A DNA stretch of 33,448 bases from a virus. The stretch is from IMG/VR virus record IMGVR_UViG_3300048921_000578, positions 1-33,448 of that record; one strand, 5' to 3'. The notes below the pieces were generated by a model that saw only the letters and a list, made by a program, of their open reading frames with translations, did no database searches and was not told where the DNA came from. Below, one piece after another: positions 1 through 33,448 of the stretch (positions are counted from its first letter, which is position 1; every line of letters starts with the position of its first letter). A program made the translations under genes and the position numbers.

Positions 1-999
1 TCATTGCCCAGGATCGGGTGGTTCAGGCTTTATCGCCAGCTCGTGCTCGTAATAGACGTCGACCGGGGCGTCGAGGATGGCCAGCGAGGCGTTCAGGTTC
101 TTGGGGTCGGGGTGCAGCCATGCGTCGATGTTCTCTGGCTTGATGGCCACCACGCACCGGTCATGGCCGGCAATGGCAACTTCATGGGGCGGATCTGAGG
201 TGATCGCCGCGAAGGAATAGAAGCCGGGGTCGTCGCCTTCGCCTTCTGTGTAGTTCCAGAGGCAGGCGACATAGAGCTCTTGGCGAGGCCGCGGTGTGAA
301 CAGGATCTCGATGTTCTGCTCCCGCTCGCCGGGCACCAGCTCGCGCTGCTGGTTGGCATGCAAGTAGACGCTTTCATAGAACCGGTCGACGACCATGATG
401 GCGTGCCGGGAGCCGAGCAGCCGGCGCCATACGGTCGTCAGCTTGTCACGCCGAGCATTGTAGGTGCCGGGCTTCTCCCGCTCATCCTTCTCCGTCCAGC
501 CAGGGAGGCGGCAGCGATAGCGCATGGGGACGATGACACGCTCGCCGGTCTCCGGGTCACGCATGAGCACGGGCGCGAAGTGTCCGGGCCAGATTCGATC
601 GATGCCATCGGCAGATGCCGGCTTGCCCAGACTAGCCAGTTTGGCGCGGCCGGCCTCGATCTTGTCGGTGGCGATGCGCTTGTCATCGGCCGCTTTCTTT
701 GTGGGCTTGGGTGAGGCGAGCTTTGCTTCTGCTGTAGCGAGGCGGTCGGCCTGAAAGTCGATATCACTCTGGATCGCGGCCTTGGCCTCCTTATCCGCCC
801 ACTCGGCCAGGCCGGCGAGATCGGCGAACTCGTCGCCGGCGCGAGCAATCGCCTGCCGCATCCCCTTGGGGACGACCTTGACCCACTGGCCAGCCCTGCG
901 CGCCCAGCCGACCAGCTTTACGAAGTCCTGAATCTTGAGCTGGCCGCCGAGGCGCTCGTACTTAGTGAAATCAGCCCAGACTTGCGCGGAGTAGCACAT
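1..999 (-). CDS. SOS response-associated peptidase (SRAP, YedK/HMCES-like)
   Basis: SRAP proteins crosslink through Cys2 to abasic sites in single-stranded DNA and protect them. The protein begins MCYSAQ, so Cys2 is present. Family landmarks follow in order: a pre-core APV motif (about 142-144), an MRY segment (about 159), the DNA-contact Asn in YNARR (N181), the active-site Glu in RFYES (E209) and the His in AGHDRCVV (H279). At 332 residues it is longer than the usual 200-230. The extra length is mainly a charged, Ala/Lys-rich helical stretch at about 45-128. It is the last gene of the late-strand cluster, 27 nt after a hypothetical gene and without a clear Shine-Dalgarno (SD) sequence, so it looks like a cargo gene rather than a structural one. 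The family call is secure; its role for the phage is inferred. Confidence 0.9.
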   Translation of the reverse strand: MCYSAQVWADFTKYERLGGQLKIQDFVKLVGWARRAGQWVKVVPKGMRQAIARAGDEFADLAGLAEWADKEAKAAIQSDIDFQADRLATAEAKLASPKPTKKAADDKRIATDKIEAGRAKLASLGKPASADGIDRIWPGHFAPVLMRDPETGERVIVPMRYRCRLPGWTEKDEREKPGTYNARRDKLTTVWRRLLGSRHAIMVVDRFYESVYLHANQQRELVPGEREQNIEILFTPRPRQELYVACLWNYTEGEGDDPGFYSFAAITSDPPHEVAIAGHDRCVVAIKPENIDAWLHPDPKNLNASLAILDAPVDVYYEHELAIKPEPPDPGQ

Positions 1000-1026
1000 A
1001 GCAGCGTGTCGGCAGCGGCGATGGGC

Positions 1027-1401
1027 CTAGCCTACCGAATCCTTGCCGGTACGAGGAAATGCCTCAAGGAAGGTATCTAAGGTGCCGGCTATGACCCGTC
1101 GCGGCTTGACCGAATAGCGCTCCGCATGGCGATCGAGATACCGGCGCACCCACTTTAGAGCCGTCTCCTGGCTTGGCGCTGGATAGGAACCCACCGGCCC
1201 CTGCATGAACACGATCTCGAAGCACTCCCCGTCCGGCTGGATCATGCAGATCGGAGGCGCGCCGTCGCCATACCCCATGGTGGGGTAGAAATACAGCGGG
1301 TTCCCAGGCTCGCTGCCGCGGCGTTCGTATATCCATCCAGGCATGCCGGCGAAGGTACACGGGGGATGTCTCAGGGACGGAGAGTGGCCATAGATGGCCA
1401 T
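1027..1401 (-). CDS. hypothetical protein
   Basis: A 124-residue soluble protein that I do not recognise. It has many Pro, Gly and aromatic residues (segment GNPLYFYPTMGYGDGAPP) and a basic C-terminal helix. No signal peptide or membrane segment is visible. It begins 8 nt after the stop of the tail-fibre accessory gene and precedes the SRAP gene, so it is probably co-transcribed at the end of the late operon. The start is uncertain because no good SD sequence precedes the ATG at 1401; an internal Met at residue 20 is an alternative. Confidence 0.55.
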   Translation of the reverse strand: MAIYGHSPSLRHPPCTFAGMPGWIYERRGSEPGNPLYFYPTMGYGDGAPPICMIQPDGECFEIVFMQGPVGSYPAPSQETALKWVRRYLDRHAERYSVKPRRVIAGTLDTFLEAFPRTGKDSVG

Positions 1402-1408
1402 CCATCGG

Positions 1409-1897
1409 CTATAGCCCAGCCTGCCCCGCGCTCTGCGATTGCGAAGGTGCCTGCAGGCCTCGATTCACCCAGCCGCAGCTTACCGGAGTGGGCATCAGGG
1501 CGATGATCTGCTCGAGGGTCGGCAGCGGGTTCGGCACCTGCCCGTTGTAGCTGGCCCACTCCGCATAGGCTTTCTGCCACACCTTGCTCCGCAGCTTCTT
1601 CATGGCGATGCCGTCCTGGTTCCACTGATCGATTTCGTCGCCGATGTAGCTCACACAAGACTCAACGCTCTTGTAGCCGTTCTGCGCAGCGATGCTTGCC
1701 AGCCACACTTCAAGGCTCGGTTCAAAGAGCGCCACGACTTGGTCGAAGGTTAATGGCGGCACTGGCTGAGGCGTGTTTCCCGGGACGGCAAGCCATGCCT
1801 CATAAGCATCCCAGAGATAGCTATCCGATGGGATCGTCGTATTAGTGTCGAGGTCGATCACGATGTTCGGATCATTGGTGAGCTGATACATGGTCAA
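1409..1897 (-). CDS. tail fibre assembly/accessory-like protein
   Basis: 162 residues. The N-terminus (YQLTNDPNIVIDLDTNTTIP, then a DAYEAWLAVPGNTP stretch) resembles the short 'YxLT…IP…YxxWLAxGNTP' domain found in many phage proteins encoded just after tail fibres, some of them fibre assembly chaperones. The remainder is Trp-rich and helical and I do not recognise it. Its ATG overlaps the stop of the tail fibre gene by 4 nt (ATGA), which indicates translational coupling and a shared role with the fibre. The assignment rests on the N-terminal pattern and context. Confidence 0.55.
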   Translation of the reverse strand: MTMYQLTNDPNIVIDLDTNTTIPSDSYLWDAYEAWLAVPGNTPQPVPPLTFDQVVALFEPSLEVWLASIAAQNGYKSVESCVSYIGDEIDQWNQDGIAMKKLRSKVWQKAYAEWASYNGQVPNPLPTLEQIIALMPTPVSCGWVNRGLQAPSQSQSAGQAGL

Positions 1898-2829
1898 AGT
1901 CCTGCGTTAGCTGTAAAAGCGCCACCATTTGCCAGCAGCAAGACAGCCGCACTGGCCGGAGTAAACCCGGTAGCGAGAATGTCGGCTTCAAAGGCGTATG
2001 GGTTCGCGTACTGGGACGAAAGGGATGCAGAGACCTGCGTGCCACCCGATTGCGCCGTCCATGCGCCCGTTACAGTGATGGCGGGGTTGCCTCGCATCAC
2101 TACCGGGTAGGGATGACGAACTCGGCCTATGAGGCCAGAGGAAAACACCTGGCCAATGCCAAAGACCTGCTGCGTTCCAGTGACCATCGAGCGCCACACA
2201 TAGGCGTAGCGCTGACAAAGGATCTGTTCGCTCGCCACGAAGGGATAGTCGAACGTGTTGGCGAACGAACCCAGTTCGAGCTGGATGCCGCTGCGAGCGC
2301 CAAAACTATCGAATGTCGTAGCGCCAGCGGTCGACAGCAAAACGAACACATTGCCCGTTAATGTGGCAGGGACAGCCAGTGTCACGGACTGCCGACCGGC
2401 ACCAGCAGGGATTGCTCCTGTCGCCGTAGTGGCCGTCGTGGCATCCGGCTGCAGCTTCACCGTGATTGGCGCGCTAGGGTTACTGACCGAGATCGTGACC
2501 GTCGCATTCTGCAGGGCCGGAGCTTCAATCACCTGACAAACGGTGCCATTCAAAGAAGCGGTAGCTTGCGCGAACGTGATCGATGATGCTGCGCCCAGCG
2601 TCCTCCACATGTCATAGCCGTACGTGTTCGCAGCCAAGATTCCGCCGGCAAAACCACGCTGATTTACCCGGCCGTCGCCATTGAGAAGCAAGTTGCGGCG
2701 AGACTGCGCCCCACCCGCTAAGCCGTATAGCTCAGTCGTGTTGGCCTGAATCTTCTGCATCGCGACACGGCGGGTGTCGCCGTCGCTCCCATCGAGCAAG
2801 GTGCCCAGGTTGATATTCTGCTGCGACAT
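1894..2829 (-). CDS. tail fibre / receptor-binding-type protein
   Basis: 311 residues. The N-terminus (about 1-45) is a short helical attachment-like region. It is followed by the motif RRNLLLNGDGRVNQRG and YGYDMW, typical of phage fibre and carbohydrate-binding-like domains, with the later signature ELGSFANTFDYPF…LCQRY that closes such beta-sandwich domains. The C-terminal third is Ala/Gly/Ser/Thr-rich beta structure, as in fibre tips. It follows the tip protein and two small tail genes and precedes an assembly-like gene. It is probably the host-recognition element at the tail tip; the receptor cannot be read from the sequence. Confidence 0.75.
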   Translation of the reverse strand: MSQQNINLGTLLDGSDGDTRRVAMQKIQANTTELYGLAGGAQSRRNLLLNGDGRVNQRGFAGGILAANTYGYDMWRTLGAASSITFAQATASLNGTVCQVIEAPALQNATVTISVSNPSAPITVKLQPDATTATTATGAIPAGAGRQSVTLAVPATLTGNVFVLLSTAGATTFDSFGARSGIQLELGSFANTFDYPFVASEQILCQRYAYVWRSMVTGTQQVFGIGQVFSSGLIGRVRHPYPVVMRGNPAITVTGAWTAQSGGTQVSASLSSQYANPYAFEADILATGFTPASAAVLLLANGGAFTANAGL

Positions 2830-2838
2830 GGTTGGTCC

Positions 2839-3540
2839 TTAGACGTCGAAGTTCGAGATATCGATCAGCATGAGCACAGGCGGCTCGTCGAGCTGGTCGT
2901 TGCCTTCGTTCTGTGTGGTGGTGCGGGTGTCGTTGCTGCCATAGCGCAGCGTGGTTCCGTCTACGGCTGCAGCAAGCTGATAGACCGTGCGTTCGATAGC
3001 ATCGCCACGCGTTCCATCGGGCAAGGTGACGCTAATGTCTCGCGCCAGGACGCGTGCGCCGGAGTTGGCTATTACGGCCGCCAGCCCTGCCTGCGGCAAC
3101 GTTTCTGACTGAGCGCCCGAGAACTTGATCGGTGTCGGCATGGGCACGAACGACCGAACGCTTTGCACGCGCAGGTATTTCAGGTCGCTTCGATAGGTGG
3201 TCGCGCCAGTGACCGGATCGCGGACGATCATGCCGAAACCGAAGGGAAACTTGAGCGATGCGGCCTGTACCACATCGAAGATGTACCATTTGCCGGCGGC
3301 AGGTTGGCTTTGGCAGAAGATGTCGAACGACCAGTTATTCCCGGAACGAGTCGTCTGTATGACCGAGATCGGCCACGTCCCGGTGACGGCCAATATTGGC
3401 GCCGTCGCAACAATGTTGATCGTCGAATCAGCGCCAGCATTGAGACTGTATGTGCCGGTGGCCAGCAGCGCATGGTTGGGGTAATCGCTGCCGACCTGGA
3501 TCGAGTTTGGCCCGTTCCGGAATCGCACGCCGATCGTCAC
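2839..3540 (-). CDS. putative minor tail protein (distal, unknown function)
   Basis: 233 residues, predominantly beta-strand in character (alternating hydrophobics, Gly/Thr/Asn rich), with no cysteine cluster or catalytic motif that I can see. It overlaps the preceding 94-residue gene by 4 nt (ATGA) and lies between the J-like tip protein and the tail fibre. It is therefore most likely a structural component of the fibre or tip. I do not recognise the family. Confidence 0.6.
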   Translation of the reverse strand: MTIGVRFRNGPNSIQVGSDYPNHALLATGTYSLNAGADSTINIVATAPILAVTGTWPISVIQTTRSGNNWSFDIFCQSQPAAGKWYIFDVVQAASLKFPFGFGMIVRDPVTGATTYRSDLKYLRVQSVRSFVPMPTPIKFSGAQSETLPQAGLAAVIANSGARVLARDISVTLPDGTRGDAIERTVYQLAAAVDGTTLRYGSNDTRTTTQNEGNDQLDEPPVLMLIDISNFDV

Positions 3541-3821
3541 GACCGCACCCCATAGATGATCAGCACGGTGATCGTTGCAGCCGTCCAGGAAAGGACACCG
3601 TTGCTGTCGACGCTGGCCGATGGATAGGTGTCGTTCGGGGTGATCTGCGAGGTTGGGTTGACCACGGCGAACGGCAGTCCTGTGGCGAATCCTGGGTGAG
3701 ATAGCGCGCCGGCAGTGTTCGCCGTGGTCAGCACCGTTCCCAGTATTCGAGTCATTGACGTGGACGTGTCTAAGAGCACCGCCCCGTTATCAGGGCGGCG
3801 CACGCGAAGTCCGAAGGCCAT
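3537..3821 (-). CDS. putative minor tail protein, small
   Basis: 94 residues beginning MAFGLRVRRPDNGAVLLDTS. I chose the ATG at 3821 because it forms a TGATG overlap with the stop of the J-like gene; the longer reading starting at 3848 would run back into J. The opening resembles small phage proteins encoded just after J that start MxYGLxVxxxDGxxxxDxS. The C-terminal half carries hydrophobic strands (ITVLIIYGV). It is probably a tail tip or fibre-attachment component; function unknown. Confidence 0.65.
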   Translation of the reverse strand: MAFGLRVRRPDNGAVLLDTSTSMTRILGTVLTTANTAGALSHPGFATGLPFAVVNPTSQITPNDTYPSASVDSNGVLSWTAATITVLIIYGVRS

Positions 3822-6800
3822 CAGCTGAGCGCACCGATCTCGATGCAAAGCACGCTGGTCGCGAGCACTTTCATACGCAGGCCGTTTCCGTCGATCGTGT
3901 TGGTCATGGCGTCATTAGCGAACTGCATGTAGCCGCCCTGCGCACCTGTCTTGCTGATCAGCCAGTTCGGAATCGCTGACGAATTGGTGCTAGTCGACTG
4001 GATCGAGTTACCGATCTTGGCGTTGGTGATCGTGCCGTCAGCGATGAAAGCCGACTGGATGAACACCTGGCCGCCGGTCACGATGAATGGAAATTGCGCG
4101 ATTGAGGCCGGGTCATTCGGGTCGAATATCGCCAGCGTTGTCGCGCCCAGCAGGATCTGCGATGTCACCACCGGGCCCGAGGCATCTACGCCAACAGCGA
4201 TCGAGGCCATATAGCGCTGACCGTTGGCCGCCAGCTGGGTCTTTACGCCCCAGCCCGCCGATATCCGACCATTGAGATCGGCCACGGCCTGCGAACTGAC
4301 CTGCACGGCCGCCGACATATCGCCAACCGTGGCCTGGATCAGATCGACGCGTGAGGCAGATGCGTTGTCGCCGTCCTGGATGAACGACAACAGGGTCCAG
4401 CTGCCAGCGAAGTTGATGCCGTCGCCGGCATATTCGTCCGCGTCGCCGGCCATGTCAGGCGTAGCCAGCTGAATCGGCTGCAGCAAGTCCTGCGCGAGCT
4501 GCGTCTGCGTGATCTGGCCCGTCAGGTAGGTAAGGATCGGCGACGCGTCGGAACTGGCCTGGCCGACTACCGGCCCAACCCATGGGCCGGGCGCGTTGTT
4601 TGTCTTGCTGACCAGGCGTGCCCAGAAGTAGAACGAGTCTCCCGCCTTGAGGCCTTGAATGGTATCGACGTTATTCGGGTAGGCCGGCGTCGCATACAGC
4701 TGCGATGCACTGAGGTCGTTCGTTACGCCATAACGGACCTCGGTGCCAGCAGCGTCGAGCACGCCGAAGCCAGTCGGGAATGCCCACAGCAGGCGGATAC
4801 CGAACAGCATCGAGGTCGCAGACAGAGACTGCAAAGCGCCAAGCGGCCAAGGCTTGCCGTCGACGGTGACCGGGTTCTGGTTCCAGCTGCCGGGAATGCC
4901 GCTGTTAACGCCGATCGCCCGCGCACGCACGATCCAGGTGCCGGCGGGGATCACTGCATCGATCGTGTTTGTCGGGCTGATGCCCACCGAGCGCCAGGTC
5001 ACACCACCGTCGAAACTGATCTGGAACTCATACGCAGAGGCGCCAGCAACGGGCGCCACATAGAGGTGCACCGTCTGCGTGCCCGGGTTCTGGTTGACGC
5101 CAATGCTGCCCACATCTGGTGCGCCGGTGACGGGCGTCAGTAGCGATGGCGAGCCCGGCGGCGGAACAGAGCTATCGTTCTCGGCGATATAGACGCTCGG
5201 CGCGTAATTGACACCGCGCAGCTCGTAGACGTTATTGCCCTGCGGTGTGCAGCTGAGCATCAGCACCGATTGCGCCTGCTGGCTGCCGGGCCCGAACTGG
5301 AACGCGGTGGGCTCGGCGGAGCTACCGTCCGAAATGAACAGTGCTTCCTTCTGCTCGTCCGTGAGATCCGTCAGCACCATATGGGTCAGGTCGGCGCCCT
5401 GCACCACCTTAAACGGCCCCTGGCCGGAACCATTGAGCGCGCGCAGGCCGACAAAATGCTGCTGGCCCTCGAACCATGCCAGCTCCTGGCTGGTCTCCAG
5501 CGTCATCGTTGCCGGGTCGTAACTGACGATGCGGCCGGAGATGCCCCATTGCGGCATGTCGTGACTGATATCGATGCGATCGCCATATTGCGGAATGAGG
5601 CCGTCGAGTTCCATTTGCCACGTGACGAACTTGCGCTGGTCACGATTGCAGGCGGACATGTACATGCCCTCGCGGAACGCATGGTCACGCGAGGTGCAGC
5701 CGGTGAGCTGCACGGATTTCGGATTGAGCTTTGCGCTGCCGGTCAGTGCGCAGTCGACTGTCTGCGGCTGCCAGGTGTTCGTGTTGGTGTATTCGACCTG
5801 GACGAAATCGGAGGTGTCGAACGTCGGGACCGAATAGCTGATCTTGAGCGTGTTGGACAGGATGGTGTCCGGCGTCACCAGCAGCGTCGGCGCGGCGTGC
5901 GGCTCGTCGCGGATCAGCTCCACGACACCGGCGTAATACATCGGCATCGCGCGACCAACGCGGGCGATCTGCGTCACCGCGTCCCAAAGCGTGACCTTTG
6001 TGTCGAAGATGCCGTCGTAGGTGTCGCCGCGGGTATCCCAGGTCTGGGCGTGCGCCAGCAAGCCCGGCAGATTGATGCGGCTGTCGGCCCAGCCGCGACC
6101 ATAGGTCGTGTTGCGGAACGCGTCAGCGATTGCCCATGCGGGGTTACGGGTGGCCTGATTGGTCCAATTGGCCCCATCCCACACCGGAAGGATCCGCGTG
6201 CCGATGACGTTGAGCTGCCGCGAGTTGGCGCCGCTGACCTGCTCGCCAGCCTTCAACACCATGGCGATCATCGTGCAGTCGCCGTAGGTGAGCTGGCTCG
6301 GCAGGAATGCCTTCAAACCCTGCCAGCTGATCTGGTTGACGATCTGACCATCCTGCTGCTGCGGCGCATTCGCGCGCACGCGCACCTGGTAGCGGCCGGC
6401 GGGCACCGAGCAGTTGTAAGACGTGAAGATCGCCTTCTCGGAGTCCGACCACTTGCTTTCGTTTTCGATGTCGAACCAGTCGCCGAGCGTGTTGCCTTCG
6501 TCGTCGATCAGCTGCGCCTGCGCCTGCCAGGGACTATTCGCTGTCTGCTTCTTGCCGTTCGTGTCGTAGCGGTACAGGCCGCCTGGCCACGCCATATCCA
6601 GCACGATCAGGTTCGTCTGCGTTTCCGGCGGGCAAGCGACAAAGGGGCCGCTCCACGTGCCGCCATCGGCCGGGTATTGCAGCTGGATGCCAGCAACGTC
6701 CTGCGAGGTGACGACGTTATCGGGGAACAGCGTGACCTGACCGCCAGGCTGGATCACCTCATACTGCACATCCTCGAACGAACCCACATCTGTCTCGCCC

Positions 6801-7492
6801 AGGCGGATCTGCTCGATCTGCATCGTCCCCTGCGTAACGACGAACAGCTGGTAGAGGTACTGGTCGTTGCCGCGGTAGTCGGTATAAGGCTGCGCGGCGA
6901 AATCGGGGATGGATCGGAACCGGCCATAGAGGACCGGCATGGATTCCATGAGGCGAGCGGTATTGCCCTGGGCACCGATGCTGTAATTGGGGCTGGTGTC
7001 ACCACGGTTTTGCCCAGCTGGAGGTTTGGGCGGTGGCATGATCGCGTTGAGCAACGCGTTGCCGATCATCGTCACGGCAGCTGCGGTTACGCCATAAACC
7101 ACCGCTCCGAGCGTTGTGGCGGTCGCGGCGGCGACGGTACTCAACCCAGTTGCAAGCACAGCAGCGGCGCCGGCCGTGACGATCGACAGCGCGACGATGG
7201 CCAACACCGCAAGGATGCGTGACCCGCCGCCACCGCCAGCCGGCGGTTGTGCGATCACAATCAGAACTTCGCCGTCCTTGAGGCATCGTTTCCAATCGCT
7301 GGCCAGTAGGAAATTTTTGCCATCCGTGGTCACAACGAATGGCTTCACACGGCGCATACGACGGCCGCGGCCGACGATCAGCCCTTGCTTGCGCAGTTGC
7401 GTGTCGATGCGCGAGCGGCCTTTGACGCGATGAATGCGGCGGCCAACATGCGGACGAGCCCAGTTCGTGATTTCAACGATCGTCGACTGCAT
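3821..7492 (-). CDS. tail tip / host specificity protein J-like, with an I-like N-terminus
   Basis: A 1223-residue central tail tip protein. Residues 1-90 are basic, and 90-170 are strongly hydrophobic Ala/Gly/Val (segments LAVLAIVALSIVTAGAAAVL and VVYGVTAAAVTMIGNALLNA), as in lambda tail assembly protein I. A Pro/Lys linker (MPPPKPPAGQ) leads into the J-type core. Beyond about residue 750 come a fibronectin III-like region (YVAPVAGASAYEFQISFDGG) and a C-terminal region typical of tip proteins (IADGTITNAKIGN). No separate I gene is present, so the two functions may be fused. The SD sequence AAGGA lies just before the ATG, directly after an intrinsic terminator. Confidence 0.9.
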   Translation of the reverse strand: MQSTIVEITNWARPHVGRRIHRVKGRSRIDTQLRKQGLIVGRGRRMRRVKPFVVTTDGKNFLLASDWKRCLKDGEVLIVIAQPPAGGGGGSRILAVLAIVALSIVTAGAAAVLATGLSTVAAATATTLGAVVYGVTAAAVTMIGNALLNAIMPPPKPPAGQNRGDTSPNYSIGAQGNTARLMESMPVLYGRFRSIPDFAAQPYTDYRGNDQYLYQLFVVTQGTMQIEQIRLGETDVGSFEDVQYEVIQPGGQVTLFPDNVVTSQDVAGIQLQYPADGGTWSGPFVACPPETQTNLIVLDMAWPGGLYRYDTNGKKQTANSPWQAQAQLIDDEGNTLGDWFDIENESKWSDSEKAIFTSYNCSVPAGRYQVRVRANAPQQQDGQIVNQISWQGLKAFLPSQLTYGDCTMIAMVLKAGEQVSGANSRQLNVIGTRILPVWDGANWTNQATRNPAWAIADAFRNTTYGRGWADSRINLPGLLAHAQTWDTRGDTYDGIFDTKVTLWDAVTQIARVGRAMPMYYAGVVELIRDEPHAAPTLLVTPDTILSNTLKISYSVPTFDTSDFVQVEYTNTNTWQPQTVDCALTGSAKLNPKSVQLTGCTSRDHAFREGMYMSACNRDQRKFVTWQMELDGLIPQYGDRIDISHDMPQWGISGRIVSYDPATMTLETSQELAWFEGQQHFVGLRALNGSGQGPFKVVQGADLTHMVLTDLTDEQKEALFISDGSSAEPTAFQFGPGSQQAQSVLMLSCTPQGNNVYELRGVNYAPSVYIAENDSSVPPPGSPSLLTPVTGAPDVGSIGVNQNPGTQTVHLYVAPVAGASAYEFQISFDGGVTWRSVGISPTNTIDAVIPAGTWIVRARAIGVNSGIPGSWNQNPVTVDGKPWPLGALQSLSATSMLFGIRLLWAFPTGFGVLDAAGTEVRYGVTNDLSASQLYATPAYPNNVDTIQGLKAGDSFYFWARLVSKTNNAPGPWVGPVVGQASSDASPILTYLTGQITQTQLAQDLLQPIQLATPDMAGDADEYAGDGINFAGSWTLLSFIQDGDNASASRVDLIQATVGDMSAAVQVSSQAVADLNGRISAGWGVKTQLAANGQRYMASIAVGVDASGPVVTSQILLGATTLAIFDPNDPASIAQFPFIVTGGQVFIQSAFIADGTITNAKIGNSIQSTSTNSSAIPNWLISKTGAQGGYMQFANDAMTNTIDGNGLRMKVLATSVLCIEIGALS

Positions 7493-7513
7493 GACTTTCC
7501 TTTGGGCAATAAA

Positions 7514-7535
7514 AAACCCCGCCGAAGCGGGGTTT
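7514..7535 (-). terminator. intrinsic terminator within the late operon, before J
   Basis: Stem CCCCGC/GCGGGG with a tetraloop (CGAA on the plus strand, TTCG on the minus), extended by A-T pairs. On the minus strand it is followed by six T residues, so it is oriented to stop late transcription just before the J-like gene. For J to be expressed it must leak, be antiterminated, or be bypassed by a promoter not seen here. Confidence 0.8.
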
Positions 7536-7556
7536 GTTTTGCGGTTCTATTGCCTT

Positions 7557-7904
7557 TTAAAGGCAGGTTTTTAAAGCGTCTCGAAATCTGTTTGGCACGG
7601 CGTCCGACAGGCTATACACGACACTCAGAGAGACATCTGATCCACCGGCGGCCTTTCGAATTCGCGCGAGCTCAGTAATGCGAGACGGTGCGGCGATCAT
7701 TACGCGCAACTCATCGCCCGTATCGACAAAATTGACTGTGGGGTCGATCTCTGACCACTTGGCTTTGATGCAAGAGGCCAACTCAGATGGCGCCTTCTCG
7801 GAATGCCCGGTGAAAAATGGCGGTTTGTTTTCTAGGTCGGCAACTGTGACGGTTGTGCAGCCCACGAGAGCAACGGTGACAGCGGCCAGCATCCATTTGC
7901 GCAT
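7557..7904 (-). CDS. small lipoprotein
   Basis: 115 residues from the ATG at 7904, chosen because a strong SD sequence (GGGGAG) precedes it and the first residues form a lipoprotein signal: basic MRKW, hydrophobic core, lipobox LVGC with Cys16. The mature part is soluble and unrecognised. It lies between the NlpC/P60 tip gene and a terminator. Phage lipoproteins at this position can act in superinfection exclusion (the T5 Llp and lambdoid Cor types are examples of phage-encoded envelope proteins that block receptors), but nothing here proves that. Confidence 0.7.
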   Translation of the reverse strand: MRKWMLAAVTVALVGCTTVTVADLENKPPFFTGHSEKAPSELASCIKAKWSEIDPTVNFVDTGDELRVMIAAPSRITELARIRKAAGGSDVSLSVVYSLSDAVPNRFRDALKTCL

Positions 7905-7939
7905 TGATCTCCCCCTCTTTGGAAAGACCGAAGGGTAGC

Positions 7940-8329
7940 TCAATCGTGGAAACGGATGTACCGGCGCCGCGAGAAACCCATCAGGCGAAGCTTGTGCTCG
8001 CGCGTCCAGATAACGCCAACGCCTTCGAGCGCGTGCAGGACACCGGCACCGTCGCATGTCAGCCATATGCCGACATGCGGATGGTCGCCGCCACGCAGGA
8101 TGACGCCATCGCCGTGCACCGGCCGGTCCACCTGCTCCCAGATACCTGAATCCAACTTCTCGGCGAACAGCTTACGCATGTCCTGGCCGAACGGTAGGTT
8201 CGGTAGCGCATGGCCGAAATAGGTTCGTTGGCAATGCAGCAGTAGCCCTCGGCAATCGAAGGCGTCCGGGCCGTCGGCGCCGAGCTCGTACCGTTTGCCT
8301 ACCAGCTGGGTGATCTGATCGGGTGTCAT
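7940..8329 (-). CDS. tail tip assembly protein, NlpC/P60 cysteine peptidase (lambda K-like)
   Basis: 129 residues. The NlpC/P60 catalytic Cys lies in FDCRGLL (C26) and the His in HPHVGIW (H85). K-family proteins are tail tip assembly factors with a peptidoglycan endopeptidase fold. The usual N-terminal JAB domain of lambda K is absent, leaving only the peptidase domain. It overlaps the upstream tail gene by 4 nt (ATGA) and sits in the L-K-I-J position of the module. Confidence 0.85.
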   Translation of the reverse strand: MTPDQITQLVGKRYELGADGPDAFDCRGLLLHCQRTYFGHALPNLPFGQDMRKLFAEKLDSGIWEQVDRPVHGDGVILRGGDHPHVGIWLTCDGAGVLHALEGVGVIWTREHKLRLMGFSRRRYIRFHD

Positions 8330-8862
8330 CGGACGAGTCCTGGGAACTTCTGCGGCAAGTAAAGGGCGTGCGGGAATGCCCAGTTATTCACGTCATCGAG
8401 CGTGCACGTGATCTGGATCTGGAACACGTCCGCGTCGATGTTGGAGACATACATGTCGATCGGCGGATCCATCTGCGGCTCGGTCAGGTCCGACAGCAGA
8501 TAGGGCCGATAAATGACCTGGATCACCTTGGGGTCTGCCGCAGCCTGCTCGAGCGGCCCCATGATTTCGCGGCCCACGTTGTCCAGCGTCAGGATCAGCT
8601 GCGGCACGTCACCCTCGGAGAAGCCCGGCAGCTTCACGTCGAACGCCATCGCTGTGAATAACACCGTCTCGCCGGGATTCATCGGCGCATCCGCCTCGAG
8701 CGTCGCGTTGATGTCGTCGTAGCCCAGTACCACGCGCGCCGGCATTGGGTTGCCGTTTTCGTCGACGAACGCAGGATGGATCAGCTCCAAGGTGTCGAAA
8801 ATGATCTGATCGGGCGGCGCACTGGCGTACGCTTCCTTGAGCGCTTCGGAGTAACCAGCCAT
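8326..8862 (-). CDS. tail tip protein, DUF1833 family (lambda L-position)
   Basis: 178 residues. The opening MAGYSEALKEAYAS and the central pattern of beta strands (LILTLDNVGREIMGPLEQA, then a PYLLSD segment) match DUF1833 phage proteins, which occupy the place of the lambda M/L tip proteins. It overlaps both neighbours (1-nt and 4-nt overlaps), which supports translation as one coupled set with the preceding minor tail gene and the K-like peptidase. Its exact place in the tip is inferred from gene order. Confidence 0.8.
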   Translation of the reverse strand: MAGYSEALKEAYASAPPDQIIFDTLELIHPAFVDENGNPMPARVVLGYDDINATLEADAPMNPGETVLFTAMAFDVKLPGFSEGDVPQLILTLDNVGREIMGPLEQAAADPKVIQVIYRPYLLSDLTEPQMDPPIDMYVSNIDADVFQIQITCTLDDVNNWAFPHALYLPQKFPGLVR

Positions 8863-9245
8863 CAGGTCGTCACCCGCAATGCCAGGCTTTCCAGCTTGCC
8901 CTGCACGTTGAATTTGTCAGTTGCACCGTCGACGCCGTTGCTCTGATAGGCCTCAGTAAAGCGCGCGCGCACGGAAATCTCGCCGCGACCGTTATAGAGC
9001 GGCACGACAAACCACAACGTGCCCTCACCGAGTTGTTGCTCCCAGAATGTTTCGAAGACCTCGAGCTGCGCGGTGGTAAACAGCCACGTTGCTGCAATGT
9101 TCTTCGGCGTATTGAGGAAGCGGCGACGCTGACGTGCCAGGCCGCCGTCCATGTTGGTTCGCGCGAACGGATCGACGCCTTTGTAGTTGTAGTTGGACCC
9201 GACAAGGATCGCCGGCAGATCCGCCGGCCAGACTGGATCGGCCAT
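8862..9245 (-). CDS. minor tail protein (distal tail / lambda M-position)
   Basis: 127 residues from the ATG at 9245, selected because it forms a TAATG overlap with the tape measure stop; the longer reading to 9455 would lie inside the tape measure. It begins MADPVWPADLPAILVGSNYN. The Trp/Phe-rich stretch TAQLEVFETFWEQQLGEGT resembles small tip proteins that follow the tape measure in lambda-like phages. Its position between tape measure and DUF1833 protein suggests the distal tail adaptor role. Confidence 0.75.
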   Translation of the reverse strand: MADPVWPADLPAILVGSNYNYKGVDPFARTNMDGGLARQRRRFLNTPKNIAATWLFTTAQLEVFETFWEQQLGEGTLWFVVPLYNGRGEISVRARFTEAYQSNGVDGATDKFNVQGKLESLALRVTT

Positions 9246-12200
9246 TACGCGCTTACTCCAGGGTTGAGCTGAAACTTGCCCGAGAACGCTTTGATCAGCG
9301 GGCCTTTGCCTTGGGCGACATTGCCGGCGAGCCTCTGCTCGAACATGCCGAAGAACACATCGAGCGAAGGATTGCCCTTGCTGTCCTGACTCTGCTGTGC
9401 CGTCGCTTTTTGGCTGCCGTCGCCGCCACCGCTTGTATAGATGTTCAGCGTCCAATCGGCGCCAGAGGTCATCGTCGGCGAGGCGGACATGGCAGGCGAA
9501 GCGCCACCAGCGCCGCCCTGACCAGCAGGCTGTACGTAGCCGTCTGTGCCGCTGAGAAGGTAGGTGCGCGCACCAACGTGATACAGCTCGGGCTTTCCGC
9601 CTTCTGCAACCTCGTAGATGGTGCCTGCCGTGGTTGGGCCGCCGGTCGCGCGACCACCACCGAACATGCTGCTCCAGTCGGAACTGCCAAACGACGTGCT
9701 CAGCGAGCCAGTACCGGTGTAGTTGTCGCCGCCGAGAACATTGCTGTCGGTTCCGACGCCGCTGTTACCGAAATAGCTGCCGATGAAATTGCCAAGCAAC
9801 TGAAACAGGCCGCTGGTGGCAGCCTTGATCTCCATGCGCGCCAGATCGGCAATGATCGAGTTGGCCAGCGAGGTGAAACTCAGCTTGCCGGTCTGGACGA
9901 ACTGCACCAGCGCATCGGATAGGCCGGAGAAGGCATCGTTAAAGGCCTGCTCGGTCTGGCTGGCAACGTCTTGTGCCTGCCGCTGGTAGTTGTCGAGCGC
10001 GCGCTGCGCGCCGACGGTCCAGTCCGACTGCATGGCATCGCGCTCGGCGTAGAACGCCTTCTGCGCAGCCAGCTCCTGGTCCAACGCCTGCTTGTAGTCG
10101 GCAACTTCCTGATCGTAGGTCTGTGGCGTGATCTTGTGCTCGGCCAGCTGCTTGCCGGCCTGGCTGGCCAGATCGTCGTATTGGCGCTGGATAGCACGCA
10201 GGCCTGCGGCGTCCTGGGTGTACTGGCTGCCTCGGCTGAGGCCCGAAAGCGCATCGTTGTTCGAGTCGGCCTGCTGCTTCTGCAGGCGCGCGATGTTGTC
10301 CTGCACGACCGCCATCGCTTCGAGCTGCTTCTGGTGCTCCTGTGCAGCCTTCGCGGCATCGCCTTCGGCGACGGCCTCATTCAACAGGCCGGTGACATAA
10401 GCCTTCTGCGTGGCGCTGAGCTTGAGGTGGCCTGTCGCGATGTCATTGAGCACCGTGACTCGCAGCTTCTCCGCGGTTGTCAGCTTGTCGTCGCTTGCCG
10501 CAGCCTCGGTGTCCTGTGCGATGCGGTCTTTGATCGAGTTGACGACGTTGTCGTACGCCTCTTTTTGCTGTTTCGCTGCCTCGATCGCCTGCTGGGCCGC
10601 TTTCTTGGCGGCGTCGGCAGCGTCTTTCTGCGCGCCAGCCTGGATGGCTGCCGCCGCACTGTTGGTGACATCAGCAATCTGGCTCTGGGCGATATCCGGC
10701 GACAGGTGCTGCGCATTGATGTTCTTGATCGCCTGCTGCAGCGCGTATTGCTGCTTCTGGACGTTGTTCATCCCGTCAGTGGCGGCTTCCGTGGCCAGCT
10801 TCTGGGCATCGGCCTGCATCTGGCTCTGGATCTGCTGCACCTTCGTGCGTGCGGCTTCCATGCCGCTGATACCGCCGTCGATATCGGAGATCCAGCCCGA
10901 CACCAGGTCACCGAGGTTCGCGCCGGCTTTCAGGCGGTTGAACGCACCGGTGAGCGCGTCAATCGACGGCGCGAAACTGCCGGCGATCTTCGTGCCAAGC
11001 GAGTCGACGTTCTGCTCGGTGGCCGGCAGCTGCTCGGAAAGCGCTTTGATTTTCTCGTTTGCGCTATCGATCTTGCTTTGATCGAGCCAATCGGCTGCGG
11101 CACTACTACCAACCGGACCGCCAGCGCGCGCATTGATGCGCGCCTGCGCGTGCTCGATCTGCGATTCGAGGTCAGCAATGTCGGCCTTCGTTTTGTCGAT
11201 CTGGGCATTGGCCGAATTGAATAGGTCGACGGTCTGACTGATGCCCATCTGGGCGTGCAACGTGCCGTAGTCCTTGGCTGCGGCCTGTACCTGGTCGCGC
11301 AGCTGCTGTAGGGACTGCACCTGCTTCTGCGTTTCTTCGCGCCAGGCCTCGGATTGCTTCTGCACGTCGTAGATCGCATAGCCCACGGCAGCGATCGCGG
11401 CGACCGCTGCACCCCAAGGGCCACCGACGATGCCGAGCGCGAAGTTGCCGAGGCTGGACGCACCCCTGGCCAGCAAGCCTGCAGCGCTGCTGGTGGCCAG
11501 CTGACGCTCGGCGACGGCCTGCGCCTCCGCTGCTGCCGCGCCGGCCGCACGCGCCTCAACGAGCCGGGCTTCCAGTGCGATCTGCTGGTCTTTCAGCGTG
11601 GCGCTGGCAGCGACGGCCGCGTCATATTGGGTCTGTGCCCGGGTGAGGTTCTGTTGAGCCACCGTGGCCTGCGCGGTAGCCGTCGCCTCGGCACGGATAT
11701 TCGCCGACAGCGTCGCGGCACTGCGCACATGGGCCAGCGTGGCCTGCGCAGCCGCATCCTCGGCCGCGGCCTTATCGGCACTGGCCAGAGCGGCCTCGCG
11801 CGCCGCAAGCGCCTGCTGACGCACTGCGGTGACGCCCTCAAGAGCCGCTTCCGTAGCCTTGATCTGGCTGGCCGCCTCGGCTGCCTGCGCGTCGGCCAAC
11901 TCGGACGCGGCAATGGCTGCTGCGCGCGCCTGCTGCGCCTGGTCGATGTACGCCGAACCCGCGTCGGCCGCTTTGCCCAGGCCTTGGCCGGCGAGACGCG
12001 ACACGATCAGGCCGCCAGCAACACCAGCGAGGTCACTGAGATTCGTCAGGTTGGTAGTGACCAGGCGAATGCTCGAGATAGCGGCATCGCCGAACAAGCC
12101 GCCGGACAAATCGGCCTTCAACTTGAACCAGGCGGACGACAGGCGATTGATTTCTGCATTGAGGCCGGTCGATGCCTCATCGGCGCCGCGGCCGGTCTGG

Positions 12201-12901
12201 TTGAGCGCCTGGATCAACGCCGGCAGGAAGCGCTGCACGGTCAGGTCGCCGCTTTCCAGGAGCTGCTGGAACGACTTGCCGGCCAGGTTCGTGCCCTGGG
12301 TCATCTGCATGACGGCCTGCTGGAACCGCGGCACCACGCCGGGGATGGCCTGGCCAAGTTGCAGCTGCAGCTCCTGCGCCTGAATCTTGCCCTTGCCGAA
12401 GATCTGGCTGAGCGCCAACACCGCGCTGCCGGTCTGTTCAGAGGTCAGATGCAGCACCGTTGCCGAGCGCGAGACGCCGTCGAACAGTTCCTGCTGCTGT
12501 TTCATCGAAATGCCGTTGGCGCTTGCCGCCGCCGACATCTGGGAGAAGCCAAGTTCCGCCGTTTTCAGGTCCAGGCCGAGCTTGGCCGCTTCGTCAGCGA
12601 CCTGCGCATAGGCGGTGTCGGCGCCGGCATTGCTGCCGACCGCCGAAAGCAGCGAGAAGTGGATCTGCTGCACCGCTTTTTGTGCATCGATCAGGTCAGA
12701 GACAGCGTTCTTGATGCCCTCGAACCCGACGAAGCCAGCCGCGGCCGTGTTCAGCGTTTTGATGCTGGTGGCCGTGGCCTGGACCTGCTGCTGGATCTGT
12801 CGCAGCGAGTCATTCGCCTGACGCTGGCCAGCGATCATTTCAGAGCGGAATACCGCGCTGGAGCCGACAAGATCGGCCCGAATTTGAGCGATGGTGGTCA
12901 A
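9245..12901 (-). CDS. tail tape measure protein
   Basis: 1218 residues, the longest helical protein in the module, setting tail length and entering the cell with the DNA. The N-terminal domain (about 60-250; motif GKGKIQAQELQLQLGQAIPG) is the conserved tape measure N-terminal domain. Long Ala/Gln-rich coiled-coil stretches follow, with a hydrophobic patch (GGPWGAAVAAIAAVGYAIYD) likely to be a membrane-active segment. The C-terminal segment NDAFSGLSDALVQFVQTGKL matches the lambda-type tape measure C-terminus. It follows the GT chaperone pair, as expected. Confidence 0.95.
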   Translation of the reverse strand: MTTIAQIRADLVGSSAVFRSEMIAGQRQANDSLRQIQQQVQATATSIKTLNTAAAGFVGFEGIKNAVSDLIDAQKAVQQIHFSLLSAVGSNAGADTAYAQVADEAAKLGLDLKTAELGFSQMSAAASANGISMKQQQELFDGVSRSATVLHLTSEQTGSAVLALSQIFGKGKIQAQELQLQLGQAIPGVVPRFQQAVMQMTQGTNLAGKSFQQLLESGDLTVQRFLPALIQALNQTGRGADEASTGLNAEINRLSSAWFKLKADLSGGLFGDAAISSIRLVTTNLTNLSDLAGVAGGLIVSRLAGQGLGKAADAGSAYIDQAQQARAAAIAASELADAQAAEAASQIKATEAALEGVTAVRQQALAAREAALASADKAAAEDAAAQATLAHVRSAATLSANIRAEATATAQATVAQQNLTRAQTQYDAAVAASATLKDQQIALEARLVEARAAGAAAAEAQAVAERQLATSSAAGLLARGASSLGNFALGIVGGPWGAAVAAIAAVGYAIYDVQKQSEAWREETQKQVQSLQQLRDQVQAAAKDYGTLHAQMGISQTVDLFNSANAQIDKTKADIADLESQIEHAQARINARAGGPVGSSAAADWLDQSKIDSANEKIKALSEQLPATEQNVDSLGTKIAGSFAPSIDALTGAFNRLKAGANLGDLVSGWISDIDGGISGMEAARTKVQQIQSQMQADAQKLATEAATDGMNNVQKQQYALQQAIKNINAQHLSPDIAQSQIADVTNSAAAAIQAGAQKDAADAAKKAAQQAIEAAKQQKEAYDNVVNSIKDRIAQDTEAAASDDKLTTAEKLRVTVLNDIATGHLKLSATQKAYVTGLLNEAVAEGDAAKAAQEHQKQLEAMAVVQDNIARLQKQQADSNNDALSGLSRGSQYTQDAAGLRAIQRQYDDLASQAGKQLAEHKITPQTYDQEVADYKQALDQELAAQKAFYAERDAMQSDWTVGAQRALDNYQRQAQDVASQTEQAFNDAFSGLSDALVQFVQTGKLSFTSLANSIIADLARMEIKAATSGLFQLLGNFIGSYFGNSGVGTDSNVLGGDNYTGTGSLSTSFGSSDWSSMFGGGRATGGPTTAGTIYEVAEGGKPELYHVGARTYLLSGTDGYVQPAGQGGAGGASPAMSASPTMTSGADWTLNIYTSGGGDGSQKATAQQSQDSKGNPSLDVFFGMFEQRLAGNVAQGKGPLIKAFSGKFQLNPGVSA

Positions 12902-12904
12902 GGG

Positions 12905-13533
12905 TTATTCCCTATCGAGGGTGTTGATCTGGAAATCACCCAGCTCGAGGTGCTCGCCGTCGACCTTGATGCCGCCGCCGATCGAGACCATGTGGGTGAG
13001 CTTCGCGAGCATCCGTTCCTGCCCGGGCGAGATCGGATGCAGTTCGCTGTACGCGATCAGCTCCGACAGCTCGCTCGAGGTGAGCTGCCGGAGCAAGACC
13101 GATGGGTGGATTACGCCGAAGCGCTCGCAGAGGTCGAAGAGTCGCCGTCGTTCGGGCCGGCTTCGGAGTTTTTTTCCAACTCCTTGATGTCGTCATCCGT
13201 GATCGCGTTGAGCGTGCGGGCCTTGTTGAACAACTTCTGGATCGTCGAGGCCGACAAGCTGCCCACGGCAGCCACTTCGTCATCCGTGAAAAGACGCTTG
13301 CCCTGCTCGTCCACCAGGCAGCGGACGATCAGACGGGCACGTGCATGCTTCGGGTTGAACTTCGCCGTGCTGCCGTCCGGAGCGACGTTGAACGACTCGC
13401 TCTCCCACATATCGCGGTCGCTGGCCGAAAGCTCCTGCAGGCGAACACTGCCCTCCCATTCCTTGACGGGCACGTCGATGAACTTTTTCCGATCCTTGCC
13501 AAGGATCTCGGCCTTACTGAGGAGCTTCGTCAT
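12905..13533 (-). CDS. tail assembly chaperone GT fusion, made by -1 frameshift
   Basis: Predicted 209-residue product: the first 122 codons of the G-like gene, a -1 shift at 13168-13174, then 87 codons of the T frame. The T frame has no ATG of its own; its first start-like codon is a TTG at 13096. It is open from the slip site, reading LFDLCERFGVIHPSVL then LTSSELSELIAYSELHP, which matches the DUF4035/lambda T pattern. In lambda, G and GT bind the tape measure and recruit major tail protein. The pair lies between the major tail protein and the tape measure, the canonical place. Confidence 0.88.
13111..13533 (-). CDS. tail assembly chaperone G-like protein
   Basis: 140 residues from the ATG at 13533, which overlaps the stop of the major tail protein gene (TGATG). 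The upstream extension to 13572 lies within that gene. The protein is acidic and helical, with a Ser/Ala tail that is replaced in the fusion by the T domain. The motif RLQELSASDRDMWES followed by an RLIVRCLVDEQGKRLF segment is typical of G-position chaperones. G alone is expected in large excess over GT. Confidence 0.88.
   Translation of the reverse strand: MTKLLSKAEILGKDRKKFIDVPVKEWEGSVRLQELSASDRDMWESESFNVAPDGSTAKFNPKHARARLIVRCLVDEQGKRLFTDDEVAAVGSLSASTIQKLFNKARTLNAITDDDIKELEKNSEAGPNDGDSSTSASASA
13168..13174 (-). promoter_or_regulatory. -1 programmed ribosomal frameshift site (A AAA AAC)
   Basis: On the minus strand the G frame reads GAA AAA AAC, so the heptamer A AAA AAC lies in exact X XXY YYZ phase. 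Slipping one base back enters the T frame, which stays open to its stop at 12905. A AAA AAC is one of the classic bacterial and viral slippery sequences; lambda uses G GGA AAG at the same point. I did not identify a stimulatory downstream structure with confidence. Confidence 0.9.
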
Positions 13534-13982
13534 CACGCGCTGCTCCCACCGCCGGCGGACGGACCCGTCCACACGATGTTGCGCGGACGAACGGTGACCT
13601 GGCCGGTTTCGACCGTATTGGCGTCGCCGCCGACCTGCCAGCCGCCGACCTCACTCTCGAAGGTCATCACTTCGAGCTGACCGGTGGTGCCGCGGAAGAA
13701 CAGCGTGGGGCGCGGGATGGCAAAGCATGCGTCGCGCACCATGTTCTGGCCCGGATCGTCGACCACGCGCTGGAACGGCACATTCATGTCTTGCACATCG
13801 TCCAGGCCGGCGATGTATTCCTTGGTCGTCGACTTGTAGTTGGTCGCATCGAGAAAGTTGGCCTGACCCGTTGCGAAGGTCACGCCACTGATCTGCTCGA
13901 TCTCAACCCAAGTACCGCCGCTTCCGCCCGCGGTACTCACCTCCAGCTTGCGTAGCTGGGTGCTCTTGGCTTTATTCGCCAT
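13533..13982 (-). CDS. major tail (tube) protein
   Basis: 149 residues from the ATG at 13982 (MANKAKSTQLRKLEVST). SD GGAG lies 6 nt upstream; the longer reading uses a TTG and would include the SD sequence itself. The protein is beta-rich, with the tube-protein pattern EIEQISGVTFATGQANFLDA followed by TTKEYIAGLDD. It lies between the tail terminator-type genes and the G/GT chaperones. An intrinsic terminator directly precedes its SD sequence, so expression probably depends on antitermination or read-through. Confidence 0.88.
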   Translation of the reverse strand: MANKAKSTQLRKLEVSTAGGSGGTWVEIEQISGVTFATGQANFLDATNYKSTTKEYIAGLDDVQDMNVPFQRVVDDPGQNMVRDACFAIPRPTLFFRGTTGQLEVMTFESEVGGWQVGGDANTVETGQVTVRPRNIVWTGPSAGGGSSA

Positions 13983-14000
13983 GGTGATCTCCAAAAAGAA

Positions 14001-14022
14001 AAAGCCACCCGGAGGTGGCTTT
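14001..14022 (-). terminator. intrinsic terminator before the major tail gene
   Basis: Perfect stem GCCACC/GGTGGC (14004-14019) with a four-base loop and flanking A/T pairs. The minus-strand tail is T-rich (TTTTTC). It is oriented against late transcription between the DUF3168 gene and the major tail protein gene. Confidence 0.75.
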
Positions 14023-14063
14023 GAGAAATGCCGCTTGCGCGGCGGTGGTCCCGCGGTCGCGGA

Positions 14064-14402
14064 TTACTCCCAGGCTTCGATATCGAACGAAGCTCTGAAT
14101 AGCTTGGTGTCCAGCTCGTAGTCGTCCGGGTTGTCGTTGATCAGGCCGACGCTCATGGCCGCATACAGCGCGGCGCGTGCTTCATCGGAAAGGCGACGCG
14201 CATCACCGGCGCTCTCTGCCCAGGCATCCACCTGTACGCGCTTTTTCGACGCACCGCGCCCGTCACCTGCATAGGTCGAGTAATCGGTGCCGGTAACGAG
14301 CGCATAGGTCAGGCGACGCCGGGGCGCGTCCTCCGGAGCAACGCCCGGCCATGTCGGTGCAACATCCTTGATGGCTTTGTAGATGGCGGACAGAACGCTC
14401 AT
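14064..14402 (-). CDS. tail completion / terminator protein, DUF3168 family
   Basis: 112 residues. The N-terminus (MSVLSAIYKAIKD) is followed by PRRRLTYALVTGTD, then KRVQVDAWAES and LSDEARAAL. This order is typical of DUF3168, the structural counterparts of lambda gpU that cap the tail tube at the head-proximal end. It overlaps the HK97 gp10-like gene by 4 nt and is the last gene before the major tail protein. Confidence 0.85.
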   Translation of the reverse strand: MSVLSAIYKAIKDVAPTWPGVAPEDAPRRRLTYALVTGTDYSTYAGDGRGASKKRVQVDAWAESAGDARRLSDEARAALYAAMSVGLINDNPDDYELDTKLFRASFDIEAWE

Positions 14403-14785
14403 GCTTTGGCGATCTCGATGTCGAGCTGCGTAAAGGTCATGTCGCGCATGGTTTCGACGGCCTGCGCGGCGACTGCCTCGGCGGCCGGGCGCAGAAATGG
14501 ATATGCAGGCATCTTCGACGTGCCGAATTCCAGGAATCGACCGACATAGTTGGTGACGATCGAATAGGTCTGGTCCTGGCCGGTGACACCGGAGTTCTTG
14601 ATGGTCGTTTTCTTGGCCGTGTTGCCGGTTTTCTTCCGTACGCGCCGGCGGGCTTCCTTCAATACGACGTTCGCTCCGCCGCGAAGTCCCTTGTTGAGCG
14701 ATCGCTGCGCCGCATTGCCGCCAATGGCCAGCAGCTTGCGTTCGAGATCGGCCAGGCCGTCAATCTGCAGCTCGAAATCAGCCAT
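14399..14785 (-). CDS. head-tail joining protein, HK97 gp10 family
   Basis: 128 residues. The opening DFELQIDGLADLERKLLAIG, the basic helix KEARRRVRKKTGNTAKK, and the C-terminal VGRFLEFGTSKMPAYPFLRP form the hallmark of the HK97 gp10 family, which acts at the head-tail interface or tail terminator complex. It overlaps the head closure gene by 8 nt and DUF3168 by 4 nt, in the standard HK97-like order. Confidence 0.93.
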   Translation of the reverse strand: MADFELQIDGLADLERKLLAIGGNAAQRSLNKGLRGGANVVLKEARRRVRKKTGNTAKKTTIKNSGVTGQDQTYSIVTNYVGRFLEFGTSKMPAYPFLRPAAEAVAAQAVETMRDMTFTQLDIEIAKA

Positions 14786-15134
14786 GGTTCGCTCCCGATA
14801 TCGTAAGCACTTCGAGCTCGCTGCCGTCGTTGCTCAGACCGAAGTTCTTGATGTCGTAAATGACACCGTCATGGCTTCCGCCGACGCCGACCAGGCGCCA
14901 GCTGGCATCGATCGCGCGCGGGCGCATGCCCCAGCTGACCTGCTCCATGGCAACCGTGGTGCCGGCGGCAAGCGCTTCCTGCGTCGCCTTCAAAGTGTTC
15001 CTGCGACGCGCGCGCACATCGGCCACATCGACAAATGTCGGCGTGCCATTGGTGCCGCCGTAGTCGGGGTCTTCGCTGGCCACCGGCTTCTGCAATTTCA
15101 ACCGCCAGCGCAGCTGGCCAGCAGGGATCGTCAT
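14778..15134 (-). CDS. head closure / head-tail adaptor (SPP1 gp16-like)
   Basis: 118 residues. The N-terminus AGQLRWRLKLQKPV, followed by VDVADVRARRRNTLKATQEA and the C-terminal DGVIYDIKNFG, matches the phage head-tail joining family (head closure ring below the connector). It is placed directly after the gp6-like connector and before gp10-like, in the expected order, with short overlaps on both sides. Confidence 0.88.
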   Translation of the reverse strand: MTIPAGQLRWRLKLQKPVASEDPDYGGTNGTPTFVDVADVRARRRNTLKATQEALAAGTTVAMEQVSWGMRPRAIDASWRLVGVGGSHDGVIYDIKNFGLSNDGSELEVLTISGANHG

Positions 15135-15622
15135 ACGCCCACCCGGCGCTTCGGCGACAGGAAATCGAGCGCACCCTGCGGGATCTCGACGGCGGCGGCA
15201 GTCGGGCCGACCAGCACGGCACCGCGGTTCTCATAGAGATGGTCAACCAGCAGCAAGATGCCGGCGACGATCGCGTCGTCGACCACAATGCCCGCATATA
15301 TCTTCTCAGCCTCGCGCTTAGCCGCCTGGAACTTGTCCCAAGCGGCCTTCTTGGCCATATCCCAAGCAACGCCTTGCCATGCCGATGCAGCGGCCGTGGC
15401 CGTATTGAAGTCGGCCTCGGCCTGCATGAGCTGAGCGGGCACCTGCGCTATGGCGGCGTCCAGTTCTTCCTGCGTAATGAATACGGCGCGGTCGAGATAG
15501 TCACGCGCGCGTTGTTCGGCACCACTGGCCGCAAGCGCGACCTGCGCGTCGTCGGCAGGATCGGTCGGGTCGGAACGACACTGACCGCGTGCTTGGTCCA
15601 TGGTGATCAGGGTCGCGGTCAC
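15131..15622 (-). CDS. head-tail connector, HK97 gp6-like
   Basis: 163 residues. The start LITMDQARGQCRSD and the helical stretch DDAIVAGILLLVDHLYENRG, followed by a predicted strand-loop, match the gp6-like connector family that forms a ring under the portal. A 35-45 residue Ala-rich helix (about 66-105) is an insertion relative to the shortest family members. Its ATG overlaps the stop of the preceding head-module gene (ATGA). Confidence 0.88.
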   Translation of the reverse strand: MTATLITMDQARGQCRSDPTDPADDAQVALAASGAEQRARDYLDRAVFITQEELDAAIAQVPAQLMQAEADFNTATAAASAWQGVAWDMAKKAAWDKFQAAKREAEKIYAGIVVDDAIVAGILLLVDHLYENRGAVLVGPTAAAVEIPQGALDFLSPKRRVGV

Positions 15623-16167
15623 GATAAAGCATCCTCGAGGGAAGCCCGCGGAAAGACCGACAGTGCGGTCTGCCGTGAGGCGTTGATGATGTCGATGCCC
15701 GCCAGATACAGGCGAAGTGATTGGAACTGCTCTGGCCAGATCGCGACGCCGCCGGCATTGCCAAGGCCATCAGGGTGATCGCCATGCCAATGCGCGCGAC
15801 CACCGGTGTGTTGGCAGTCGTAACCCAGCAGCACCAAGCGTTTGACCCGCCAGTAGGCTGCTTGAGCCAACAGCGCGGCGCCGCTGTTCGTCGGCTGACA
15901 TCCCAGCTGCGTGCGTTGGAGACGAACGCCGGCGATCTCTTGTGGGCTTACCAGCGCGCCGCGGAACTGGCTGCGCACTTCGCTCATGTAGCAGCGCCAC
16001 CAGTCCATATCGAGCGCGTACAACACATCGGCGGTGGGCACCGCCCGAAATGTGGTGTTCGTTACGAAGATTGCCCGGCCTTGGGCTTGGGCTCGCCACC
16101 TTTCTGCGCGGCGGCAGTCTTCTTCGCTGAGGCTTGGGCCGCTGGCGATGCAGATTGCTTCTCGCCA
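15619..16167 (-). CDS. conserved phage head-module protein, MptE/DUF115-like fold; start codon missing
   Basis: The reading frame carries a conserved phage family: AICIASGPSLSEEDC (glycine-rich nucleotide-sugar or phosphate-binding type motif), VTNTTFRAVPTADVLYALD, LVLLGYDCQHTGGRAHWHGD and a final NASRQTALSVFPRASLEDAL. These resemble MptE/DUF115 and sialyltransferase-like proteins of unknown role in phages. No ATG, GTG, TTG or CTG lies between the ASGPSL motif and far upstream; the first in-frame ATG is at 16377, beyond a terminator hairpin. The 5' limit given is where family-like sequence (RWREAICIAS) begins. Initiation may use a non-standard codon, or the product may be a -1 fusion with the overlapping 88-residue gene. 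Confidence 0.75.
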   Translation of the reverse strand, partial: WREAICIASGPSLSEEDCRRAERWRAQAQGRAIFVTNTTFRAVPTADVLYALDMDWWRCYMSEVRSQFRGALVSPQEIAGVRLQRTQLGCQPTNSGAALLAQAAYWRVKRLVLLGYDCQHTGGRAHWHGDHPDGLGNAGGVAIWPEQFQSLRLYLAGIDIINASRQTALSVFPRASLEDALS

Positions 16168-16328
16168 CCGGCGGTGGAAGGGTTTTCTTCGGTCGGGCCA
16201 TCGCCCAACACCTCCACAAGGCCTTTCTTTTCCAGCGCGTCGGCGTGGCGATCCGATACGTTGAATGTGTCGCCGAGTACCTTGCGACCTTGATGCGTGA
16301 AACCTTGAAGCGCGCGCACTTCTTTCAT
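16062..16328 (-). CDS. small phage protein following the capsid gene (unknown function)
   Basis: 88 residues. The N-terminal half (MKEVRALQGFTHQGRKVLGD, then ADALEKKGLVEVLG) is a compact SH3-like pattern common in short proteins encoded right after phage capsid genes. The C-terminal half is a low-complexity Ala/Lys/Pro tail. The tail overlaps the next gene by about 105 nt in the -1 frame. It follows an intrinsic terminator downstream of the capsid gene. No clear enzyme motif is visible. Confidence 0.75.
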   Translation of the reverse strand: MKEVRALQGFTHQGRKVLGDTFNVSDRHADALEKKGLVEVLGDGPTEENPSTAGGEKQSASPAAQASAKKTAAAQKGGEPKPKAGQSS

Positions 16329-16352
16329 GTCGACTCTCCTGGCCAGAAAAGG

Positions 16353-16374
16353 AAAAGGGGCCGAAGCCCCTTTT
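16353..16374 (-). terminator. intrinsic terminator after the major capsid gene
   Basis: Stem GGGGC/GCCCC with a tetraloop (CGAA on the plus strand, TTCG on the minus) and flanking AAAA/TTTT. On the minus strand it ends GCCCCTTTTCC. It lies 22 nt after the capsid stop and could reduce downstream transcription relative to capsid unless antiterminated. It is symmetric and could also work on the plus strand. Confidence 0.8.
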
Positions 16375-16395
16375 CATGGTTGCTGTTGCGGCTGA

Positions 16396-17610
16396 TCAGG
16401 CGCTCGTGGGCGGCACCGGGTTGACGCCGGTGAAGTTGCCCTTGACGAAGGCCTCGGGGCGATAGACGGTCAGGCCGACGCGCTCCTCGACCAGCAACGT
16501 CACCATGTTCTTGATGGTGTTGTCCTGGTCTTGCAGCGCCACGGTCAGGTTGACGTCTTCGCGATCCCAGCCCTGCGCACCCATCTGGAAGGCTCCGACC
16601 AGGAAGTCGTTCACATCCATCGACTTGGTCGAAACCACCGGGCGGCCCCACAAGGCGGGCTGCTGGATGAAGCGAGGATTGGCGAAGAGGTAATCGTTCT
16701 GATCGTTCTTCGTCAGCTCGATCGCGCACCAGTCGATCGGGTTGAGCACGATGCCATCGGCGTAGTACTCGGCCAGTTCGGCCTGCAGCAGCGCAAGGCG
16801 GATGCGGTCCATGCGCGTTTCAGCCTGCACCGTCACGCCCGGGTTCGCGTAGGCGCTGGCCTGGGTATAGATGCCGTCGATGTTCAGGCCTACGCCCGAG
16901 CCCTTGAGCAGCTCCAGCTCTTCATTGAGTTTCAAGCCGTACTGCAGGCGGCCATCGATGTAGCTCTGCAACATTGGCACATCGGACAGCACCTGCTTGG
17001 TCACGCGGATGTAATGCGCGATCGTAGCCACCTTCGCCGAGTCGAGTTCCATCGTGATGTTCGACTGCGGCTTGCCGCCGCTCGGGTTTTCGCCCACCGG
17101 CGCAGCGTTGTTGGTGAAGCCGGTCTCGCGCACGAACTCCAGGCTGTTCGAAACGGTGCGGCCCCAGCTGAGCAGGTCGCGAATCGTCAGGCGCTGCTGC
17201 GGCGTTGCCACGACGCCCGGAATACGCTGCGGCACGATCAGCGAACCGCCAGACGCGGGATCGCTGGTGATGACGGCCTTGACGCCCATCGTGAAGCTTG
17301 CTCCCTGCGAGGCCTTGCCGGCCCACGCCTTGAAGCCGTCGTCCTCGATGAGCTGTGCGCCGACAGTCTGCGCTTCGTGCGCCGCACGGCCGCCATCCTT
17401 GAGCGTCGCCAGAAGCTGCTCGGCCGTCTGCAGGCGGGCATGCAGCGAACCCTGCTCGGTCAGGAGCTTGTCTACCGATGCGCGGGTCTCTTCGGACAGC
17501 TTGGCATGCGCCTTAATGTCCTTATCCGCCTGCTCGGCATGGCTTTTCAGCTGGTCGCCGATGGTTTTGAGGCTTGCGTTGATTTCTACGATTTGCTGTT
17601 CAGCGTTCAT
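16396..17610 (-). CDS. major capsid protein, HK97 family
   Basis: 404 residues. The N-terminal ~90 residues are a helical coiled-coil (delta/scaffold-type domain) that the neighbouring ClpP-like protease would be expected to remove. The mature-like region starts near SFTMGVKAVITSDPASGGSL. Further landmarks are VVATPQQRLTIRDLLS, the E-loop region ETGFTNNAAPVGENPSGGKP, LNEELELLKGSG and GIVLNPIDWCAIELTK, all typical of HK97-fold capsids. It follows the protease by 2 nt. This is the most secure structural assignment in the window. Confidence 0.97.
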   Translation of the reverse strand: MNAEQQIVEINASLKTIGDQLKSHAEQADKDIKAHAKLSEETRASVDKLLTEQGSLHARLQTAEQLLATLKDGGRAAHEAQTVGAQLIEDDGFKAWAGKASQGASFTMGVKAVITSDPASGGSLIVPQRIPGVVATPQQRLTIRDLLSWGRTVSNSLEFVRETGFTNNAAPVGENPSGGKPQSNITMELDSAKVATIAHYIRVTKQVLSDVPMLQSYIDGRLQYGLKLNEELELLKGSGVGLNIDGIYTQASAYANPGVTVQAETRMDRIRLALLQAELAEYYADGIVLNPIDWCAIELTKNDQNDYLFANPRFIQQPALWGRPVVSTKSMDVNDFLVGAFQMGAQGWDREDVNLTVALQDQDNTIKNMVTLLVEERVGLTVYRPEAFVKGNFTGVNPVPPTSA

Positions 17611-17612
17611 AG

Positions 17613-18491
17613 TTATTTCCTGGGAAAGATGTTGGTGAGGGATGCGGCGAGCGCCGCTGTTTCGCTGAAATCGGCCGCGTCACGCGAGCCGTTATCGGTG
17701 GGATCACCCGCACCGTCGCCAGCCGGATCGCCCAGGCTGGTCTTGAACTGGCTGATGAGGCGCATGGCCTCGGACTTGGGCATCCCGCTCGCGCGCAGCG
17801 CAGCTTCAAGCCGGCGAACGGCAGATGCCGATTTACCTTCGTTGCCCTTGGTGACCTGGTCGGAGGCCAGAAGCGCATCGGCGAAGCTCTGGTCGACGGC
17901 CGCACTGCCGCCGATCCAAGACTCCGCATCCATCAGCTTTTGCATGTCGGCCAGGTCGCCGCCAGTGCGCGCCGCATAGATATCGGCCATGGCCTGGTCG
18001 AACGGCTCCATTTGCTGGGCCAGTGCGGCGAAGTCGTGCCGATTGCCGACGCCCACGGTCCAGCAGTTATGGATCATCAGAAAGCCGGAGCGCGCGATCT
18101 GGATCGTGTCGCCACCCATCGACACGACGGATGCTGCCGAGGCAGCCAAGCCGAGGATCTTGATGGTTACGTCACCGTCGAACTCGCGCAGCTGGCTATA
18201 CATCGCCAGCCCTTCGAACATGTCGCCGCCAGGCGAATTGATGTTGACCGTGACCGGTCCTTTGCCCATCGAGCGCAGCGCCGCGGCCAGCATCTTTGAG
18301 GTGTAGCCTCCGCCGGTCCACCAGTCCTCACCGATCACGTCGTAGATGCCGATCGTCCTGGCGTCGCTGTCCTGCTCGGCGGCCGATCGCAGCGACGAAT
18401 CCCAGCGGCTAAAAGTGCGCTGCGAGATATAGCTGTGCACGTCTATCTGCGGCCGTCCCATCGGGGCGCCCGGCAAGGCTCGCAAAGTCAT
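17613..18491 (-). CDS. prohead maturation protease, ClpP-like (S14)
   Basis: 292 residues. ClpP landmarks are the oxyanion segment VNINSPGGDMFEG (about 82-94), the catalytic Ser in LAASAAS (S118) and the catalytic His in LMIHNCW (H141). The Asp should lie in the following helical region. ClpP-type proteases replace the HK97 gp4 type in many phages and process the capsid N-terminus. The C-terminal ~90 residues are low-complexity and may be self-removed or act as an assembly tail. It sits between portal and capsid. Confidence 0.93.
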   Translation of the reverse strand: MTLRALPGAPMGRPQIDVHSYISQRTFSRWDSSLRSAAEQDSDARTIGIYDVIGEDWWTGGGYTSKMLAAALRSMGKGPVTVNINSPGGDMFEGLAMYSQLREFDGDVTIKILGLAASAASVVSMGGDTIQIARSGFLMIHNCWTVGVGNRHDFAALAQQMEPFDQAMADIYAARTGGDLADMQKLMDAESWIGGSAAVDQSFADALLASDQVTKGNEGKSASAVRRLEAALRASGMPKSEAMRLISQFKTSLGDPAGDGAGDPTDNGSRDAADFSETAALAASLTNIFPRK

Positions 18492-18494
18492 GGG

Positions 18495-19808
18495 TTATTC
18501 CCCTTTTTGGTCGTCGTCGAGACCGAGCACCGAGCGCAGTGAGCTGCGCAGCGTCTGCAGGTCGGTGTTGGTTCCCAGTGCGTTGAGCGTGGTCATAGCC
18601 GACTGGACTGTGAGGACTGCGGCATTACCGCCCATGGCTTCGCGGTCTTCCAGCTGGCGACATTCGTCGCGCGTGAGGATGCCGTTGTTGACCATAGCGG
18701 TGTAGAACGCCGCGCGCGCCGCGCTGTCCGCACGCAGCAGGCCTTCGACCGAGAATTTCGGGTAGTACCTGGCGCGATCGCCAGGCGTCATCAGGTCTTT
18801 GCTGATCGCCTGCTCGATGCGGGTCAGCCAAGGCCGCAGGGTGAAGGTCAAAAAGCCGATCATCTGCTGCTCGATGCCGGTGCCCCAGTTCGATGCCGAA
18901 CCGGTATGGCCGACCATCCAGGGCGGGACGCGGAACCATCGGCAGAGCTCTTCGACCGAAAAGGTGCGCGACTGCAGCAGCTGCGCATCGTCGGGGTTCA
19001 TTCCGATGGTGCCGAAATCCATGCCGCCTTCGAGAACAGGCACCTCGCCGTTGTCGAGGGAGTTTTTTATCCGGTTGAGTGATTCACGATACTGATCGCG
19101 CTGGTCATTCGTGATCCACTTATCGGTCTTTAGGAATCGCGTCGGTCGTAGACCGGACTTGAATACCCCTGATGCAACGTTGTCGGCGGCAAGCGCATTG
19201 CCGACCACGTTGGCGGAATGGTGAATGACAGACGTGCCCAGCACGCCATCGAGCGAGAAGCCCGGAATGTTGAAAATTCGGCTCGGCGGGATCTCACGAT
19301 GCTGACCGTTCAAATCGGTATAGCGATAACGCAACGTCCCATCACTTTGACGCGTGACGGCAAGGCGGTTCGGGATCAGAAACCGCAATCCCACTAAGCG
19401 ATCGCCAAGCATGAGCTTTTCAGCACGACCGTTGCCGCGCATGAGCATGGCCGCAACGGTTGCCTCCCAGTGGACAGTCGCGGTCGTGTCCGGGTTTGGC
19501 TGGTCGTGGATGATGAACTGCAGCGGGTGATTGGTGGCGATGCGCTTACCGCCTGACGATGTCCGCTCGTAAATATTGAGCGGCAGCGTCGAAATAGTCT
19601 CTGAAATCAGCCGTACGCAGCTCCAGGCCGTGGCCAGCGACAACATCGATTCTTCCGTGACCATCGCGCCCGCGGCAGACATACGTCCACCGCCAAAACC
19701 CAGCCATCCCGACGGATTGTCGAGCGATAGCGGTCGGGCGCTCGACGCCAGCCAGCTGGCCGCGCGGCGCATCCACCCCATTTTCGGAACGGCTGCGGCC
19801 CGACTCAT
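18495..19808 (-). CDS. portal protein, HK97 family
   Basis: 437 residues. Family landmarks are SLATAWSCVRLISETISTLP, RGNGRAEKL, PPSRIFNIPGFSLDGVLG and VPPWMVGHTGSASNWGTGIE, followed by LRPWLTRIEQAISKDL. The portal forms the dodecameric DNA gate at one capsid vertex. The ATG overlaps the large terminase stop by 4 nt, and 3 nt separate it from the protease gene. Confidence 0.97.
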   Translation of the reverse strand: MSRAAAVPKMGWMRRAASWLASSARPLSLDNPSGWLGFGGGRMSAAGAMVTEESMLSLATAWSCVRLISETISTLPLNIYERTSSGGKRIATNHPLQFIIHDQPNPDTTATVHWEATVAAMLMRGNGRAEKLMLGDRLVGLRFLIPNRLAVTRQSDGTLRYRYTDLNGQHREIPPSRIFNIPGFSLDGVLGTSVIHHSANVVGNALAADNVASGVFKSGLRPTRFLKTDKWITNDQRDQYRESLNRIKNSLDNGEVPVLEGGMDFGTIGMNPDDAQLLQSRTFSVEELCRWFRVPPWMVGHTGSASNWGTGIEQQMIGFLTFTLRPWLTRIEQAISKDLMTPGDRARYYPKFSVEGLLRADSAARAAFYTAMVNNGILTRDECRQLEDREAMGGNAAVLTVQSAMTTLNALGTNTDLQTLRSSLRSVLGLDDDQKGE

Positions 19809-21511
19809 GCGGGCATCACGATCGGGTTCATTAGGAAGTCCTCAAGGCCGCCCATGGCAGCTGGATTCAGCGACATCAGCGATGCGGCGTCGTAGGTGGC
19901 CATCAGCGGGTCGATCTTTGCGAGGCCGGAGGCCATCTTTGTTACGTAAATCGCGTTGCCACGCACTTCGATGCGAGCGTTTCCGCAACACCAATTCATC
20001 AACGCAGTGCCGCCATGGTGGAACATGCCACCTGCGAGCTTTCGCTCGACGGTCTTGATCGCGCCAGCGAGTTTGAAGTTCTGTGGAACGCCAACGACTT
20101 TCTCTGGCGGCACACCGGCGACTTCGAGCTCGTCAAGGATCGCGCCGATGCCAGCAGTGTCGACGCCGACCTTGTCGAGCAAATCAGCTTTCTCGATGCG
20201 TGCCGCAAAAGCGGCCACCTCTTCACAGTCCTGGCCAACGCGCTCAACGATCGTCAGCGAACCTTCGTCGGCGAAGTCCTGCAGCTGCGCGGCGATGTCC
20301 TTGCGGCGTTCGAATACCGATTCGTGAGCCCAGGCGTGGGCCCAGTGCAACCATTCGTGCGTGACCTTGTGCCTGCCAATGGCCGCAGCCCCCAGAAGAT
20401 CATCCAAGCCACCTCCGTCGACACCGAAATCAATCACCTCGCTCCACTGCAAGAGGTATTCAAAGGTCACCTCGCGCCGACCCTGCGCCTCCCAGAAGGT
20501 CGCACCGGACCAGCAGTCCGATTTCAGCGCTAGGCCGATCTCGATATTGAGGTGCTGCGACGCCCATGCGCGCAGTTCCTCCTGGCTGGTATCACGCGCG
20601 GTCTCGTATTCCTCGACCAGGCGCGGAATCGTGATCGATCGACCCACATTGGGCGTGACCATGTGCCAGAGCGACGAATCGCGCCAAGGCTCCGGGCCTT
20701 TTTCCTTCGGCCGCTGGATATCTTCCGGAAATTCGTACAGCACCGGCAGCATCGGGCCTTTGCGCGTGCCATCGCGGATCGCGCGCGCCTTCTGCAGCTC
20801 ATCCTTGAACGCACCCACCGGAGCTTCCTCGCTCTGGGTGGTAATGAAGGCCATAAAGGCCTCTGGAAACGGCAACATGCCGCCGCGTAGCTGGCGAATA
20901 GCGCTCTTTGCCTTCGGCATCTTGGCGACGACGTGCAGCTCATCGATCAGAACCGCGATCGGCTTCTGGCCCGTCAGCGCCGCCGGGTCGAATGACATGA
21001 TCGCCAGCTCGGCTTTCGTCTCCCGGTGGACGATAGTTTTCAGGTGATCCTTGATGTGCAGCTTGCGTTCCAGGACCGAATCCAGCCGGATCGCACCCGC
21101 TGCAGCATCAAAAGCCATCTGCGCCACGTCCTGCACCGGCGCAGTCATGATCAGCGAGGCCTGCGGACGCTCGTTGAGCAGCAATGCCGTCAACATCAGC
21201 AGCGCGCCGTTGGTTGTCTTGCTGTTTTTCTTCGGCACCAGCAGGAACAGCTCGCGAATCATGCGTTCGCGCGCCAGGATCTGCGATGGCGATGCGACCA
21301 GCGAACCGAACAGCGCGCGGACGATATCGCGGAACCAATCGCCACCGGCTTCTTCCAGTTTCGGCGTGCCTGGCACGTCCGCCAGCCGCAGCTTGTTGTA
21401 AACCGACACGGCCCGGTCGCCCTGGACCAGATCGATCGGAAGATCCGGAACCAGTGAGCGACCATCACGCAGGCGCTGTTCCCAATCGAGGCAGGACAAG
21501 TCCCAGGCCAT
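19805..21511 (-). CDS. terminase large subunit
   Basis: 568 residues, the ATP-driven DNA packaging motor and nuclease. The Walker A-like segment is VPKKNSKTT (about 92-100), Walker B is AVLIDE (about 186-191) and the coupling motif is FITTQSEE. The nuclease domain starts near EVIDFGVDGGGLDDL, with the metal-binding Asp. The C-terminal GGLEDFLMNP is typical of HK97-type large terminases. It overlaps the small subunit gene (TGATG) and the portal gene. Confidence 0.96.
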   Translation of the reverse strand: MAWDLSCLDWEQRLRDGRSLVPDLPIDLVQGDRAVSVYNKLRLADVPGTPKLEEAGGDWFRDIVRALFGSLVASPSQILARERMIRELFLLVPKKNSKTTNGALLMLTALLLNERPQASLIMTAPVQDVAQMAFDAAAGAIRLDSVLERKLHIKDHLKTIVHRETKAELAIMSFDPAALTGQKPIAVLIDELHVVAKMPKAKSAIRQLRGGMLPFPEAFMAFITTQSEEAPVGAFKDELQKARAIRDGTRKGPMLPVLYEFPEDIQRPKEKGPEPWRDSSLWHMVTPNVGRSITIPRLVEEYETARDTSQEELRAWASQHLNIEIGLALKSDCWSGATFWEAQGRREVTFEYLLQWSEVIDFGVDGGGLDDLLGAAAIGRHKVTHEWLHWAHAWAHESVFERRKDIAAQLQDFADEGSLTIVERVGQDCEEVAAFAARIEKADLLDKVGVDTAGIGAILDELEVAGVPPEKVVGVPQNFKLAGAIKTVERKLAGGMFHHGGTALMNWCCGNARIEVRGNAIYVTKMASGLAKIDPLMATYDAASLMSLNPAAMGGLEDFLMNPIVMPA

Positions 21512-21900
21512 CAGGATTTCCGAATCGGCGTGACGTTCTCAGGCAAAAAACCGTCCCAATCGGTGCCCTTATGGGCTGTCTTGGCGTCTTCGTCCTGCTG
21601 CGCTTTCTTGCCTTGAGGACCACCGGCCAGAACCTTTGCTGACGGCGGTGGATTCAGTAACGCAAGGTAGAGCCGAGCCGCGGAGGCGCTCCCCTTTCGT
21701 GCGCCGGCGTGCAGGCTCATCAGCACCTCGAGTCGCTTCTGGTTTGCGCCCTGTTTCAGCTCGACCTTGAAGTGCTTGCGCAGCGTCGGCAGCGAGATGC
21801 CCAGCGCCGCAGCAATGTCTTTGTGGTCCATGCCCGCACCAGCCGCGACCGCCACCTGCTTTTTGTTCTTAGCGGTGACCTTGAATGTCGGGCGAGCCAT
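21511..21900 (-). CDS. terminase small subunit
   Basis: 129 residues with an N-terminal helix-turn-helix (MDHKDIAAALGISLPTLRKH, about 24-43) that would recognise the packaging site, then a helical oligomerisation region and a charged tail. It is directly upstream of the large subunit with a TGATG overlap. The 179-nt intergenic stretch before it is a candidate cos region. Confidence 0.88.
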   Translation of the reverse strand: MARPTFKVTAKNKKQVAVAAGAGMDHKDIAAALGISLPTLRKHFKVELKQGANQKRLEVLMSLHAGARKGSASAARLYLALLNPPPSAKVLAGGPQGKKAQQDEDAKTAHKGTDWDGFLPENVTPIRKS

Positions 21901-22079
21901 GTTTTCCAGCCATTTGTCGACGATTTGACGTTTTTGGCGATTTTTTCAAAACGGAAAAAAACCTCTGAATGAGAGGGCAGGCGGTCTAGAGCCAAGGTCG
22001 ACTTTTCACTTTTGACCCACCCCTCCCCTACCGGTCGATGCTGTCACCTGTTACTGAACTCGACCTGCATTCGGGTTCA
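21901..22079 (-). other. candidate cos packaging region (no gene)
   Basis: The only sizeable untranslated gap in the late structural cluster, lying between the HNH nuclease and the small terminase. This is the usual cos location in HNH-associated phages. It holds A/T-rich tracts near the terS start (21940-21960) and a strikingly G-rich minus-strand run, GGGGAGGGGTGGGTCAAAAG (22009-22028). I cannot identify the cut positions. Confidence 0.4.
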
Positions 22080-22478
22080 CTATTCGGTCGCGTTCTCGAT
22101 GCGCTGCTTGTCGCGGCTGTGGTGCGTGGTGCACAGCGACTGCCAGTTACGCTGATCCCAGAACAGCGACTGATCGCCGCGGTGTGGCTCGATGTGGTCG
22201 ACCACGTTGGCCCATGGCGTGGCGATGCCGCGTGTCGAGCACTCGATGACGATAGCTGCCTTGGTTGTTGCAGAGACGCATGCGTCTTTCAGGCACTCGA
22301 CACAGAACGGATGCTGGGTAAGGAACGCTTTGCGCTCTTTCTGCCAGCGGTAGTCGTAGCCGCGCTGCGTGCTGGTCTTGCCAAATCGCCACGTCCCTGT
22401 GGCCACGGATGAGACCCTTGCGCCGACCTGTTGGACCCTCGCAGGCATTGTGGGTAGCGATGGCCGCTTCGAGCCCAT
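22080..22478 (-). CDS. HNH endonuclease, packaging-associated
   Basis: 132 residues from the ATG at 22478, which has an SD sequence (AAGGA) and begins 1 nt after the upstream stop. The HNH motif is VVDHIEPHRGD (H95), NWQSLC (N111) and THHSRD (H119/H120), with zinc-type cysteines at C59, C62 and C116. HNH proteins next to terminase genes in cos phages act with terminase to cut concatemers. This fits the gene order here. Confidence 0.92.
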   Translation of the reverse strand: MGSKRPSLPTMPARVQQVGARVSSVATGTWRFGKTSTQRGYDYRWQKERKAFLTQHPFCVECLKDACVSATTKAAIVIECSTRGIATPWANVVDHIEPHRGDQSLFWDQRNWQSLCTTHHSRDKQRIENATE

Positions 22479-22479
22479 G

Positions 22480-22656
22480 TCAGTCCTTGACCTGATCAAA
22501 CCGCAGCTTCATGCCGCGGCGAACGGTGCGATCGACCTTGTCCATGTCAGGCACGCAATCGAATGCATCGCACAACACAGTCAAGATGATCAGATATGGC
22601 CGCACCCACCACGCCACCCGGACGTGGACGCGATAGGTGTGGCAGCGCTTCGACAT
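22480..22656 (-). CDS. small hypothetical protein, possibly membrane-associated
   Basis: 58 residues from the ATG at 22656 (MSKRCHTYRVHVRVAWWVRP). It has a hydrophobic middle (YLIILTVLCDAF) that is short for a membrane span and a basic C-terminus. It begins 4 nt after the preceding stop and ends 1 nt before the HNH start, so it is part of the same transcript. I do not recognise it. Confidence 0.55.
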   Translation of the reverse strand: MSKRCHTYRVHVRVAWWVRPYLIILTVLCDAFDCVPDMDKVDRTVRRGMKLRFDQVKD

Positions 22657-22660
22657 GGCG

Positions 22661-23011
22661 TTAGACGAGCTTCTTGGCCAACGCGACGGCCTCGTCCCAC
22701 ACCTTTTCCACATCGTGGCCGGCCGTGGTCAGTACCGCTTTGAGCTTTTCCAGCAACGGATCGCTGGTGTTCGTGGTCGGCGCGGGCGCCGCCTGGTTGG
22801 TTTCCGACATTGGTGGATCCTCAGTGAGCGCGGCGGGCGCCGCGGATGGAGACGCGATGGAACTGTTCGTGATCAGGCCACCGTCAATGAACCACTGGCC
22901 ATTCGCGTCAACGATCAGCGGCGGCCTCATTGAATCCATACTCGCAGGCGAACTGGTGGCTTGCGGCTTGCTGTAGCCGAACAACGCGAGGAACCAAGCG
23001 ATCATCTTCAT
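22661..23011 (-). CDS. hypothetical protein of the lysis-packaging junction
   Basis: 116 residues from the ATG at 23011, chosen because it overlaps the Rz1-like stop by 4 nt (ATGA). It starts with a short hydrophobic segment (MIAWFLALFGYS), followed by a Pro/Ala/Ser/Thr-rich linker and a helical, amphipathic C-terminus (DPLLEKLKAVLTTAGHDVEK). An internal ATG precedes the last ~49 residues and could yield a shorter form. No known family recognised; perhaps a membrane-anchored accessory lysis protein. Confidence 0.55.
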   Translation of the reverse strand: MKMIAWFLALFGYSKPQATSSPASMDSMRPPLIVDANGQWFIDGGLITNSSIASPSAAPAALTEDPPMSETNQAAPAPTTNTSDPLLEKLKAVLTTAGHDVEKVWDEAVALAKKLV

Positions 23012-23328
23012 GGCTTGCTGTCCTTGCCGCACTGCGCTGGCGGCGTTTCGTGATTGGCGCTGGAGACCCACCAGGACAAGCAACGCATGCGCGCTGCACA
23101 CTCGGTCCAAGAGGTTTCCCAGCTGACCAGGTTGTCGGCCATGTTTCGCACGTACTTCGTCGACTCAAGAACTGGGTGGATGCACTGTTGCAGGAGCGCT
23201 TGGTTCGGCTGCTCCTGCTGGGTGACTGTGTGGGTCACCACTTGCGGCGGATCCGCAGGCTTGACCGTCGAGCACGCAGCCAAGGCCAACAGGCACAGCG
23301 GTATCAAGCAGGTCGCGCGCGTCAGCAT
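23008..23328 (-). CDS. o-spanin lipoprotein (Rz1-like)
   Basis: 106 residues from the ATG at 23328. A lipoprotein signal (basic MLTR, hydrophobic core, lipobox LAAC with Cys19) is followed by a Pro/Thr/Gln-rich stretch, as in outer-membrane spanin subunits. It starts inside the Rz-like gene in another frame and extends past its end, the overlapping arrangement common in Rz/Rz1 pairs. With 106 residues it is longer than lambda Rz1, with a Cys/Trp-containing C-terminal part. Confidence 0.82.
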   Translation of the reverse strand: MLTRATCLIPLCLLALAACSTVKPADPPQVVTHTVTQQEQPNQALLQQCIHPVLESTKYVRNMADNLVSWETSWTECAARMRCLSWWVSSANHETPPAQCGKDSKP

Positions 23329-23683
23329 TGTTCTTCTCCAGCTGAGCCAACTTCTGGCGTATGGAATGGTCGTGGGTTTGGGCCGTGGCCAAGTCTTTCT
23401 GCAGCCCTTGAATGGCATCACCATCGAGGCCGCGCAATCGCTTCACCTCTGCGATGGCCGCATCCTGGTCGTGGTTTATCGCGACCTGCTGATTGAGCGT
23501 CTGGCTGACGTTGCCCAGCTTTGTGCTCAGATCGGACACGTTCGCAATGAGCTGCTTCCGCTCGACGAACGAGAAGACCGTGTAGCCCGCGAGCGCGACC
23601 ACCAGTGCGAGCAATACGTATTCGATTATCAGGCGGGCTTTGCCCGTCACCCACGACCACAAGCTACTTAGGAGCGCCATCAT
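23165..23683 (-). CDS. i-spanin (Rz-like)
   Basis: 172 residues from the ATG at 23683, which has SD GGAG five bases upstream; a second ATG follows immediately. One N-terminal transmembrane segment (IIEYVLLALVVALAGYTVFS) is followed by a long periplasmic coiled coil (heptad-rich, about 40-135) and a Pro/Ala tail. This is the inner-membrane spanin architecture, which pairs with the overlapping Rz1-like lipoprotein to fuse the membranes at lysis. It starts 20 nt inside the holin gene. Confidence 0.85.
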   Translation of the reverse strand: MMALLSSLWSWVTGKARLIIEYVLLALVVALAGYTVFSFVERKQLIANVSDLSTKLGNVSQTLNQQVAINHDQDAAIAEVKRLRGLDGDAIQGLQKDLATAQTHDHSIRQKLAQLEKNNADARDLLDTAVPVGLGCVLDGQACGSAASGDPHSHPAGAAEPSAPATVHPPSS

Positions 23684-24005
23684 CCGAACTCCGATTGAGA
23701 CCGAGCTTGTTCCAGACCAGTTTCTGTATGACCTGAATCGTCGCCTCGGCACCGAGCCAGCCGCTTACCCCTACGCTTACGGCCATCCACTGCCAGCTGA
23801 GGCCTGCCGATTGGCAGATCCACATCACCAGCAGACCGACAAAACCGGCAGCCATGCCCTGCACCAGCGTTCGCCACACCGTGACGGGTTGCTGTGCGTC
23901 CATGGTTCGCATCACGTAACCGAGTCCGCCGGCGAAAGCGGCAAAGGCGGTGAACATCGCGGCCTGCAGCCAGCTCAGCCAACGCGGATCCTGGTTCTCA
24001 AACAC
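23664..24005 (-). CDS. holin
   Basis: 113 residues. I place the start at the GTG at 24005, overlapping the endolysin stop region; the longer ATG reading at 24134 lies mostly inside the endolysin gene. Three hydrophobic segments are visible (AAMFTAFAAFAGGLGYVM, LVQGMAAGFVGLLVMWI, WMAVSVGVSGWLGAEATI), followed by a short charged tail. The endolysin has no signal, so this pore former would be needed for its release. Confidence 0.8.
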   Translation of the reverse strand: MFENQDPRWLSWLQAAMFTAFAAFAGGLGYVMRTMDAQQPVTVWRTLVQGMAAGFVGLLVMWICQSAGLSWQWMAVSVGVSGWLGAEATIQVIQKLVWNKLGLNRSSDDGAPK

Positions 24006-24528
24006 TGGCAGCGTCCGGGCGGCCGAACAGGTCAGCCTCCGCTGCGCGACGCGTGACCAAGCCGGGAAGAATCTTGCCCTTCGCGTGCACGTACTGGCCG
24101 AACAGCTCTTTCGCGCGTGCGAACTGGCCTGCATTCACCGCATCCAGCAGGTTGGATATCCCATGAACACCGACGTTCTCGCCGATGCTTACCAGCGCGT
24201 CGTATTGGTTCTGGGTGACCTTCACCTTGATCACGTGCTCGAGCTGGCCATCCACGTACAGCAGATCCTGGTCGAGAAATGCTTCGGCCTGTGCGCGCGT
24301 TATGACGTCGCCCTGATTTACGCCGCTCGTGTGACCAAGACCGATCGTCCAAGGTGTGCCGTCAAGGTGTGACAACTCGGCGGGGATCGGCTCGCCGGCA
24401 AGCGTCTTCGCCCATAGGCCTGCGTGCTGAAGGGCGACCGCCAGCTCGGAAGCCGGATCGGGGTAGGCGTGCAGGTAGCATCCTTCCGACCCTGAAACGA
24501 GTCGGACGGCATTATTGCTGTGCTTCAT
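23998..24528 (-). CDS. endolysin, GH24 lysozyme (muramidase)
   Basis: 176 residues. It cleaves peptidoglycan glycan strands. The catalytic Glu is in SGSEGCYLHAYPD (E15), with the Asp nine residues on (D24) as in T4 lysozyme. The family Thr is in PWTIGLGHTSG (T61). Between D24 and T61 there are about 36 residues, whereas T4 lysozyme has 5, so a helical insertion lies next to the active site. The N-terminus is polar with no signal or SAR segment, so export needs the holin. It is the first gene after the tR'-like terminator. Confidence 0.92.
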   Translation of the reverse strand: MKHSNNAVRLVSGSEGCYLHAYPDPASELAVALQHAGLWAKTLAGEPIPAELSHLDGTPWTIGLGHTSGVNQGDVITRAQAEAFLDQDLLYVDGQLEHVIKVKVTQNQYDALVSIGENVGVHGISNLLDAVNAGQFARAKELFGQYVHAKGKILPGLVTRRAAEADLFGRPDAASV

Positions 24529-24551
24529 AGGCGGCGCTCGCGCAAAAGAAA

Positions 24552-24573
24552 AGCCCCGCTTGAGGGCGGGGCT
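24552..24573 (-). terminator. tR'-like intrinsic terminator before the lysis genes
   Basis: Perfect stem AGCCCCGC/GCGGGGCT with a six-base loop. On the minus strand it is followed by TTTTCTTTT. It lies between the Q-like gene and the endolysin, where lambda has tR'. Upstream, 24610-24630 is unusually A/T-rich (TTAATTAATTTTT on the minus strand) and could contain the late promoter, but I do not see a convincing -35/-10 pair. Confidence 0.82.
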
Positions 24574-24622
24574 TCGTTGATGTCGTCACTGGGACGTTGC
24601 CAGTTTCTGATGGAAAAATTAA

Positions 24623-25069
24623 TTAATCAACACCTTCGATGTAAGCGAGGAAATCGGCGCGCTCCTCGTCACCCAAAGGATCACTGAACGGAATGCGTAG
24701 CCAGCCCGCTACATGGATCTTCGCAAGACGCAAATGCTGGCAGTACCGAACATCACCCATCTGCAAACCGATCTTTGCCAGCTTCTGCCGCTTCGATTCA
24801 CGTGGCTGACCTGGCAGCGTGTATTCGATGCGGATCACCTGTGACGGTGCGAAACCCTTCTCCTGCAGTGCCAGCGCCAGCACAGCCTCGTTGACTTCCT
24901 CGGCTGCCGTTCCTGCCGGCGCGGAATTCAAGCCGAATGGCGGCCGACCGTGCCATTTCATCATGGTGGCAAGTACGGAACCGCCGCCCAGTACGCGCCC
25001 ATACTTACCGCCACCGTATTCCTTCCCCCACTCGGCAAGGCGAACCTCCAAGTCACGTGGTTGACGCAT
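24623..25069 (-). CDS. Q-like late antitermination protein (candidate)
   Basis: 148 residues from the ATG at 25069, selected for its strong SD sequence (GGAGG, 6 nt). The N-terminus (RDLEVRLAEWGKEYGGGKYG) and the helical C-terminal part (SKRQKLAKIGLQMGDVRYCQ, then a helix before WLRIPFSD) follow the general plan of Q-type antiterminators, whose C-terminal half resembles a sigma region 4 DNA-binding fold. Position is the stronger argument: last early gene, followed by a terminator and then lysis genes, as in lambda. Not proven by a catalytic or diagnostic residue. Confidence 0.6.
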   Translation of the reverse strand: MRQPRDLEVRLAEWGKEYGGGKYGRVLGGGSVLATMMKWHGRPPFGLNSAPAGTAAEEVNEAVLALALQEKGFAPSQVIRIEYTLPGQPRESKRQKLAKIGLQMGDVRYCQHLRLAKIHVAGWLRIPFSDPLGDEERADFLAYIEGVD

Positions 25070-25277
25070 AGGCTGCCTCCAGATCATCTGGCTTGCTGAC
25101 GCAGATAGTGATCGGCACAACGGTCATCTCGCCGAAATGGGGGTGATGAATGCGGCTTCCCTGGGCAAGGCGATGGACATGGCGGGCATCCTCATCGATA
25201 TGAGCAAGCAGAATAGTCCCGTCCTGCGCCTCCAGCGCGAACGCGCCGCGCGCTATGCCGTCCGCGATTACAAGCAT
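25053..25277 (-). CDS. hypothetical protein (ninR-like region)
   Basis: 74 residues from the ATG at 25277, with SD GGAGG five bases upstream. It is a small acidic/His-rich protein (LAHIDEDARHVHRLAQGSRI) with no membrane segment. It overlaps the YbcO-like gene at its start and the Q-like gene at its end (17 nt), so it belongs to a tightly coupled set. Function unknown. Confidence 0.6.
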   Translation of the reverse strand: MLVIADGIARGAFALEAQDGTILLAHIDEDARHVHRLAQGSRIHHPHFGEMTVVPITICVSKPDDLEAAYASTT

Positions 25278-25585
25278 GGTTCCTCCCACGGCCGTTCGGC
25301 CTTCCTACGGATGTATTCCTGCGTGCGCATGACGCCCTCGGCGTGCATTTTGCGCAGTTGGTCTTTATTGAATTCGGTGATCCTGGTGCGGCCATCGATT
25401 TCGTCGTGGCAGCCGCTGCATGCGTAAGCGCCCATATGGTCGGGCGATTTCAGGCCTTTTCCTGAGATGCCTGCCAGCGAGTAATGCGCCAGCACGGTCG
25501 TTGCAGGATCACGATTGCATGCGCCTGGTACGCGAACCATGCAAGGCTTGTCACGCGCATCCTGGCGCTCCTTTGAGGTCTTCAT
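25268..25585 (-). CDS. YbcO-type nuclease (DUF1364)
   Basis: 105 residues. The pattern CMVRVPGACNRDPATTVLAH, then YACSGCHDEIDGRTR and GVMRTQEY matches YbcO of prophage DLP12 and related DUF1364 proteins, small zinc-containing HNH-like nucleases of the lambdoid ninR region. Cysteines at about 15, 23, 56 and 59 and the His of CHDEID would form the metal/active site. It is probably involved in recombination or DNA processing. It overlaps the upstream gene by 4 nt (ATGA). Confidence 0.85.
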   Translation of the reverse strand: MKTSKERQDARDKPCMVRVPGACNRDPATTVLAHYSLAGISGKGLKSPDHMGAYACSGCHDEIDGRTRITEFNKDQLRKMHAEGVMRTQEYIRRKAERPWEEPCL

Positions 25586-25878
25586 GCCGGCACAACTTGG
25601 TTACGGCCATAACGGCGCAGCAGCCCTGTCACCGTGAAGGTCTGCCCAAGATCGAGCAGAGCAGCTTCGGTGATTTCGACACCATTCGCTTCAAGCTGTT
25701 TGCGCGCCCTGATCACAGCATTGCGCTCCTCTCGGCACTTTGGGCATGGGAGGTGCTTTGATGGGCAGCTGGCGAACGGTAGGTGAGGTAAATATGAGCC
25801 GTGGTATTGGCAGAACGGGCGTGGCCGGGATGACGGTGGGCGCTTATAGCGCGCCTCCGGATTGCGGTAGCGAGCCAT
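25582..25878 (-). CDS. hypothetical Cys-rich protein
   Basis: 98 residues. It has a possible zinc site (FCQYHGSYLPHLPFASCPSK, then LPCPKCREE), a helical middle and a basic C-terminus (LLRRYGRNQVVPA). It ends in an ATGA overlap with the YbcO-like gene. Its first ~165 nt overlap the end of the preceding gene in a different frame, which is unusually long. Family not recognised. Confidence 0.6.
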   Translation of the reverse strand: MARYRNPEARYKRPPSSRPRPFCQYHGSYLPHLPFASCPSKHLPCPKCREERNAVIRARKQLEANGVEITEAALLDLGQTFTVTGLLRRYGRNQVVPA

Positions 25879-26147
25879 GCACGATCATCCTCGGTTGCGT
25901 TGAACATGCCGATATGAGCGCCCTTCCCCGCCATGGTTCGCTCATAGGTGCAGGCACGGCAGTTTGTGAGCGAAAGGACACCCTTGATCACCGGCCAGAA
26001 CTCAGTCGTCAGCGGGTGCCAGCTGTCTTCGCCATAGCCCAGACGAAGGCAGCGATTGCAGGCGCAATACTCGCCGTCAGGCCTTGACGAAAATTGCCGC
26101 ACTTTATGTCGGACGATGCGAGGCCCATCGGATTCATGGGCAGTCAC
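25713..26147 (-). CDS. hypothetical zinc-ribbon protein
   Basis: 144 residues from a GTG at 26147 that overlaps the upstream stop (GTGA). Two cysteine pairs, YCACNRC and TNCRACTYE, make a likely zinc ribbon, with GAHIGMFNATEDDRAWLATA next. The last ~50 residues overlap the next gene and read as low-quality sequence, so the functional part probably ends near residue 100. It lies among ninR-like genes. The longer reading to 26465 is a frame shadow of the upstream gene. Confidence 0.55.
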   Translation of the reverse strand: MTAHESDGPRIVRHKVRQFSSRPDGEYCACNRCLRLGYGEDSWHPLTTEFWPVIKGVLSLTNCRACTYERTMAGKGAHIGMFNATEDDRAWLATAIRRRAISAHRHPGHARSANTTAHIYLTYRSPAAHQSTSHAQSAERSAML

Positions 26148-26389
26148 AGCCTTGGTCGCCTGCGCATCATCGGGACGGCCGCTGCTGACTCGTCGACGGC
26201 GTAACGCATGCGAGGGCGCCAATTGCCGTTGCGCTCCAGGCTTACCGCCTTCAACCGGCAATGCTGCATCGCCTGCTCGATGACTCCGATGGTGGTCGAC
26301 AGGCACTGCGCCAGCTCGAACTTGGTCATGGGCTGCAGCCGCAGGGCAGCTTCGATGCGTTCCGGCATCGATGTCGGATTGGCGGTCAT
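26144..26389 (-). CDS. small winged-helix-like protein
   Basis: 81 residues from the ATG at 26389, which overlaps the stop of the P-like gene (ATGA). The segment ERIEAALRLQPMTKFELAQC followed by a second helix (IGVIEQAMQHCR) and a strand with NGNWRPRMRY looks like a compact winged helix DNA-binding domain. The C-terminus is basic (MMRRRPRL). It is probably a regulatory or replication accessory protein; no family assigned. Confidence 0.6.
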   Translation of the reverse strand: MTANPTSMPERIEAALRLQPMTKFELAQCLSTTIGVIEQAMQHCRLKAVSLERNGNWRPRMRYAVDESAAAVPMMRRRPRL

Positions 26390-27060
26390 GCATTCCCAGT
26401 CGCCTCCGTGCCGCCCGTACGGAAGATGGCAGCGATACGCGACAACTCGGCGCGCGCGGTTGCATCGCTCGCCGGCACCGGCTTGGTCCGCTTCTGGAAG
26501 CCGATCACGCCTGCCAATTCCGGCGGCAACTCGCCACCAGTGATGACGTGACGACATGTCAGCTCATAGGCCTCATTGACGGCGCGATCGAACCGGAACT
26601 CGTCGCCGCAGTTGTAACTGTCGCGGTCCATGTACGACCACACCTGACGCATGAAGGGCGTACGCTGCTCCGGCGGATATTTCAGGTCGTGGCGCACCTG
26701 GGCCAGGCTCGGCACCCCGATGCACATGGCGCGGAAGCGCGGCGCCGACGGCGGCCACTCCAGCCCAAGCGCAATGGTCTCTTGGAGGCCTACGGCGATT
26801 TGCTCGTGAGTCACGCCCGCCAGCGCGCCAGACCAAGTGTCGGCAGCGCCACCAGCAGGATCGACGCCGTACTGGCTGGTCCATGTCCTACCGAACATGT
26901 GCGCCATCCTCAGCCAGAACTTGTCCAGCACCGGCTGCGGTGTGCGCGCCCTCATAGCTGGCGCCGCGCTTGCTGCCGTGCTCACGGGCTTGTCGTTCGT
27001 CGATGGCCCGCTGGACAGCGTCACCAACGCTTCCTGAGCCACTTGCTGCACTGTTTGCAT
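26386..27060 (-). CDS. replication protein P-like (helicase loader)
   Basis: 224 residues from the ATG at 27060, with SD GGAGG. The core FWLRMAHMFGRTWTSQYG, with a GVTHEQIAVGL segment and then WPPSAPRFRAMCIG, is the lambda P-family signature (FW…W…Gls…Gl…WPPslpeFr…C). P proteins load the host DnaB helicase at the origin through the O protein. Its gene begins inside the O-like gene, overlapping it by 173 nt, which is more than usual. Confidence 0.85.
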   Translation of the reverse strand: MQTVQQVAQEALVTLSSGPSTNDKPVSTAASAAPAMRARTPQPVLDKFWLRMAHMFGRTWTSQYGVDPAGGAADTWSGALAGVTHEQIAVGLQETIALGLEWPPSAPRFRAMCIGVPSLAQVRHDLKYPPEQRTPFMRQVWSYMDRDSYNCGDEFRFDRAVNEAYELTCRHVITGGELPPELAGVIGFQKRTKPVPASDATARAELSRIAAIFRTGGTEATGNA

Positions 27061-27739
27061 GATTGCCTCCAATGGTCCGCTTGGGCGCGAACAGGCCTTG
27101 CCAGCCGTTGCGGATGGCCGTCTCAATCACTTCTTTCGGGGTGAAGCCTTCGGCGCGCAGCTTGGTCAGCTCAGTGATCGAGAGCTCGGCTGCTCGCTGC
27201 GTCAACGGCTTCTTGCGCTCTTTGCGGTCCGCCACCCAGGAATCCCACAGCGGCTGTTCAAGCCAGGACGGCAGATCCACCGATATCTCAGGTGCAGGCT
27301 TCCGCGCACGTTGGCGGTTGCTCTTATTGACGGTTATTGGTGGTTCTTGACGGTTAGTGTCCGCCTGGCGGACTTCGTCGTCCGTCTCCCGGACTTCGTC
27401 GTCCGGCAGGCGGACTAGTCCGCCGCCATCCGAACTAGTACGCGTGCCGGACTGGTTCGCCTCGCGTACTAGTTCGGGATCCGAATAGCGCGAAGGCGTA
27501 ACGACGTATGACGTGCTGTAGCGATTGCTCCGATCCGCGCGGATTGCGCCGGCCGATTCCAGCCACTTGATCGCATCGATCACGGCGGTTCGGCCAAAGC
27601 ATGTCCGCTCGCAGATCTTCGTCAGTGACGGCCAGCAGTGCCCGTGATCGTTGGCATTGTCCGCCAGCGAGATCAGAACCGCTTTCGGCGTAGGCGGCAT
27701 CTGCAATGGCCAGCATGCGCTCATGATGATGGTGCTCAT
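26888..27739 (-). CDS. replication initiator, O-like (winged-helix N-terminus)
   Basis: 283 residues. Residues ~15-70 form a winged-helix domain (PTPKAVLISLADNANDHGHC, then WPSLTKICERTCFGRTAVID) of the phage replication O type that binds origin iterons. A flexible linker with repeated DDEVRE/DDEVRQ follows; these codons contain the iteron array at 27369-27476. The C-terminal region (helical, SWVADRKERKKPLTQRA) would contact the P-like loader. The start at 27739 is preceded by a GAGG about ten bases upstream; an internal ATG at 27724 is an alternative. Confidence 0.82.
   Translation of the reverse strand: MSTIIMSACWPLQMPPTPKAVLISLADNANDHGHCWPSLTKICERTCFGRTAVIDAIKWLESAGAIRADRSNRYSTSYVVTPSRYSDPELVREANQSGTRTSSDGGGLVRLPDDEVRETDDEVRQADTNRQEPPITVNKSNRQRARKPAPEISVDLPSWLEQPLWDSWVADRKERKKPLTQRAAELSITELTKLRAEGFTPKEVIETAIRNGWQGLFAPKRTIGGNHANSAASGSGSVGDAVQRAIDERQAREHGSKRGASYEGAHTAAGAGQVLAEDGAHVR
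27327..27477. repeat. iteron array, candidate replication origin inside the O-like gene
   Basis: Six related units. Units 1-2 are identical 16-mers (CGGACTTCGTCGTCCG at 27369 and 27390). Units 3-6 fit CGNACTNGTNCG (27411, 27431, 27448, 27465). Start-to-start spacing is 21, 21, 20, 17 and 17. The array includes a perfect 16-bp palindrome (27409-27424) and a perfect 15-bp inverted repeat (27430-27444 with 27463-27477). Two direct repeats TTGACGGTTA (27327, 27347) lie on its left in a less GC-rich part. Lambda has its origin in the same gene. Confidence 0.75.
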
Positions 27740-27752
27740 GGACGGTGCACCC

Positions 27753-28022
27753 TCACGTTACGCCAACAGGAAGGCGGTAGATCACGGCGCCATGCTGCGG
27801 CCGGCGCCCGACCGGCACGATGTGTCCGGCGGCCTTCAAACTGTTGAGGATGCCGATCAACGTGGAGCGATGCAGACCAGTGAGCTCGCGCAAGCGCTTC
27901 AGCGTGGGGTGCGCGACGTAGTCGTCCTCTGCGGACATATCAGCCAGCGCCAGGAGAACCAGCTTCGCGGAGCTGCGGTCTACGCTACGTTTCCAGGCCC
28001 ACTGCAAGGCTGCGACACTCAT
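27753..28022 (-). CDS. winged-helix DNA-binding protein
   Basis: 89 residues. The segment SAKLVLLALADMSAEDDYVA, then LKRLRELTGLHRSTLIGIL and LKAAGHIVPVG, is a clear winged helix, closely resembling the N-terminal domain of phage O-type proteins, including the next gene. It consists only of this domain. It may be a paralogue derived from the initiator or a regulator of replication. It overlaps its upstream neighbour by 4 nt. Confidence 0.75.
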   Translation of the reverse strand: MSVAALQWAWKRSVDRSSAKLVLLALADMSAEDDYVAHPTLKRLRELTGLHRSTLIGILNSLKAAGHIVPVGRRPQHGAVIYRLPVGVT

Positions 28023-28168
28023 TGGGACTCAGCCTCAGCTTTCGTCTCGGCGCTGCGCGTCTGCTTGCGGATTACCTCGGCTACCGCATGCCAGCCCGAC
28101 AGATCGAACTCCAGATCCGGCAGGTCACGCTGCGATTCTTCCAGCCGCATTTCTACCTGGCCAGCCAT
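28019..28168 (-). CDS. small hypothetical protein
   Basis: 49 residues from the ATG at 28168 (MAGQVEMRLEESQRDLPDLE), preceded by an SD sequence (GGAG) lying within the end of the CII-like gene. It is a charged, soluble, helical protein with a Lys/Glu-rich C-terminus. It overlaps both neighbours (1 nt and 4 nt), which supports it being translated. Function unknown. Confidence 0.6.
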   Translation of the reverse strand: MAGQVEMRLEESQRDLPDLEFDLSGWHAVAEVIRKQTRSAETKAEAESQ

Positions 28169-28626
28169 TAGGAGACTCCACGCCGACCAACCAGTGCGCG
28201 CATACGCTGAAGCGCCCATATAACGGTGCGCTGGACAGCGAGGCCATCGGCGGTGATCTGGACAGCTTCGTTCGCGGTGATTACACCGTCGGCAGCAGCG
28301 TCATGCACGGTGCGCGAGAACTCACCCTCAGCAACCGCAACCTTCAGCATCAGCTGGCCGACCGACTCACCTCCTGCATCAATCGCCTGGTCTTCGCTCC
28401 TGACCAGGACGTAGCCGTGCTGAGCCGCCAGCGCCTGCAGAATGCGGTGGTCACCGGTCAGGGACATGATCCGATCGGCTTCCGCCAGCGTCAGGTGGTT
28501 GCGATCGTTGTTGACGTTGACCTTGCCACGTAGCACGGCAGCGGACATGTCGAGCCGGATGGCCAGCGTCTCGCTGCCGCCCGGGTATTCGTGGACCGTG
28601 GCGTCGGCCGCGTCGATGACATTCAT
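28168..28626 (-). CDS. phage regulatory protein CII family (CP76-like)
   Basis: 152 residues. The N-terminal DNA-binding domain (DATVHEYPGGSETLAIRLDM, then AAVLRGKVN and HLTLAEADRIMSLTGD) matches the CII/CP76 family known from P2-like and other temperate phages. The C-terminal half (GEFSRTVHDAAADGVITANE) is helical and probably oligomeric. Family members activate the lysogenic promoter during establishment. It is the first gene after cro in the PR-like operon, where lambda has cII. Confidence 0.85.
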   Translation of the reverse strand: MNVIDAADATVHEYPGGSETLAIRLDMSAAVLRGKVNVNNDRNHLTLAEADRIMSLTGDHRILQALAAQHGYVLVRSEDQAIDAGGESVGQLMLKVAVAEGEFSRTVHDAAADGVITANEAVQITADGLAVQRTVIWALQRMRALVGRRGVS

Positions 28627-28806
28627 TGGGCTTTGCCTCGAATGGAGAAAGCCGAGTCGCGCACGGCTACCATGCCGCCATGGACAACACGACGATCAGG
28701 GATGGCCGAGAGGACGGAAAGGGGCGCCTGGATGCGCGACAAGGCGGGCACTCGCCTGCAGTAAGCTGGTGTTTCCACACAGCCAGCTTCTGCAGGAGAG
28801 ATGCCC

Positions 28807-29022
28807 ATGGACCAATACGACGCGGACGATGTCGCTGTCGCGTTGAACACGTTATTCGTCAATGTGGTAGCGCCACTTGTCATGACGCACCCGGAACGCG
28901 AAGCGTTTTGCGAAATGCTGGCCAAGGCATACGACGATGCAGAGGGACATACCGACCCCGCTGTATCGCTGGCGCGTACTGTCGTTGGGAACGTTCTCGA
29001 CGCAATTGGTCGCGAAACGTAG
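28807..29022 (+). CDS. small plus-strand protein between cro and the CII-like gene
   Basis: 71 residues from the ATG at 28807; AGGAG lies at 28794-28798, 8 nt upstream. The ATG at 28801 touches the SD sequence and is less likely. It is an acidic helical protein (MDQYDADDVAVALNTLFVNV, then a PEREAFCEMLAKAYDDAEG stretch) of unrecognised family. It is opposite in direction to the surrounding early operon, in the gap between the Cro-like and CII-like genes, and points toward cI. A hairpin-forming repeat AAGCTGG/CCAGCTT lies just upstream (28763-28789). No clear promoter visible. Confidence 0.65.
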   Translation: MDQYDADDVAVALNTLFVNVVAPLVMTHPEREAFCEMLAKAYDDAEGHTDPAVSLARTVVGNVLDAIGRET

Positions 29023-29063
29023 TGCTCGACTTGATCAGGGTGCAATCAGGAAAAAGCGACATG

Positions 29064-29288
29064 TCAGGCTGCCGCCTCGCGAGGCGGCCATACGTCCGGC
29101 CGCAAGGTGCCCTTCTCGACGTGCATACCCTCAGCTTTGCTGGTGTGCTCGTCGATCGCCTTAGCCAAATCGGTACTGGCCCTGCGGCGATCAGTGGCGA
29201 TCTGCCACAGATAGTCCGGCGACGTGCCGGTTGCTTCCGCCAGCTCGCGCCGGCGCCCCATGTCTTCGATGTAAGAGAGAAGGTCCAT
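29064..29288 (-). CDS. Cro-like repressor (YdaS/Cro helix-turn-helix family)
   Basis: 74 residues. A helix-turn-helix (RRRELAEATGTSPDYLWQIA, about 12-31), then RRRASTDLAKAIDEHT and the ending LRPDVWP are diagnostic of the YdaS-type Cro family. It is divergent from cI across three operators. No SD sequence precedes its ATG, and the predicted -10 (29296-29301) puts the transcript start about at the ATG, so the mRNA may be leaderless. An 18-bp perfect palindrome (29071-29088) overlaps its 3' end. Confidence 0.88.
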   Translation of the reverse strand: MDLLSYIEDMGRRRELAEATGTSPDYLWQIATDRRRASTDLAKAIDEHTSKAEGMHVEKGTLRPDVWPPREAAA

Positions 29289-29293
29289 GGATT

Positions 29294-29363
29294 GAATGCT
29301 AGCTCAATGCTAGACATCGATGCAAGCTCGTTGCTAGGCGATGCTTCGCTAGCAGAACGCTAG
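29294..29363. promoter_or_regulatory. OR-like operator cluster with PR (minus) and PRM (plus)
   Basis: Three sites fit CTAGC-N5-GCTAG: 29299-29313 (perfect), 29323-29337 (CAAGC left half, one mismatch) and 29349-29363 (perfect), with centres 24 and 26 bp apart, as in lambda OR. PR is on the minus strand: TTGCAT (29325-29320), 18-nt spacer, TAGCAT (29301-29296); the two sites nearest cro overlap it. The third site lies just before cI, overlapping a weak TAGGCT -10 at 29361-29366. Confidence 0.85.
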
Positions 29364-29372
29364 GCTTCGCGC

Positions 29373-30107
29373 ATGAGGCCGATCAAAGACATTCGTAGGG
29401 AAAACGTAGCGCAGCTGGTGAGATATGCCGGTGGCCAAGCCGCATTCGCTGCCAAGCTCGGCAAGGATCGCAATCAGGTCTATCAGTGGCTGCTGCCGCC
29501 CGAGAATCCTTCATCTCGAGGAATCAGCGATCCCATGGCCCGGGAAATTGAGCGCGTGTCTTCGCTCGTGCCAGGTGCACTGGACCACGAGGGCTCACTT
29601 TCTGGCGCGAGGGAGCCTGAGGCACAACAAGAGATCGTGTCTCAGGTCATCCAGAGATTTGAGACCCGCCCGGGCTATCGTCGCTTCCAGGTTATGGGGG
29701 AAGGCGGCGCAGGCCCAGGGGTGCTGAATATGGATTTTCCCGAGGTTGTCAGGGAGTTGGAAATCGCCGAATGGCGCCTCCAGGAAGAGCTGGGGCGCGT
29801 GCCGTCACCCCAGCGGGTCAAACTGATGACGGTCCGCGGGAACTCGAATGCGCCGCGTATCCGCAACGGCGATATCGTCTTCGTCGATGTCGACGACAAG
29901 GTGCCGGCGGACGGCGCGCTATTTGCGATCGTCCTGCATGGATACACCTTGGTGAAGAAAATCGAAATCCGTCGCGATGGCTTCCACGTGGTCAGCCTGG
30001 CTGACCCCGGTCGGCCTGACATCTATGCGCCAGACCAGTCCGATGAACTGGTGATCGCCGGCCGTGTGCTGGGCGCCATGCAGCTCAGGAAGGCTGAAGA
30101 CCTATAA
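29373..30107 (+). CDS. cI: CI-type repressor with LexA/S24 autoprotease domain
   Basis: 244 residues. The N-terminal helix-turn-helix region (NVAQLVRYAGGQAAFAAKLG, then KDRNQVYQWL) binds operators. The likely self-cleavage site is Ala113-Gly114 in GEGGAGPG. The S24 catalytic Ser is in RGNSNAPRIRNGD (S158); the usual Met after Ser is Asn here. The catalytic Lys is in LVKKIEI (K195/K196). RecA-stimulated cleavage would induce the prophage. There is almost no SD sequence before the ATG, and a weak -10 twelve bases upstream suggests a leaderless mRNA, as for lambda cI from PRM. Confidence 0.93.
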   Translation: MRPIKDIRRENVAQLVRYAGGQAAFAAKLGKDRNQVYQWLLPPENPSSRGISDPMAREIERVSSLVPGALDHEGSLSGAREPEAQQEIVSQVIQRFETRPGYRRFQVMGEGGAGPGVLNMDFPEVVRELEIAEWRLQEELGRVPSPQRVKLMTVRGNSNAPRIRNGDIVFVDVDDKVPADGALFAIVLHGYTLVKKIEIRRDGFHVVSLADPGRPDIYAPDQSDELVIAGRVLGAMQLRKAEDL

Positions 30108-30111
30108 AAAA

Positions 30112-30133
30112 AGCCCCGCTCGATGGCGGGGCT
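30112..30133. terminator. bidirectional terminator between cI and the accessory genes
   Basis: Perfect stem AGCCCCGC/GCGGGGCT with a six-base loop. On the minus strand it is followed by seven T residues, so it is strong for the converging accessory genes. On the plus strand the tail is short (CTTTC), so it is weaker for cI. It separates the two convergent transcripts. Confidence 0.85.
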
Positions 30134-30152
30134 TTCGAAAGCTTTGCGCGAC

Positions 30153-30335
30153 TCACGCCGCTTTGGGAGTGCTCTGGATCGCGTACTTGTCGGCGCTCGA
30201 GCTAAACCAAGCTATGCCCTGCACCGATTCCCCCATATCCTTGATTTTACGCGCAAAAGCCTCTGCTAGATCTGCAGTTAGATCGGTCCTGATTTCCAAG
30301 AACTTCTCGTAGGACAACCCAGTGGTCGGCTTCAT
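30153..30335 (-). CDS. small hypothetical protein (immunity region)
   Basis: 60 residues (MKPTTGLSYEKFLEIRTDLT…), soluble and helical in its first half. A good SD sequence (AGGAAG) precedes the ATG. It is the last of three minus-strand genes between cI and OL and ends just before the bidirectional terminator. No family recognised. Confidence 0.6.
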   Translation of the reverse strand: MKPTTGLSYEKFLEIRTDLTADLAEAFARKIKDMGESVQGIAWFSSSADKYAIQSTPKAA

Positions 30336-30457
30336 GACACTTCCTCGTCTACACCCAGTTACATCTCTGCTGTTACTACAGCTGTGACCATTAGCACGTC
30401 ACAAAGTTCGCCATGATAACAGCCGAGGCTTTTTATAGCATCACTATTTAGAGTGTT

Positions 30458-31039
30458 CTATAGCTCTGACGACACTACCGATAACAGCGGCTCAGTTTTC
30501 GCCTCGCGATTTCGCACGACGAACCAGTTCCCGTGGACGCTAAATTCGAGATGATCATTGAACAAAGCGGTTGAAACTGCTGTGAGAAATTCCTTAGTCA
30601 TCGGTACGTTCGACCAAATCTTGAGCTCTTTGGCCGGCATGACCTTAAATGTAAGTTCGAATGCGCCAACTACAATGGTTGCAGCTATCCAAGCTAACTT
30701 ATTGATATCAGGATCATTATTTGCAGCATCAAGCATCGGCTCGACATAGACCGACAGCATTTTTAGCCACGGCTGCTGAGATTGGGGTCGCGCGTGGACG
30801 AGGTGTACGAGTGCCACAGCCGTCTTAACGCCGTTGATATCGTCAAACACTCCATAGAGCGCCGCCTTGCTATCCCCGGACTGGCCATCTTGCATATGCC
30901 CACGGCTATGGGTGAAGCAGCTTTCATAGAAGACGCGGTTCACGTTCTCAGAATTTGCGTCAACATATGACATCCAGTGCTGTTCTGTCGCACTGAGACA
31001 ATCCGCCGTCACCTGGCGGAACTCAAAAGGAAGCTTCAT
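30458..31039 (-). CDS. hypothetical protein of the immunity region, lower GC
   Basis: 193 residues from the ATG at 31039, which has a purine-rich SD sequence (GGGGGA); the ATG at 31057 lacks one. It is a soluble protein with alternating strands and helices, including WLKMLSVYVEPML and KELKIWSNVPMTKEFLTAVS, which faintly suggest an acetyltransferase-like fold, but no acetyl-CoA motif is clear. Its DNA is visibly more A/T-rich than the flanking phage genes, consistent with separate acquisition. Its place between cI and OL, where lambda carries rex, makes a superinfection or host-defence role possible but unproven. Confidence 0.65.
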   Translation of the reverse strand: MKLPFEFRQVTADCLSATEQHWMSYVDANSENVNRVFYESCFTHSRGHMQDGQSGDSKAALYGVFDDINGVKTAVALVHLVHARPQSQQPWLKMLSVYVEPMLDAANNDPDINKLAWIAATIVVGAFELTFKVMPAKELKIWSNVPMTKEFLTAVSTALFNDHLEFSVHGNWFVVRNREAKTEPLLSVVSSEL

Positions 31040-31099
31040 TTTTCCCCCAAAAATCATAATGTTAGGAAGAAATGTAGAGCGCGGCTCATATGTTTCTTC

Positions 31100-31121
31100 A
31101 TTACCAGTTCCTACTGGTAAT
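31100..31121. promoter_or_regulatory. perfect 22-bp palindrome, possible operator or hairpin
   Basis: ATTACCAGT-TCCT-ACTGGTAAT, nine perfectly paired bases with a four-base loop. It overlaps the stop codon of the upstream minus-strand gene (31111) and lies about 60 bp before the start of the 193-residue gene. There is no T tract on the minus strand, so it is not a normal intrinsic terminator. It could be a repressor site or an RNA hairpin. Confidence 0.6.
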
Positions 31122-31362
31122 AATGATTATGCAAGGCTTGTGCCCCGGGCGCCATTCCCAATTGCAAGAAAATCGCGGGCTCACTGTAATAACCCACATC
31201 CTCGTCGCGCTCCTGGCGCCAGGCGATAACCGCCTCATATTCCAGCGCCAGCCCTTCGGCCAACCTTCGTGCCTCGCCCTCCTGGCCGCGTAAGACCGCC
31301 CTACCCGGCTTTAAGCCTTCTGGCCCGGCGCGGAATGGCTGCACCGCATAGATCACCTGCAT
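31111..31362 (-). CDS. small conserved phage/bacterial protein, unknown function
   Basis: 83 residues from the ATG at 31362 (MQVIYAVQPFRAG), with GAGGG seven bases upstream. Similar short proteins with 'VIYAVQPFxAG…R…A…LA' recur in phage and proteobacterial genomes, but no function is known to me. An alternative ATG at 31413 would add 17 basic residues. It is divergent from the PL-like operon, its start ~100 bp from the OL-like operators, so it could be affected by them. Confidence 0.65.
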   Translation of the reverse strand: MQVIYAVQPFRAGPEGLKPGRAVLRGQEGEARRLAEGLALEYEAVIAWRQERDEDVGYYSEPAIFLQLGMAPGAQALHNHYYQ

Positions 31363-31460
31363 GCCCCTGCCCTCTTTCCCGTGGGTTGACAGCTTGCTGC
31401 GCGCGCCTCTCATGCGCCGCGCCTAACATAAACGTTTGCTGAATGCAGACGCCTAGCTGT

Positions 31461-31506
31461 CTAGCATTATGCTATTGCATGTTTGTCTAGCAATGAGCTA
31501 GCATTC
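31461..31506 (+). promoter_or_regulatory. OL-like operators with PL promoter
   Basis: Two sites fit CTAGC-N5-GCTAG: 31487-31501 (perfect) and 31461-31475 (last base differs), centres 26 bp apart. PL is TTGCAT (31475-31480), 18-nt spacer, TAGCAT (31499-31504). Over 32 aligned bases it differs from PR at only 4 positions. A further partial site (CTAGC at 31453) lies upstream. The leader contains a small hairpin CCGGC/GCCGG (31513-31528) before the SD sequence of the first gene. Confidence 0.85.
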
Positions 31507-31542
31507 TTCTCACCGGCACTTCCGCCGGCCCGGGAGGGATCG

Positions 31543-32139
31543 ATGTTCCGCAGCAGCCACAAACGTTCCATGGCAGTCGTCGCGGCGCTGGTGGCCGGGG
31601 TCTGCGCCGCAGCCGGACCGCAGGTCAGCGACCTGCCAAGCGAGTTGGTCGGCGAGTTCCGCAGCGCCCCAGGCGAATCCCTAGATGACTTCATGGTCAT
31701 CGTGGGCGGTGCCCTGCACCGCTTCTCAGCCCGGACACAGTTCGAGGCCTGCGGTTGGATCGGCGTCAGCGCGGATCACAGCCAGTACGGCGTGATCGCC
31801 TATAGCAATCGCTCGCATATCGCCTGCAACAGCCGCGGCATCGACGTGCCGACCGACATGTCGCCCACGCCCTACACCATCCATAGCCATCCGACGCAGA
31901 CCGGCCTGCAGCTCAACAAAGCCGACCGCATCGCGCTGACGCTGCTGGGCAATGGCACGGTGGTCGCTGGCTTGCAGCGAAGCGCAAGCGCGCCTGCAAC
32001 GGTCCAGGTGGTAACGGACGGGTTCAACCTGGGCGACTACAGCCGCACTGGCTATCTCGCCGCCAGCGGCGGCATCTGGTTTCAGAACGGCGCCGGTACA
32101 GACAGGTTCGTCGGCACCTATCAGGCGGTGCAACCGTGA
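31543..32139 (+). CDS. secreted JAMM/MPN+ metalloprotease-like protein (DUF4329-like)
   Basis: 198 residues from the ATG at 31543, with a strong SD sequence (GGGAGGG). The N-terminus is a signal peptide: basic MFRSSHKR, core MAVVAALVAGVCAAA, cleavage probably after the Ala run; there is no lipobox. The mature part has the JAMM order: Glu in FEACGW (E68), HSHP (H114, H116) and Asp in LNKADR (D128). The gap from H116 to D128 is 11 residues, one longer than canonical, and the usual Ser is not evident. It would act in the periplasm or outside. It is the first gene of the PL-like operon, apparently under CI control. Substrate unknown. Confidence 0.75.
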   Translation: MFRSSHKRSMAVVAALVAGVCAAAGPQVSDLPSELVGEFRSAPGESLDDFMVIVGGALHRFSARTQFEACGWIGVSADHSQYGVIAYSNRSHIACNSRGIDVPTDMSPTPYTIHSHPTQTGLQLNKADRIALTLLGNGTVVAGLQRSASAPATVQVVTDGFNLGDYSRTGYLAASGGIWFQNGAGTDRFVGTYQAVQP

Positions 32140-32234
32140 CACGCGCGCTCGACCGTAGCTGGATGTTCTGGGTGGCGCTGATTGTCGTCAGCTGCACGCC
32201 GATAGCGTTGCGCATAGCTGGGGTGCTGTCATGA
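32136..32234 (+). CDS. 32-residue membrane peptide
   Basis: It starts with a GTG overlapping the JAMM gene stop (GTGA) and ends in an ATGA overlap with the next gene. A single hydrophobic segment (WMFWVALIVVSCTPIALRIA) could span the membrane; a Cys lies within it (VVSC, lipobox-like). Its start/stop coupling on both sides is the main support. Function unknown. Confidence 0.55.
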   Translation: MTRALDRSWMFWVALIVVSCTPIALRIAGVLS

Positions 32235-32506
32235 GCACCACGCCCAATCGTGCAGCCGAAATCGCGGCTGACTGCTTGCACTACCCGGTGCGCCCATATG
32301 CGATCGATGTCGTCGCCTTGCTTGCCGACCCGCATTACGACCTGCAAGGGCGAGGGAACATGCTTGCAGGCGCGGAAGCACTGCAGGATCTGATCGAAAC
32401 ACTTGACGGTGTCTCGTTTACGAAAACCGGCCCAGTGATGACGGTCAGCTTTGAGGATGTCGCGGACATCGCTCTCGCGCTACATCGCGTCAAGGGTGCC
32501 GCATGA
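32231..32506 (+). CDS. hypothetical protein (PL-like operon)
   Basis: 91 residues, mixed alpha/beta and soluble (AAEIAADCLHYPVRPYAIDV…EALQDLIETLDGVSF…MTVSFEDVADIALAL). It overlaps both neighbours by 4 nt, so it is translationally coupled within the operon. No recognised family or motif. Confidence 0.65.
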   Translation: MSTTPNRAAEIAADCLHYPVRPYAIDVVALLADPHYDLQGRGNMLAGAEALQDLIETLDGVSFTKTGPVMTVSFEDVADIALALHRVKGAA

Positions 32507-32817
32507 ACAGCACGGCCCCCTATGAACAGCTCGAAGCAGCGGCCAAGAAGATTGCCGCGCACCGGGTACTGAAAGACATCCTCCGAATTCGCCCCGCGCT
32601 CGTGCGCGACGGCACCCTGTTGGACTCACCGGCGGGGACGCCCATCCCCCCGTGCATAGCGGACCCTGCGACACCCTGCGCAGCCTCCGCTCCCGCCGGT
32701 GAGTCCACATCTACTGCGACCCTGGTCGATATGCGCCGCATGGCGGCGAGCTTCGCCTTCGTCGATGCCAGCGTGCTCCTGCTCGCGATCGGCTATGCCA
32801 TTGGGAGGCATCTCTGA
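32503..32817 (+). CDS. hypothetical protein with C-terminal membrane segment
   Basis: 104 residues. The first part is a basic helix (APYEQLEAAAKKIAAHRVLK), the middle a Pro/Ala/Thr-rich linker with two Cys, and the end a hydrophobic span (FAFVDASVLLLAIGYAIGRH), so it may be tail-anchored. It starts within an ATGA overlap and ends in a TGATG overlap with the next gene. Confidence 0.6.
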   Translation: MNSTAPYEQLEAAAKKIAAHRVLKDILRIRPALVRDGTLLDSPAGTPIPPCIADPATPCAASAPAGESTSTATLVDMRRMAASFAFVDASVLLLAIGYAIGRHL

Positions 32818-33059
32818 TGATGATCACTGTTTCTGCCGATGTCGAAGTCGAGCAGGTTTTCGATGAGCTGAGCGAAGAAGACTTGGCATCGTATGGCCTT
32901 GTTCGCGTGAAAGAGGCGGACTGGCAAAAGGTCGCCAGCGCGATTCGCAAGAACGACATCACCGAGGCGCTTCGCATCGTCAGCGAAATCGCCTACGACC
33001 AGGTCAACATCGTTCTCCCGCCACTTCTCACGCCCACCACCGCCGGGAGCGCTGGGTGA
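32817..33059 (+). CDS. hypothetical acidic protein (PL-like operon)
   Basis: 80 residues, acidic and helical (VEVEQVFDELSEEDLASYGL, then ADWQKVASAIRKND). GGGAGG lies nine bases before the ATG at 32817; a second ATG follows at 32820. It ends in an overlap with the next gene. No family recognised; small acidic early phage proteins include inhibitors of host enzymes, but there is no direct evidence for that here. Confidence 0.6.
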   Translation: MMITVSADVEVEQVFDELSEEDLASYGLVRVKEADWQKVASAIRKNDITEALRIVSEIAYDQVNIVLPPLLTPTTAGSAG

Positions 33060-33448
33060 TGGCCGCGCCCATCTACGTCAATTCGCGCATGCCCGAGCGC
33101 GATCAAGAGGTGGTAACAGCGAGAGCTTCAGCGTCGGTATCTGATGTCGCCGAACGCTACGGTCTGAGCAAGAGTTCGGTTACGACCATCTGTCACCGAG
33201 TGCGCGAGCAGAAGCTCTATGAACTGAAGATCGAGCGCCCGGGCGAGCGTGCAACGAGCGTGGGAACAATCATCACGCACAAGGGTTTCACTGAGGCCTG
33301 TATCGGCGCCTATCGCCACTACGGCGATTTCTTCCGCGGACTCGATCTTCCGGATTGGTTCCTGACCGACGGCAACAGCTCCATGACTGTCGAAACGATC
33401 CGCGAAGAAATCGCGCATAGGGCTGGCAAGTCTCTGCCTGGCGCTTAA
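33056..33448 (+). CDS. helix-turn-helix protein (PL-like operon)
   Basis: 130 residues. A helix-turn-helix (ASVSDVAERYGLSKSSVTTI, about 26-45) suggests DNA binding; the C-terminal region (TIITHKGFTEACIGAYRHYG, then DFFRGLDLPDWFL) is unrecognised. The start may be the GTG at 33056 or the ATG at 33059; both follow GGGAG and overlap the upstream stop. The reading frame is complete at the window edge, so the operon may continue beyond it. Confidence 0.65.
   Translation: MMAAPIYVNSRMPERDQEVVTARASASVSDVAERYGLSKSSVTTICHRVREQKLYELKIERPGERATSVGTIITHKGFTEACIGAYRHYGDFFRGLDLPDWFLTDGNSSMTVETIREEIAHRAGKSLPGA

Follow-up and report, generated by a model that had tools for sequence, protein, structure and literature searches.

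The window analysed here, a stretch of viral DNA of 33,448 bases taken as a whole, contains what is very probably (we put this at about 90%) the immunity region of a temperate lambda-type phage, in which CI and Cro act on OR and OL operators of the form CTAGC-N5-GCTAG. The sites, the promoter-like elements, the gene identities, the conservation and the co-variation of site and CI domain were observed directly. The genes of the region are:

26386-27126, minus strand: P-like helicase loader (PR operon)
26888-27739, minus strand: O-like replication initiation gene (PR operon)
28168-28626, minus strand: cII-like regulator (Phage_CP76; PR operon)
29064-29288, minus strand: cro-like gene, 74 aa, YdaS-type HTH, recognition helix SPDYLWQI
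29373-30107, plus strand: cI repressor gene, 244 aa, N-terminal HTH and S24/LexA-type domain
31543-32139, plus strand: first gene of the PL operon, 198 aa, apparent signal peptide and HSHP motif (PHROG 16374, unknown function)

The cro-like gene is divergent from cI, with multiple operators of one type between them, and its operon continues into cII and the replication genes. This gene content (cI, cro, cII, O-like and P-like) agrees with the lambda-like OR/OL system proposed in the initial annotation. Elsewhere in the window genes for terminase, portal, tape measure, tail fibre J and endolysin are present, so the window represents a tailed phage built of lambda-type modules. Among the window genes searched none was identified as integrase, N or Q, and the PL genes searched gave no match to an N-type PHROG; proteins of this type are short and diverse. 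A nucleotide search against named phages returned only a short match in a replication gene. The 198-aa protein of the PL operon is apparently secreted, and by eye its HSHP motif is JAB/JAMM-like. Two minus-strand ORFs (199 and 100 aa) lie between cI and OL (30458-31413) in a stretch of lower GC content (0.48-0.56 vs about 0.61). They gave no Pfam, PHROG or NCBIfam match, and their position resembles that of accessory or exclusion genes in other immunity regions.

Family searches showed that the HTH of CI is YdaS-like, with recognition helix DRNQVYQW. Residues S158 and K195 of CI are conserved and invariant across the aligned relatives. In the predicted model of CI most of DRNQVYQW falls in the recognition helix (helix 33-40, pLDDT of the block about 84-88), and the C-terminal part matches the C-terminal domains of lambda repressor and LexA; outside the HTH the model is of low confidence (mean pLDDT 59.5) and it was used for domain assignment only. 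Judged from its sequence, the repressor combines an HTH with a LexA/S24-type domain that is predicted to be self-cleaving. Cro is YdaS-type by similarity of sequence and fold: the best PDB/fold match of its model (pLDDT 87) is YdaS of CP-933P, and its profile matches the YdaS structures 8co2/8c7k with an E value of 3.7e-11. The score against Pfam YdaS_toxin (23 bits) is under the 30-bit cut-off. Stenotrophomonas phage S1 gave the only named-phage match to Cro (42%).

The whole window was scanned for CTAGC-N5-GCTAG with 0 to 2 mismatches. At no more than one mismatch exactly five sites were found in the 33,448 bases, three at OR and two at OL. Together with the promoter elements (the palindromic sites are listed without strand) they are:

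29296-29325, minus strand: PR, TTGCAT (29325-29320), 18 nt, TAGCAT (29301-29296); cro ATG 7 nt downstream of the -10
29299-29313: OR1, exact; overlaps the PR -10; kept in relatives
29323-29337: OR2, one mismatch (CAAGC); altered base in the PR -35 hexamer
29349-29363: OR3, exact; overlaps the putative PRM -10
29361-29366, plus strand: putative PRM -10, TAGGCT, 6 nt before the cI ATG, without a good -35
31461-31475: OL2, one mismatch (GCTAT); altered base is the first T of the PL -35
31475-31504, plus strand: PL, TTGCAT (31475-31480), 18 nt, TAGCAT (31499-31504)
31487-31501: OL1, exact; overlaps the PL -10

The initial annotation had spoken of five sites fitting CTAGC-N5-GCTAG and had called for a scan of the phage for the 15-bp site. 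The number and the coordinates stand, since the scan gave only these five positions at up to one mismatch; strictly, however, they are three exact sites (29299, 29349 and 31487) and two with one mismatch (29323, CAAGC...GCTAG, and 31461, CTAGC...GCTAT). In 200 first-order Markov simulations 0.005 exact sites and 0.545 sites at up to one mismatch (maximum 3) were expected in the window. When two mismatches are allowed the motif is at about background level (14 matches vs 12.6 by chance), as would be the case if the sites were chance palindromes, but the exact sites are in ~600-fold excess over expectation and a chance origin is hardly conceivable.

The mismatch in OR2 is explained by the changed base making the TTG of the PR -35, and that in OL2 by the altered base supplying the first T of the PL -35, and both imperfect sites look like a compromise between operator and promoter. 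An additional CTAGC half-site directly upstream of OL2 (31452-31462) is possibly a degenerate OL3.

PR and PL had been described as near-identical promoters, and a match of 28/32, opposite orientations and a distance of ~2.2 kb were all borne out. For shuffled regions the best ungapped 32-mer match between the PR and PL regions had a mean of 18.2 and a maximum of 21. The match is partly due to the operator; outside the 15-bp site 14/17 bases still agree. TTGCAT and TAGCAT are poor sigma-70 matches (7/12), the elements of PR, PL and PRM all being weak against the consensus, and PR and PL were not listed in a generic promoter scan. They were called as promoters because relatives have TTGACA/TTGACG-17-TAGCAT in the same place, namely L010 and L011 at the positions of PR and PL. 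The exact 30-mer pattern of PR and PL occurred in no other contig in a search of viral contigs. In the OR alignment the PRM -10 reads TAGACT in most relatives.

Relative to a PR start placed from the -10, OR1 is centred at about -18 and OR2 at about -42. On the PRM side, from the inferred start and the cI ATG, OR2 is centred at about -42 to -43 and OR3 at about -17. Between -10 and ATG there are 7 nt at cro and 6 nt at cI (29288-29296 and 29361-29373), and 7-10 and 6-8 nt in most relatives. Given these short distances, similar in most relatives, both the cro and the cI mRNA are probably leaderless. Precedents for leaderless messages are cI and cro of PY54 (PMC4488713), and lambda cI and paaR2 of CP-933P (PMC8630535).

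Relatives were found by CI protein search alone, which gave five loci with the same N-terminal domain (L007-L011) and a CI that is 34-40% identical overall to that of the window. In 5/5 of these, sites are clustered between cro and cI (OR) and again on the far side of cI (OL), the spacing of the OL clusters varying from 19 to 26 bp. Most columns that are invariant in the OR alignment belong to the arms of the sites, and the middle OR site is CAAGC, never CTAGC, in 7/7 aligned loci. As negative set, 63 loci whose DNA-binding domain is of another type were used (named phages, homologues of the CI C-terminus, and distant homologues of the N-terminus). Site clusters were found in 0/63 of these vs 5/5 relatives (Fisher p about 1e-7, which is indicative, as the loci are not phylogenetically independent), and chance palindromes were ruled out by this comparison. 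Among named phages with CI/Cro similarity, no site was found in Rb1, P52, 587AP2, S1, BgVeeders33, PHB09, Evi, JBD68, CharmingMan and Klebsiella 5.

L006 and L140-L145, with a CI of similar C-terminal domain but different HTH, are without the motif, whereas L032, with the same N-terminal HTH type and another C-terminus, has the sites; the operator therefore follows the DNA-binding domain. The CI of L006 is 57% identical in the best matched segment and has a different N-terminus. By eye, TAAGY/RCTTA repeats were seen at about 4870-4945 of L006 in place of CTAGC sites, and this locus suggests a swap of DNA-binding domain and operator. Across loci, as far as sequence comparison goes, the motif co-varies with the DNA-binding domain of CI. 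This co-variation, and the retention of both clusters and their geometry alongside so divergent a CI, also strongly support a lambda-like OR/OL system. With one mismatch allowed, no CTAGC sites were found at more distant homologues of the N-terminal domain (17-48 bits). Upstream of four distant CI homologues (L177, L181, L183 and L191) TAGC-N4/5-GCTA repeats without the outer C/G were seen by eye, which suggests a wider related operator class.

The sites could be operators of the YdaS-type Cro only, CI reading other DNA or acting via protein contacts. Such an arrangement would match about 71 freshwater-type loci in which a YdaS/Cro-like gene is the sole regulator seen beside three sites, with no adjacent CI. 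The motif, however, tracks the N-terminal domain of CI across loci, and the gap between cro and cI showed no further repeated palindrome. As Cro types co-vary with CI types here, the tracking does not strictly separate the two proteins, and we consider this reading improbable rather than refuted. The claim that the sites give the exact DNA target of CI has to be softened: this target is inferred rather than exact, and CI and the YdaS-type Cro probably both recognise the sites.

For a switch in which both proteins use the sites, we infer CI and Cro binding, activation, looping, Cro competition and induction as follows. CI dimers would bind, via the DRNQVYQW HTH, palindromes of 15 bp (CTAGC-N5-GCTAG). 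Three of these are at OR, where cro and cI diverge, and two at OL, on the far side of cI at a distance of about 2.2 kb, where the second operator cluster has a matching outward-facing promoter. Bound to OR1/OR2 and OL1/OL2, CI would occlude the outward-facing promoters of the cro-cII-O-P operon (PR) and of the early plus-strand operon (PL). From OR2, whose centre lies near -43 of PRM, it would probably activate its own weak promoter, and filling of OR3 would repress PRM. In lambda, sites arranged in this way allow CI to act from OR1/OR2 as a repressor of PR and from OR2 as an activator of PRM. Looping between OR and OL is likely, as judged from geometry only. The YdaS-type Cro, with its similar recognition helix, would compete for the same sites and favour lytic growth. 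Upon DNA damage, RecA-stimulated self-cleavage of CI (conserved Ser/Lys) would lift repression.

The exact OR1-OR2 pair pattern was found in 115 viral stretches vs 8 for the mirrored control. Most of the 115 adjoin YdaS/Cro/CI-type regulators and some are iteron-like arrays or have no recognisable regulator alongside; the carriers are mostly uncultivated and otherwise different phages. The system had been credited with its own operator specificity. One operator word is indeed used at OR and OL, but the claim is too narrow, the word being common to many phages. In bacterial genomes of one order the exact pair was absent (0/398); the G001 prophage was missed by the pair pattern because its OR1 is a variant. 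Removal of two duplicates left 125 pair places. A gene with a YxYQ-like HTH is adjacent in 88/125, a count that is partly circular since the pattern was written from the same proteins; independent of the HTH pattern, 8/10 representative neighbouring proteins match PHROG transcription regulators. Eleven motif-pair loci have both CI and Cro. Three OR sites are present in 10/11, and a second cluster in 6/11, always on the cI side and never on the Cro side; there is no OL cluster in 5/11, for some of which the contig is short on that side. The draft bacterial genomes holding the L010 and L011 prophages contain the exact motif once each, at the prophage OR3, so in these two genomes the random scatter that the initial annotation named as refuting was not seen. 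With one mismatch allowed the two genomes have 7 and 12 places, in both cases including four within the prophage, vs 76 and 169 for the mirrored control. In ~70 freshwater-type contigs (L012-L022 and similar) three sites lie by a single YdaS/Cro-like gene (NEQYLYQCLTGRR), without an adjacent CI, and in contigs of this type a TTGAC -35 overlaps the middle site.

CTAGC-based arrays with an 11-bp period were seen in L023, L029, L039, L063, L067, L073, L086 and L100, several beside or within O-like replication genes; the arrays in L023, L029 and similar loci look like origin iterons built on the CTAGC word. Among the pair places, 14/125 are such iteron-like 11-bp-period arrays without a YxYQ-like HTH gene. 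This subset, in which several arrays are next to O-like genes, speaks for CTAGC arms that serve as replication iterons or as a packaging or recombination signal. In the window, by contrast, the sites are 24-26 bp apart and overlap promoter elements, and they lie in two separate intergenic regions flanking cI with none in the O-like gene, which makes such a role very unlikely there.

We tentatively propose, as a doubtful extension, that CTAGC-N5-GCTAG (core TAGC-N4/5-GCTA) may be a common operator word for YdaS-type Cro/CI recognition helices in which Gln follows a residue that is aromatic or small (Y/W/S-Q). Phages that are otherwise unrelated might on this view form one large cross-immunity group, whose specificity would be preserved by the rarity of CTAG in bacterial chromosomes. 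For a repressor family without a close cultured member among the proteins found here, the analysis assigns operators from sequence alone, in a form open to testing, and it links one DNA word to a recognition helix in phages that differ widely. Metagenomic contigs could in this way be used to predict the targets of CI/Cro and the likely immunity groups.

The closest experimentally studied system found is the PaaR2/YdaS switch of the cryptic prophage CP-933P of E. coli O157:H7 (PMC8630535). It shares with the window a YdaS-type Cro divergent from a repressor gene that is leaderless (probably so in the window), operators overlapping PR and PRM, and a PL which has operators of its own and repeats the -35/-10 of PR; its YdaS is the nearest solved structure to the window Cro. 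It differs in its operators, which comprise four palindromes of 18 bp (consensus GTTTAGTAA) and further pseudosymmetric sites, whereas the window sites are CTAGC-N5-GCTAG and not of the GTTTAGTAA type; in addition, PaaR2-His, of about 15 kDa, is much smaller than the window CI, and the repressor gene is in a toxin-antitoxin operon (PMC8630535). The immB region of the telomere phage PY54 has leaderless cI and cro mRNAs, as is probable for the window, in a lambda-related switch, but Cro there binds a single operator (PMC4488713). Stenotrophomonas phage S1 shares the Cro match (42%) and has a regulator with a YdaS-like HTH nearby, but has no CTAGC-N5-GCTAG at up to one mismatch in the region examined. 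Lambda likewise has divergent cI and cro with three OR sites, an OL on the far side of cI, PR and PL facing outward, a CI with a LexA-type C-terminal domain, and cII and O/P after cro. It differs in operator word and HTH; in the window two OL sites were found, not three, no N homologue was found, and cro appears leaderless. Hall, Lefevre and Cordes (2005) reportedly correlated Cro recognition helices with OR half-sites, so the helix-to-operator approach is not new. Among 30 of the 124 titles listed for CTAGC operators, none relevant to the CTAGC-N5-GCTAG operator word was found. The OR/OL architecture is known and ordinary for temperate phages; new are the operator word and its breadth.
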